Under the pieces are notes generated by a model. It was not told the origin of the DNA and searched no databases. It worked only from the letters and a program-made list of their open reading frames with translations. Shown here one piece after another: positions 1-49,914 of a stretch of 49,914 bases of DNA. The DNA comes from an uncultured Patescibacteria group bacterium (GTDB lineage: Bacteria; Patescibacteriota; JACMRA01): contig CALITC010000007.1 in NCBI GenBank assembly GCA_938041505.1, positions 1-49,914 on the forward strand. Direction: 5' to 3'. Position 1 is the stretch's first letter; the number at the start of each line of letters is the position of its first letter. The position numbers and the translations under genes are program-made.

Positions 1-226
1 GAGTGACAAGATCTAAATTTTGAAGTGAAGTAGGAGTGTTTGCTAAAGAGATAGTTGAAGTCATACAACTCCACTGTCCCTCATTTCAAACAACAATTAC
101 AACCCCTAACGGGGTTGTGTTGTATTTCATGATTCGGGTTAATAATCAAAAAACTACTCTAGTTCAACCGAAACTAGGGTCTTTTCTTTTGGACAAAAAC
201 CTTTTTGTTATGCACCATCAGCGTAT
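1..226. other. No supported gene; two short hairpins
   Basis: I see no convincing gene here. An 8-bp inverted repeat (ACAACCCC/GGGGTTGT, loop TAAC) lies at 99-118. A 6-bp stem (CTAGTT/AACTAG) at 159-177 is followed by a T-rich run to about 190. The second could be a weak terminator for a gene upstream of the window that reads rightwards. A 64-codon open frame from a GTG at 36 spans both hairpins and is probably not coding. Confidence 0.4.
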
Positions 227-1692
227 ATGACCTCCAGGATCCAAGTCCTTATCGCTAAAATCATCCTCATTAGCTGCATCTTCTTCTCACTCTTCTTCGC
301 TCTGTGGAATCGGTGGTGGAGTGATGGAGATGAGTTGCATTATCTGGTGATGACTCAGAGTATTCTGTTGGATCGTGATTTGGATCTCGATAATAATTAC
401 AACAACAAGGATTATTATGTGCATCATGAGCTGGACTCAGACAGGCATGGAGAGTTTGGCTTCGATGGTTCATATCGATCTCACCACCAACCTCTGCTGT
501 CCCTCATCGTTGCCCCAGGTTTCGAAGCTAGGCAAGCTCTAGGCGCGCGGCTTATAGTCTGGATTTTACATTTGTTTGGATTGGCGACTCTCTGGTATTT
601 CCTCAAAGATCTAGGGTTCAGTATACGCACGAGACTGACCTCACTTGCGCTGTTTGCAGTCCAATTGCCAATCATCGCCTACTCACAATACGTCTATACA
701 GACTTGCCATCAGGGTATTTTGTGCTCTGGATAATCTATAGTTTGTTCAAGTACCAGCAAACCAGGCAAGTATGCTGGATCTGGATATCCTCAATAGTGT
801 ATGCTCTGGCAGTGTGGCTACATATTAAGCTAATTTTATTCTCAGCCCCAATTTATCTGGTCTACGGAATATATCTGATCAATACCGAATCACCTACCAA
901 TCCATTATCAAAAATAAAAAAATTCTCCCTTAAAAGATACCATGAAGTTGCCGCAGTAATCACACCTTTTTTGCTAGGAATTGTGAGTATAAGTTGGGTG
1001 ATGTGGAGATGGACAGGAATTTTCCGCCCAGATGCTGTGCATAAGCTGGTGGTGGAGAGGGCAAGTCACTTCGACTCATTCTTTAGCTACAATCCTACAA
1101 CCTGGATTAACAATCTGTACGGTTTGTTTCTTGACTCCGAGAGTGGGTTATTCTACAACGCACCACTCTTCTTGCTGGTGATTCTGGGTATGATGATCTT
1201 ATGGCGCAAACATCGCAAAGCGTTTTGGGTGGTGGCGACCGGCTTCGGTCTAATTCTATTCCGCCAACTCACTTTCATCAAATGGAGAACCTGTGGGGAC
1301 CTCCCGCAAGGTATCTAATAGTACTGTTACCAAGTATGTTGCTAGTGGTTGCATATGCAGTAGAGGTGCTTCTCAAAAAATGGTGGGGCAAGCTCACGCT
1401 TATCACTATAGGTATCTACAGCACGCTCTTAAGTCTATCCTTATATTACGTAGGCAAACACGGTTACGGATTATACCTAGGCAAAAGCTTCCAATTCAAC
1501 TGGGTCTTAGAAAAAATTCGCTTCCCCATAAACTCAGACCTCCTAACAATGAACTTCTACGAACCATACGTGAGTAACAGCGATTACGTAAAAGGAAGTA
1601 TAGCAATGCTACTAGTCTTGAGCGTATCATATCTAATAGCCAGAAAAGAAAACCAAAGCCCAAATCCAATCACCACAAGCAGGAAATCCTAA
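227..1692 (+). pseudogene. GT-C type membrane glycosyltransferase, frameshifted
   Basis: A polytopic membrane protein resembling the dolichyl-phosphate-mannose/ArnT class of GT-C glycosyltransferases, which move sugars from lipid carriers on the outer face of the membrane. After the first membrane helix comes an acidic loop reading DGDELHYLVM, the position and style of the catalytic Asp-Glu loop of these enzymes. About eight hydrophobic segments follow. The first frame stops at 1316-1318. The continuation lies in another frame from about 1261 to 1692, where GPPARYLIVLLPSMLLVVA resembles the conserved GPRYLLPLLP segment of the family. Going from the first to the second frame needs one base to be missing (or two added) near 1260-1300. 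No classical slippery heptamer is visible, so mutation or sequencing error is likelier than programmed frameshifting. No clear Shine-Dalgarno precedes the ATG at 227. The exact donor and acceptor cannot be told. Confidence 0.7.
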
Positions 1693-1740
1693 GAGAAAAG
1701 AGAGCACGGCAAAGAGTGTAATGATAACACTTTAAAACAA

Positions 1741-1845
1741 GGGGTCCTCGCAAATCTTTTGATTTGTGGGGAGAGGAGGGCTGTGACTGAAATAATGTAG
1801 CTTTTGGGCAAAGCCCAAAACAAAATTATGTAAGTCATAGACCGA
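1741..1845 (-). repeat. 105-bp tRNA-Glu tail repeat, copy 1
   Basis: This segment directly follows the CCA end of tRNA-Glu(CTC) on the minus strand. It matches 20996-21100 on the plus strand with only three mismatches in 105 positions. On the minus strand it holds a nested hairpin: CTATGACT pairs with AGTCACAG (one mismatch), with an inner stem TTTTGGGC/GCCCAAAA. A second hairpin follows, CAAATC-loop-GATTTG, flanked by TCCCC and GAGGACCCC. Possible roles are a terminator or processing signal of the tRNA transcript, or a tRNA-associated palindromic repeat. Confidence 0.9.
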
Positions 1846-1920
1846 TGGTAGCGCTACGGGGAATTGAACCCCGATTGCCGGAATGAGAATCCGGTGTCCT
1901 AACCATTAGACGATAGCGCC
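1846..1920 (-). tRNA. tRNA-Glu (anticodon CTC)
   Basis: A complete cloverleaf reads on the minus strand. The acceptor stem is GGCGCTA with TAGCGCT (first pair G-U), discriminator A, and CCA is encoded. The anticodon stem CCGGA/TCCGG encloses the loop TTCTCAT, giving anticodon CTC, which reads GAG. The T arm contains GGTTCAATTCC. It is a near twin of the tRNA-Glu(TTC) gene at 20921: acceptor, D and T arms are the same and only the anticodon arm and its edges differ. Confidence 0.95.
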
Positions 1921-1935
1921 AAGATACGCAGATCA

Positions 1936-1963
1936 TAATTACCAATTTATACATTTTTGTCAA
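1936..1963 (-). promoter_or_regulatory. Promoter of tRNA-Glu(CTC), overlapped by a palindrome
   Basis: On the minus strand TTGACA (1963-1958), 16 bp and TAATTA (1941-1936) stand about 15 bp before the tRNA 5' end. The -35 box lies in a 9-bp perfect inverted repeat, ACATTTTTG-TCAA-CAAAAATGT (about 1951-1972). Confidence 0.65.
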
Positions 1964-2324
1964 CAAAAATGTCCTCAAATTCTACTGAGGACTGTGGTAT
2001 ATTATTCAGTAACTGACTCAATAAAGATGCGAATCCAGCCAAGGTTTCAATTTAGCTTCCCAATCAGTCTGAGTTATACTGTATCGGGAATTATCTCCCA
2101 AGCGCTGGTTGTATGTATTCTGATAAAGCTCAAAAGGGTAGAGGTTTCGTTACTTTCTGAAACCCTAATTCCAATACTACACCCCCCTCCACAAACTATA
2201 TCAACAAAATCATATTTGTTTGTAAATTGTCTAATAATTGAGGGCTAAGACTCATGATAAATATTCAAATATTTAGATCGTGTACATATTACACAATAAA
2301 CTAAATTCTTGTCAATTGTTAGAT
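1964..2324. other. Gene-less stretch with hairpin
   Basis: Nothing convincingly coding. An inverted repeat GTCCTCA/TGAGGAC lies at about 1971-1993. An 84-codon open frame (1994-2248) starts inside this hairpin, has no promoter or ribosome site, and its protein looks like nothing known, so I do not call it. Confidence 0.5.
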
Positions 2325-2352
2325 TTGACAAACTTCTAAGCTTCAATAATTA
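2325..2352 (+). promoter_or_regulatory. Promoter for the 2373 gene
   Basis: TTGACA (2325-2330), a 16-bp spacer and TAATTA (2347-2352) stand 20 bp before the ATG at 2373. The -10 is AT-rich and could be shifted by a few bases. Confidence 0.55.
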
Positions 2353-2372
2353 TTATTATCAAATTTTCATCT

Positions 2373-4118
2373 ATGCGCGCAGGTATAATAATCAACGAAA
2401 ACACCAGGCAAGTAGTGCTACTGGATAACTTTACACAGGCTTCTCGAGAAGCAGGAACGCTCTATATTCAAGTAGAATCACTTCCGATATATCTTAGTAC
2501 ATCAATTGCGTTTTCAATCTTTAGTTACAAGCTTAGGAATTATCCAAGGCAGGTAGTTTGGCGTGCCAAAAACAGCGAGATCATAGAGGTTCTTGAAAGC
2601 GCTAATTTAAAAATTGATTATCAATATACCAAAAATACCAAGCAAGCCAAGGAAGAAATAGAACTAGCTGTATCCAACATTACAGCTGAAGAAAAGCTAC
2701 AACCGCCAAAACAAGAAATCAAAAAGCTTGCTGAAGAATCAAAAAGCACTCCGCGACTTACGGAGAAAAAGCAAGAAGACGAAGAACCTCAAGGTTTTAA
2801 TTTTGATCAATTCACAGCTCAGAATCTTCGAAGTGTAGACGAAGGAGTGATTCCTGAAAATGTCACCAAAGATGTTGTTGATGGGGAAGGAACTCAATTC
2901 GATGCCTGGATGAAAAAAATCGAGGCTACCAGATCTGCTCTGGATAATCTCAAAGGCAATCAGGCACCTGCTGATCGGATACGTGTCGCCGGAAATAATT
3001 TTACTCAGCCAACCACTCAGCCAACCAAGCGCCCCAAAGTATTTATGTTCATGTCTACACTTTTCTCTGCGGCAGCAGCGTTAATGGCGGCTTTGATTCT
3101 TTTCCCAAGTAGTGTTTACACCTTATCAATTACGCCTCCTATTGTAGAAGATGAGATCAGTTTATCTATTCCCACAAGCGCTTTTTCCAAGCAAACCGTT
3201 ACTATTAACGAAGGGTCTACCAAACCAACAAGCGGTACTGAGAATCAAGAGACTACCCGCGCAAGAGGTAAGGTAAATCTAGTAAACGAAGGTCGTGAAC
3301 CAGTGATTTTAGACGGCTCCGATTATTATTTTGATTATAATGATGCTCGGTATGTGACATTAAGCAATCAGACTTTACCAGACTCGATAGTTATACCACC
3401 AGGAAATACCGAACCGGTAAGTATTGATGTGCAAGCTGCTAATGGTGGAAGTGAGTATAACATAAGTGCCGGTGAGAGAATCGAAATATATAATCTGCTA
3501 GGCCAGTCTTTTTGCAATGATTGCTATGCTGTTGCTAATGTTAATATAGAAGCTGTGGAAAGCGGCCAATCCAAAACAGTATCGCTGGCGGATCAAGATG
3601 TACTACGAAATACGGTGGACAGTTTGATTGCTCAAAAAAGAGTAGACACCTATATTGAGCTTGCAAGTGACACTGCAGTCAGCGACCCGTCCTGGTATCA
3701 AAATATCGATTCCACATTCGTATTCAACCATGGTGTAGGGGAGTTGGCTGATGAACTAAATCTCAAAGTAGATGTCAATACGAATCTATTCTATCTCTCT
3801 AAGAACGAACTATACAAAGTATTGGAGCAAGAAAACTCAGCAGCTTCACAAATAATTGATATCGATCTGCAGAGCACACAAGGAGATTTTTCTAGTGAAG
3901 GTGATATAGACATTACATTGCTATACAGATATAAACTCAAGACCGATATAGATAGAGAGAGTATTACTGACACTCTCAAAGAGCAGGATTTAGATATAGC
4001 TAAGGAAGTGATTCAAAGCGAATTCCCAAGCGTGAAGCGTATTGCAAAACAAGAAACAGGAGTTTCTATTCCAGGAGTTTCTCCTAGAGTAAATGTGAAT
4101 ATTGTAGAGACTAAATAG
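2373..4118 (+). CDS. Single-pass membrane protein, baseplate-J-like outer region
   Basis: A 581-residue protein. Residues 1-75 form a compact N-terminal domain. Residues about 75-220 are charged and low in complexity (Lys/Glu/Gln-rich). One strong membrane helix lies at about 224-252 (FMFMSTLFSAAAALMAALIL). The outer part is beta-rich and includes VTLSNQTLPDSIVIPPGNTE followed by an NGGSEYNISAG-like stretch, which resembles the baseplate J-like segment seen in conserved CPR membrane proteins. Residues about 410-581 look like a mixed alpha/beta tail. The topology implied is N-terminus in, C-terminus out. It is a lone gene with its own promoter and a strong terminator. The function is unknown; a role in a surface or secretion structure is only inferred from the similarity. 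Confidence 0.75.
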   Translation: MRAGIIINENTRQVVLLDNFTQASREAGTLYIQVESLPIYLSTSIAFSIFSYKLRNYPRQVVWRAKNSEIIEVLESANLKIDYQYTKNTKQAKEEIELAVSNITAEEKLQPPKQEIKKLAEESKSTPRLTEKKQEDEEPQGFNFDQFTAQNLRSVDEGVIPENVTKDVVDGEGTQFDAWMKKIEATRSALDNLKGNQAPADRIRVAGNNFTQPTTQPTKRPKVFMFMSTLFSAAAALMAALILFPSSVYTLSITPPIVEDEISLSIPTSAFSKQTVTINEGSTKPTSGTENQETTRARGKVNLVNEGREPVILDGSDYYFDYNDARYVTLSNQTLPDSIVIPPGNTEPVSIDVQAANGGSEYNISAGERIEIYNLLGQSFCNDCYAVANVNIEAVESGQSKTVSLADQDVLRNTVDSLIAQKRVDTYIELASDTAVSDPSWYQNIDSTFVFNHGVGELADELNLKVDVNTNLFYLSKNELYKVLEQENSAASQIIDIDLQSTQGDFSSEGDIDITLLYRYKLKTDIDRESITDTLKEQDLDIAKEVIQSEFPSVKRIAKQETGVSIPGVSPRVNVNIVETK

Positions 4119-4149
4119 CTCTCTTCTAAGATAAGTATTCATCTATATC

Positions 4150-4170
4150 TCCCTAGTAAGGGATTTTTTT
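4150..4170 (+). terminator. Intrinsic terminator
   Basis: TCCCT-AGTA-AGGGA stem-loop followed directly by seven T. It ends the transcript of the 2373-4118 gene. Confidence 0.85.
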
Positions 4171-4251
4171 ACACGCCGGAAGTCAGATGCTAGCTTCATT
4201 GCCACAAGAGATACAGTAGACACATTCAAAAAAGTATAGTCTATTATAACT

Positions 4252-5331
4252 ATGATTACCCAGCATAATTTGGATGAGTTTCGGGAGGAGGTGGAAGTGT
4301 TGATCCAAAATCTCGATGTTCAAAATCTTAAAAATAAGCTAAATGATATAAACACTAGCTTCGAAAATCCTGATATGTGGGAGGATACTGAGAAAGCTCT
4401 GGAGCTCAACAAACACAAGGCAAAATTAGAAAAGAAAATTGAAGAAATAAAAACGCTAGAGACTGATTTAGAAGATTTGCAAGCTGCCCATGACCTCGGA
4501 GAAGAAGAGGAGTATATAAAATCTTTCAAAGAAGCCAAAGAATTTTTTAATGATCTAGAGAATCAGACCTTCATGAACGGTAAGTTTGACCATCATGGGT
4601 GTCTTGTAAGTCTGCATGCTGGAGCCGGTGGTGTGGACGCTATGGATTTTACGTCCATGCTCAGTAACATGTACCAAGTGTTCTGTAAGAAACATGATTT
4701 CACATTTATTTTTACGAACATTTCTTCAGGCGAGGAGGCAGGGTTGAAATCAGCCTCATTTGAGATACGTGGGGATAATGCTTATGGGCATCTCAAAGAA
4801 GAAGCCGGTGTGCATCGTTTGGTGCGACTTTCGCCTTTTAATAGCGGCAGCACAAGAGAAACATCGTTTGCTCTGGTGGAGGTAATCCCGCTCGACATTC
4901 ACACCAGTTATGATATCGGGGATGTAGACGAAAAAGATCTAAAATGGGATTACTTTATGGCTTCTGGTAAGGGTGGTCAGTCTGTCAACACAACATACTC
5001 TGCAGTGCGCCTGACTCACTTGCCATCAGGAACCACGGTCAGTTGTCAGAATGAACGCAATCAACAGCAGAACAAGCAAGTCGCACTCAAATACCTAAAA
5101 GACAAATTAGCCGTTATAGAATTAAAAAAACAAAAAGATCTAGAAGAAGAACTCAAAGGTATCCATCATTCCCCAGAGTGGGGTTCTCAGATTAGGAATT
5201 ATGTCCTGCATCCCTACAAGAAAATCAAAGATCTTCGTAGCAACTGGGAAACCAATACCCCAGACGACTTACTTCAGGACGGAGAGCTAATGCCCGTGAT
5301 CTGGAGTATCAAGCGTGCTCGAAAAAAATAA
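4252..5331 (+). CDS. prfB: Peptide chain release factor 2
   Basis: Class I release factor that frees the finished peptide at UGA and UAA. Length (359 aa) is normal. The N-terminal half is helical. The stop-recognition motif SPF is in VRLSPFNSGSTRE, which marks RF2 rather than RF1. The catalytic GGQ sits in GKGGQSVNTTYSAVRLTH. The usual reading after GGQ is HVNKTxS; here His is replaced by Ser and a Tyr appears before SAV, and the same changes occur in prfA of this window. The gene is one open frame, without the in-frame UGA and +1 frameshift that autoregulates many bacterial prfB genes. A TATTAT box ends 4 nt before the ATG, but no good -35 is seen. Its presence argues against UGA recoding. 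Confidence 0.95.
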   Translation: MITQHNLDEFREEVEVLIQNLDVQNLKNKLNDINTSFENPDMWEDTEKALELNKHKAKLEKKIEEIKTLETDLEDLQAAHDLGEEEEYIKSFKEAKEFFNDLENQTFMNGKFDHHGCLVSLHAGAGGVDAMDFTSMLSNMYQVFCKKHDFTFIFTNISSGEEAGLKSASFEIRGDNAYGHLKEEAGVHRLVRLSPFNSGSTRETSFALVEVIPLDIHTSYDIGDVDEKDLKWDYFMASGKGGQSVNTTYSAVRLTHLPSGTTVSCQNERNQQQNKQVALKYLKDKLAVIELKKQKDLEEELKGIHHSPEWGSQIRNYVLHPYKKIKDLRSNWETNTPDDLLQDGELMPVIWSIKRARKK

Positions 5332-5366
5332 CCCTCTGCAAAGGGATTTAATAGTTACATTAAGCA

Positions 5367-5909
5367 TTATTTTTTAGGTTTGATCACTGCAAATGAGCTA
5401 TCTCCAATAAGTTTCGGCTCACTCTCAAAAGTGTATTCAGTTTCGATCATTTTTACGAAGTTTTTCATAGTCTCTTCTGCAACTTCAGGGTGGGCTTTCT
5501 CACGACCACGCATCTGCACTTGGAGTTTAACCTTCATACCTTTCTCCATAAAAGCTTCTGCTTTGCGAGCTCGCACAGCCAGATCATTCAAGCTTACACG
5601 CACAGAAACACGAAGGGTTTTCATTTCGGTCTTTTTCTGTTTGTTAGCCTGGTTTGATTTTGATTGTTGATATTTGAACTTATTATAGTCCATGATTCTA
5701 CACACTGGAGGTGTACTCTTTGGATTGATTTCAATTAAGTCCAGTTCTTGCTCTTGTGCCATTGCCAGTGCTTCTTTGGCAGAGAATATGCCAAGCATTG
5801 ACCCTTCCGGGTCCAAGAGTCTAATTTCTGGAGAGCGAATTTGTTTGTTAGTGCGGAATTTTTTGCTCGTATCCTTTGGCTTTGCGCGTCTTCGTCGATA
5901 ATTTGTCAT
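5367..5909 (-). CDS. infC: Translation initiation factor IF-3
   Basis: IF-3 binds the 30S subunit, blocks premature 50S joining and checks the initiator tRNA. The 180-residue product has both domains: N-terminal (about 18-85, including RLLDPEGSMLGIFSAKEAL and DLIEINPKSTPPVCRIMDY) and C-terminal (about 95-180, with KTLRVSVRVSLNDLAVRARKA and MRGREKAHPE). A basic N-terminal extension precedes the first domain. It is convergent with prfB, 36 bp apart. The usual downstream rpmI and rplT are absent. A minus-strand promoter at 5938-5967 gives a leader of about 20 nt with no obvious Shine-Dalgarno. Confidence 0.95.
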   Translation of the reverse strand: MTNYRRRRAKPKDTSKKFRTNKQIRSPEIRLLDPEGSMLGIFSAKEALAMAQEQELDLIEINPKSTPPVCRIMDYNKFKYQQSKSNQANKQKKTEMKTLRVSVRVSLNDLAVRARKAEAFMEKGMKVKLQVQMRGREKAHPEVAEETMKNFVKMIETEYTFESEPKLIGDSSFAVIKPKK

Positions 5910-5937
5910 ACTGTATTAAAATAGTTGTAATATAGTC

Positions 5938-5967
5938 ATTATAACATCAATACAGGATATTTGTCAA
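5938..5967 (-). promoter_or_regulatory. Promoter of infC
   Basis: Minus strand TTGACA (5967-5962), 18 bp, TATAAT (5943-5938). Confidence 0.75.
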
Positions 5968-6061
5968 TAAGAGAAAAAATGGTGACTTTTTGTGTGCAAA
6001 ATTTTCACATTGAAAGAAACTAAAAGATATAAGATAGTTTCCGATAAGCAATTCAGTTAGC

Positions 6062-6090
6062 TTGACAACGTAACACTTTTTAACTATTAT
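6062..6090 (+). promoter_or_regulatory. Promoter for the 6110 gene
   Basis: TTGACA (6062-6067), 17 bp, TATTAT (6085-6090), 19 nt before the ATG at 6110. Confidence 0.8.
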
Positions 6091-6109
6091 TTCGATAAAA
6101 TTAAGTATC

Positions 6110-7342
6110 ATGTTCCTACTATACGCACTATTATATTTTGCCATTATTTTCCTCTTAGGGTGGGGGGTTCTTGTTGGGACTTCGATTTATAACATGTACA
6201 TTGATCGGATGTTGGATACCAAGATCGGAGGCTGGCTGCAGAGTCAAGATTATATTATGGTTCAGCTATTTCCACCTGCTGAGAATATCCGTTCGATGGC
6301 GGAGATGGAAAACCTCTATATTAATTTGGCCGCGATATACAAAAATATCTCCGAAAAAGATCTTTTCCAAGAAGGTAAAGTGCTAGAGACATTTACTTTT
6401 GAAGTGCACTCTCGAGGTGGGCAGGTAAGTTTCTACGTTCGTTTGAACAGAAACTACATGCCGCTCTTACGAAGCTCGTTAACTGCTCATTATCCTGGCG
6501 CAGAAGTCATCGAAACTCCAGACCCATTGCTAACGTGGCCTGATGAGTGGAAAGGCAAAGCCGGTCCATACGTGAAGATGTCTGGTACTGACATTGTCAT
6601 GGGGGCTAAGACAGACATGCACCCGCTTAAGAGCTGGAAGCTTTTTCAACGCGAAGACAACAACCCTTTGTCTGACCCAATTTCTACGCTAATAACAGCC
6701 CTTGAAAATATTGAACCAGATGACTACACGGTTTTACAATATATCCTGAAACCAAAGATAGATGGAGATAAAATTAGCAAGTGGAAAGATGAACTCAAAG
6801 CGCTCCGCAAAGAGTTTAAAGAAAATGCCAATGTCGAAGTTGATGATAATGGGGGTATTCAACTTCTAACCAAGCAGGAGTCTAATATCCTTAATGCTGC
6901 AGAAATGAAAATCGTTGGTGAAAACTACCACGTTAAAATCAGAGGCTGTTTCTTCACTGCCACTGGAGGACCAAACCGCATGCTTGGACAGGTGATGTCT
7001 TATTTTAAGCAATTTGCGAGCGAGATGCAGTTTATCAAGCCAGATGGATCGACTAAAACCACACAAACCGCAGAAAATCGGTACTACGGTCCTTTCTTAG
7101 ATAAGGTTTACTGGAAGCGAGAGGGACAGATAAGAGAGCAGCGAATATACAAGAATATGAAAAAACGACTCTTTGCCGCAGGGTCAGAACCAAAATACAT
7201 GAATGTAGAAAGTTTAGCCGCGCTATTCCACTTCCCATCCACAACCCTCATCGACCAGAGCCTTGCCAGCAGGGTAACTTCAGGAGAAGGTGCAGCCGGA
7301 GCCCTCACGAGCGGCAGTGCTCCACGAGACTTGCCAATCTAA
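6110..7342 (+). CDS. DUF8128-like membrane protein (CPR T4SS-associated type)
   Basis: A 410-residue protein with one N-terminal membrane helix (about 4-27) and a long soluble part. The segments DYIMVQLFPPAENIRSMAEM, FEVHSRGGQVSFYVRLNR and YPGAEVIETPDP resemble the N-terminal unit that in CPR genomes is often found with or fused to VirB4/TraG-like conjugation ATPases (DUF8128). No ATPase gene is adjacent here, so this is a stand-alone copy. The C-terminal tail is Gly/Ala/Ser-rich. The downstream deacylase starts 17 bp after the stop and may be co-transcribed. The family assignment is from memory of motif style; the function is unknown. Confidence 0.65.
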   Translation: MFLLYALLYFAIIFLLGWGVLVGTSIYNMYIDRMLDTKIGGWLQSQDYIMVQLFPPAENIRSMAEMENLYINLAAIYKNISEKDLFQEGKVLETFTFEVHSRGGQVSFYVRLNRNYMPLLRSSLTAHYPGAEVIETPDPLLTWPDEWKGKAGPYVKMSGTDIVMGAKTDMHPLKSWKLFQREDNNPLSDPISTLITALENIEPDDYTVLQYILKPKIDGDKISKWKDELKALRKEFKENANVEVDDNGGIQLLTKQESNILNAAEMKIVGENYHVKIRGCFFTATGGPNRMLGQVMSYFKQFASEMQFIKPDGSTKTTQTAENRYYGPFLDKVYWKREGQIREQRIYKNMKKRLFAAGSEPKYMNVESLAALFHFPSTTLIDQSLASRVTSGEGAAGALTSGSAPRDLPI

Positions 7343-7358
7343 TATTAGGACTGCAACC

Positions 7359-7829
7359 ATGATCCATAACAATATTCCTATACTACTAGAGCAGAAAAAT
7401 ATTACATTTAAGATACACCGCCACCAACCGGTTTTAACCATGGAAGATGTAGAGAATAATCTTGGCTTTGCAAAGGAAGGTTTATTAAAAACTCTCGTAT
7501 TTACTTACGGATTAGATGAGTGGGTATTCGTAGTTCTGGAAGGGAAGAAAAAGCTAGATTACAGAACATTAGCAAATGTTTTAAGTGTAGCTCGAGATAA
7601 AATCAAAAGCGCTTCACCAGAGCAGATAGAAGAGAAGTTTGGTTTCCAAGTAGGTGGCATAAGCCCAATATCAATAGTCCCAGTCAATAGAGTATTTTTT
7701 GATAAAAGTTTAGAGCAGTTTGAAAAAGTCTATTGTGGAGCTGGAAGCAACGATCAAACTTTAGAAATTAAGTATCAAGATCTTCTGGTGGTATCAGGAG
7801 GGAAAGAAGTGGCTATTTCCAAAGTATAA
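7359..7829 (+). CDS. YbaK/EbsC-type aminoacyl-tRNA deacylase
   Basis: A 156-residue single-domain protein of the YbaK/ProX family, which hydrolyses mischarged aminoacyl-tRNA (typically Cys-tRNA-Pro) in trans. Family features are the opening that resolves to VLTMEDVENNLGF, the strand LLKTLVFTYGLDEWVFVVLEG, the helper KKLDYRTLANVL, and GFQVGGISPISIV, which corresponds to the conserved GxxxGG(I/V)SP loop. An open frame extends upstream to 7290, overlapping the previous gene, but the ATG at 7359 gives the family's normal start and has AGGA about 8 nt upstream. The exact tRNA substrate cannot be told. Confidence 0.85.
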   Translation: MIHNNIPILLEQKNITFKIHRHQPVLTMEDVENNLGFAKEGLLKTLVFTYGLDEWVFVVLEGKKKLDYRTLANVLSVARDKIKSASPEQIEEKFGFQVGGISPISIVPVNRVFFDKSLEQFEKVYCGAGSNDQTLEIKYQDLLVVSGGKEVAISKV

Positions 7830-7830
7830 A

Positions 7831-7854
7831 AACCTGCTCAATATAAAGCAGGTT
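7831..7854 (-). terminator. Intrinsic terminator of the large surface gene
   Basis: An 8-bp perfect stem AACCTGCT/AGCAGGTT. Read on the minus strand the stem is followed by TTTATAC, so it serves the gene ending at 7879. It may also end the convergent deacylase transcript. Confidence 0.7.
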
Positions 7855-7878
7855 AGTGGGCTAATAACGAATTTAGAT

Positions 7879-10800
7879 CTATTTTATAAGCAATTCTCCA
7901 AGGATTGAGTTAGCCACCACATGCTGGTTACCCTCACTATCTTCAAACTGCACCTCTACTCGGTAATTCTTTAACGGGTTCAATCCATTCTGCTCTAAGA
8001 ATAACTCGTTGCTTAGTTCACCAGAATCGAATCTGTATTCATTATCTCCATCGAATAAGGTAGCTTCGATAATAGAGTTCACAGAACCATTCACAACTAG
8101 CTTACAAGGTCCTTCTTGGCACCACTCAACTTCTGGGACTGTTGTGTCCACACTGCTGTATGCGTATTCAGCCATACGGTAACCATTTTCCTCGAATGTA
8201 ATTGCATACTCACCTGCTTGGGTGTTGACTTGAACGTAGCAAATATCATCTTGGTAGTGGCTCTGAGCTATAAGACTACCTCCCTTAACAGATGTAACAA
8301 GAGCGCTACAGCTATCAGTCTCAAAGGCAAACATTCCGATATCTCCAGCTTTTACTATGTTTCGACCCTCCACTAAGTCAGCTTGATCGAGTTCTTCAGC
8401 CACATCATTATCGTTTAGGAAGATTTCCAAATTATTAGTCTGAGCGATTGAAAGTACAGAAGCCTTGGCGTTGAGGTCTAGATCCAAATATCTATCTTGC
8501 CCAATCGACTTAATATCTTTTGAGTCGAACAACGTTGCTGGAGCATCAACTGTAGCTAAGCCATTGGTGATTGCCGCTTCAATAACCTTACCATTGTAAT
8601 CGAATCTTAAAGCTCCAGACTCAACTGGCAAACCTTGTTGATCTACGATAGGTGAGGTATGTAGTCTGAGCTGAATTTCATCTCGAGAGTCAACCTTAAC
8701 TTCCGGTGTAATTGCAAATAAGTTAGCTGCATCACCAGCGATATTCTTAACCACCTTATGGAATGTCCTATTACCAGCCTCAAGTTTTACTAAAGCCTGA
8801 GGGTTGTTTCGGTATTGCTTAAGCTCATAGTCAAACTCACAGGTGTCTGTCTCAACTAAATATGTAGCTGAAGCAAACGCGTAGTCAATGTCGCTTCGAA
8901 TATATTGCAAAGAACATGCAAATTCTTCTTCAGATTGTAAGCCTCCATACTCAGCTTTTACGTTCTCGTCGCTATTCATTTCAGCTGGGATGTAAGGAAG
9001 GATAAGTCTCATCTCATCTTCGATAATCGTAACTAATCTAGATATAATATTCGCTCCAGTATTGTTATCAACGAGGTTGAAGAACACATCGTCACCTTCT
9101 TCACCCTCAAAGATACTAGATGGGATAATGACTTGGGCAAAACCATCAACAACTGAAATAGCTTCTTGCATGACTACTTGGTCTTCTTTAACCACAGCCA
9201 GTGTAAGGTCGTTGGTGCTTGTGGTGTTACCGTAGATATCAGTTACTGGCCCAACAATTAAGTTATTAGCAAAACCGATACGAGGAGATTCGTACTCCAA
9301 GTTTAAGAAACCATAATTATCTGGCACACCCGGTTTGATAGTAACCTGTCTAGATTGAGAGATATCGGTATTGATATTGCGGCCGCTAAGAGAAATAAGC
9401 GCCGGTCCTGCAGAAGTTACTAGATCTCCACTAATTGTTGCTTTACAGTTACCGCTACTTATTGTTCCTGAGACAAAGAGTGGGTCAACGGCATCTGCTG
9501 CTGTATATACCTCTACTCCACAATCACCACCAGTGATGGTATTACCATTCTTATCTTTGACGCCGCTTACCGTGACTTCAATCGGTTGACCAATTTGTAG
9601 TGAGTCGTAGTTTTCGATAATGACTCCAGAAGATGTTAATCCAGCCTCGTTAGAAGTAAAATTAAGTTGAATGGTATCTGACTGTTTACCGTCTTCTAGC
9701 TTCGCATATGCGTAGTATAGCCCACCTTGACTGAAGTATTTACTCGGTACGCTTGCGTTAAAAGTACCTGCTTTAGTTGTAAGACCTAGACCATCGATAC
9801 TTTTGATTTCCTCGCTAGATCCTGTGTTGTAGTGAAGTAGGTGGATAGTTGCGCTTGTATCAGCGATGGGCTCATTGTATTGATCTTTGATCTCACTAAT
9901 CTCTAAGTCTACTGATTTTTCTTGATCTAAGAATGTTGTATTGTTTTTCAGATCCAAAAGACCAGCTGTTTTCTTGGCAAATGCAATATCGACTGTTTTA
10001 CCTGTACCGTCCAAAGATAGGGTGTAGATACCATCTTCAGGAAGTTGCGATGAGCTAACCCTAGCAATACAATCTCGATTACTGTTTACTGCCGAAGAGA
10101 AGTTGGCTACAGTTTCGCCGTTTCGCAGTGCTGTAAATGAGCATACGTTACTGGTTTGAGGTACGGAATTACTATCTACCACATCACGGGCATACACATA
10201 AGCGACTCCATTGACTGAGGCAGGTCCGAAAGCTACGAATAAGTCAGCATCTTCATCAGGATTGAATTCACTGCTAGATCCAAGAACTTCAAATTGGCTA
10301 ATCTGGCTAAATAGTTGATTATCTTCATCAACAAACATTGCCGAGTAGGCGCCAGGTCGCAAATCTACTACATTAATCAAACATGTTTCAGTATCACTAA
10401 GGTTGCAGTTCTCGTTTGCTACGATATCTTGGCTAGATCTGCTACTAATAAAGACTTTGCCTTCAATATCATTCTTCAACACGCCATTCTTAGAGAGTGT
10501 TAGGGCTACTGGTTGCCCAGGTTGATAAGTTTGAGAGTCGCTACCTAAGCTAAGATAGTTGGTAAGATCAGGATCAACAGCCGGGTTAAGAGCTAAAAAC
10601 TCTCTATTAGTATCGGCAATAAGGTTCCCAGCAGGAGTTTGGTAGGTTAATTTCCCCAAAACACTAACAGAGTCAAGATTTTTGTTCAGAATAGTTCCAG
10701 CTAGAGTGTACGTTGAGCGCTGGCCAGCAGATAAAGAATTGAGTTGAGTTTGAGAAGTTTCTACTGCGTATTCTGCGCCGCTTTCATTGGACACCAATGA

Positions 10801-11154
10801 GTTCCATTGCAACGAGTCGCTTGTTGAAAGTAAGTTTAGATTAATATTGTTGATTGACTCGTTAGGGCTTGAGTTCTGAAGAGTTAGTTCAAATGTCACT
10901 TCCTCGTCGATTGCTAAATTACTATCAGCGTCCAATCTTAGAGCGGCGACAAGCTCAGCAGGGTAGTAAGCACTAGATTCGTCTCGTGGTTGGTTAAGAA
11001 GGCCATACCCGATTAGCCCGGCGATCATAACATATAAGGATACCACACCTAGCAATACTCGCTGTTTATGTGGGTTGAATAGCACTTTGTGGATTACTCC
11101 GCGATGCTGGCGTGGGAGCGCCTTCAAAAGGTCATTTTTTTTCTTCTCAAACAT
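7879..11154 (-). CDS. Large membrane-anchored surface protein with Ig-like repeats
   Basis: A 1091-residue protein. A basic N-terminus (1-31) is followed by one membrane helix at about 32-52 (RVLLGVVSLYVMIAGLIGYGLL) and then only extracellular-type sequence, so it is probably an N-terminally anchored outer protein. The rest is beta-strand-rich with repeated units of about 90-110 residues, such as LSLGSDSQTYQPGQPVALTL, IIENYDSLQIGQPIEVTVSG and VGPVTDIYGNTTSTNDLTLAV. These resemble bacterial Ig-like or invasin-type domains. Cysteines come in pairs within single repeats (for example NCNLSDTETC), suggesting disulfides. It lacks the LIR[T/S]GG tail of the other surface proteins here. A promoter and a terminator frame it as a single-gene unit. 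The function is unknown; adhesion or envelope scaffolding is inferred only from architecture. Confidence 0.75.
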   Translation of the reverse strand: MFEKKKNDLLKALPRQHRGVIHKVLFNPHKQRVLLGVVSLYVMIAGLIGYGLLNQPRDESSAYYPAELVAALRLDADSNLAIDEEVTFELTLQNSSPNESINNINLNLLSTSDSLQWNSLVSNESGAEYAVETSQTQLNSLSAGQRSTYTLAGTILNKNLDSVSVLGKLTYQTPAGNLIADTNREFLALNPAVDPDLTNYLSLGSDSQTYQPGQPVALTLSKNGVLKNDIEGKVFISSRSSQDIVANENCNLSDTETCLINVVDLRPGAYSAMFVDEDNQLFSQISQFEVLGSSSEFNPDEDADLFVAFGPASVNGVAYVYARDVVDSNSVPQTSNVCSFTALRNGETVANFSSAVNSNRDCIARVSSSQLPEDGIYTLSLDGTGKTVDIAFAKKTAGLLDLKNNTTFLDQEKSVDLEISEIKDQYNEPIADTSATIHLLHYNTGSSEEIKSIDGLGLTTKAGTFNASVPSKYFSQGGLYYAYAKLEDGKQSDTIQLNFTSNEAGLTSSGVIIENYDSLQIGQPIEVTVSGVKDKNGNTITGGDCGVEVYTAADAVDPLFVSGTISSGNCKATISGDLVTSAGPALISLSGRNINTDISQSRQVTIKPGVPDNYGFLNLEYESPRIGFANNLIVGPVTDIYGNTTSTNDLTLAVVKEDQVVMQEAISVVDGFAQVIIPSSIFEGEEGDDVFFNLVDNNTGANIISRLVTIIEDEMRLILPYIPAEMNSDENVKAEYGGLQSEEEFACSLQYIRSDIDYAFASATYLVETDTCEFDYELKQYRNNPQALVKLEAGNRTFHKVVKNIAGDAANLFAITPEVKVDSRDEIQLRLHTSPIVDQQGLPVESGALRFDYNGKVIEAAITNGLATVDAPATLFDSKDIKSIGQDRYLDLDLNAKASVLSIAQTNNLEIFLNDNDVAEELDQADLVEGRNIVKAGDIGMFAFETDSCSALVTSVKGGSLIAQSHYQDDICYVQVNTQAGEYAITFEENGYRMAEYAYSSVDTTVPEVEWCQEGPCKLVVNGSVNSIIEATLFDGDNEYRFDSGELSNELFLEQNGLNPLKNYRVEVQFEDSEGNQHVVANSILGELLIK

Positions 11155-11186
11155 ATTTTTTTGTTTTTGTTTTGGATTACTCTTTA

Positions 11187-11215
11187 AGTATACACTATAA
11201 ATACAACCTTTGCAA
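11187..11215 (-). promoter_or_regulatory. Promoter of the large surface gene
   Basis: Minus strand TTGCAA (11215-11210), 17 bp, TATACT (11192-11187), 32 nt before the start codon. Confidence 0.65.
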
Positions 11216-11343
11216 CTATTTTTATATTTGTGCTAGAATATTACGAAAACTGATAATTCCAAACAAACCACATTTGTAAACAGAGTGCAATATTTTGCTA
11301 TTTGAGATTCCAAAGTGTCTTAACAATAATAATGCGAAAAATC

Positions 11344-11372
11344 TTGACATTTCAAGTAAGGGATAATATTAT
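11344..11372 (+). promoter_or_regulatory. Promoter of rny, hairpin in leader
   Basis: TTGACA (11344-11349), 17 bp, TATTAT (11367-11372). The leader holds a CACCT-GATTGAT-AGGTG hairpin at about 11391-11407, which could influence mRNA stability or start choice. Confidence 0.75.
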
Positions 11373-11443
11373 CTTATCGATAAAAACACTCACCTGATTG
11401 ATAGGTGCTTTGAGTGGAATGTACAAGTAACTTCTCAATATTC

Positions 11444-12994
11444 ATGACAACAGCAGCAATAATATCCATAGCTATTAATATTCTCCTAGCGATTTTCATA
11501 GGGACAAAATTACGTCAAAAGCAGAGACCAGCGTTACCTTCGTACATAACGACCAAAGACGAACTAAAAAACCAAGCTTATTCGGAAGTAGAGCGGGAGG
11601 TATCCAGTACCAAAAAAGACCTTCAAAAGCAGGAAGAAAAACTTATTCAAACTGAAACCAATCTATCCCGCCAGAACTATAAATTAGCCGAAAGCCAGCA
11701 ACAACTATTAAAAAAGGAACAAAAATTAAGCGAGCTAGAAAGAAGTTATCAAGAAAAAATTAATTACCTAGCAGTGAAGGAGCAAGAGCTCGATAAAAAA
11801 TACTCTGCAAAGTTTGATTCTCTGACCAATATAGATCGAATTGGGTTAGAAAAAATGTACGAGGCAGAGATTAAGCAAGATGTAACTACGAATCTTAACC
11901 AATGGGAAGAGAAGAAAACTAAATCCTTAGAATCAGAGATTGAAAATAAAGCCCGTGATGCCGTGGCGCTTGCTGTACAACGCTGCTCATCAGAAGTTGC
12001 AAACGAGCACACCCTTACCATTGTGGAGCTCAAAAATGATGATCTTAAAGGTAATATCATTGGGAAAAATGGCCGGAATATCCAATGGCTAGAGAAAACC
12101 TTAGGTGTAGAAATTGTGGTCGATGAAACACCAGGTCAGGTTGGGATAAGTGGTTTTAACTCAATACGAAGGCATATTGCCCAGAAGACCCTCGAGCTAC
12201 TTCTTGAAGATGGAAGGGTGCACCCGGCAAGTATTGAAGAAATGTATTCCAAAGCCAAAAGACAGGTTCAATCCGAAATCATGAAAGCTGGAAATAACGC
12301 TGTTAAAAGATTAGAAATAACTGATTTTCCAGAAAGCTTAGTTGAGTTAATTGGGAGATTAAATTTCCGAACCTCTTATGGCCAAAACATGCTCCGGCAC
12401 AGTGAAGAGATGGCCCGACTTGCAAAGTTATTAGCGGTGCAAATAAATGAAGAGTTTTCTAACGTAGTACATCCAATTGATGTAGATATCTGCGTGAAGG
12501 CTGCCCTCTTACATGACATTGGTAAGGCTATGGATGAAGAAACGATACCCAAAGGCAATCATGTAGACCTAGGAGAAAAAATCTGTGATCGTTTTGACTT
12601 GGATTGGAGAATTCGTAAATGCATCTCCTCCCATCACAATGAAAAGTACTACGACGAACAATACGGGTTTTGCGTTGAAGCACCAATTGTCGATGCTTGC
12701 GACAATATCTCAGGTGGTAGGTTGAGTGCTCGAAAGTCTGATGCAGAGGCATACCAGCAACGCTTGGAGAAACTAGAAACAATTACCAATTCAATTCCTG
12801 GAGTAAGTAAGTCCTGGATTATGAATGGCAACAAAGAGTTGTGGGTTTTCTTCGATACTAAAGTCGTTCAAGATGCTGAAATGCAGAATTTAGTGAGAAA
12901 AATTGCTGAAAAAATAGAGACCAATACTGATTTCCCAACAGAGGTCAAAGTTATTGGCTACTGGGAAGATAAAGTCGTAGAGTATGCCAAGTAA
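11444..12994 (+). CDS. rny: Ribonuclease Y
   Basis: Membrane-anchored endoribonuclease that starts mRNA decay in many bacteria lacking RNase E. The order is classical: one N-terminal membrane helix (about 3-23), a long Lys/Glu/Gln coiled coil (about 30-170), a KH RNA-binding domain with NIIGKNGRNIQWLE, then an HD domain with LLHDIGKAMDEE and a second His-rich helix near CISSHHNEKYY. Length from this start is 516 aa, normal for the family. An upstream GTG at 11414 would add ten residues before the membrane helix. I prefer the ATG at 11444, which puts the helix at the very N-terminus as in known members. There is no strong Shine-Dalgarno before either start. Confidence 0.95.
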   Translation: MTTAAIISIAINILLAIFIGTKLRQKQRPALPSYITTKDELKNQAYSEVEREVSSTKKDLQKQEEKLIQTETNLSRQNYKLAESQQQLLKKEQKLSELERSYQEKINYLAVKEQELDKKYSAKFDSLTNIDRIGLEKMYEAEIKQDVTTNLNQWEEKKTKSLESEIENKARDAVALAVQRCSSEVANEHTLTIVELKNDDLKGNIIGKNGRNIQWLEKTLGVEIVVDETPGQVGISGFNSIRRHIAQKTLELLLEDGRVHPASIEEMYSKAKRQVQSEIMKAGNNAVKRLEITDFPESLVELIGRLNFRTSYGQNMLRHSEEMARLAKLLAVQINEEFSNVVHPIDVDICVKAALLHDIGKAMDEETIPKGNHVDLGEKICDRFDLDWRIRKCISSHHNEKYYDEQYGFCVEAPIVDACDNISGGRLSARKSDAEAYQQRLEKLETITNSIPGVSKSWIMNGNKELWVFFDTKVVQDAEMQNLVRKIAEKIETNTDFPTEVKVIGYWEDKVVEYAK

Positions 12995-13084
12995 TAGGCT
13001 AAAATAATTTTGTTTTTGTGTATAAACTACTTCATTAGTACGACATAACCTAGTGTAATTGTCAAGTACTCCTGATTCTTATAC

Positions 13085-13113
13085 TTGATCAATTATAAAA
13101 AATATGGTACATT
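13085..13113 (+). promoter_or_regulatory. Promoter of pgk, leaderless type
   Basis: TTGATC (13085-13090), 17 bp, TACATT (13108-13113). Only 6 nt separate the -10 box from the ATG at 13120, so transcription should start at the start codon. Confidence 0.6.
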
Positions 13114-13119
13114 AACGAC

Positions 13120-14223
13120 ATGTCAATCAGTATAGAGTCTATTAGGGGTAGAAACGTTCTTCTTAAAGTTGCTTATGATTTACCAAGTTTGGAAGACACG
13201 GATCGAATCGATAACACATTAGAAACGCTCCATTATTTACTAGAGCGCAATAATCGTGTGTTAATTTCAACGCACTGGGGTAGGCCCGAAGGCAAAGATC
13301 CGACTTTATCCACCGAGCAGTTGATACCTATCCTGCAAAAGCTTTACAAAAGAAAATACAAACAAAAACTAGGGGTAAGTTTCCTTGATCAATATAAATA
13401 TTTTTCGAGGGGCAACATGAGTAGGCTGTCGCGCATACTAAATGTATTCAAAGCTCCGGTTATTATGATGGAGAACTCTCGCTTTGGTGAAGATGAGCGG
13501 TCAGGAGATTCTAACAAGCGTCTAAGCTTGGCCCAAAAATACGCGCAAATCATTGACGCTGTTGTAGATGATGCTTTTGCTTTGAGTCATCGCAAAGAAG
13601 CAACTAATACTGAGATCAAAAATATAGTACCGCATACGCTCGGGTTTGCATATAAGAAAGAAGTAAAGTATCTTACGAAATTAAAAAATAAGCCAGAAAG
13701 TCCATTTGTACTTATCCTTGGCGGCGCTAAGCTAGAAACCAAGCTTCCGTTGCTAGAGCATTTGCTACCAGTCGCTGACCAAGTGTTACTCGCTGGGCAA
13801 GCCGCATTCCCATTTGTGCAGATCTCCAAAGGTCTTGACTTGCAAAAAACGCTTGTAGATTCTAGTCACCAAGACTTGGTAAGTAAGTTATGGAAAAATT
13901 ACAGCGATAAAATTGTTTTACCAACTGACTTCAAGTTTGAACAAGGACTTGCTCGAGATATCGGAGAAGAAACAAGTGCAAAATTCAACGAGATCATCGA
14001 CGAGGCAAAGACGGTATTTTGGAACGGTCCGGTAGGTAAGTACGAAGAGTCAATATATGCTGAAGGAACTAAGAAGCTTGCTGCGCATATCGCCAAGCTA
14101 AAAAACGCATACACAATAATCGGCGGAGGAGACACTGTATCTATGCTGACTCCAGCGCGTAAAGCTAAACTATCATTTATTTCAATGGGTGGAGGAGCAA
14201 CATTAGATTTTCTCTCACAATAG
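13120..14223 (+). CDS. pgk: Phosphoglycerate kinase, divergent N-terminal motif
   Basis: Transfers phosphate from 1,3-bisphosphoglycerate to ADP in lower glycolysis. The product has 367 residues, somewhat short against the usual 390-400. Motifs in order: STHWGRP (His and Arg of the basic patch), ENSRFGEDERSGD, DDAFALSHR, LGGAKLETK, WNGPVGKYE, IGGGDT and GGGATLDFLS, so both Rossmann-like lobes are there. The odd point is the first strand. The usual VRVDFNVP, whose Asp and Asn contact 3-phosphoglycerate, reads LKVAYDLP (residues 15-22) here. The Arg of DTDRI (29), His52 and Arg55 are kept. It is probably an active but divergent enzyme. It pairs functionally with pyk at 31552. Leaderless-type promoter. 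Confidence 0.9.
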   Translation: MSISIESIRGRNVLLKVAYDLPSLEDTDRIDNTLETLHYLLERNNRVLISTHWGRPEGKDPTLSTEQLIPILQKLYKRKYKQKLGVSFLDQYKYFSRGNMSRLSRILNVFKAPVIMMENSRFGEDERSGDSNKRLSLAQKYAQIIDAVVDDAFALSHRKEATNTEIKNIVPHTLGFAYKKEVKYLTKLKNKPESPFVLILGGAKLETKLPLLEHLLPVADQVLLAGQAAFPFVQISKGLDLQKTLVDSSHQDLVSKLWKNYSDKIVLPTDFKFEQGLARDIGEETSAKFNEIIDEAKTVFWNGPVGKYEESIYAEGTKKLAAHIAKLKNAYTIIGGGDTVSMLTPARKAKLSFISMGGGATLDFLSQ

Positions 14224-14261
14224 CGGAATAGAAACCATACCCTGAGGTTGATTTTAATGTT

Positions 14262-14290
14262 TTGACAGTATTGGTAAAGTTGTTTAGAAT
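14262..14290 (+). promoter_or_regulatory. Promoter of the M23 peptidase gene
   Basis: TTGACA (14262-14267), 17 bp, TAGAAT (14285-14290), 25 nt before the ATG. Confidence 0.75.
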
Positions 14291-14315
14291 ATTGCATATC
14301 AACGCGTAACATTAT

Positions 14316-15614
14316 ATGAATTTCTTTCCGAGAACAGCTCACATCTTGGCGGCTTTCTTAATAATAGCTAGTGCAAGCTATAATATTGCCCCTTGGCAGG
14401 TTATTAATTCTGATGCACAATCCGCGGCTCTGCAATCCAAGTATACCGCCAAAAAAGACGAAATTAATTCTCAAATATCAGCCATATCTTCGGAATTAAG
14501 CAATCTGGAGACTGACTTTCATGCAGTGGCAGAGCAAAAACGCACACTCAAAGAAGAAGTAGCGGCGATTCAAAGCGAGATTGACAAAGTAAATGACCTC
14601 ATCACCCAGACAAAACTGGCAATTTCACAAATCGAAGACCAAATCGCCAAGAACGAAGCCGACATGCAGGTGGTGCGCGACCAGCTCAAGCAAATCATCC
14701 ATACACTCCAAAAAAAGAACCAAACAAGCAAATTTGAGATTCTCCTCACTTCTAAGAATTTTGGTGAAGCAATGAGCAGCGTATATAACCTAGGGAACAT
14801 TGAGAACCAAGCCAGAAGACTCAACAAGCGTTTACAAACATTAAGTGCTGAGCTCGACGCCAATAAGCTCCAGCAGGAACAAACCCAACAAACCTTAGTT
14901 GATTCCCAGTACCTTTTGGCTTCTAAGAAGGACGGACTTAAGATATTACTCCAAAAAACAGAAGGGGAAGAAGCCAAGTACCAAGCTCTTATCCAACAAT
15001 CAGAGGAACAAAGGCAGAGCGCCCAAGCAAATCTAAACAATGTAGAAGCAGAGTATCAAGAAGAGATCCGTAAAGAAGCTGAAGAAGAAAGAAGGCGAAA
15101 AGAGGAGGCAGAACGCTTAGCCCGTAACCCTGGAGGAAGCAACAGCAGTGGAATTGATTGCAGCTATACCGAAAGTGGAAGCCTTGGAGTGTCAAGCGAC
15201 TACTTCATAATGCCAACGTCTGGATACGTTTCGCAGGACTACTGGTGTGGTGGAGCTGGCGGACATGATGGCTGGGATATTGCCAATGGAATCGGAACCC
15301 CTATTAACGCCTCAGCTGCGGGTGTGGTTGAGCGAACAGGATATCATCCAGGAGGGTTTGGTAATTTTGTAGTGCTGCGTCACGAATTACCATCTGGGGG
15401 GTCAGCATTTACGCTCTATGCTCACATGAATGCACCAACTTCTGCTTCTGGCTACGTAGCTCAGGGTCAGCAAATCGGGGTGATGGGTAGTACTGGGTGG
15501 TCTACAGGTCCTCACTTACACTTCATGATAATCTCCAATTCATTCGAGTACACGGGTAACGTAGGTTGCCGGTACGGAGACTCCAAGTGCTACAACCCAG
15601 CTGATTATATCTAA
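14316..15614 (+). CDS. Secreted coiled-coil M23 (LytM) peptidase, EnvC-like
   Basis: A 432-residue exported protein with a signal peptide or anchor at about 8-30, a long coiled coil (about 40-270, rich in Glu/Gln/Lys), a short Gly/Ser linker, and a C-terminal M23 domain (about 300-432). The zinc and catalytic residues are visible: H317 and D321 in GHDGWD, H370 in LYAHM, and H400/H402 in GPHLHF. All are kept, so it may be an active peptidoglycan endopeptidase, unlike the degenerate EnvC/NlpD activators. The architecture is that of EnvC/CwlO proteins, which in other bacteria are controlled by FtsEX; ftsE lies at 29663 in this window. Two extra Cys pairs in the domain suggest disulfides. Confidence 0.9.
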   Translation: MNFFPRTAHILAAFLIIASASYNIAPWQVINSDAQSAALQSKYTAKKDEINSQISAISSELSNLETDFHAVAEQKRTLKEEVAAIQSEIDKVNDLITQTKLAISQIEDQIAKNEADMQVVRDQLKQIIHTLQKKNQTSKFEILLTSKNFGEAMSSVYNLGNIENQARRLNKRLQTLSAELDANKLQQEQTQQTLVDSQYLLASKKDGLKILLQKTEGEEAKYQALIQQSEEQRQSAQANLNNVEAEYQEEIRKEAEEERRRKEEAERLARNPGGSNSSGIDCSYTESGSLGVSSDYFIMPTSGYVSQDYWCGGAGGHDGWDIANGIGTPINASAAGVVERTGYHPGGFGNFVVLRHELPSGGSAFTLYAHMNAPTSASGYVAQGQQIGVMGSTGWSTGPHLHFMIISNSFEYTGNVGCRYGDSKCYNPADYI

Positions 15615-15679
15615 ATAGAACATTAAGCTGGAACCGTTCATTTTGTTTAAAAAAAATTGATAACTATCAAAATATAGAT

Positions 15680-15898
15680 ATGCCAAAAAACTCGATTCTT
15701 CGCACAATAATTGCTCTTAATGCCATCGGCATTCCGCTTCTTATTTTTAGTCTGATTCAAAACACAGCAAGTCTTTTCCTGGTGTTTTGGTTCGTTTTAC
15801 CAACACTCTTGTTGGTCAATCCTCTATTGGGTGTAAGTTATCTGACCACTAAAATCAAAACAGTCCAAGATCCTGTTCTCGAAGTAGTTTTTCAGTAA
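15680..15898 (+). CDS. Small two-helix membrane protein
   Basis: A 72-residue hydrophobic protein with two predicted membrane segments (about 8-28 and 30-55) and a short polar tail. A TATAGA box lies immediately before the ATG, but I find no matching -35 and no Shine-Dalgarno. I do not recognise it. It sits between the M23 peptidase and the nuclease, both exported. Confidence 0.5.
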   Translation: MPKNSILRTIIALNAIGIPLLIFSLIQNTASLFLVFWFVLPTLLLVNPLLGVSYLTTKIKTVQDPVLEVVFQ

Positions 15899-15968
15899 TG
15901 ATTATGGCTCTCGTTACATTTTTTATTTTTATGCTGTATACAGGGTTCAGAAATCTTTAATTAGTATA

Positions 15969-15998
15969 TTGGACAATTTCATATTAATTCTCTACTAT
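15969..15998 (+). promoter_or_regulatory. Promoter of the nuclease gene, leaderless type
   Basis: TTGGAC (15969-15974), 18 bp, TACTAT (15993-15998), 7 nt before the ATG at 16006. Predicts a leaderless transcript. Confidence 0.6.
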
Positions 15999-16005
15999 TC
16001 AAGAT

Positions 16006-16596
16006 ATGAAACAGTCAGGTTCTATGAAAACATTGCTTGCGAGTGTGGTCGCCTTTATAATCCTCCTCTTCGGGTCTAATCCGCAAGTGCAGGAGGCGTT
16101 GAGCTACTACACAGGTTTAAGCGATGATTTCTCAGAGTATCTGCAGCCAGGTGAAGTAAAAGGAGCTAATAGTAACAAAGGTACAATCAATCGCGTTGTC
16201 GATGGAGACACAGTTGTATTGGAGGATGGGCGTACGATCCGCTATTTATATGTAGACACCCCAGAAACCCGGAAGCCAGGTACTCCAGTTCAATGCTATG
16301 GTAAGGAAGCTAGTTCGTTCAACAAAGCCTTCACTGGAGCCAATGTGACTCTTGTTGCCGACAAAGAAAAGCAAGACAGATACGGCCGTGATTTAAGAAT
16401 TTTATTCCTAGAGGGTAGGGATACTAGCGATATCAACCAAAGCATCAATGCCGACCTGGTTCGCTACGGGTTTGCCAGAGTCAAGATATATAAACCAAAC
16501 GATACGTACGAAGAACCGCTTAGAGAACTAGAAAAAGAAGCCATCAAGAAAAAACAAGGCGCCTGGAAAGATTGCGAAGATCCTTTTGAGTCCTAA
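16006..16596 (+). CDS. Membrane-anchored or secreted thermonuclease (SNase family)
   Basis: A 196-residue protein with an N-terminal hydrophobic segment (about 8-24) and a staphylococcal-nuclease-like domain (about 58-190). The catalytic set is complete by motif: D68 in VVDGDTV, R79 in TIRYLYVDTPE, D84 and E87, and R128 in DRYGR. Such enzymes cut DNA and RNA with calcium. In a cell with few biosynthetic genes it could supply nucleotides from outside DNA, which is inference. C98 and C190 may form a disulfide. Confidence 0.9.
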   Translation: MKQSGSMKTLLASVVAFIILLFGSNPQVQEALSYYTGLSDDFSEYLQPGEVKGANSNKGTINRVVDGDTVVLEDGRTIRYLYVDTPETRKPGTPVQCYGKEASSFNKAFTGANVTLVADKEKQDRYGRDLRILFLEGRDTSDINQSINADLVRYGFARVKIYKPNDTYEEPLRELEKEAIKKKQGAWKDCEDPFES

Positions 16597-16691
16597 AGAG
16601 GGGTTTTGACACATCAGTAAAAATAAGCTTGGCTTCTAATAGGCTACATGTAGATAGCTGCTAAAAATATACAAAAGCCAGGAGATAATCA

Positions 16692-17381
16692 ATGTCCCAA
16701 GAAGATTTATCAAGACTTTTATTGCAGTTAAATCGCGATAAAAAAGAGCACTCTTACATTTTTGAAAATAGAGAATATATCATTGAGGAGGGTGTTTTCT
16801 CACCGGCATTTTTTAATGCGCATATCATGTGTACCAATGCACTTGCTGCGAGTATACAGACTCAGAGTTTTCTAGAGATAGGGGCTGGGTGTGGAATAAC
16901 GGGAATCCACCTCCTACTCAAAGGGTGTATTAAATCCCTTGATTTAAGTGATATCAACCCTGCCGCTGTAAAAAACTGTCAGCGAAACGCGACTCTCTTC
17001 GATATAAACGATAAAGTAACAGTTTTCGAAAGTGATATTTTTAATTCCATTCCGCCGCATAATCGATATGATGCTATATACTGGAATTATCCTTGGATGT
17101 ATAAAGATCAAAATTACGTATATGCTGACAATCTAGAGCGAGGTCTGTTTGATCCAGGGTATAGACTTTTAGAAAGGTATATTGCAGAAGCTAATCAACA
17201 TCTTACACTTGATGGCAATACTTATCTAGGTTTTGGAAGTAGCGGCAACCTCGAGAAACTGATGAATATATGCAGTAGTTATAATAAAACTCTGATAAAG
17301 ATTCACTCCGAAGAAAGCACAGAAATCAATCCGATTATTTTTGATCTTTACGAAATTATTGACTCGAGAATATTAGTTTGA
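16692..17381 (+). CDS. Class I SAM methyltransferase (PrmC/HemK-like fold)
   Basis: A 229-residue protein. The SAM-binding glycine loop is FLEIGAGCGITGIHLL (about 60-75), followed by the acidic end of strand 2 in DLSDINPAAVKNCQRNA. The motif IV position reads YWNYPWMY instead of the NPPY of HemK/PrmC or N6-adenine enzymes, so the substrate is uncertain. Eight residues of the C-terminal part are strand-rich. A good Shine-Dalgarno, AGGAG, stands 8 nt before the ATG, unlike its leaderless neighbours. The gene ends in TGA. The target could be protein, RNA or a small molecule. Confidence 0.75.
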   Translation: MSQEDLSRLLLQLNRDKKEHSYIFENREYIIEEGVFSPAFFNAHIMCTNALAASIQTQSFLEIGAGCGITGIHLLLKGCIKSLDLSDINPAAVKNCQRNATLFDINDKVTVFESDIFNSIPPHNRYDAIYWNYPWMYKDQNYVYADNLERGLFDPGYRLLERYIAEANQHLTLDGNTYLGFGSSGNLEKLMNICSSYNKTLIKIHSEESTEINPIIFDLYEIIDSRILV

Positions 17382-17453
17382 TTAGATGTTGACGAAAAAA
17401 AAATCTTTGATTATAGATTTAAGCGATTTATTGATGAAAAAGAGGAATTCTTT

Positions 17454-18005
17454 ATGAAAATTTCAAGACCTATTGTCACTAGCTTAGGAGTAATAACAGC
17501 TTTATTATTAAGCCCAAGCTCTGCACAATCGCAGGAGCAGATTAATCAAAAAGAAGGTGTCTTCTGTGATACAGGAACTTTTGTATTTGGAAGCACTGAT
17601 GCTTTTGGATCTCAACCAGGATTGAGTCTTACTTATGCCGAGTTTGATTTACAAAACAACACTGGTAATGCGATATTCTCTCTTGTAGACTGCTTGAATA
17701 TCGGAAACGATAGTATGGATTTGTTTGCTGGAGTTTCTCATTTGCAAAATCTAGATAATTTACCAAGTCAATCTCAAGTTAGCGTTGGGATATCTCCAGA
17801 TACTCAAAATATCTGGAATGGACTCAAAGGAGGTGTAATTGTCTCAGACTTTGATTCTGAGCAGGACGTGACCTTAGCTGCTGACTTATCTTTTGAGAAC
17901 GAAGCAGATGGAATTTTTGATGAGTTTCTAATTGAGGCTCGATATACCATTACTAACGATGCACAAACAAGTCTTCTTGGGCAGGTGCGATTCAATCTTC
18001 ACTAA
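17454..18005 (+). CDS. Small secreted protein of unknown function
   Basis: A 183-residue protein with a clear signal peptide (about 1-27, MKISRP then a hydrophobic run ending SSAQSQ). The mature part is predicted beta-rich, polar and acidic, with two cysteines (about 38 and 81). I do not recognise the family. It starts 72 bp after the methyltransferase with a GAGGA ribosome site, so it may be the second gene of a two-gene unit that ends at the 18037 terminator. Confidence 0.7.
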   Translation: MKISRPIVTSLGVITALLLSPSSAQSQEQINQKEGVFCDTGTFVFGSTDAFGSQPGLSLTYAEFDLQNNTGNAIFSLVDCLNIGNDSMDLFAGVSHLQNLDNLPSQSQVSVGISPDTQNIWNGLKGGVIVSDFDSEQDVTLAADLSFENEADGIFDEFLIEARYTITNDAQTSLLGQVRFNLH

Positions 18006-18036
18006 TTTTTAGAACACAAGGTGTGGCTTAATTTTT

Positions 18037-18070
18037 TATCCCGTGTAATAATTATGCGGGGTATTTTCTC
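18037..18070 (+). terminator. Probable intrinsic terminator
   Basis: A CCCG...CGGG stem with AT-rich inner pairs, followed by TATTTTCT. Confidence 0.6.
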
Positions 18071-18107
18071 TTCAAAAAAAGAGGGTCTGCTTTTAAATTG
18101 ACAAAAC

Positions 18108-18136
18108 TCCCAAAATAGTTAATATTTAATCATCAA
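18108..18136 (+). promoter_or_regulatory. Promoter of the S6-S18 gene
   Basis: TTGACA (18108-18113), 17 bp, AATATT (18131-18136), 20 nt before the ATG. The -10 is weak. Confidence 0.55.
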
Positions 18137-18156
18137 AATCAATTTGTCCTTATTAT

Positions 18157-18744
18157 ATGAATCAGAACTACGAACTATATTTCATTCTCAATCCCGAACT
18201 TACCTCTGACAAGAGCAATAAAGTTATCGAAGGTGTCACTACCCAGCTCAAAGACATCCTCCAAGCTGAGAATATTAATGTAGACCAAGAAGGATTGAAA
18301 AACCTTGCGTACCCAATCAACAAGCACTGGAGTGGTTTTTACGTCAACATCACGTTCGATGTAGCAAAAGAAAATGTACCACAGATGACAAACTTAGAGA
18401 AAAAGCTTAATCTCTACGAGACGGTGATTCGATACATTGTCGTCAATCAGACAGAGTACTTGGTACAAAAAGGTAAAGAAAACCTAAGCGAAACTGAGAT
18501 GCACACTCACCGCGATCTTAACAAAGGCCGAGCGAAGAAAACTTGTCTTTCAACCCACAAAGGTTTGAGAGCAATTGATTACAAAGATATTGACTACATT
18601 AATCAGTTTACTTCTCCCTATGCTAAGATCTTTGGCCGAGAAAAGACCGGTACTTCTGCAAAATTCCAAAGGAAGATCACTCAAGCAGTGAAGAGAGCTC
18701 GGCATATGGGGTTAATGCCATTCACAACGAAGCACTATAAGTAA
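18157..18744 (+). CDS. rpsF-rpsR: Fused ribosomal proteins bS6-bS18
   Basis: One 195-residue frame carries two ribosomal proteins that normally form a heterodimer on the 30S platform. Residues 1-97 are bS6: YELYFILNPEL, KNLAYPINKHWSGFYVNITF and LNLYETVIRYIVV. After a polar linker (about 98-122), residues 123-195 are bS18: KKTCLSTHKG, IDYKDIDYINQF and TGTSAKFQRKITQAVKRAR followed by a GLMPF end. In most bacteria the order is rpsF-ssb-rpsR as separate genes; here ssb is missing and there is no stop or restart between the halves. The linker contains a Met at about 115, so internal initiation cannot be excluded. ruvX starts 2 nt after the stop. Confidence 0.92.
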   Translation: MNQNYELYFILNPELTSDKSNKVIEGVTTQLKDILQAENINVDQEGLKNLAYPINKHWSGFYVNITFDVAKENVPQMTNLEKKLNLYETVIRYIVVNQTEYLVQKGKENLSETEMHTHRDLNKGRAKKTCLSTHKGLRAIDYKDIDYINQFTSPYAKIFGREKTGTSAKFQRKITQAVKRARHMGLMPFTTKHYK

Positions 18745-18746
18745 GA

Positions 18747-19151
18747 ATGTTCGCTTATTTAGGTATAGACTGGGGCTCCAAAAGGTGTGGTCTAGCCTAT
18801 GGTGAAAAAGAATCTGGCCTGATTCTACCTGCAACCTACGAGACTCCCACTTCAGATATTCTGGCAATTATTAAGAAAGAAATCATGGAAAAAAAGATTT
18901 CCCACATTATCTTAGGCCTTCCCAAGAGCTTCCATAACAAAACCACAGAAGTGACGCAGCATGTCAAAGGGTTTCAAAATGAGTTAGCTAAGCTATTTCC
19001 AGAAGTTAAGCTAGAGCTTATCCAAGAAAATTTGACCACAAAGATTGCAAAGTCTCATGGTGTAAGTGATAAAGTTCTAATCAATCACTTAGCAGCCTGT
19101 GAAATTTTAAAAACGTATTTTTATAAATTAGAACTTAGAGCAAGTAAATAA
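18747..19151 (+). CDS. ruvX: RuvX/YqgF-type Holliday junction resolvase-like nuclease
   Basis: A 134-residue RNase H-fold protein of the YqgF family, essential in many bacteria for 16S rRNA 5'/3' processing and also described as a junction resolvase. Visible motifs: first strand YLGIDWGSKRCGLA with catalytic D8, IILGLPKSFHN, and QENLTT with E94 (the ERLTT position). The C-terminal helix, usually (I/V)DxLAAxxIL with a catalytic Asp, reads INHLAACEIL, so the Asp is Asn113. Activity may be altered. It is tightly coupled to the S6-S18 gene (2 nt gap), and therefore to ribosome assembly. Confidence 0.88.
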   Translation: MFAYLGIDWGSKRCGLAYGEKESGLILPATYETPTSDILAIIKKEIMEKKISHIILGLPKSFHNKTTEVTQHVKGFQNELAKLFPEVKLELIQENLTTKIAKSHGVSDKVLINHLAACEILKTYFYKLELRASK

Positions 19152-19321
19152 ATTCATCTAAAGCAGATAAGTTTATCATACACAAACCATAATTAGTATT
19201 CGTAAGAATAGCGCCTCATCATCAATGCTAATACCATTAGGGAAAAATTATTAATAGCGCAACAAACCATTTTAATCAATAAGAATTCGACTTGTAGATA
19301 GCTATCAAAAAATATTTAATA
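19152..19321. other. Intergenic, no recG helicase remnant
   Basis: Between the convergent ruvX and recG-fragment ends. I translated the continuation of the recG frame on the minus strand and found stops within a few codons and no helicase motifs. Confidence 0.5.
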
Positions 19322-20140
19322 TCAAACTATGCAGAGATTATTGAGTAGATCGTTAATCACTTTATCCTGAGACGGGGATAGAGCGAACGGTAATTGAGAT
19401 TCGAGTTGCTTAAGGTAATCCAAATCTAGCTTGCCTGCTACAGAGGTAAGAGCTTGTTGGTCCAATGAAACATATTTAATAAGCGCAAGTTTCAAGAAAA
19501 TGCGAAGTGATATCCAATCTCTTTTGGTTTTTATAAACTGCTCTACAGATAGAGGGTGGTGAACACTATGTAAATCAATATGTTGTGGAATAAAATCATT
19601 ATCAGGAATTAAGCCTTTCATATCAAGGCTGTATATTTGCTTCGGGAGTTGGCGATGTATAGCCACCCAATAACTACTCTTCAACTCACCATTTTTAGGA
19701 TAAACAGGGACTAGATATGATTGCTCAGCAGCTTTACCCAGAATGAAATTACTGGTGTCGACTTCTTCTTTGGCGGGAACCACGCTTTTGATATTCCAGA
19801 ATGCTTGTTGTTTATCAGCAAGTACTTGATACATGATTCCGGTTTTAAGTTGGGCGTATACATATCTACTTGTAACAAAATAATATCCACTAAACTGAAC
19901 AGACCCACCAAAATGCAATACAAGAAAAGGTCTTTTGCCACGACGCTGCTCAATGCGAACTAAGGGCGCCGTAAGAAAATATTGAGTATCTGGCTTTTTT
20001 AGATCAGAAAGCGGTGTCAAAGGCTCCACACGTTGCAATCTTCGAGGGAAGGTGGTAAGAAGTTCAAAAATACTAAAGACGCCAGCTTTTTCGAGCTTAG
20101 CAACTCGAGTTGGGGTCAAGACTTTAGACAAATCACTCAT
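19322..20140 (-). CDS. recG: RecG N-terminal wedge domain only (helicase half missing)
   Basis: RecG is a branched-DNA helicase whose N-terminal wedge domain binds the fork and whose C-terminal half has the ATPase motifs. This 272-residue protein follows RecG from its first helices (LTPTRVAKLEKAGVFSIFELLTTFPRRL) through the OB-fold wedge (strands ending GIMYQVLADKQQ), YLVPVYPKNGELKS and HHPLSVEQFIKTKRDWISLR to the first helicase helix, LPFALSPSQDKVIND, and then stops after LLNNLCIV. Everything from Walker A on is absent, and the 170 bp downstream hold no remnant. It is either a decayed gene cut at a rearrangement or a retained wedge-only protein. The frame is intact and not visibly degraded, so I keep it as a CDS. 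Confidence 0.85.
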   Translation of the reverse strand: MSDLSKVLTPTRVAKLEKAGVFSIFELLTTFPRRLQRVEPLTPLSDLKKPDTQYFLTAPLVRIEQRRGKRPFLVLHFGGSVQFSGYYFVTSRYVYAQLKTGIMYQVLADKQQAFWNIKSVVPAKEEVDTSNFILGKAAEQSYLVPVYPKNGELKSSYWVAIHRQLPKQIYSLDMKGLIPDNDFIPQHIDLHSVHHPLSVEQFIKTKRDWISLRIFLKLALIKYVSLDQQALTSVAGKLDLDYLKQLESQLPFALSPSQDKVINDLLNNLCIV

Positions 20141-20184
20141 TGATGAGGAATATGGTGTAGATTTGAAATTTAGTCAAAACAAAA

Positions 20185-20216
20185 TTGACAAATAGTTTAA
20201 TAAATGCTAGTAGTAT
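20185..20216 (+). promoter_or_regulatory. Promoter for the 20241 gene
   Basis: TTGACA (20185-20190) with TAGTAG at 17 bp or TAGTAT at 20 bp (20211-20216). The leader contains GGGGAT 11 nt before the ATG. Confidence 0.6.
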
Positions 20217-20240
20217 ATTAATACATGGGGATTTAAAGAA

Positions 20241-20813
20241 ATGGCTAACAACATTGATTTCGAGATTGGTTCTTTTGTGACCAATTTTATACATCAAAAA
20301 GCAAATTTTACAATGTTACAGCGATACTATCCAGAAGCGTTTTATCGTTACGATAGCGGTTACAGTCCTGGCAAAGGGGTGCTGCCTTACACACATGCTA
20401 TTTTCTATATAGCTTACGGTAAAAAAAATTATGAGTGGGAAAAGATAGCAAAAACCAAAAATTATCCTGAAGGGTATGGAGAGCATAGACATTTTTGTAA
20501 TGGTGCGATGGTTTTATCAATGCTCAATCCTTGCATCTATAACGAAAATAAGAATGCTGTCTATATAGTTAATTTTTGGGCTAATAATACTGGTCTGAAA
20601 GATCTTATGTTCGAATCTGTGTTTGGACTGGTAGATAGCTTAAGTGATAGCAATATTGGATCTGTTCGATTCGCAAACAAGAACATAGTGCGTAATTACA
20701 CACATAATAATACGCTTGACCTTGAGAAAGATGAAGCCGTGTTTAATAAAGGCTACTCTTTCAAAATAAATCCGATCAGTAAAGCCATAAAAACAAAAAA
20801 ATATTATGGCTAA
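20241..20813 (+). CDS. Hypothetical protein
   Basis: A 190-residue soluble protein without signal peptide or membrane helix. It is rich in aromatic residues and Asn (YYPEAFYRYDSGYSPGKG, YGKKNYEWEKI, VNFWANNTG), which suggests a compact alpha/beta fold. I do not recognise a family. It has its own promoter and a good terminator, and lies next to tRNA-Glu(TTC). Confidence 0.6.
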   Translation: MANNIDFEIGSFVTNFIHQKANFTMLQRYYPEAFYRYDSGYSPGKGVLPYTHAIFYIAYGKKNYEWEKIAKTKNYPEGYGEHRHFCNGAMVLSMLNPCIYNENKNAVYIVNFWANNTGLKDLMFESVFGLVDSLSDSNIGSVRFANKNIVRNYTHNNTLDLEKDEAVFNKGYSFKINPISKAIKTKKYYG

Positions 20814-20842
20814 AAAAATATCCAACCAACAATATTCATATC

Positions 20843-20872
20843 AAGCCACTTTTTGACTAAGGCGGCTTTTTT
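20843..20872 (+). terminator. Intrinsic terminator
   Basis: AAGCC...GGCTT stem followed by six T, ending the 20241 gene. Confidence 0.75.
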
Positions 20873-20877
20873 ATACA

Positions 20878-20906
20878 TTGACAAAAACGCTGTATTCGCT
20901 TAATAT
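20878..20906 (+). promoter_or_regulatory. Promoter of tRNA-Glu(TTC)
   Basis: TTGACA (20878-20883), 17 bp, TAATAT (20901-20906), 14 bp before the tRNA 5' end. Confidence 0.75.
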
Positions 20907-20920
20907 AATTATAAACACGC

Positions 20921-20995
20921 GGCGCTATCGTCTAATGGTTAGGACGCAGGATTTTCATTCCTGTAATCGGGGTTCAATTCCCCGTAGCGCTACCA
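20921..20995 (+). tRNA. tRNA-Glu (anticodon TTC)
   Basis: Full cloverleaf with encoded CCA. The acceptor stem GGCGCTA/TAGCGCT is identical to that of the twin at 1846-1920. Anticodon stem CAGGA/TCCTG with loop TTTTCAT gives anticodon TTC, reading GAA (and GAG by wobble). It is followed directly by copy 2 of the 105-bp tail repeat. Confidence 0.95.
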
Positions 20996-21100
20996 TCGGT
21001 CTATGACTTACATAATTTTGTTTTGGGCTTTGCCCAAAAGCTACATTATTTCAGTCATAGCCCTCTTCTCCCCACAAATCAAAAGATTTGCGTGGACCCC
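20996..21100 (+). repeat. 105-bp tRNA-Glu tail repeat, copy 2
   Basis: 102 of 105 positions match the minus strand of 1741-1845. In this copy the outer stem CTATGACT/AGTCATAG is perfect. The inner stem TTTTGGGC/GCCCAAAA and the distal hairpin CAAATC/GATTTG are present. The two copies point in opposite directions and bracket about 19 kb. Confidence 0.9.
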
Positions 21101-21254
21101 CCTCAGTTTTCACCTTCCTTTTCCCTCTCGATGAGCGATTACGAGTACCTTTAAAAGGGGATTTGTTTTACACTTAACATAACTATGAGTATATTCTTGG
21201 TATATTGATAGTTGTATTAAATACAACAGTAAATTGATCTCTGAAGGAGTTATT

Positions 21255-21932
21255 ATGGAAATTTTAGTAGTGATTTTGTCTATAGGGTTGAAGCTATTGG
21301 CTTGGATATGTGCTTTTCTTAGCTTAATAGCTATTATATATAGTGTTCTTGCTATTCCTTACTATATGTCGTGCCACCGCAAGTATTTGAATAAGTATAG
21401 GTTTATCGGTAAGCACAAATGGTTTGTTCAAGGGTTGACTTTTTGGTTACAGCCTGTGATGGAATACAAGGGTATTAACGTTTTTGGTAAGCTAATTAGC
21501 CTCAAAAGTAAAATAACGCACAGACCGCACTGGAAAAATGTACCAGTTAGCTATTTTGACCAATCAAAAGGAGTGGTGATAACAGGTGGCAAAGAAACCA
21601 AAAGAAGCCTAGGTGGTTTTTTGGCTATAAAAAACTTACCCAATACAATTAGAGTTGAAGCAACTGAAGAAAGAAGGATACTGATTGCTCCAGATAATTC
21701 TAATATAGAATGGAGGTATGGCTTCATAATCGAGCATATAAATAAACATGGCAGAACTGTTAAAACAAGCTCACAAATATCCTTCTTATGCCATAAAGGC
21801 GCTGTTCAAATAATGTATGACGGAGGAAAAAAACTAACCATGTTCGCCATCGACATGCATGGAAAATATCTTACTTTCAATGCAGAAATCATGAATTTTT
21901 CAGAAATTAGAAAAGGCACACTCTACATCTAA
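21255..21932 (+). CDS. Membrane-anchored hypothetical protein
   Basis: A 225-residue protein with one strong N-terminal membrane segment (about 3-35) and a soluble part of mixed strands. I do not recognise a family. The ATG at 21255 is preceded by GAAGGAG with a 7-nt gap, a strong Shine-Dalgarno, so I prefer it to the upstream TTG at 21234 in the same frame. The segment at about 75-190 (KGVVITGGKETKRSLGGFLA and following) is strand-rich. It may face the cytoplasm or the outside; topology is not clear. Confidence 0.65.
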   Translation: MEILVVILSIGLKLLAWICAFLSLIAIIYSVLAIPYYMSCHRKYLNKYRFIGKHKWFVQGLTFWLQPVMEYKGINVFGKLISLKSKITHRPHWKNVPVSYFDQSKGVVITGGKETKRSLGGFLAIKNLPNTIRVEATEERRILIAPDNSNIEWRYGFIIEHINKHGRTVKTSSQISFLCHKGAVQIMYDGGKKLTMFAIDMHGKYLTFNAEIMNFSEIRKGTLYI

Positions 21933-21950
21933 AAAATACAAGTAAACAAT

Positions 21951-21980
21951 GATAGACTGACGATATGCCTATCTTTTTTT
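21951..21980 (+). terminator. Probable terminator
   Basis: A GATAG/CTATC stem followed by seven T. The stem is short. Confidence 0.5.
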
Positions 21981-22065
21981 GTACAAAATTTCTCTCAAGC
22001 TTTAATCAACTATTTGTAGCCTTCTTCAATTACAAACTGATACTGCATGAGGTAAAGGGGGAGAG

Positions 22066-22782
22066 TTAGTACCAGTTGTTAGCTCTCCAAAAATCGTACG
22101 CACCTATGTAGCCGCCGTATCTATTATTTACGTAGTTATACTGCCATTTGAGGGCCACAACCGGATCACTCCAATCTCCGGCAATCTTACTACAAGGCAA
22201 AGCTTGCGCCAGGCCACATGCTCCTGAAGATCTATTTACAGCACTTGGGTTCCAGCTGGATTCCTTTTGTACAATAAAGTCGACATATGCCCATTGATCT
22301 TGTGGAATGCCAGCCGCGCTCATCCAATCCTGCTTGCTTCCAGAAATATTTGAACTTGGGGGTGGGGTTGCTGCTGCCGCTTCTCTTTCTCTTGCTGCTG
22401 CCGCTTCGGCCTCACGTCTTTGTTGTTCGGCTTTTTCGCGTTCTTGAGCAAGTATACGTTGTCTTTCTGCCTCACGTTCGCGAGCTTCTGCCTCACGTTG
22501 TGCCTGCTCTTCAGCCTCTTTCTCTGCCGCTGCTTGTTTTTCGAGCTCTTCAGCATAACGATTCTTTTCGTTGCTATTAGCTGTCTCAAGAGATGAGGCT
22601 ATTGTAGAAGTATCAATTACCAAATTATCGAATTGATCTGCTTCTTGGGCAAATAAAATAGAGTACTCGCTACCAGTGATATCAGTGGTAAGTAAGGACT
22701 CTACGGATTGTTTTTGAATTAAACTGACGGAAGTGTTAAAAACACTAATTGTTAAGAGAGATAAAGATACAATTGATCTCAT
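22066..22782 (-). CDS. Secreted Apf-like lytic transglycosylase
   Basis: A 238-residue exported protein with an N-terminal hydrophobic signal (about 4-22), an Ala/Glu/Arg/Gln helical stalk (about 70-138), a short Pro/Ser linker, and a C-terminal lysozyme-like domain (about 150-238). The catalytic Glu is E174 in VQKESSWNPSAVNRSSGACG, followed by LAQALPCSK and RYGGYIGAYDFW, the pattern of the aggregation-promoting-factor/SLT group. It cuts the glycan chains of peptidoglycan. Two cysteines (C189, C197) may pair. With the M23 enzyme at 14316 it makes a complementary pair of wall hydrolases. Confidence 0.88.
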   Translation of the reverse strand: MRSIVSLSLLTISVFNTSVSLIQKQSVESLLTTDITGSEYSILFAQEADQFDNLVIDTSTIASSLETANSNEKNRYAEELEKQAAAEKEAEEQAQREAEAREREAERQRILAQEREKAEQQRREAEAAAAREREAAAATPPPSSNISGSKQDWMSAAGIPQDQWAYVDFIVQKESSWNPSAVNRSSGACGLAQALPCSKIAGDWSDPVVALKWQYNYVNNRYGGYIGAYDFWRANNWY

Positions 22783-22830
22783 GTAAGGTTTGGGCGGCTA
22801 AGCCGGTTAATGAAGTAGCCAATAGTATAC

Positions 22831-22859
22831 AGTATACCATACAAATATTGCATTGTAAA
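22831..22859 (-). promoter_or_regulatory. Promoter of the transglycosylase gene
   Basis: Minus strand TTTACA (22859-22854), 17 bp, TATACT (22836-22831). Confidence 0.65.
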
Positions 22860-22901
22860 CTACAAAAACGCCTTTAGCTGATATATTAGAGTCTAAAAGA
22901 G

Positions 22902-23975
22902 CTATTTTGTGTGCAATTTTGCTAACATTTTCTCTGCTTCCATGCGCTTAATATCGTCAACAACTTTAACAATTCCACCAGTGAGCACTCCTGGAAGCTG
23001 ATTCCAGCTATGTGAATACCGATGGTCAGTAAGTCTATCTTGGGGAAAGTTGTAGGTTCTGATTTTCTCACTACGGTCGTTACGGCCGACTTGCTCTCTT
23101 CGTTCTGCGGCTTCTTTGGCGAGGCGTTCTTCCTCGTAATGATCGAATACACGACTTGTAAGCACTGAGATACATTTTATCTTATTCTGCACCTGGCTTC
23201 GTTCATCTTGAGACTGGGCTTCAATACCAGTAGGTTTATGCACCATTTTGACAGCAGAGTAGGTGGTATTCACTGATTGACCTCCTTTTCCTGAGGATGT
23301 GCTAATAATAATCTCAATTTCTTTAGGGTCTATTTTGAAATCTCCATCAGGCTCTATGAGCGGCATGATCGCCACTGAAGCCGTAGAGGTGTGGATTCGT
23401 CCTTGTTTTTCAGTTGAAGGCACGCGTTGAACACGGTGAACTCCAGACTCAAACTTATACGAAGCGTAGACGTCATTACCCTTGATTTCTGCAATAATCT
23501 CCTTGAAGCCGCCCAAATCATTTTGGCTTGTGGAGATAATATTCACCTTAAAGCCAAAGTGGTCAGCCATTGAGGTGTACATCTTGAATAAGTCTCCGGC
23601 AAACAAAGCACTCTCGTCTCCACCAGCACCGGCTCGGATTTCAAGCAAGATATTCTCACTATCTCGAGGGTCTTCCGGGTTTAGATAAGTCAGAAGTTCA
23701 TCTTCCCACGTTGTTAATTTTTCTTTTTGTTCAGCTATATCCAGTTCTGTAAGCTCGCGTAGTTCGTCTCCTGCGGGAAGTTCTGCGAGCAGGTCCTCGT
23801 TCTCTTTCAAAGAATTCTCTGTATTAAGAATATTCGTGGCAAGTTGGAACTGAGGCTCTGCTTTGGTTTGTTTTTTAGACAGCTCAATCATCTTCTTAGT
23901 ATCAGTTGTGGTGGCTAAGGTCTCATTGAGGTTGTTGTATCGATCTATGATATCTTGGATAGGCAGGCGGGACAT
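22902..23975 (-). CDS. prfA: Peptide chain release factor 1
   Basis: Releases peptides at UAA and UAG. The 357-residue length is normal. The codon-recognition motif of the P-x-T type is in VHRVQRVPSTEKQGRIHTS, which marks RF1. The catalytic GGQ is in GKGGQSVNTTYSAVKMVH, again with Ser after GGQ and Tyr before SAV as in prfB here. The helical N-terminal domain and the C-terminal RTYNFPQDRLTDHR stretch are intact. Its promoter begins right after the terminator of the upstream surface gene. The -10 box ends 11 nt before the ATG, so the mRNA is nearly leaderless. Confidence 0.95.
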   Translation of the reverse strand: MSRLPIQDIIDRYNNLNETLATTTDTKKMIELSKKQTKAEPQFQLATNILNTENSLKENEDLLAELPAGDELRELTELDIAEQKEKLTTWEDELLTYLNPEDPRDSENILLEIRAGAGGDESALFAGDLFKMYTSMADHFGFKVNIISTSQNDLGGFKEIIAEIKGNDVYASYKFESGVHRVQRVPSTEKQGRIHTSTASVAIMPLIEPDGDFKIDPKEIEIIISTSSGKGGQSVNTTYSAVKMVHKPTGIEAQSQDERSQVQNKIKCISVLTSRVFDHYEEERLAKEAAERREQVGRNDRSEKIRTYNFPQDRLTDHRYSHSWNQLPGVLTGGIVKVVDDIKRMEAEKMLAKLHTK

Positions 23976-23986
23976 AATTAAGGTTA

Positions 23987-24015
23987 AGTAAATCCTATTT
24001 ATCCAAATAAGTCAA
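23987..24015 (-). promoter_or_regulatory. Promoter of prfA, leaderless type
   Basis: Minus strand TTGACT (24015-24010), 17 bp, TTTACT (23992-23987), 11 nt before the start codon. Confidence 0.55.
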
Positions 24016-24017
24016 AA

Positions 24018-24039
24018 AATAGACCCCGAAGAGTCTATT
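24018..24039 (-). terminator. Intrinsic terminator of the SdrD-like gene
   Basis: 7-bp stem AATAGAC/GTCTATT. Read on the minus strand it continues into TTTT, and the prfA -35 box follows at once. Confidence 0.8.
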
Positions 24040-24058
24040 AAAACTTAGAAAGCAAAGA

Positions 24059-26797
24059 TTATTGCTGTTTTTTCTTTTTGTTAGCTGTAGACCAAGCTAT
24101 AATACCAGCAAAAGGTAGTAGGGAGAACTTCAAGAGGGAAGATGCTACTTGAGCAAATCCTCCAGTTCGAATCAACCCTTCACCTGTAGCGGTTTCTTGA
24201 GTCTCTGTATCTGCACCAGCACCAGTTGGAATATTGAATCCAAAGTCTGCATAGACAATGTCTGGGTTCTCAGTAGTGACAGCAACACAGTAGCCTTCAG
24301 CCGTCTGAGAGTTATTGTCTAGATCCGCAATACCGGTAGTGTTAGCAGAGTAGTCTACTCCATTGACCCGCACAATATAATTCGCATCAAGTGCTAGCTC
24401 ATCAAAGAGGTATTCACCATTCTCATCTGTAGTTAGCGTGGCAATTGCAGTGCTACCAGCGTCAATTGAGCAGTCGTTGTCAGTATCAGCAAATAACTCG
24501 AGTTCAATTCCAGGCAATCTATCATCACCTTCGTCGAAGAAGCCATTACTATTATTATCGTTGAATAATAAGGTACCCACGCTTCCTAGTCCTCCAGTTC
24601 CACCAATCGCAGCAGGAACGAATCCGAAGTCTACTGTGTGATCTGCACCTCGTTCGCTTCCAGTATTAACATTGGCAGAGTAGAAGCCATCGCCTACTAA
24701 GCCATCAGAATCTCGAGAATCTCCGTTGTCTGAGCTATCATTATTGCTAATAGTAGCTTCGTATCCAGTCAGAGCCTCTTGATCTGCAGCAATTCGTACT
24801 TCGTAATCAGTGTTTAGATTAAGATCTAGATTATATACACTAGAAGCAGTAGATACACCATCGCGAGAAGAAGAGAAGATATAATTACCGTTCTCGTCAG
24901 TTGTCGCAGTTCCTAGAAGTACCCCATCTTGATAGAGCTCAACTACTACTCCTGCAAGTACCTCTTCACCTGCGTCTTGAATTCCATTGGAATTACCATC
25001 AACCCATACGTAGTTTCCTATCTCAATTGGAGCAGCTTCACAAAGAATCTCCAAATCTCCAAGTCCGTTGGTCTTACCCAAAGTATCCTGATAAGCGGCT
25101 AGGTAAACATCATACGCTCCAGTTTGCTCTCCTGTACTGTTGCTGTATAGCTGCACACCACCGGTGTTAAAGTTGTCGGTACGCTCAGTTCCGTCTTGAT
25201 CCTGATTGACAGCGTCATAGGCTGTGGTAACTACATCTCCTGAGCTTGGCAATAGAGCAAGTGCTCCGCTAGTGGCTTCGTCCGCTGTGCCATCTCCTGG
25301 GTTCTCGGTAGGGTAGAATTCATTATTAATTGACCAGGTACCGTCTCCATTAGACTGAGCTTTGAGAATATCTCCATTACCTCTTGGCCATGGATCTTGA
25401 TCTGGTCTAAGTCCAGCTCCTGGAGTAATATCACCGTACCTATCTCTGAAACCTAGAATTAAGTCATCACCGTCAAATTCGATATCAGATAGGATTGGTT
25501 GTGGCATCTGTGTTACGATCTCTGCATCAGAAACTGTCTTCCAAGGGTTCCAAGCTTGATAAGTCTCCCCTCCACGATAAGTCGTTAGGTCAGAGCTCAA
25601 AACTGTTGTGAAATTACTTCCATCATACTCCCATACATAAGTTGCAATATCACCTGCATCTTGAGAGGACTCAGCAGAACAAACACCTCCGACATATACT
25701 TTGTCGTTGTTGACACCAACAGCAAAAGGTCGAACATCGTCAGGATCACATCCATCAATATCGGTAGGAATTGCTGTAACATTAATGGTGGTAGCATCCA
25801 AATCTCCACTAGTAGGGATTTCGTATAGGCTACGATCCGCTAGGTTGACAGCGTAGAGAGTTGATCCATCTGCTGATAGTTCTAGGTCTCCAAGTCCTGC
25901 CTTACTTACAACTTCACTAGTAGCTCCATCGTCGTTAAAGTCGGTAGTGGCTGCAGGGTGTGGGTTTACTCCGGCAGTGTCTGCACCGAATACTGTGTTA
26001 AGATCAGTATAAACTGCAGAAGAAGCTCCGTCGAAGACATTGGAAGTCTTGTAGATTGCTCCAGTGCTTTCACCACTCAAACCTCCTAATTTACTTTTTC
26101 GTCTTACGAAGCTACTTGTATACAAACTCTCAGAGCCCTGGTCGTACGCAAGACCGTAGACAGTTCCAATACTGTCGTTGAATCCTATTGGTGTTGGCAT
26201 GTTTTCGTCTGAGCGTGATACCCAATCTTCAGGTTTGTTACCAGGTGTGTTAAGCCCTGGGTTCTCTTGTCCCTGGAAACCATTCAAGTCGCTAGCAAAA
26301 GCATACGGGAAAGTTACCAAAGCATCTCCCTCTAGGTCACCTTGCAAGAAGCAAGAAGTGGCGATGTGGGCATTTGCTTGACAATAGTTAGCTGGGTCTG
26401 TGAGTCCAAGGTTTGCAGAAGAATCTCCTTCGACAAATTGTATTGTACTACCGTTAGTTGATCCTACTCCAGAAGGGGTAAGTCCCTCAGGGATGTTGGT
26501 GAATTCAACACGGTACGGTGCTTCGCCATCGGCGTCAACAACATAGGTTCCGTCGCTACCTGTAGTTGCAGATCCTTGCGGGGTATTCTCAGCATCAAAT
26601 ACTGTCACAAGAACATCTTCCACACCCGAGTCGGCCACTGCGTTATCCGCCGTTACCCCGTCGAGAGTTCCGTTAGCATTATTATCCAAAAATACTTGAC
26701 CATCAATCGTACTCGCTGCGGAGACATTAATTGCCAATATTGGTTGTACCACGAGCGCTGCAAAGGCAAATACACTCAATCCTTTCTTTAACTGCAT
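24059..26797 (-). CDS. SdrD-like surface protein with LIRTGG sorting-type tail
   Basis: A 912-residue exported protein with a signal peptide (about 1-28, ending VSAAS). The first SdrD B-like domain (about 30-112) reads IDGQVFLDNNANGTLDG. A central region (about 120-590) is probably propeller-like, with repeats such as LGDLELSADGSTLYAVNLADRS. Two more SdrD B-like domains follow, at about 595-720 (GNYVWVDGNSNGIQDAGEEV) and 735-860 (GTLLFNDNNSNGFFDEGDD). Such domains bind calcium in Gram-positive adhesins. The C-terminus has LIRTGG at 875-880 (24158-24175), a hydrophobic stretch, and KKKKQQ, the order of a cell-wall sorting signal. A perfect promoter and its own terminator make it a single-gene unit. 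The ligand is unknown. Confidence 0.85.
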   Translation of the reverse strand: MQLKKGLSVFAFAALVVQPILAINVSAASTIDGQVFLDNNANGTLDGVTADNAVADSGVEDVLVTVFDAENTPQGSATTGSDGTYVVDADGEAPYRVEFTNIPEGLTPSGVGSTNGSTIQFVEGDSSANLGLTDPANYCQANAHIATSCFLQGDLEGDALVTFPYAFASDLNGFQGQENPGLNTPGNKPEDWVSRSDENMPTPIGFNDSIGTVYGLAYDQGSESLYTSSFVRRKSKLGGLSGESTGAIYKTSNVFDGASSAVYTDLNTVFGADTAGVNPHPAATTDFNDDGATSEVVSKAGLGDLELSADGSTLYAVNLADRSLYEIPTSGDLDATTINVTAIPTDIDGCDPDDVRPFAVGVNNDKVYVGGVCSAESSQDAGDIATYVWEYDGSNFTTVLSSDLTTYRGGETYQAWNPWKTVSDAEIVTQMPQPILSDIEFDGDDLILGFRDRYGDITPGAGLRPDQDPWPRGNGDILKAQSNGDGTWSINNEFYPTENPGDGTADEATSGALALLPSSGDVVTTAYDAVNQDQDGTERTDNFNTGGVQLYSNSTGEQTGAYDVYLAAYQDTLGKTNGLGDLEILCEAAPIEIGNYVWVDGNSNGIQDAGEEVLAGVVVELYQDGVLLGTATTDENGNYIFSSSRDGVSTASSVYNLDLNLNTDYEVRIAADQEALTGYEATISNNDSSDNGDSRDSDGLVGDGFYSANVNTGSERGADHTVDFGFVPAAIGGTGGLGSVGTLLFNDNNSNGFFDEGDDRLPGIELELFADTDNDCSIDAGSTAIATLTTDENGEYLFDELALDANYIVRVNGVDYSANTTGIADLDNNSQTAEGYCVAVTTENPDIVYADFGFNIPTGAGADTETQETATGEGLIRTGGFAQVASSLLKFSLLPFAGIIAWSTANKKKKQQ

Positions 26798-26832
26798 AAA
26801 TATATATATTAATTTTTATATTAATACACCGA

Positions 26833-26861
26833 ATAATAGGTCTATAAATCTACTATGTCAA
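26833..26861 (-). promoter_or_regulatory. Promoter of the SdrD-like gene
   Basis: Minus strand TTGACA (26861-26856), 17 bp, TATTAT (26838-26833). Leader of about 30 nt, very AT-rich. Confidence 0.85.
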
Positions 26862-26980
26862 ACCTAAAGAAAACCTGATTAAATAAAGAAAAAGTTAAGA
26901 ATAATTGTTAGATTTATGATATATTCGAGTAAAAAATAACCCTAAGCACAGGTTAATTTATTGTAGCTAATGGTAAAAAC

Positions 26981-27544
26981 TTAACTATTATCTCGCTCAA
27001 CATATTCATCTTCAATGGTATTGATCAGGACTTTTTCGCCTTCTTCTATAAACGCTGGTACTTTCACAACTTTTCCAGTCTCAAGCATCGCCTCTTTGGT
27101 AATGTTGTTTACCGAGTTCCCTTTCACAGCAGGAGAGGTCTGGGTGATGGTGTAGCTGATCTTGATCGGTAGGTCGACGCTAATAGGGTTGTCATTGAAG
27201 TAAACAATATGTACTTCCAATCCTTCCTTGAGGTAATCGGCTTTATCTCCAAGCATCTCAGTATTGAGTTCCACGGTCTCGTATGTAGAGCTAACCATAA
27301 AGCTCAAGCTATCTCCAGAAATATACAAAAAAGTCGCGAGTTCTTTCTTCATATCTGCTTCCTCAATCGACTCACCACTCTTAAAAGAATAGTTGAAGTT
27401 CCCTCCCGTGAGTAGATTCTTCATAGTACACTGCTTCACCGGTTTCCCTCGATTGACTTTCATGAAGTCACACTTAACTACCAGGCAAGGTGCATCGTTG
27501 TAGTTGATAATTGAACCAAGTTTGATCTGAGGGAATTGAAGCAT
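26981..27544 (-). CDS. efp: Elongation factor P
   Basis: EF-P relieves ribosomes stalled at proline runs. The product has about 187 residues with three beta-barrel domains: KOW-like N-terminal, middle OB (FLYISGDSLSFMVSSTYETVEL) and C-terminal OB (VDLPIKISYTITQTSPAVKG, then ATG-like LETGKVVKVPAFIEEGEKVLI). The loop that reaches the peptidyl centre reads NRGKPVKQ, with Lys at the usual tip; which modification it carries, if any, cannot be told. I use the ATG at 27544 rather than the TTG at 27550. The -10 box ends 8 nt before this ATG, so the mRNA should be leaderless. Confidence 0.93.
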   Translation of the reverse strand: MLQFPQIKLGSIINYNDAPCLVVKCDFMKVNRGKPVKQCTMKNLLTGGNFNYSFKSGESIEEADMKKELATFLYISGDSLSFMVSSTYETVELNTEMLGDKADYLKEGLEVHIVYFNDNPISVDLPIKISYTITQTSPAVKGNSVNNITKEAMLETGKVVKVPAFIEEGEKVLINTIEDEYVERDNS

Positions 27545-27552
27545 AAACAAGA

Positions 27553-27581
27553 AGATTAATGAGTTGATATTAAAAGAACAA
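27553..27581 (-). promoter_or_regulatory. Promoter of efp, leaderless type
   Basis: Minus strand TTGTTC (27581-27576), 17 bp, TAATCT (27558-27553), 8 nt before the ATG. Confidence 0.5.
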
Positions 27582-28083
27582 TCCCATCAATAAGCAAAGA
27601 TGTCAACACCCGCAAGAAGAAACTGATTTTGGCCAAAAGGATCCACTGAGATAGCAAAAAAAAGGAGTGATGATAAAATTATTCAATAATATTCGGGCGC
27701 CAGACAAGTTTTGCTCAAGAGATGCGGATAAGGCAGTAAATATTGGTTTAGCCAATAAAAACACCCATAGTCTAAAAAAGAATGGTTCTTGGGGGAAGCG
27801 ACGGCAGGGTAGGTAATGGAGCGCAATTTCGTTGACTAGAAAATATGGAACGAAATGAACGCTAATGGGGTCCTCGCAAAAGGTGGGTGGATACCCGGAT
27901 CCCTTTTGTGGGGCAGTGATGGCATTGAACGTCACAGAATGGAATTTTTGCTCTTGCAAAATGTAATTGAATGTAAACGGAGTCCCCGGCGATCTGTGAT
28001 CGAGAGGGGGAAGGAAGGTAGGAAACGTAATGGAGTGAAATTTTTGCTTGCAAAATGTAACGAAGTGAAGTTTACTAACTGAC
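27582..28083. repeat. Gene-less block of degenerate repeats and a GGGGTCCTCG hairpin
   Basis: Three related units are visible at about 27810-27862, 27930-27985 and 28025-28076. Each has a core like GTAATGGAGTGAAATTTTTG, then GCAAAATGTAA and a GAA-TGAA tail. Between the first two lies GGGGTCCTCGCAAAAGG...CCTTTTGTGGGG (27867-27913), with nested stems CAAAAGG/CCTTTTG and GGGT/ACCC. Its flanks match the distal hairpin of the tRNA-Glu tail repeats. A 160-codon open frame on the minus strand only translates these repeats, and I do not accept it as a gene. Confidence 0.65.
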
Positions 28084-28476
28084 ATGAATCAAATTGACTA
28101 TACTTTTCTGGTAAAAAGGTGGTGTCTTGGCTCGCTGATCGTCAGTACTGGCTCGCTGATATATATTGTTATGGCGCTAGATCCTTATGTTAACGGCTCT
28201 TACATATGGGCATTTTTGTTAGCTTTGTTAGTGTTTTTAACCTCAGGAATTGCCCAGTTTAGTATCTGGTACTTCTTCAAAAATCAAAAAAAGATCCTCT
28301 CTATTGCCGAAACCAACAACCTCTTATACCAAAGCTTAATTTCAGCCGGGTCGCTTATTTTATTGCTGGTACTAAAGCAAACAAATTTCTTAAATATTCT
28401 TACATTGCTGGCAGTTTTGTTGTGTTATTCGCTTTACCAAATCTGGGTCAACTCCCAACCAAAAAACAAATCTTAA
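28084..28476 (+). CDS. Small four-helix membrane protein
   Basis: A 130-residue hydrophobic protein with four likely membrane helices (about 13-33, 42-65, 82-100, 104-122) and short polar ends. The family is not recognised. It starts right after the repeat block, and the next gene follows 15 bp after its stop, so the two are probably one operon. Confidence 0.65.
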   Translation: MNQIDYTFLVKRWCLGSLIVSTGSLIYIVMALDPYVNGSYIWAFLLALLVFLTSGIAQFSIWYFFKNQKKILSIAETNNLLYQSLISAGSLILLLVLKQTNFLNILTLLAVLLCYSLYQIWVNSQPKNKS

Positions 28477-28491
28477 GCCCCAAGTGTAATT

Positions 28492-29208
28492 ATGCCTAAT
28501 AATTCAAACGATCCTTACGGCTACCAGTCATACCCTGGTGAAGCATACAACCCATACGGGGAGCCGCAGCAAGAAGCGCCAGCCAAAAGAAGATTTAGCC
28601 TTAATCTATTACCAGCCAACACTTCTAGTCTAGAACTGACAGTAATTGTATTATCTTTACTTGCCCTCGCAGGAACCTTTACTTGGGGATATCTTAGCCA
28701 AGGTGCTAAAAACAGGGATCTCCAGCGAAGAATGCATATTGAGAATGTTGTTGCCGCCATTGATTCATTCTATGAGAACAGCTCGACCGAATTGGCAAAA
28801 AAGAAATATCCAATTTCCAATTGCACCTCCAGTCTTAACGCTGTAGATTATGAGTTTACGCTCAAGCAGCATCTTACGGGGCAGATCAGGGAGCTCGATG
28901 CACACCAGTACGTAAACCCCGAAGACTTCCCAAATGATCCATGGGGCACATATTCGACCACGCTTGGAGACAGGAAAATCCCTTATCCGTGTGCCAATTT
29001 TATTCCAAGTAACTCCAATCAAATTTACAGCGACGGAACCGAAAGTTGTAATTTTTCCTCGAGTCTCGAGAATCGCTATCGCAAATGCTATATCTACCAA
29101 AGCAGCTCTAACGGTGAGTCCTTCTCTATAGGGTATTTCTCAGAAGAGCTGAATAATTTTGTTGTCTTCGAAAAGTTTCGCAATGAAGATTTGAGGTTAG
29201 TTCAGTAA
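28492..29208 (+). CDS. Pilin-like / pseudopilin-like membrane protein
   Basis: A 238-residue protein. A Pro/Tyr/Gln-rich cytoplasmic start (about 1-45) precedes one membrane helix (about 50-72). Next comes an amphipathic helix, RDLQRRMHIENVVAAIDSFY, and a globular part with NPEDFPNDPWGTYS, the style of type II/IV pseudopilins in which an N-terminal helix continues into a globular head with a short disulfide-bearing C-terminus. Cysteines occur in the head. There is no classical GF(T/S)LxE prepilin cleavage site, so the pilin reading is tentative. Confidence 0.55.
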   Translation: MPNNSNDPYGYQSYPGEAYNPYGEPQQEAPAKRRFSLNLLPANTSSLELTVIVLSLLALAGTFTWGYLSQGAKNRDLQRRMHIENVVAAIDSFYENSSTELAKKKYPISNCTSSLNAVDYEFTLKQHLTGQIRELDAHQYVNPEDFPNDPWGTYSTTLGDRKIPYPCANFIPSNSNQIYSDGTESCNFSSSLENRYRKCYIYQSSSNGESFSIGYFSEELNNFVVFEKFRNEDLRLVQ

Positions 29209-29662
29209 GTTTGGTTTTTGTTTCCCCATAAGCCACCATTTAATTAATCTGTTTTTCTATAAATCCTAATTTGTAACGCTCCATTTTGCCTTGATGCAAA
29301 ACCGATCCGAAAAAATCAAGACCTGTTGAAACTATTTCTACCTTCGGTAGAACCATTCCACTTCGAGAACGAATCCTGAAACTCGCTCCGCTCAAACAGT
29401 CAGGATTCTTTTTGTTCTCTCCGTTCCATTATAGTTTGCAAAGGGTCAGAATTTTCTGCAGCTAAAAAAAGCGCAAAAGCAGACTCGTTTTGCAAGGAAA
29501 ACAACCTATTCTGGAGCAAATTTACTTTGCGTAGGAATAATCTTTTAAACAATTCCCGAGGCCTCCCAAAAGTGTGCGAGCAAGTAAAGCTGAAATGAAG
29601 AGCAGTTTTTGCGAAAGCAAAACGGAACGTAATAGCAGCTTATACGATACGCTTTTTGGAGA
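29209..29662. repeat. Gene-less hairpin-rich block
   Basis: About 450 bp without a gene. Visible hairpins are TTCTACC-TTC-GGTAGAA (about 29337-29353), GAATCCTGA...TCAGGATTC with a 20-nt loop followed by TTTTTG (about 29374-29415), GCAAAA...TTTTGC (about 29474-29494), and TTTTGCGAAAGCAAAA near 29606. The stretch GAAATGAAGAGCAG-TTTTTGC-GAAAGCAAAACGGAACGTAAT resembles the repeat units at 27810-28076. The second hairpin could terminate the pilin-like operon. Confidence 0.6.
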
Positions 29663-30349
29663 TTAAATAAAGTATTTCCCAACTTCTTGATCTCTAATTA
29701 TCTGACCGCCTTGTAGGGTTATAACTCTCTTTTTTAGACTGTCGACCACTCCTTGATCGTGTGTTGCAAGTAGCACTGTTGTCCCGGAGTTATGGATTTT
29801 CATCAAGAGGTTGATAATATCGTAGCTATTGGTCTGATCTAGATTACCGGTTGGCTCATCGGCTATCAGAAGAATCGGGTTGTGAGACAATGCTCTAGCA
29901 ATTGACAGACGCTGCTTTTCACCACCTGAGAGTTCCTTGGGATATGCATTTGCTTTGTGGGCGATTCCTACTAACTCTAGAAGCTTAGGAATATCTCGCT
30001 TAATCTCCATTTTAGTCGCTCCAGCTACCTCCATGGCAAGTGAAACATTTTCAAAAGCAGTCCGCGAATCAAGCAGCTTGAAATCCTGGAAAATCACCCC
30101 AATTCGCCGCCGCAAAAATGGCAAATACTCACTCTTGATCTGATCTACCCGAATATCCTCGATCCAAATCTCACCGCCGGCATCAGGCTTGGTCTCTCCA
30201 GTAAGCATTTTCAAAAACGATGATTTTCCCGCTCCAGATTGCCCAATGAACGAGACAAACTCACCTGGCTGTATCTCCAGGTTGATATTCTTCAGAGCGA
30301 AGCTGTTGTCTTTGCCGTATTGCTTGGAAACATTGCGAAAGCGAATCAT
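29663..30349 (-). CDS. ftsE: Cell-division ABC ATPase FtsE
   Basis: A 228-residue ABC ATPase. Walker A is GQSGAGKSSFL, the Q-loop is FQDFKLL, the signature is LSGGEKQRLSIARAL, and Walker B is LLIADEPTGNLD, followed by the H-loop LLATHD. Closest by pattern to FtsE, which with the membrane protein FtsX transmits division signals to wall hydrolases such as EnvC/CwlO-type M23 proteins. ftsX normally follows in the same operon. Here the region downstream is non-coding, so FtsX must be elsewhere or absent. The M23 coiled-coil protein at 14316 would be a natural output partner (inference). Confidence 0.88.
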   Translation of the reverse strand: MIRFRNVSKQYGKDNSFALKNINLEIQPGEFVSFIGQSGAGKSSFLKMLTGETKPDAGGEIWIEDIRVDQIKSEYLPFLRRRIGVIFQDFKLLDSRTAFENVSLAMEVAGATKMEIKRDIPKLLELVGIAHKANAYPKELSGGEKQRLSIARALSHNPILLIADEPTGNLDQTNSYDIINLLMKIHNSGTTVLLATHDQGVVDSLKKRVITLQGGQIIRDQEVGKYFI

Positions 30350-30451
30350 AGTGGGGTGGGTTGATGGTTATAAATATTGATCTATTGTGGGGTCATGTCA
30401 AGGTGTCTGCTCAATCAATATTTCAAATTTCAACTCGTGCAAATAGTTATT

Positions 30452-30528
30452 CTGGGTAAAAAATACTTTCGTTCTAGCCTAGCCTTAGCTAGGGTTGAAT
30501 GAAATATTTTCTTCCCAGGGTAGATAGG
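30452..30528. repeat. 77-nt long imperfect inverted repeat
   Basis: CTGGG (30452) pairs with CCCAG (30528). Inside, AAAAATA, TTTCGTTC and CTAGC-CTTA-GCTAG pair almost throughout, giving a hairpin with about 30 paired positions. It sits between the divergent ftsE and SIMPL genes. Neither arm is followed by a T run. Confidence 0.7.
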
Positions 30529-30584
30529 TGTATGAGTTGATTTTGTACATTTTGTACTTTGATATGGGTTGAGCAGGCACAAAA

Positions 30585-30614
30585 TTGACAACCTATCTCC
30601 ATTATTCTTATAAT
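30585..30614 (+). promoter_or_regulatory. Promoter of the SIMPL gene, leaderless type
   Basis: TTGACA (30585-30590), 18 bp, TATAAT (30609-30614), 9 nt before the ATG at 30624. Confidence 0.85.
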
Positions 30615-30623
30615 AGCAGCTAT

Positions 30624-31403
30624 ATGACTAGCTCAAACAATGGCGAAAACACCAACCACAACAATCCATTACTAACAGCACTTATAGGGCTCATGTGTGC
30701 TGGTATTTTAGTCGCTGCTGGAACCTTCACCTATTTTCAATTCCAAGAATCCAGGGACAACGAACCAACCTCAAACTTCAGTATACAAGGTTCTGCTGAG
30801 GAAGAATTGGAGGCCAACCAAGCAACTCTCAGGTTCTCACTAGAGTCACAAGGAGCGGAACTAGAAGTGCTTAATGAGGGAGTGGATACCAAGGTGGTAG
30901 CAATCAAAGAATATTTGGAAGGATTAGAGATCGCAAATGAAGACATTCAGATCAATAAGAATTCCTACGAGGACTATTATAGAGAAAACCCTACCGATGA
31001 GACAATCTGGAGGTTGAGTGCCAATATCGAAGCCGAGATTAAGAATTTACAGGAGATCAATACTAACGAAGTGTTTAATAAGTTGGCTGAACTTGGAGTA
31101 GGAAACATTCAACCTCTGGAGTTCAAAATCGACAATCGTGAAGAGCGCTGCGAAGAATTACTCACCAAGGCTATCACGGATGCTCGAGATAAGGCAGACC
31201 AAAGGCTCCAAGCACTTGGAGGAGACAAAATCGTCAAGACCTCGTTCGAAGAAATCTCCAGCTGCAATAATGAATACGGCGTATACCCAATATATCCTGA
31301 TGCCGCATTTGAGGATTCTTCAATTTCCAGCGAAGCCCCAGACGTACTTCAAGGCAATGAAAAGCTACGCTCAATTGTAAATTTGGTCGTAGAGTATAGA
31401 TAA
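30624..31403 (+). CDS. SIMPL (DUF541) domain protein, membrane-anchored
   Basis: A 259-residue protein with an Asn/Thr-rich cytoplasmic start, one membrane helix (about 17-38) and an outer SIMPL domain (about 50-259). Family traits are the strand with NQATLRFSLESQG, the helix VDTKVVAIKEYLEGLEIANEDIQINKNS, and the second half with AITDARDKADQRLQALGG. The role of SIMPL proteins is poorly known; some are periplasmic or linked to signalling and stress. A longer frame from the TTG at 30585 would begin inside the -35 box, so the ATG at 30624 is the start. Confidence 0.85.
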   Translation: MTSSNNGENTNHNNPLLTALIGLMCAGILVAAGTFTYFQFQESRDNEPTSNFSIQGSAEEELEANQATLRFSLESQGAELEVLNEGVDTKVVAIKEYLEGLEIANEDIQINKNSYEDYYRENPTDETIWRLSANIEAEIKNLQEINTNEVFNKLAELGVGNIQPLEFKIDNREERCEELLTKAITDARDKADQRLQALGGDKIVKTSFEEISSCNNEYGVYPIYPDAAFEDSSISSEAPDVLQGNEKLRSIVNLVVEYR

Positions 31404-31457
31404 TCTGAAGTACAGAATTTTTGTTTTAAAAACATAAAGTGAAAAGTTAAAGTTCTA

Positions 31458-31486
31458 TTGACCAGGGCTCATAATTATGCTTTAAT
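31458..31486 (+). promoter_or_regulatory. Promoter of pyk with structured leader
   Basis: TTGACC (31458-31463), 17 bp, TTTAAT (31481-31486). The leader of about 60 nt holds an AATAAC/GTTATT stem (31495-31515) followed by AATTTTTTATT, a weak terminator-like element before the ATG. Confidence 0.5.
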
Positions 31487-31551
31487 ACAGTCAAAATAAC
31501 AGCTTTTGTGTTATTAATTTTTTATTATTTAAAATATTTTGTATTAGATAT

Positions 31552-32970
31552 ATGCGCAAAACAAAGATTGTATGCACAATCGGTCCAAAGACCTGGGATA
31601 AAGAAGCAATGCTAAAATTAGCGCAAGGTGGTATGAATGTAGCTCGCCTTAATCTCTCTCATGGAGATCAAGAACAGCATGCAAGAACAATCAAGACAAT
31701 TCGTGAAGTTAATGATGAGTTGGGTACCAATATTGGTATTATGCTCGATTCCAAAGGTCCTGAGATTCGCAGCGGTGACCTTAAGCAGCCTTTACAGCTA
31801 GAAGTAGGGGACGAGATAATTTTTACCGTTGAGAGAATTGCTGAATATCCAGACGGTGTTGTTGAGATTAATTACGACGGATTTATCAACGACGTTGAAG
31901 TAGGAGATGTTATTCTAGTCGACTCTGGAATGATGAACTTGGAAGTCAAAGAAAAGACTGAAAAAGATGTAATCTGTACTGTACTAGATGCAGGAAAATT
32001 GACAAGTAGAAGACACCTTAACATCAAAGGAAAATCTGCGCAAATCCCTCCAATCACAGACAAGGATTGGGCTGATATTGATTTTGCTATCAAAGAAAAT
32101 GTAGATTTTTTTGCATTATCGTTTGTTAACGGGGGAAGCGTTATTCGTAAGCTCAAGAAGTATCTTGATGAGAAAAACTCCAACATGCAAATTATTGCAA
32201 AAATCGAAAGCACGGATGCTGTCGAGAATATGCACGATATTGTGACTGAAGCCGATGCGATTATGGTTGCTCGAGGAGATTTAGGCGCTGAAATCCCCAT
32301 CGAAACAGTACCAATCGTCCAAAGTGAAATTGTTAAGTTCTGCCGAAAGTCTAGCAAGCCTGTAATTGTTGCAACGCAGCTTTTGGAGTCTATGATGGTC
32401 AATCCTACACCAACTCGGGCTGAGGTCACCGATATTCACTTCGCTGTCAAGCAACGAACAGATGCCATCATGATGAGTGGAGAAACTGCCAGTGGTAATT
32501 ACCCATTCAAATCGATCTCTGTAATGAGCACAGTTGCCGAGCACTCTGAAAGTATATTCAGCCACTACGAAGAGCGCGAAATCATCACCCAAAGAACAGA
32601 CCTACCGAAGAATGAAATAGCCTTGGGAGCGTGCGTGATCGCCAACAACATCGATGCGGATGCCATTATCGTATTCTCAAAGACTGGAGAGACTGCGCGA
32701 ATGATTGCTCAGTGTAGGCCAATGTCTGATATTTATGCCTTTGCCGGAGACGAAGATGTGAAGCATCAATTATCACTTGCTTGGGGAATGGAAGCGGAGA
32801 ATCTAAAGTTCGACGAAGAAAGTCCAGAAGATGCAGTGCAAGAATCTATCAAAATCTTAAAAGAAAAAGGTGTGTTAGAAGCTGGCAATAAAGTCGTCAT
32901 TGTATCTAATATACAAGGAAGAGAAGAGAGTGTACATGCTGTACAATATAGAGAAATAAGAGATAACTAG
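31552..32970 (+). CDS. pyk: Pyruvate kinase
   Basis: Makes pyruvate and ATP from phosphoenolpyruvate and ADP. The 472-residue length fits the family. Motifs: TKIVCTIGPKTWDKE, ARLNLSHGD, IMLDSKGPEIR, the active-site stretch IIAKIESTDAVEN, MVARGDLGAEIP, VIVATQLLESMMVNPTPTRAEVTDI and MMSGETASGNYP. The C-terminal allosteric-type domain (about 350-472) is present, with VFSKTGETARMIAQCRP. Together with pgk it gives the ATP-forming steps of lower glycolysis. The gene is followed by a 14-bp inverted repeat that may act as its terminator. Confidence 0.96.
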   Translation: MRKTKIVCTIGPKTWDKEAMLKLAQGGMNVARLNLSHGDQEQHARTIKTIREVNDELGTNIGIMLDSKGPEIRSGDLKQPLQLEVGDEIIFTVERIAEYPDGVVEINYDGFINDVEVGDVILVDSGMMNLEVKEKTEKDVICTVLDAGKLTSRRHLNIKGKSAQIPPITDKDWADIDFAIKENVDFFALSFVNGGSVIRKLKKYLDEKNSNMQIIAKIESTDAVENMHDIVTEADAIMVARGDLGAEIPIETVPIVQSEIVKFCRKSSKPVIVATQLLESMMVNPTPTRAEVTDIHFAVKQRTDAIMMSGETASGNYPFKSISVMSTVAEHSESIFSHYEEREIITQRTDLPKNEIALGACVIANNIDADAIIVFSKTGETARMIAQCRPMSDIYAFAGDEDVKHQLSLAWGMEAENLKFDEESPEDAVQESIKILKEKGVLEAGNKVVIVSNIQGREESVHAVQYREIRDN

Positions 32971-32991
32971 TGAGAAATATCCAAAACTAAT

Positions 32992-33026
32992 AATAAAATA
33001 CACTACTTGACATAGTGTATTTTATT
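32992..33026. repeat. Perfect 14-bp inverted repeat centred on a -35 box
   Basis: AATAAAATACACTA (32992-33005), loop CTTGACA, TAGTGTATTTTATT (33013-33026). The loop contains the TTGACA of the next promoter. It could terminate pyk, serve as an operator for the small gene downstream, or both. Confidence 0.85.
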
Positions 33027-33035
33027 TGTTATAGT
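33007..33035 (+). promoter_or_regulatory. Promoter of the small interrupted gene
   Basis: TTGACA (33007-33012), 17 bp, TATAGT (33030-33035). GAAGGAG follows 7-8 nt before the ATG at 33064, a strong ribosome site. Confidence 0.85.
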
Positions 33036-33063
33036 ATCTATTGTGAAAAGAAGGAGAGTGTTT

Positions 33064-33237
33064 ATGAGTACGAGAAAAAAAGCAAATCTACATGATCGTC
33101 TGCAAACAGCATTGTAGTACGGTATAAAATCAAAAAAATTTGACATTGTCGAATGGGCAAGTGCTCAAATAAGCGAACTTACGAAAATAGAAGGAGACTT
33201 AGCCTTAGTGGAGATAAAAAGCAGCTCTTATAAATAA
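33064..33237 (+). pseudogene. Small gene interrupted by an in-frame TAG
   Basis: From ATG 33064 the frame encodes MSTRKKANLHDRLQTAL, then TAG (33115-33117), and goes on in the same frame for 39 more codons (YGIKSKKFDIVEWASAQISE and on to SSSYK) to TAA at 33235-33237. Promoter, strong Shine-Dalgarno and a terminator hairpin at 33261 frame exactly this 58-codon unit, which suggests one small protein with a nonsense mutation or amber readthrough. The joined peptide is basic at the start, then amphipathic. I do not recognise it. Alternatively only the 17-residue peptide is made, or a sequencing error is present. Confidence 0.6.
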
Positions 33238-33260
33238 AATATTATAGTAATTTTACTAGC

Positions 33261-33286
33261 CTCGTTTCTAAAGCGAGTTTATTTTC
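33261..33286 (+). terminator. Terminator of the small interrupted gene
   Basis: CTCGTTT-CTA-AAGCGAG stem (one G-T pair) followed by TTTATTTTC. Confidence 0.7.
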
Positions 33287-33297
33287 TTGACAAGACA

Positions 33298-33326
33298 TTG
33301 ACAATTGCTAACTTTAGAGGTATAGT
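33298..33326 (+). promoter_or_regulatory. Promoter of the VirB2-like gene, near-leaderless
   Basis: TTGACA (33298-33303), 17 bp, TATAGT (33321-33326), 11 nt before the ATG. Confidence 0.85.
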
Positions 33327-33337
33327 AATATACATAT

Positions 33338-33727
33338 ATGACTAATATAGTAAAAAAGATAGGAGTCGGCTTATTGGCAGTCTTCATGTTGTTTGGTTTG
33401 TCAGTACCTACATTGGCTCAAGAGTTGCCTGATGTCTGCCCAGATAGTGGTTGTGCGTTGGTAGGGGGAGACTTAGATCTGGAAGAGCTAGATCGAGAAG
33501 AAATTGTCGCACTATTGATTCAGGTGGCAACTTTCCTTGTGTTCATCATTGGTGGTTTGGCAGTTCTCGCTATAGTAATTGGTAGCTTGTTACTTATTTT
33601 CGGTAGGGGAGATCAAGGCTGGGCACTTATCAAAAACTCCTTAATAGGCTTAGTAATAGCTGTGTTATCATTCACCATTGTAAATGTGGTAATTCAGGTA
33701 TTGCAAGGTAACATTCTAGGGGGCTAG
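33338..33727 (+). CDS. TrbC/VirB2-like pilin subunit
   Basis: A 129-residue protein with a signal peptide (about 1-28, ending TLAQE), a short acidic loop with two cysteines (CPDSGC), then two membrane helices (about 57-84 and 97-122) separated by GRGDQGWALIKNS. Small proteins with a cleaved signal and two helices joined by a short polar loop are typical of VirB2/TrbC pilins of type IV secretion and are common in CPR genomes. No VirB4, VirB6 or coupling protein is adjacent. It has its own promoter and a strong terminator, fitting a highly expressed structural subunit. Confidence 0.78.
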   Translation: MTNIVKKIGVGLLAVFMLFGLSVPTLAQELPDVCPDSGCALVGGDLDLEELDREEIVALLIQVATFLVFIIGGLAVLAIVIGSLLLIFGRGDQGWALIKNSLIGLVIAVLSFTIVNVVIQVLQGNILGG

Positions 33728-33751
33728 ATACCACTAGGTTCTACTGCAAAT

Positions 33752-33773
33752 CCGCGTTATTGCGGTTTTTTTT
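33752..33773 (+). terminator. Intrinsic terminator
   Basis: CCGC-GTTATT-GCGG followed by eight T, ending the VirB2-like gene. Confidence 0.9.
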
Positions 33774-33907
33774 GTGGTCAAATAATCTGATAAAGATCAA
33801 CATCTTAGCAATATCTAAGAAAATTACTTCCATAAACCAGATAAGTATGGTATACTTAGAGTATCAACCTAATACAGGGGTAAAAAAAACAAAAAACAAA
33901 AAATCCG

Positions 33908-34687
33908 ATGAGCCAAAAACAAAAACAATTCCAGACAGCCAAGAGTACGCTGCGTCTGATTGCCAACAACAGTGAAGAGATTTTATCCCAAATGGAAGTT
34001 GCGGCTAAGACCAATGTCGCTAATCTCAAAGTATATTTTGAGAATTTGAGAGATATACTCAACGATATTGAAGAGTTGAATTTTCAATCAAATATCGATA
34101 ATGTCCTCAGCCTTAGAGCAGAATTAATAGACTTTTTAAATTGTTTCCAGGATAATATCGTCTACTATAATTGCACCAAAGCCATCCCCAAGAAAGCGGC
34201 TCCGCTAATAAATGGTTTCGAAGAATATATCCAATCTCTAGATGAAGCGTCTGAATATGACGTAACTAGCAATGTCAAAATCATGAAAAAGAATCTAGAA
34301 GGATATAGAGAACTCTGCATACTTATTCTAAAATCTAAGAGTGAGAAATCTATCACTGAGGTTACTATTTATCGATCACTTGTAAACGTATTTGAGAACT
34401 TCCTGAACTCTCTATCTGGTAGCATTAAGCAAGATGAGAGTATTTACGACATTATCCAGTACCTGACCATCTTAGACGCTATGAAGCACTACTATGTGGA
34501 CTCTATCTCCCAAAATAGTTTTTATTCTATTATGCTTAATACGAAGATCAGCCAGGACACCAAGTATTTGAAAGGTTGCTTAGAAAACACCAAGCAATTG
34601 GAAGGATTCGACTTCGCTAAGACTTTAGAAGATATCAAAAAATACGAGTTGTATCTGGGAGCTCTCAAAGAAGAATGCTTATTCTAG
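33908..34687 (+). CDS. Hypothetical all-helical protein
   Basis: A 259-residue soluble protein, predicted almost wholly alpha-helical, without signal or membrane segment. Heptad-like Leu/Ile spacing at about 10-75 and 125-200 suggests helical bundles. No family recognised. The ATG is preceded by an A-rich stretch and no good Shine-Dalgarno or consensus promoter. The start could also be slightly downstream. Confidence 0.6.
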   Translation: MSQKQKQFQTAKSTLRLIANNSEEILSQMEVAAKTNVANLKVYFENLRDILNDIEELNFQSNIDNVLSLRAELIDFLNCFQDNIVYYNCTKAIPKKAAPLINGFEEYIQSLDEASEYDVTSNVKIMKKNLEGYRELCILILKSKSEKSITEVTIYRSLVNVFENFLNSLSGSIKQDESIYDIIQYLTILDAMKHYYVDSISQNSFYSIMLNTKISQDTKYLKGCLENTKQLEGFDFAKTLEDIKKYELYLGALKEECLF

Positions 34688-34689
34688 TA

Positions 34690-34718
34690 TTGACATATAC
34701 TAATAAAACTGCTATTAT
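34690..34718 (+). promoter_or_regulatory. Promoter of the 50-residue gene
   Basis: TTGACA (34690-34695), 17 bp, TATTAT (34713-34718), just after the stop of the previous gene. Confidence 0.85.
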
Positions 34719-34747
34719 TACTTTACGATAGTAAAGGTGTTAAAAAA

Positions 34748-34900
34748 ATGAACGACCTTAATTCCGTAGAAAGATCTCATAGAATAATATCTCGAATCCT
34801 ACCGTCTTTAAAAGAAGAGGATAGAATGCTTGCAAAAAAAATTAAGGAAGAGAATGACAAATTCCACCTGCCATGGTGGAAAAAGTTATTCATTAGATGA
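34748..34900 (+). CDS. Small basic protein, 50 residues
   Basis: ATG 34748 to TGA 34898-34900. The peptide starts MNDLNSVERSHRIISRILPS, continues with a charged helix (LKEEDRMLAKKIKEEND) and ends with the aromatic/basic tail PWWKKLFIR. A consensus promoter and an AAGGTG ribosome site 8 nt before the ATG support expression. The family is unknown. The amphipathic C-terminus could bind membrane or nucleic acid, which is only a guess. Confidence 0.6.
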   Translation: MNDLNSVERSHRIISRILPSLKEEDRMLAKKIKEENDKFHLPWWKKLFIR

Positions 34901-34945
34901 GAAAATACTTAGCCTTAGAATCTATCTAGGGCTATAATTTTTGTT

Positions 34946-36376
34946 TTAAACGGGCCGCTTTAATAGCGAGCTTATAGAACCAAGCTTCACACCGGGATTA
35001 TAGTCAAACTTCAGCTTCTTGGCTACAGACTGTCTCTGATCAACCAAAGTCGCCTTACGAACTGATCCACTTAGTGTCAGCCGTCCCGCAAATATATTTT
35101 TAGTCGAGGAGAATCCCAGAAGTGTTCCGATAGGTTTGTTGGAGAGTGATGAGAGGATTGCAAGAAGTATCGGCAAGTCCATACTCTCATCTTCCGTTCG
35201 CTTTGGAAGACCGGTGACTTGGATAAATACATCGTGGCTTTTCAGACTAATACCGAGATACTTCTCAGCAATCGCAATGATTGTATTGAGTTTACCTGTC
35301 TTGATACCAAGCGCTTCCCGCCGACCAAAACTCTTCTCTGCGAAGTTTTCATTACCAACCAGAGCTTGTATCTCAACTACAAGTGGCAAATCCTTATCGA
35401 GTCCCATTCCATAAACAACCCCAACTCCTTGCTCGATATTTTCGAGGAGGGCTAAACTAGGATCGGTGACAATCTCCAAGCCGGATTCTTCCATCTTAAG
35501 GAGTAGCATTTGAGAAGTGGAACCAAAGCGATTCTTACTAAAACTAAGGGTCCGATATTGCGGTGAGTCTTCGGATTGCAAATACAACACCGCATCTACC
35601 AAGTGTTCGAGGGTTTTGGGCCCTGCAATCTGTCCATCTTTGGTCACGTGGCCAATTAGAATAATCGCAATGTTATGCGCCTTGGAAATTGCTAAGAATT
35701 TGGATGCAATAGTGGACACTTGAGATACGCTACCTGGGTTGGAGGATACTTCATCCGAAGAAATTGTTTGCACTGAATCAATAATCACCACGTCAGGTTT
35801 GGTCTTGGTAAGCACTTGTTGGATTTGCTCAAAGTTGTTGGATTGTACAAGAGAAATCTCTTCCGGAATACTGAGCCGTTTACTGCGCCGGGCAAGTTCT
35901 TGGGTAGATTCTTCGGCTGTAATATAGAGTAGGGAGGGTTTGCTGGTTTTGGATCCGTTGTAGAGAGCCCGTAGTATCTGCAGCGAGAATGTAGACTTAC
36001 CAATACCTGGCTCACCACCAAGTAAAGTGAAGCTACCGGCAATAACACCTCCAACAATTTTGGCAGACCTCCCCCCAGGGTTATCATAGTCGGTGCGGCC
36101 ACCCCAAAATGTATTAAGTATATCTGTCGAGAATGGGTATACCAGGGCCGCCTTATCAGTACTGGCATTTTTGAGTACATCTTTGATTGTTAGCGGCTTT
36201 AGATCACCTGCTTCGTTGGTTTTGATAGCTGTGTTGGCTTTGACGGGCTTACCTACATTGATAGTATCTTCATGGAGAGTATTCCACTTGCCGCAATTAT
36301 CGCACTTACCTTGCCATTTGGGGTGTTCGTGCTGACAACTACTGCATCTATAGATAGTTTTGAGTTTCATAGCCAT
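34946..36376 (-). CDS. radA: DNA repair protein RadA
   Basis: RadA (Sms) is a RecA-like hexameric helicase that helps branch migration during recombination. About 476 residues: a C4 zinc finger near the start (CSSCQHEHPKWQGKCDNCG), a RecA-like ATPase core with Walker A GGEPGIGKSTF, Walker B VVIIDSVQ, and the RadA-specific KNRFGST motif. The C-terminus is a Lon-protease-like domain (about 330-476, VFIQVTGLPKRTEDESMDLP and IFAGRLTLSGSVRK). A longer frame to 36484 adds a sequence unlike RadA, so I start at the ATG (36376) six bases before MKLKTIYRC. With ruvX and the truncated recG it forms the window's recombination genes. Confidence 0.94.
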   Translation of the reverse strand: MAMKLKTIYRCSSCQHEHPKWQGKCDNCGKWNTLHEDTINVGKPVKANTAIKTNEAGDLKPLTIKDVLKNASTDKAALVYPFSTDILNTFWGGRTDYDNPGGRSAKIVGGVIAGSFTLLGGEPGIGKSTFSLQILRALYNGSKTSKPSLLYITAEESTQELARRSKRLSIPEEISLVQSNNFEQIQQVLTKTKPDVVIIDSVQTISSDEVSSNPGSVSQVSTIASKFLAISKAHNIAIILIGHVTKDGQIAGPKTLEHLVDAVLYLQSEDSPQYRTLSFSKNRFGSTSQMLLLKMEESGLEIVTDPSLALLENIEQGVGVVYGMGLDKDLPLVVEIQALVGNENFAEKSFGRREALGIKTGKLNTIIAIAEKYLGISLKSHDVFIQVTGLPKRTEDESMDLPILLAILSSLSNKPIGTLLGFSSTKNIFAGRLTLSGSVRKATLVDQRQSVAKKLKFDYNPGVKLGSISSLLKRPV

Positions 36377-36542
36377 AGTTAACCACAAACACAAAAAAAA
36401 GTCCATTTTAGGTTGATTTGAGTTGTGCTGGAGGTTACCGTGAAAGCAAGTCGTACACATCCATGCGCTTAAGGTTGACAACATGAAGTTTTTGATGTAT
36501 ATTGCAGATATTAATCGAAAAAAACTAACATTTTGGTCACTT

Positions 36543-36570
36543 TTGGCCGGGGTGTTTTTTGTTTTATTAT
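36543..36570 (+). promoter_or_regulatory. Promoter of the HTH-methyltransferase gene, leaderless type
   Basis: TTGGCC (36543-36548), 16 bp, TATTAT (36565-36570), 9 nt before the ATG at 36580. Confidence 0.5.
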
Positions 36571-36579
36571 ATTAATAAT

Positions 36580-37809
36580 ATGCCAGCGCAAACCAAGCAA
36601 TACGTAGAGTACTACAAAAAACAAGTAGAGGTAGCTAGAGAATTCGGAGTTACCGAAGCCACAGTCCATAACTGGATCAAAGCGAGCGAGCAAGGGAATA
36701 ACAACCTCAAAATATATGCAAACGGGAAGCGTAGGTATATAATTAATGATGCTCATAATAAATCTGAAATGACTCGCTTAAAAGAGAAAGGTCGCAAACA
36801 TGCTTCTAACACAAATGAGATGATTGTATATGCCGATGAAGAAAGGCTTAATAGAATGTTTGGTGAGAAAAACCTAGGTCATTTTGTCAATTATCTAAGC
36901 ATACACAAAAAAATACCGATTAAATATGGGTATTTTGATGGAGGGGCAGCTTTATGGGACAGTTACTATAAAAACACTGATTACGGCGTTGCCGATAAAG
37001 ATACACTTGCCAAGACTTTTGACATGATATTAAGTCAAATTGAGCGTTACAAGTATGTTAATATAATTGACTTAGGTCCTGGAAATAGTCTCTCTGCATT
37101 GGATTTTGTCAAAAAGGTACAAGACAGTAAAAAGCTCCTTAAATACCATCTAGCCGACATTTCTGTAGATATGATAAATATTGCCAAGAAAAATGCAACA
37201 AAAGCTCTTGGAGAAGAAGTGGTTAGTTGCGGGATTATTGATTTTGAAACCCAGTCGTTGCAAGATGTCTTATTTGACCTCAAAAAAGGGTACGAGTACA
37301 ATGAAGTGTGCAACTTAATTCTTTTCCTCGGAGGAAATATTGGAATTGGCACTTCATTAGAAGATCAGGTAAGAATTCTATCTAATATCAAAGATGGTAT
37401 GAACTATGGAGACTTGCTCTATGCGTCTTGCGCGTATGATAAAGAGAGCATAAGAACAATATTTCCTCTCAGTAGAGTTGATAGTAGGGATAATAACGAA
37501 ATGCTTATTATATACGCCCTCGGCATTGAAGACGCTCATTTTAAGCGTGAGTTCAAATATAATGAAGTCACAAAGTGTCGCGAATTAAATTTGGTTTTAA
37601 AGTACCCAGTTACAATAAGATTTGAAAAGACTGGTGCTGTTATTAAGCTCGATGGCAATGAAACTATTAATGTATATAATCATAGACGCGATAACTTCGA
37701 GCTCATATCAGAAAAAATGAAGCTTACAGGAATGGAGTTGAAGTTTATGTACTTAAATGACACAGCAACCAAATTACCTGAAATAAGCTACCTTGCTTCA
37801 GTCGTATAA
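36580..37809 (+). CDS. Helix-turn-helix protein fused to EgtD-like methyltransferase domain
   Basis: A 409-residue two-part protein. Residues about 8-58 form a MerR/excisionase-like helix-turn-helix (VEVAREFGVTEATVHNWIKA, then a wing-like KIYANGKRRYII). After a basic linker, residues about 85-409 look like the histidine-methyltransferase family of EgtD (Methyltransf_33). The SAM loop is IIDLGPGNSLSAL (162-174), followed by YHLADISVDMI and LILFLGGNIGIG (247-257), which parallels LILFLGSSIGNM of the EgtD at 40159. The YYPTR and TEFS histidine-binding motifs of EgtD are missing, so the substrate should differ. It opens the Egt-like cluster and is convergent with egtB. It could be a regulator sensing SAM or a histidine derivative. 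Confidence 0.78.
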   Translation: MPAQTKQYVEYYKKQVEVAREFGVTEATVHNWIKASEQGNNNLKIYANGKRRYIINDAHNKSEMTRLKEKGRKHASNTNEMIVYADEERLNRMFGEKNLGHFVNYLSIHKKIPIKYGYFDGGAALWDSYYKNTDYGVADKDTLAKTFDMILSQIERYKYVNIIDLGPGNSLSALDFVKKVQDSKKLLKYHLADISVDMINIAKKNATKALGEEVVSCGIIDFETQSLQDVLFDLKKGYEYNEVCNLILFLGGNIGIGTSLEDQVRILSNIKDGMNYGDLLYASCAYDKESIRTIFPLSRVDSRDNNEMLIIYALGIEDAHFKREFKYNEVTKCRELNLVLKYPVTIRFEKTGAVIKLDGNETINVYNHRRDNFELISEKMKLTGMELKFMYLNDTATKLPEISYLASVV

Positions 37810-37813
37810 AAAG

Positions 37814-37838
37814 AACCGCTTTGTTAAGGCGGTTTTAA
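37814..37838. terminator. Terminator between convergent genes
   Basis: AACCGC...GCGGTT stem followed by TTAAG on plus. On minus the stem is followed by CTTTTTATACG, so it can serve both directions. Confidence 0.75.
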
Positions 37839-37863
37839 GTTGGTTTGTGCTAAATTTAGCAGG

Positions 37864-39051
37864 TTATATACTTTTTGCTAATCTAATACCTCCGAATTGC
37901 AATCTGTAGTCAGGCTTATAATAATTGCGGTAAGTTATTCGAGCATGACCTTCAGGAGTGAAGCACGATGCCCCACGTAAGACTGGCCTTCCATCCATCA
38001 GCGACCACGTGCTCAAGTGCATCGGATCTTTGGCAGGAGGGTAATATTTTGGATATGGATCAAACTTAGAGGTTGTCCATTCCCAAACCTGACCCCACTG
38101 AAAATCATCATCTAAAATCGTTGCAGCAATTTCCCATTCTTTTTCAGTAGGTAGTCGATTGTCTCTCCATTTGGCATAAGCTTGAGCCTCATACAAACTA
38201 ACGTGGGTAACTGGTAAGTAATGGTTAAGAAGCCTTGGTCCGAGTAAATAGAATTCCATCCAATCATCGACGTTATTCTTGTACCAATAGAAAGGGCTGG
38301 TAATCGAATTTTTACAAACCCAGTCCCAACCAGTATTTGTCCAATAACTTCTGTCTTCATAGCCGCCAGCTTCCACAAACTCAAGATACTCTCCATTGGT
38401 GACTACCCGATTGCTAATTATGAAACTGTATTGAAAGTGTTCATATTGAGGGGTTTCACAATCATAGCAAAATGAAGTGGCCGATTGATTTAGTCCAAGC
38501 ATAAAGTTTTTTTCGCCTGTAAGTTCTAACCAACTGGATTTACTTAAATAGAGTTCAGTTCCAGATTCTGAATCGAAAGTAACTTTTGGTGAATACGAAT
38601 TGAGTAAGTATTTGATACTCGACAATATCAGCTCTATATGCTGCTCCATATGATTTAGAGCAAACGTGAGAGCAGGCATGTAATCTGACGAATCAATTGA
38701 GTCATCTGACAGCAGTATTTCCAAGCTTTCATTCAGATTCTCTTGGTAACCCAGAATTTCTCTCATAAATGGCCGCCCAAAACTTCTTCGAGACTGGGGA
38801 AGTGAGGTCGAATAGCCAGGGTAGTAACTATTAAACAAGTAACTATATTGCTCTATAAAAGTCTTACGTTTAATATCTATATCACTTATTGCAATATTCC
38901 ATAACCACCAGATATGCCCAAGATGCCACTTAATTGATGAGTGCTTGTCATCAACTTGTACAGCACAATCTTCAACAGATAGCAAATCTATAATTCTATT
39001 TAATTCTTGGTAAGCGGTTCTATAACGAACCAAAAATTCAGTTTTTAACAT
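37864..39051 (-). CDS. egtB: EgtB-like sulfoxide synthase
   Basis: EgtB is a non-haem iron enzyme that joins a thiol (gamma-Glu-Cys or Cys) to trimethyl-histidine with oxygen. From the ATG at 39051 the product has 395 residues. The N-terminal DinB-like four-helix part carries the iron ligands: H43 in SIKWHLGHIWWLW, and H134 and H138 in NHMEQHIEL. FNSYYPGYS and SFGRPF follow the family. The C-terminal FGE-sulfatase-like domain (about 175-395) has VVTNGEYLEFVEAGGY, LPTEKEWEIAA, GQVWEWT and a C-terminal RNYYKPDYRLQFGGIRLAK. An upstream TTG start at 39090 would add 13 odd residues. OvoA is the main alternative, but its fused methyltransferase is absent; a separate egtD lies 1.1 kb away. Confidence 0.85.
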   Translation of the reverse strand: MLKTEFLVRYRTAYQELNRIIDLLSVEDCAVQVDDKHSSIKWHLGHIWWLWNIAISDIDIKRKTFIEQYSYLFNSYYPGYSTSLPQSRRSFGRPFMREILGYQENLNESLEILLSDDSIDSSDYMPALTFALNHMEQHIELILSSIKYLLNSYSPKVTFDSESGTELYLSKSSWLELTGEKNFMLGLNQSATSFCYDCETPQYEHFQYSFIISNRVVTNGEYLEFVEAGGYEDRSYWTNTGWDWVCKNSITSPFYWYKNNVDDWMEFYLLGPRLLNHYLPVTHVSLYEAQAYAKWRDNRLPTEKEWEIAATILDDDFQWGQVWEWTTSKFDPYPKYYPPAKDPMHLSTWSLMDGRPVLRGASCFTPEGHARITYRNYYKPDYRLQFGGIRLAKSI

Positions 39052-39134
39052 TATTTTGTTTTGTACACAACTATATCCAACATAGCGCAAAAGATCTCAT
39101 TAATTAATAATTGTCAATGTATTGTCAGTCAGTT

Positions 39135-39164
39135 TTGACAATTTCTTCAAAATAAGGTTTATAG
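39135..39164 (+). promoter_or_regulatory. Promoter of mscS, leaderless type
   Basis: TTGACA (39135-39140), 18 bp, TTATAG (39159-39164), 9 nt before the ATG at 39174. Confidence 0.6.
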
Positions 39165-39173
39165 AATGAGCTT

Positions 39174-40082
39174 ATGCAGCGAAAAATATCCAAACAAGTT
39201 AAAAACATTTTTGCCATCGGGGCTTTATTGCTACTCATGGTCTTCGTGTATGACCAGTATATTTCTGGCCAGGTTATCGACAAGTACCGAGAGACTCTTG
39301 GGCATGTCCGCGATACGATTACACTAGCCGGTGTGATATATATTTTTGCCGGGATTATCAATTATTTCATTAATCAAAATATCCACAAAATAGTCTACAA
39401 AAAATATCTTCAACGAATTATCGCTGGGGTCTCGGTCGCTCTTGGTGTACTCTCAACGTTATTCATATGGATTGATAACCAAGAAACCTTCCTCACATAC
39501 TTTGGATTTATGCTGGTGGCAATTGCGATATCATTCCAAGACCTCTTCAAGAACTTGATGGGTAGTATGATTATCAACACTACACGCAACATTGAGATTG
39601 GTGATACTGTGGAGGTGGGTGGGCATATTGGAAAAGTGGTTGATGTCGGTTTTCTCTACACCACGCTATTGGAAAATACTTCATGGAATGATGTCGGTGA
39701 TATTAACAACAAAGAAATCAAACTACCGAATCAAGTCTTCTCCAACCAGGTCGCCAAAAGTTACGACATCCGCGATACGTTTATCTGGGATGAGATTGCT
39801 TTCAAGGTTCCCGATGATAAGAAGATTGCAAACATTGAAAGTCGTATCACCAAGATTATCCAGCAAGAGATTGCCAAGATAGAGCAGCCCACCAAGCAAT
39901 TTTTACGAAGGCTCGGTCGGAATATTGTCGGAGGTTTGAAGGACGAGCACTATTACAAAATATATTTTGATGTAGATAACAGTGATATCGTGGTGACAGT
40001 ACGTTACTTGGTACACAACAAAGAAGTGAGAGAGGTTCGCTCAACAATTATTAAGAAAATGAGTGGGATACTTGGGAAGTAG
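39174..40082 (+). CDS. mscS: MscS-family mechanosensitive channel
   Basis: A 302-residue membrane protein with three to four helices (about 12-28, 47-67, 82-100, 105-125). The pore helix and beta domain typical of MscS follow: AIAISFQDLFKNLMGSMIIN, then IEIGDTVEVGGHIGKVVDVG and IKLPNQVFSNQVAKSY. Such channels open under membrane tension and protect against osmotic downshock. It lies between the divergent egtB and the downstream egtD (77 bp before the egtD ATG). Whether it belongs to the thiol cluster functionally is unclear. Confidence 0.93.
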   Translation: MQRKISKQVKNIFAIGALLLLMVFVYDQYISGQVIDKYRETLGHVRDTITLAGVIYIFAGIINYFINQNIHKIVYKKYLQRIIAGVSVALGVLSTLFIWIDNQETFLTYFGFMLVAIAISFQDLFKNLMGSMIINTTRNIEIGDTVEVGGHIGKVVDVGFLYTTLLENTSWNDVGDINNKEIKLPNQVFSNQVAKSYDIRDTFIWDEIAFKVPDDKKIANIESRITKIIQQEIAKIEQPTKQFLRRLGRNIVGGLKDEHYYKIYFDVDNSDIVVTVRYLVHNKEVREVRSTIIKKMSGILGK

Positions 40083-40102
40083 AAAGACCTGTAAGAATGC
40101 TT

Positions 40103-40131
40103 TTGACAATTGCCCAAATATAAGATTAGAT
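40103..40131 (+). promoter_or_regulatory. Promoter of egtD
   Basis: TTGACA (40103-40108), 17 bp, TTAGAT (40126-40131). AAGGA lies 7-11 nt before the ATG at 40159. Confidence 0.65.
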
Positions 40132-40158
40132 CGACTCAGTTGCACACAAGGATATAAA

Positions 40159-41139
40159 ATGAGTAAGAAATTAGTGCTAGTTAAGCCCAAGAGTGAATTT
40201 GCAGAAGATATCAAAAAAGGTCTGACGTCCAATATAAAAGAAATTCCCTCGTATCACTTATACGGTGAGAAAGGTGATCAGTTATTCGAAAAAATCACCT
40301 TAACAAATGAATACTACCCGACCAGATCGGAGCTCCAAATTTTAGAGAGCTATGCATTCAATATTCTCATGCATTCTGGATCCGATGAAAAAGCTCCCAC
40401 AATTGTAGAGCTTGGGTCAGGAAACGGTACCAAAACTGAAAAACTATTAAACAAAGCCGTAGAAGTATATGGGAAATGTAATTATTACCCAGTTGATATT
40501 TCCCAGCAGTCTTTGCTCCTACTTAAGAACAGACTGAGTAAATTCGAACACTGTCTTATTTCACCAGTCGAGGCAAATATTTATGAAAATCTTGAATTTT
40601 TGCCGAGAATACAAAGTCAGAAGCTAATTCTATTCTTAGGGTCAAGCATAGGAAACATGGGAATCGACAAGTCGTATTCACTTATGAAGCGAATAGCTGA
40701 TAACATGTCTCCCCATGATAAATTGTTGATAGGCTTTGATCTTGCTCATAATGGCAACAAACCCCAGGAGATTATCAATAGAGCATATAATGATGACGGT
40801 CTTGTAACCGCGCAGTTTAATCTTAATTTGTTACGTAAAATAAATAATCAGCTTGGGGGCGAGTTTGATGTTGGGCAGTTCGAATATTACTCACATTATA
40901 ACCCAGAGCTAAAAAGACAAGAAAGTTTCCTCAAGAGTAAAATCAAACAAGATGTTAGAATATCAGACTTAAATCTTACAGTTAGGTTTTGTAAGGATGA
41001 ATATATTCTCACTGAATTTTCTCAAAAATTTGATTTGGAAATGATTGCCAAGATGGCTGGTGCGGCAGGGCTCGAACAAGTAGATAGTTACACAGACAAA
41101 AACAGATATTTTATTAACTCGTTATTTATCAAAACATAA
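40159..41139 (+). CDS. egtD: EgtD-like L-histidine N-alpha-methyltransferase
   Basis: EgtD trimethylates histidine to hercynine, the first step of ergothioneine synthesis. The 326-residue length is as in known EgtD. Motifs: SYHLYGEKGDQLFEKIT, NEYYPTRSE (Y52-Y53), SAM loop VELGSGNGTKTEKLL (83-97), PVDIS, LFLGSSIGNMG (N166), AYNDDGLVTAQFNLNLL (Y210) and ILTEFSQKF (E286, S288). These are the residues that bind histidine in mycobacterial EgtD (two Tyr, Asn, Glu, Ser), so the substrate is likely histidine. I chose the ATG at 40159 with its Shine-Dalgarno over an earlier TTG at 40063 that overlaps mscS. It ends at a terminator shared with the convergent surface gene. EgtC and EgtE are not in the window. 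Confidence 0.9.
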   Translation: MSKKLVLVKPKSEFAEDIKKGLTSNIKEIPSYHLYGEKGDQLFEKITLTNEYYPTRSELQILESYAFNILMHSGSDEKAPTIVELGSGNGTKTEKLLNKAVEVYGKCNYYPVDISQQSLLLLKNRLSKFEHCLISPVEANIYENLEFLPRIQSQKLILFLGSSIGNMGIDKSYSLMKRIADNMSPHDKLLIGFDLAHNGNKPQEIINRAYNDDGLVTAQFNLNLLRKINNQLGGEFDVGQFEYYSHYNPELKRQESFLKSKIKQDVRISDLNLTVRFCKDEYILTEFSQKFDLEMIAKMAGAAGLEQVDSYTDKNRYFINSLFIKT

Positions 41140-41168
41140 TTGCAAACAAACGCACTTCATATACAAAT

Positions 41169-41197
41169 ACCACCAGCTTATGCCGGTGGTAATTTCT
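41169..41197. terminator. Terminator between convergent genes
   Basis: ACCACC...GGTGGT stem, followed by AATTTCTT on plus and by ATTTGTAT on minus. Confidence 0.65.
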
Positions 41198-41218
41198 TAT
41201 GTATCGGCAGGCTCTACT

Positions 41219-42031
41219 TTATATAAATACTCTTTCTGTATAGATAAAACTCATAAAGACAGAGAGTATTACATAAGGAAGTAGCTGCGGTGAAGAAGAT
41301 CGCCCTCCTGATCTAATCAAAGGCGTAGATTCACCTGAACCACCACCGACACCAGTAAATTCTTCGCCACCTTGCCAATCTTCTGATTCGTTATCCGTAG
41401 ATTCGTTAGCACCTCCTCCAGAACCAAAATTCGTTTCGCTGCCACCATTGGTAGAGTCATCTCCGCCTCCGCCAACTGGTCCCGCACACTGATATTGGTA
41501 GGCTTCACAGACAAAGTCATCTCCTGGATAAACATAACCACTATCATTATTGTGAGAGTCTCCATGGTCTTCATCGTGAGTTACCGTATCGTCAAAATGA
41601 TTATCAGAGATTATATCAAAATTATAACTAGAGACGTTGCTGTAATGTTCTCCATTATGGATTCTAAAAGTAAATCTATCTGCCCCGTGAAAATCATTCT
41701 CAGGCGTGTAGGTTAAGCCGGTAAAAAAATCAGGCAAGTCGATAGTGTCGCCGCTTTGAACTAGATCTCCAGAGTAGTTATAAAGTGCTCCGTGTGATGG
41801 AATCTCCTGAATTAATGCGTATTGAGAGTATTGCGGTGTATCAACGTTGTTGGTATAAACATGTGTAGTAAGAACATGTACTGAGGCATTCATACTCAGC
41901 TTAAGAGAATAGTCCTGGGTGACAGGAAGCTCAGAAGCCTCAGTGTCAATCGGAGGCAAAGAAAAACTCAAAACAAACATTGTTAAAAATGCAGCAACTA
42001 GTAGTCGAAAATTCTTGATAAAATAGATCAT
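41219..42031 (-). CDS. Surface protein with cadherin-like domain and LIRSGG tail
   Basis: A 270-residue exported protein with a signal peptide (about 4-32). A beta-sandwich domain (about 40-145) contains IPSHGALYNYSGDLVQSGD and LTYTPENDFHGADRFTFRI, the pattern of cadherin-like/VCBS-type repeats. A His/Asp-rich stretch follows (THDEDHGDSHNNDSG), which could bind metal, then a Gly/Ser/Asn-rich linker. The C-terminus has LIRSGG (238-243; 41303-41320), a hydrophobic segment and a short end with one Arg. I start at the ATG (42031), since the upstream GTG at 42058 lies in the -10 box. It is divergent from the giant gene at 42434. Confidence 0.8.
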   Translation of the reverse strand: MIYFIKNFRLLVAAFLTMFVLSFSLPPIDTEASELPVTQDYSLKLSMNASVHVLTTHVYTNNVDTPQYSQYALIQEIPSHGALYNYSGDLVQSGDTIDLPDFFTGLTYTPENDFHGADRFTFRIHNGEHYSNVSSYNFDIISDNHFDDTVTHDEDHGDSHNNDSGYVYPGDDFVCEAYQYQCAGPVGGGGDDSTNGGSETNFGSGGGANESTDNESEDWQGGEEFTGVGGGSGESTPLIRSGGRSSSPQLLPYVILSVFMSFIYTERVFI

Positions 42032-42049
42032 AATATTAATTTTTACTTT

Positions 42050-42079
42050 AAAATACACAAAAAAGTAAATTTAGGTCAA
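42050..42079 (-). promoter_or_regulatory. Promoter of the LIRSGG gene
   Basis: Minus strand TTGACC (42079-42074), 18 bp, TATTTT (42055-42050), 18 nt before the ATG. Confidence 0.6.
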
Positions 42080-42385
42080 GCAACATTATATATTAATCGT
42101 CTACTCTTCGTAAAGTGCTGCACGAATCATTTGCTATACAAAAACCTAATACGATAGCACAAAATCGCTAAAGAGAAAAATTTACCATAAATAATCCTAG
42201 TATTTAATTTTTTTTTACCAGCACCTTTAGCAAAGATCAGCTCAGTAGTTTTTGTTCCCAAGATTTATCTATTTGCGATCAATAAGCTTAAAGAAGCGGA
42301 AGGGACTCATTGTAATCCACTGCCGTAAACGAGTATGTTAGCGATTACAAATATCTAAAGGATTGCTTTTTACGAGATTTTATAT
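42080..42385. other. Gene-less divergent spacer
   Basis: AT-rich spacer between two divergently transcribed surface-protein genes. Apart from the two promoters at its ends I see no gene and no strong repeat. Confidence 0.6.
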
Positions 42386-42414
42386 TTGACGTGATTGATG
42401 AGTTTGCTTAATCT
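42386..42414 (+). promoter_or_regulatory. Promoter of the giant surface gene
   Basis: TTGACG (42386-42391), 17 bp, TAATCT (42409-42414), 19 nt before the ATG at 42434. Confidence 0.6.
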
Positions 42415-42433
42415 TGGGCAAATAATATTCATT

Positions 42434-45400
42434 ATGAAATATACAGAGGTAACGTCAGATTGGAAGACTGATAATAATTTAAAAAATATTGAGAACGGTA
42501 AGATTTTCAAAATTTTAAGAGCATTTTCCCCGACAAAAAAGACACTTTCAAAACTGCTTCTGTTTCTATTGGTTGTCTCCAGTTTACAGTTCATTTCAAA
42601 TAAAGAAATTGAAGTACAGGCTAACCCAGGAGGGATTTCTTCCAATTTAGACTTTTGGCTAAATGCTGAATCTGGTTTAGATCTAGATGGGACTGACATA
42701 AATGGCTGGACAGACCAGTCACCAAATTCAATTTTGGCTTTTCCTGATCTTACTCCAGGATACCTTGATCCGCAATACCAAACTAATAGCTCAAATTTTA
42801 ATCCAACAGTAGGGTATTTGGCTGATGATGAAGCGTTGTTGTTTGATGATGAGGAGTTGCCGATGGGTAATTCGGCGCGTACTATTTTTATAGTGGCCAA
42901 CCCAGAGGACACCGAATACAACGACACTGGGGTTTTTAGTAGGGAGAATCTATTTCTATACGGAAACGAAGATTTTGGCGGGACTCCCGGAGAATTTTTT
43001 GCTACTTCAATGAAATCTGATGGATTCAGAATAGACTGGGGTAGTCACAAAGTCCAGAGTTCTCTCACTTCCCCAGACACTAGTATCGCGACAGTATCGT
43101 TTGAGGCAGGTGCCAACACAGATGAGGCTAATTTTTGGTTGAATGGAGAGCCAAATGTATTAGAGACTGTTGAGGGGGCATCGGTACCAATTAACACCAC
43201 TATTTCTAATCTAGGTGTGGTAGGTGACAATGCAGGAGGTAGTGATAGTTATATTGGTGATATTGCAGAGGTTATCATCTATGATACAGAGCTATCTGAT
43301 ACTGAGCGATCTCAAGTAGAGTCATATCTTAGTTTGAAATATGGTATTACAAAATCTGGTTCGAACGAGATGCTAATTTCTAATCCAGATGAGAGTAGTA
43401 GTTATTCTAGAAGTGTGACACTAGGTCAGTCTTTTACGGCAACTTCAGATAGCATGCTCACTGATGTTCAAATTGGTGTATCTACCAACCTTAACTCCAA
43501 TACGGCTACTCAAGTAGATCTCTATATCTGTGAGGGAAGTGTTTATTGTACTGCTGGAAATTCTATTAATACCACCACTGGCTTGCCCGTTAGCCCAGGC
43601 ACTCCGATGTTACCACTAGGTACACCTTTGGAGATGGTCAAAGGTAATCAATACACATACGCAATCAATCCTAATAGTGCCATTCGCCTAACTCGTGGCG
43701 TTGACTCTTACTCCGGTGGAACGGCGTTTAACGATAGTGGTGTACCATGGGCTGTTGATTACACTTTCTTTATTCACGGGTATTCTATTGTTGGAGATTA
43801 TCTTACATCAAATGGTACAGATACTATATGGGATAATGCTCGTGCCAGTGCAGGGTACCATAACGATGTGGTTGGTATTGGTCGTGATATAAGCTCAACT
43901 CTAGATCAGCGCATATCTAAGTCTATAAGTAACGACGCAGTGTTAACTATAACCACAGATGACGATACTGCAGATTACACTAGTGCTAATGGTGGAACTC
44001 GCACGCAGCTTAACGATCTTGAGTTTGTTAGTTTAACCAACAATGATGGAGCAATCACTTCAGCACCAGTGAATATTGCTGGATATAGCCATCAGATTGG
44101 GCGCCAATGGCACGCACAAGTAGCTAACTATACAGGCAGTGTTAACGCAAAATTTGATATTGCAACCCTTTCCGGAAATGGCTGGGAAATTGTGCAGTCA
44201 GATACGGATGATTTTGCTAGTGGCTCTGCCAACTTGACCAAGATTGCGGATATAGGGGCAAGTGGTGAAGTAACTGACGTGACATTTGTTGATGGCAAGT
44301 ACTACGGATTATTGCAGCGAGTAAATAGAGAATTAGTGTATAGTTTGTCTGATCCATACGATGCTTCAAAGTTCGTATATGCTGGCGATGGTGAGCTATT
44401 TGATATTTCAGATTATCACACCAATGTCACTGGTGTAGACTTTAGCACTGATGGTACAAAAATGTTTACTGTAGGATACTTAGAAGAAGAGGTAAATGAG
44501 TTTATTCTTTCTGCCCCATTCGATATCTCCACTGCCGTATTTAGCCATACAGTTGATGTGGGAACCCAAGAAAATAGAATTCAGAATCTTGAGTTTAATA
44601 ATGATGGTACAAAAATGTTCATTATCGGTAACGATGATGTTATTTATGAGTATACTTTAAGCGAAGGGTTTGCTCTTTCTACTGCTAGCTACGCGGGTAA
44701 TTCTGAGACTCTTGACATAGGGGCTCAAGATGGATCATCTACTGGTATTGGGTTCAGCGCTGATGGAATGAAATTGTTCTCAACTGGTTTGCAATATGAC
44801 TTGATTCATGAATATGATCTTTCTGCTCCATTTGATGTCTCTACAGGGGTCTACACTGGGGCGGGGGAAACACTTGATCCAGATGTTGACGGTGCAGGTA
44901 TTCCAGGGGATGTATTGTTTAACGAAGATGGCTCAACTTTGTATGTACATAGTAGTCGGACATTATATGAGTATACGCTAGGAACCCCATACGATATATC
45001 CACAGCCACTTTTGAGGGTATTGCGATGGACAAAGGTGCTCTGACTGGGACTTTTGGCGTTGCTTGGAGTCCTGTGTTCAACGATAATGGAACTAAATTG
45101 ATATTTGCTGATGGCTCTAATTCTACCGTGTCTGAGTTTGTTCTCGGTCCTGTACAAGGTTTTACAGAAGTTGTTGAAGATAATGGATCTTTGGTAGGTC
45201 AGATTGGTGCAAGATTAGTTGAAGATACTTTTGCTGATATTGATAATAACGGAGAGTTGACAGCGTGTGGAGGAAGTTTTGCTTGTGTCGGAGGTGAGCA
45301 GTTGCAACTAGGGAATATTCCTGCAGAATTTACTCCTACGGTAGCGTTATATGATGGTGATGGGTCAACCTCTAATACCAACAACACCGCAACTGTCATG

Positions 45401-47500
45401 ATTGTCATCCTTGTAGGAAACGCAGCAAATCACGAAAATATTGATGATATCTCGGACATTACATTCGTATTTGCAGATAATGCGTTCAATTCAAACGATG
45501 CTGGTGCAATTGATCGCTCTGGTGACGCAAGCCCCTTCTCAACTAATTTTGGTATCGACTATATTAGTATTCCGGGTGTGGACGTGGATAACGAGTCGGG
45601 TATTTCAATTACCGAAGATCTTAATAACGGCTCATTTGGGGTGGCGCTTGAATCAGCTCCAACTTCTGATGTCGTAATTGACATAAGTAGTGCAGATACA
45701 GGTGCAGCAACTGTAAGCCCATCCCAGTTAACATTTACTTCGTCTAATTGGAGCACGTCACAATCTGTCACCATTACACCAGTATCAGATAATGACGTGG
45801 TCGATGAGGTTGTATCAATCACGTTTGCTGTAAACGATGCAAATAGTAGTGATGAATATGATTCATTAGATAACGTAACACGATCTGTGACAGTTACTGA
45901 TGATGATAGTGCTGGGTTTAGCGTTATTCCTTTGATTACCGGCGGAGCTATTACAGAAGGATCTACGAGTAGTAATGAGTTTAGTGTAGTACTAGATCAC
46001 CAACCTCAAAGTGAAGTGATAATCAATATAAGTTCTGCCAATTCAGCCTTGAATGTTGATACAGGTTCACTCACATTCACTACAGCAAACTGGAGTACAC
46101 AGCAGCCGGTCTCATTAACGGCATCTGAGGATGACAACGTGGTAAGCGAGCAGAATATTGAGGTAACAATATCTGTAAATGACGGAACGAGCGACAATGA
46201 TTTTGATGGCTTAACTGACTCCATAGAGGTGGATGTAATCGATAACGACACCGCCACTATCACGGTTAGCCCAAGTGGAATTACCGTAGCAGAGAATGCG
46301 GGTAGTGACACGTTTACTGTAGTGTTAGGTGCCCAGCCAACAAGTGATGTGGTTATCGATCTGACAAGTGTAGAATCAGAAGAAGCAACCGTAAGTCCTG
46401 CTCAATTAACATTCACTTCTTTGAGTTGGAATACACCACAAATAGTCACAGTCACAGGTGTTGCAGATACTTTTGTCTCTAACGACTCTACTGACATTAT
46501 GGTGTCTGTAAACGACGCGACTAGTGATGATAGCTTTGATGGCTTAGGTGATACTGTTGAAGTAACGCTCGTTGATGACGAAGTTGACTCGGATAACGAC
46601 AAGGTATCAGACGATCAAGAAGCAATAGATAATACAGATCCAAGTAATGCTTTGGATTACAAGGATAGTGATGGTGATGGTGTGCCAGATGTTGTTGAAG
46701 AATCCGAAGGCTCTGATCCCAATGAAGAGACAAGTTTCCAAGACAGTGATAATGGTGGTGCACCGGATTACGTGGAAACAATCCTTTTACCAAATTCCGG
46801 CCTTACTGGTACCGATCCAAGTTATGACTCAGATGACGAAGATAGTGATGGTGATGGAACCTCTAACTCCCAAGAGCTTAACAGTCCAAACAATGGTGAT
46901 GGGAATGGCGATGGTATTCCTGACTACTTGCAACCCAACGTTGCAAACATTCTCAACCCAGATGATCAAAGCTACGTAACCCTTGTTGTTGCAGTAACTT
47001 GCGACAGCACTAACACGCCAGAATTCAGAACTGAGCAATTCTACGGAGATGACCCAGATTTTTCATATCCATACGGGCTTCTCAAGTTTGAGATCGGATG
47101 TGCGAATTCTCTTGTAGAGGCGTACTGGCATGGGGCAGATATTGCTGCTGAATATGAGATTCGTAAGTACGGAAACCTCACTCCAGGAGATGATAGCACG
47201 GGAGGTTGGTATGATCTGGAAAGTGTTGTGGATATTGTTGAAGTCGGTGGAGAAAGTATTGTAAAAATATCGTACAACTTAACCGACGGCCAATTAGGAG
47301 ATGATACTGGTGTAGACGGGGTGATTATTGATCCAGTCGGTCTAGCTTTATTAGAGTCCGAAGAAGATGGTGTTACAAGTCCTGAAACTTTGATTAGAAC
47401 TGGAGGTGTCGTCTCAAACCCGTATTCTTTGGTGGTATTAATGGCTGGAGTTGTTGCACTCAGCGGTGTGGTGGTTGATAAGTTTAAGCAAAGGGTCTAA
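42434..47500 (+). CDS. Giant multidomain surface protein with LIRTGG tail
   Basis: A 1688-residue exported protein. A basic stretch and signal helix lie at about 36-62. A lectin/LamG-like domain (about 68-310, FWLNAESGLDLDGTDINGW) comes next, then a DUF8202-like unit (about 460-620, WDNARASAGYHNDVVGIGRD) and a propeller-like series of about six repeats (about 625-905) built on FSTDGTKMF, YEYTLS and PFDIST. Three Calx-beta-like repeats follow (about 1040-1375, each with LTFTSxNWST or close, and ending VTDDD, VIDND or LVDDE). Thrombospondin type 3-like calcium loops (about 1376-1490, DSDGDGVPD) precede a choice-of-anchor U-like unit (about 1500-1645, TDGQLGDDTGVDGVIIDP). LIRTGG (1653-1658), a hydrophobic helix and KFKQRV end it. 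Starting at 42434 avoids initiating inside the promoter. Likely an adhesin or envelope protein; ligand unknown. Confidence 0.85.
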   Translation: MKYTEVTSDWKTDNNLKNIENGKIFKILRAFSPTKKTLSKLLLFLLVVSSLQFISNKEIEVQANPGGISSNLDFWLNAESGLDLDGTDINGWTDQSPNSILAFPDLTPGYLDPQYQTNSSNFNPTVGYLADDEALLFDDEELPMGNSARTIFIVANPEDTEYNDTGVFSRENLFLYGNEDFGGTPGEFFATSMKSDGFRIDWGSHKVQSSLTSPDTSIATVSFEAGANTDEANFWLNGEPNVLETVEGASVPINTTISNLGVVGDNAGGSDSYIGDIAEVIIYDTELSDTERSQVESYLSLKYGITKSGSNEMLISNPDESSSYSRSVTLGQSFTATSDSMLTDVQIGVSTNLNSNTATQVDLYICEGSVYCTAGNSINTTTGLPVSPGTPMLPLGTPLEMVKGNQYTYAINPNSAIRLTRGVDSYSGGTAFNDSGVPWAVDYTFFIHGYSIVGDYLTSNGTDTIWDNARASAGYHNDVVGIGRDISSTLDQRISKSISNDAVLTITTDDDTADYTSANGGTRTQLNDLEFVSLTNNDGAITSAPVNIAGYSHQIGRQWHAQVANYTGSVNAKFDIATLSGNGWEIVQSDTDDFASGSANLTKIADIGASGEVTDVTFVDGKYYGLLQRVNRELVYSLSDPYDASKFVYAGDGELFDISDYHTNVTGVDFSTDGTKMFTVGYLEEEVNEFILSAPFDISTAVFSHTVDVGTQENRIQNLEFNNDGTKMFIIGNDDVIYEYTLSEGFALSTASYAGNSETLDIGAQDGSSTGIGFSADGMKLFSTGLQYDLIHEYDLSAPFDVSTGVYTGAGETLDPDVDGAGIPGDVLFNEDGSTLYVHSSRTLYEYTLGTPYDISTATFEGIAMDKGALTGTFGVAWSPVFNDNGTKLIFADGSNSTVSEFVLGPVQGFTEVVEDNGSLVGQIGARLVEDTFADIDNNGELTACGGSFACVGGEQLQLGNIPAEFTPTVALYDGDGSTSNTNNTATVMIVILVGNAANHENIDDISDITFVFADNAFNSNDAGAIDRSGDASPFSTNFGIDYISIPGVDVDNESGISITEDLNNGSFGVALESAPTSDVVIDISSADTGAATVSPSQLTFTSSNWSTSQSVTITPVSDNDVVDEVVSITFAVNDANSSDEYDSLDNVTRSVTVTDDDSAGFSVIPLITGGAITEGSTSSNEFSVVLDHQPQSEVIINISSANSALNVDTGSLTFTTANWSTQQPVSLTASEDDNVVSEQNIEVTISVNDGTSDNDFDGLTDSIEVDVIDNDTATITVSPSGITVAENAGSDTFTVVLGAQPTSDVVIDLTSVESEEATVSPAQLTFTSLSWNTPQIVTVTGVADTFVSNDSTDIMVSVNDATSDDSFDGLGDTVEVTLVDDEVDSDNDKVSDDQEAIDNTDPSNALDYKDSDGDGVPDVVEESEGSDPNEETSFQDSDNGGAPDYVETILLPNSGLTGTDPSYDSDDEDSDGDGTSNSQELNSPNNGDGNGDGIPDYLQPNVANILNPDDQSYVTLVVAVTCDSTNTPEFRTEQFYGDDPDFSYPYGLLKFEIGCANSLVEAYWHGADIAAEYEIRKYGNLTPGDDSTGGWYDLESVVDIVEVGGESIVKISYNLTDGQLGDDTGVDGVIIDPVGLALLESEEDGVTSPETLIRTGGVVSNPYSLVVLMAGVVALSGVVVDKFKQRV

Positions 47501-47580
47501 TCTATTTCTTATTCAAACTAAGTAAAAAAAAGATATAAATTGTGATTTAAATCAGTAAAAACTATCATATACAAAAAATA

Positions 47581-47609
47581 TTGACAACTAAAAATCTCAA
47601 AAGTATAAT
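47581..47609 (+). promoter_or_regulatory. Consensus promoter with palindrome over the -10
   Basis: TTGACA (47581-47586), 17 bp, TATAAT (47604-47609), a perfect consensus. An 8-bp inverted repeat TATAATTA-CAAAA-TAATTATA (47604-47624) covers the -10 and start region and is a candidate operator. Confidence 0.88.
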
Positions 47610-47655
47610 TACAAAATAATTATAATTTTCATAGTAAAACTAAAGCTTATAAAAT

Positions 47656-49914
47656 ATGTCTCATAGGAATGCGGGTGTAGAAAAAGGTGTGTTTACCATC
47701 TTAAAAAACAAACTTTTTAACAAAAATATTTTATCAATTACTACTATCTCAATGTTGATTTTGAGTAGTATTGGGCTAGTATCAATCAACTCCTTTGCGG
47801 CAACGCCGATTATTAATACAAATATTTCGGTAGACAAAACAGGAAGTGAGCCTTTCGATACTGTAACGTGGGATGGTGCGGATTTGAGCACTGCTGGAAG
47901 AGATTCGGATGAAGATAATAATGTAACAAGATTACAAGACTCGATCACTTATCGAATAGAAGTGAGTGCCAACGACTCAGATGTCACGAATCTGGTTGCC
48001 ACAGTAGAGCTAGACAATAAGCAAGCCTGGATAGAAATCCCAACCGGGTGTAAACTTGATCCAAATGAAGTCAATCCGATTTCAAGTATTTCAACAGATG
48101 GCCGGACATTGGTTTGTAATACAGGTGCGGCAATAGAAGGAACAACCAAGGTTATTTTTCCAGCTGCACGTGCCATTGGAGCGAGTAGTGATGGGTCTAC
48201 TATTACACTTAATGACGATCGTGTAGGGGCGACAGTGACCGCACAATCAGATTTGTCACAACCAGCCTCAGACGGGCCAACAGAAACTATAGTCACCGCC
48301 AATTTCAGAGTAGACACTGTCAAAGAGCTTAAAGTTTCAGCAACAGATCCTGACACTAACGAACCCCTTTACATTGCCCCACCCAAAGACGGCCCTACTG
48401 GGGAAATAGGTTCATTAATGGAGTACATAATTAAGACTCAATATAAGCAAGGGTCAATGATTATTGACTCAGATGAAACTACCTTCGAAATAGACGTAGA
48501 TCTCTTCGATACTATAACTGATGATAACCTTAGTAATAACGGAGCTTTTTCTTCAAATGCACAGCTATATACCTGGGATACCGCAAATCCTGCATGTAGC
48601 CTAGTTGGGGATCATGGTGCTAACGCCGCCGTAAGTTGTGCTCAGAACGACTTAGCATTGGATTTAACTGGTCCATCAGGTGCAGCCGATGGAGTTAACG
48701 ATCGAAATATTGATATCGATCTTGATAATATTGATGTGCGTGATCCAGATAATGATGGAAACTTTATAGAATTGAAAGTGAATATTTGGGTGCCAAGAAC
48801 AGAAGATATAAATACTCACCAATCATGTAATCCTGGTCCTGGGGTATGTACTAATATTCTTTTGAATAGAGCGGGCGTTAATAATGGAGGGGTTCTTGAA
48901 GGATTTAACCCAGTTTCAACTGAAGATGCAGGTAATAATAATCTGACAAACTATAATAGTAATGGAGAGCCTCTTCCAAATGAAATTGATTACCCGCTAA
49001 TATATACAGGTCCTGGGAATTTTTCAGCTCATGTGAGTTGGAAGGGTCTTTTCCCACACGCAGTAGATAAAGCACCAGAGCAAAGCACTCCAAGTGGAGC
49101 TACTATTCCTTTCTTACTTAATCATTTTGATGGGCGAAAGATTGACAACTCATTTAGTTATGCGTGTGCGAAGTTTGACACTGCAAGTTATCAGTATGCT
49201 GGATTAGCAGCACCAAATCGAAATGACTTGGATTACGCATTCAATGATGGAGATGCATTTAACCCACACATCGTTACTTATCAAGGTGCTAATGGTTCAG
49301 TGCAGGGCAACGACGGCTCAGAATACGTATCCTTCTTATACAGTACCGAACCAAACGTTACTTTTGCAGAACAGAGAGATGATACTTGTGACGATGACGT
49401 GGATGGCAACGGCACGCCAAATATCATGGATGAAAATGGTGATCAATCCAATCCTGGAAATCCAGTAGACTGGTACACTAATCTAAGTGACGTACCTGGA
49501 GGAGCAGGTGCAGTAACCAAGCTTCGTCAAAAAGCTGAGTATTCACTAGATTATGCCAATTCAATTGATATTACACACGGTAGAGTAGCTTTTGCTGTGA
49601 ATCACTTAGTGACTGTCAACCCTGGAGCAGGGTATGCTCCAGATAATTATATACCCCTCTTTATGTCGTACCAGCTAGAAGATGGTGCAGGTAATTTCGG
49701 TAATTGGTTTTCAGGGTCTGCAGTTTCAGACGATCCGACTAATGTAGGATTCTCTATAGCCCCAAATTATGCGGATAGAATGACTGTTGTGCCTTCTGGT
49801 CACACAATCGAAAAATACACCGAGCCTAGAGGACTCAAAGTTGTTCGTGGGGGAGATATTGTGGACTTCATTATCGAGCCGGCAATCTTTGGTCTCTGGG
49901 AAGCTTCTATTAAT
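47656..49914 (+). CDS. Large surface protein, truncated by the window end
   Basis: Open from ATG 47656 through the last base (753 codons) with no stop, so the C-terminus is outside the window. A basic start and signal helix (about 24-50, ending INSFAATP) lead into beta-rich extracellular sequence. Units such as SVDKTGSEPFDTVTWDG and DSITYRIEVSANDSDVTNL resemble DUF11-type or isopeptide-like repeats of CPR and Gram-positive surface proteins. A short calcium-loop-like DVDGNGTPNIMDENGD lies at about 590. Cysteines are few and paired. It follows the giant LIRTGG gene and has its own perfect promoter. Whether it ends in LIR[T/S]GG should be the first thing to look for. Confidence 0.8.
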   Translation, partial: MSHRNAGVEKGVFTILKNKLFNKNILSITTISMLILSSIGLVSINSFAATPIINTNISVDKTGSEPFDTVTWDGADLSTAGRDSDEDNNVTRLQDSITYRIEVSANDSDVTNLVATVELDNKQAWIEIPTGCKLDPNEVNPISSISTDGRTLVCNTGAAIEGTTKVIFPAARAIGASSDGSTITLNDDRVGATVTAQSDLSQPASDGPTETIVTANFRVDTVKELKVSATDPDTNEPLYIAPPKDGPTGEIGSLMEYIIKTQYKQGSMIIDSDETTFEIDVDLFDTITDDNLSNNGAFSSNAQLYTWDTANPACSLVGDHGANAAVSCAQNDLALDLTGPSGAADGVNDRNIDIDLDNIDVRDPDNDGNFIELKVNIWVPRTEDINTHQSCNPGPGVCTNILLNRAGVNNGGVLEGFNPVSTEDAGNNNLTNYNSNGEPLPNEIDYPLIYTGPGNFSAHVSWKGLFPHAVDKAPEQSTPSGATIPFLLNHFDGRKIDNSFSYACAKFDTASYQYAGLAAPNRNDLDYAFNDGDAFNPHIVTYQGANGSVQGNDGSEYVSFLYSTEPNVTFAEQRDDTCDDDVDGNGTPNIMDENGDQSNPGNPVDWYTNLSDVPGGAGAVTKLRQKAEYSLDYANSIDITHGRVAFAVNHLVTVNPGAGYAPDNYIPLFMSYQLEDGAGNFGNWFSGSAVSDDPTNVGFSIAPNYADRMTVVPSGHTIEKYTEPRGLKVVRGGDIVDFIIEPAIFGLWEASIN

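Follow-up and report, generated by a model that had tools for sequence, protein, structure and literature searches.

A candidate serine-nucleophile branch of the sortase family and its LIR[TS]GG signal in Patescibacteria

Many exported proteins of an uncultured Patescibacteria group bacterium (assembly GCA_938041505.1) carry LIRTGG or LIRSGG near the C-terminus, and the same genome encodes two sortase-family proteins with serine in place of the catalytic cysteine. We propose, with a probability of about 0.7, that one branch of the sortase family uses serine as its nucleophile and reads a signal of the form L-x-R-T-G(G), and that in this lineage the signal has been partly freed from the membrane anchor. 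LIR[TS]GG would then be a lineage-specific version of LPxTG, read by one or both of the genome's own serine sortases.

The window is the whole stretch of DNA that was analysed (contig CALITC010000007.1, 49,914 nucleotides). A first-pass annotation of it described LIR[T/S]GG followed by a hydrophobic stretch in three exported proteins, and the translations agree at all three sites. The features, with their basis, are:

24059..26797, minus strand: 912-residue secreted protein with SdrD_B and SpaA-like domains; putative tagged substrate with an anchored tail (translation, domain matches)
24158..24175, minus strand: LIRTGG motif of the 912-residue protein (translation)
24062..24157, minus strand: hydrophobic helix and KKKKQQ tail behind LIRTGG in the 912-residue protein (translation)
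41219..42058, minus strand: 279-residue secreted protein, cadherin/Ig-like (weak); putative tagged substrate with a helix and short tail (translation, domain matches)
41303..41320, minus strand: LIRSGG motif of the 279-residue protein (translation)
41222..41302, minus strand: hydrophobic helix of the 279-residue protein, followed by a weakly basic end with a single Arg (translation)
42395..47500, plus strand: 1701-residue secreted protein; putative tagged substrate with an anchored tail (translation, homologues)
47390..47407, plus strand: LIRTGG motif of the 1701-residue protein (translation)
47408..47497, plus strand: hydrophobic helix and KFKQRV tail of the 1701-residue protein, which ends in DKFKQRV (translation)

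The tail behind the LIRTGG at 24158-24175 reads FAQVASSLLKFSLLPFAGIIAWSTANKKKKQQ, and the 279-residue protein ends in FIYTERVFI. As described, the tail is basic in two of the three proteins (KKKKQQ and KFKQRV) and has a single arginine in the third (41303-41320), and the 1091-residue protein encoded at 7879-11154 has no LIR[TS]GG in its translation. The N-terminal domains were said to be unrelated. This holds broadly for the three proteins in the window (there is one weak match, E = 0.001) but not genome-wide, where several tagged proteins are homologous. Domain matches among the tagged proteins include SdrD_B, SpaA-like, and beta-propeller-repeat domains, all typical of surface proteins; the first two are adhesin-like.

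A degenerate DNA pattern for LIR[TS]GG has 12 matches in the whole genome, and the reversed control has one, so the recurrence of the motif is not due to chance. Ten of the 12 matches are read in frame as C-terminal motifs of open reading frames; the remaining two lie inside an alanine-racemase-like open reading frame and in a frame of eight codons. Relaxing the pattern brings in two more motifs that precede a helix, LVRTGG on contig 10 and MIRTGG on contig 26. The genome, which is about 69% complete, encodes at least 10 C-terminally tagged proteins, or twelve counting LVRTGG and MIRTGG. A scan of 380 genomes from the phylum finds the LIRTGG pattern nine times in this genome (G000), six times in each of two members of the same family (G002 and G003), and 0–2 times per genome elsewhere, which is the control rate. 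The first-pass annotation had expected a sorting signal used beyond the window, and the genome-wide scan bears this out: many further exported proteins bear the motif, in this genome and in two relatives. Two family members that lack LIRTGG were sampled. The G004 sample had only LVRSG-helix and LSRTG-helix endings, and we found no sorting signal in the G001 sample.

The tagged proteins have two kinds of ending. In six proteins of this genome (the three in the window and those on contigs 3, 10, and 26), a helix lies behind the motif. Six others stop one residue past the hexamer, as LIRTGGF (one), LIRTGGR (three), or LIRTGGY (two). Bare endings in G002 and G003 consist of the hexamer and two or three residues (NN, FSL, LKY; ND, RDN, QSK), and anchored endings are found there too. 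None of the frames behind the bare stops encodes a helix, and the bare-ended genes are closed by TAA as well as by TAG, at the same distance from the motif.

Related proteins can differ in their endings. The bare protein L005 from contig 5 (LIRTGGR) is 33% identical over 780 amino acids to the anchored protein at 24059-26797. Similarly, the bare protein L003 from contig 2 (LIRTGGF) is similar to the C-terminal portion of the anchored protein at 42395-47500, which has anchored homologues in G002 (L038) and G003 (L042). The anchored protein at 41219-42058 is 30% identical over 145 amino acids to a bare protein from G002 (L035), and the anchored protein from contig 26 (L140) is homologous to a bare protein from G003 (L045). 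There is also an orthologous pair of bare proteins from two genera (L041 in G002 and L030 in G003; 49% identity over 423 amino acids). Because homologues exchange anchored and bare endings, we consider the hexamer to be the conserved unit and the anchor to be optional. The first-pass annotation had viewed the tail itself as conserved, which needs correcting: the helix and basic tail are missing from about half of the tagged proteins. In textbook sorting, a helix and charged tail hold the substrate, and the bare endings depart from that.

In three of the bare genes, the reading frame is interrupted further upstream. The genes on contig 2 (L003:8165-9628) and contig 6 (L007:8207-9958) each have an upstream in-frame TGA, one of which lies within the signal peptide; the genome otherwise uses TGA as a rare stop. 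These in-frame TGAs could reflect assembly error, a pseudogene, or recoding. We considered genetic code 25 (TGA = Gly) because relatives are labelled Gracilibacteria or SR1 and because TGA occurs inside two tagged genes. We rejected it, as almost no long gene contains an internal TGA and some genes end with one. The loci L052-L057 apparently come from a single GTDB family, and their conflicting public names (Gracilibacteria, SR1, Peregrinibacteria, and Paceibacterota) appear to be mislabelled. On the minus strand of contig 21, L009:7407 encodes a bare LIRTGGR ending and a WSACSTAC (thrombospondin-like) stretch; it has no clear start, and its upstream frame is apparently broken.

A sortase had been expected elsewhere in the genome, outside the window, and a profile search located two sortase-family genes. 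These are the only matches to PF04203, on contigs 6 and 4 (39 and 37.1 bits, with a curated cut-off of 26.6). In both proteins, a hydrophobic segment at the N-terminus precedes the sortase domain, which is C-terminal. At the TLxTC position they read TLQTS and TLQGS (the latter on contig 4), with serine for the catalytic cysteine, and the profile aligns this serine with the catalytic cysteine position of solved sortases (TIVTC in 4d70). In an alignment of eight members of the class, His232, Ser303, and Arg318 are invariant; the histidine is in GHSSN and the arginine in KRW or KRY.

In an AlphaFold model of L052, the orthologue from G002 (63% identical to the contig-6 sortase), most of the catalytic core has a pLDDT of about 90. 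The 50 best PDB matches of this model are all sortases (probability 1.00), with classes C and D on top. The TM-scores are modest (about 0.5–0.7, target-normalised), partly because of an extra N-terminal region. The predicted structure shows a sortase fold for the serine enzymes. No NCBIfam model for a sortase class reaches its cut-off; the only matches, far below it, come from C, D, E, F, and GN. The earlier suggestion of a class E-like sortase did not hold up, as the class E model misses both proteins; with serine at the nucleophile position, they are not ordinary sortases either.

Serine-type enzymes are present in all six genomes of the class that we examined, although one of the two copies in G002 is cut before the active site. 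Each of the three LIRTGG genomes carries both sortase lineages, with one copy cut by a contig end. The TLQTS lineage includes L001, L016, and L020, and the TLQGS lineage includes L002, L025, and the cut copy L022, which was placed by overall similarity (its active-site part is missing). Within the family, the genomes with LIRTGG are the same as those with both lineages. Three genomes from the family have serine sortases and no LIRTGG, which means that the motif does not follow from the type of enzyme alone. We saw no sortases clustered with substrate genes in this class. Because the serine sortases do not adjoin LIRTGG genes, their pairing with the motif rests on co-occurrence in three related genomes.

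As to what does lie nearby, the neighbourhood of the TLQTS sortase is conserved between G000 and G003 (L011:8330-11945 and L053:5388-9688). It contains a membrane protein, the sortase, a GtrA-like protein, and a 6-phosphogluconate-dehydrogenase-like protein (these names were assigned by eye). On contig 4 (L012:7079-9623), the TLQGS sortase is convergent with a carboxypeptidase-like gene (M14 by eye), 37 bp apart.

Serine sortases are also found across the phylum. A neutral pattern, TLxT[SC][YW]PxGT, identified 12 serine and 12 cysteine forms in 192 genomes; the serine forms were all TLQTS and the cysteine forms were all TL[MIVLY]TC. The nucleophile could be read in 86 aligned sortases (79 distinct); 40 of these have serine and 46 have cysteine, and the histidine and arginine are kept in all of them. 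Serine forms are 33 of the 79 distinct sequences, a fraction that is not an unbiased estimate, as the sample was drawn with a serine-type profile. They always read TLQ[TG]S, with glutamine two residues before the serine in 40 of 40. The serine codon at this position is TCN in 31 distinct genes and AGT in two. That the codon drifts while the serine stays suggests that the amino acid itself is kept, as expected under selection. AGT is found in L002 and L018, and the switch between TCN and AGT may have passed through cysteine (TGT) or threonine.

In a tree of the sortases, the serine label requires two changes: one split between serine and cysteine, and a nested cysteine sequence (L015). The tree is unrooted, so it does not give the direction of change, and few columns support the deep forks. 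The serine forms, which are phylum-wide, appear to be essentially one lineage. L015:523-1566 is an extra gene in G005 that reads TLQTC and is nested in the serine clade of the class; it is a probable natural exchange of serine and cysteine. L242 (G125, contig 4) is a 523-residue open frame whose serine sortase has a long N-terminal part; it adjoins an open frame of 2347 residues.

We also examined up to 20 kb around each of 20 short serine sortases from other Patescibacteria. In eight of these regions, a neighbour on the same strand and less than 100 bp away ends in LPRTG (seven) or LPVTG (one) and a helix, usually with basic residues. At L245, a further LPRTG protein lies 947 bp from the serine sortase, and two more serine loci from another sample have LPKTG and LPRTG neighbours. 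Among the cysteine loci, one of about 37 has a comparable neighbour; there, about 1 kb was read on each side, and shorter flanks can miss downstream genes. Pairs of sortase and substrate genes are a usual sign of a working sortase. Because a gene for an LPRTG-helix-basic protein is often beside a serine sortase, the serine enzymes look like working sortases. The arginine at position 3 is common to LPRTG and LIRTGG, which seems to tie the lineage-specific motif to the serine branch, and LIRTGG reads as a variant of LPRTG.

Could the serine proteins instead be catalytically dead, or pseudo-sortases that only bind, with another enzyme processing LIRTGG or with the motif acting as a binding tag? 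Cysteine is the nucleophile of the characterised sortases (PMC5148588), and with the genome about 69% complete, a cysteine sortase could be absent from the assembly. We still think this unlikely. The serine, histidine, and arginine are all kept over great divergence, the serine stays while its codon drifts, and other lineages have dedicated pairs of serine sortase and LPRTG genes. Also, the cysteine form is nested in the serine clade, G000 has serine forms only, and the readable copy in G002 has serine. A different idea is that the enzymes work but LIRTGG is cleaved by hydrolysis only, so that surface proteins are released rather than anchored. Serine acyl-enzymes are often resolved by water, and in the bare-ended substrates there is no membrane anchor that could be exchanged. 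But trimming three residues off a bare protein that is already soluble would have little point, and the adhesin-like SdrD_B and SpaA-like domains fit anchoring, which makes this quite improbable.

The bare endings themselves might be artefacts of annotation or assembly, with a frameshift or premature stop before the helix, and the frames of three bare genes are indeed interrupted further upstream. This is already contradicted by the lack of a helix in any downstream frame, the equal distances at which TAA and TAG close the genes, and the orthologous bare pair in two genera, and we give it very little credence. Finally, the first-pass annotation raised a rhombosortase-like enzyme. The Gly-Gly of the motif resembles GlyGly-CTERM (PMC3237569), so a rhombosortase or exosortase might read the motif in the membrane, and a general rhomboid profile did find one gene in this genome. 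However, that gene looks ordinary, and the exosortase profile PF09721 has no match at E ≤ 1 in the genome at its ~69% completeness. Half of the tagged proteins lack a transmembrane helix, which is a poor fit for an intramembrane protease, so this suggestion is hardly credible.

If, as we prefer, a serine sortase acts on LIRTGG, the tagged substrate would be exported by Sec, and its motif would be captured by the membrane-anchored enzyme. The serine, activated by the conserved histidine and arginine, would be the nucleophile and would attack the Thr-Gly bond at the threonine carbonyl. This would release Gly-Gly and the rest, which is either the helix with its basic tail or only 1–3 residues. 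The LIRT acyl chain would then pass from an oxyester intermediate to a putative surface amine, in a transpeptidation rather than a hydrolysis. Because bare substrates would have to be captured without a membrane stop, the sortase would have to act at the translocon or close to it, or else within a closed-off wall or S-layer space. A fuller picture has natural and widespread serine-nucleophile sortases of Patescibacteria reading L-[P/I]-R-T-G, a bare and anchor-free signal in one lineage, and TLQTS and TLQGS paralogues that may split the anchored and bare substrates; we consider that picture about an even bet.

The proposed system resembles the sortase/LPxTG systems (MEROPS C60, PF04203; classes A–F) in its sortase fold, N-terminal membrane anchor, and conserved histidine and arginine. 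Its signal, like that of LPxTG substrates, is a C-terminal L-x-x-T-G, with a helix and basic tail behind it in half of the cases. It differs by the serine in place of the catalytic cysteine, and the signal differs by isoleucine instead of proline at position 2, a fixed arginine, a second glycine, and the many substrates without a helix or tail. Class E sortases (LAxTG; Streptomyces SrtE1) also have the sortase fold and a non-proline residue at signal position 2, but they use cysteine (PMC5148588), and the short serine sortases match the class E model only below its cut-off. Class C and D sortases give the best structural matches to the L052 model and the best sub-threshold class-model matches to the short serine sortases, yet they have a cysteine nucleophile and canonical tripartite substrates. 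Rhombosortase and GlyGly-CTERM share a serine enzyme and Gly-Gly near a C-terminal helix, and protein families swap tail types in that system (PMC3237569), as endings swap here. In contrast, rhombosortase has an intramembrane rhomboid fold, and its signal includes the helix.

The sortase catalytic triad is described as containing cysteine (PMC5148588). The serine enzymes are sortases by fold and lineage and fail the chemical definition (cysteine transpeptidase), so we view them as a sortase variant that probably works alike. In the literature, we found no natural serine sortase and no mechanism for a CPR sortase, which is weak evidence, as the search reached few subscription journals or preprints. 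The CPR literature within this search mentions sortases only in passing, as present. As far as the searched literature goes, the serine sortase branch is new.

Work on sortases, from their definition to their inhibition and engineering, treats them as cysteine transpeptidases. If our reading is true, a natural serine branch that is common in a huge uncultured phylum would mean that the sortase fold works with an oxygen nucleophile. Serine sortases might escape thiol-reactive sortase inhibitors, and ligases made from them could withstand oxidising conditions or use short C-terminal tags as substrates. The bare-ended substrates would also cast doubt on the rule that sorting signals require a membrane anchor. 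Patescibacteria are tiny and mostly host-dependent, and to our knowledge, few systems for dressing their surfaces are known. The LIRTGG system may offer a handle on this process.
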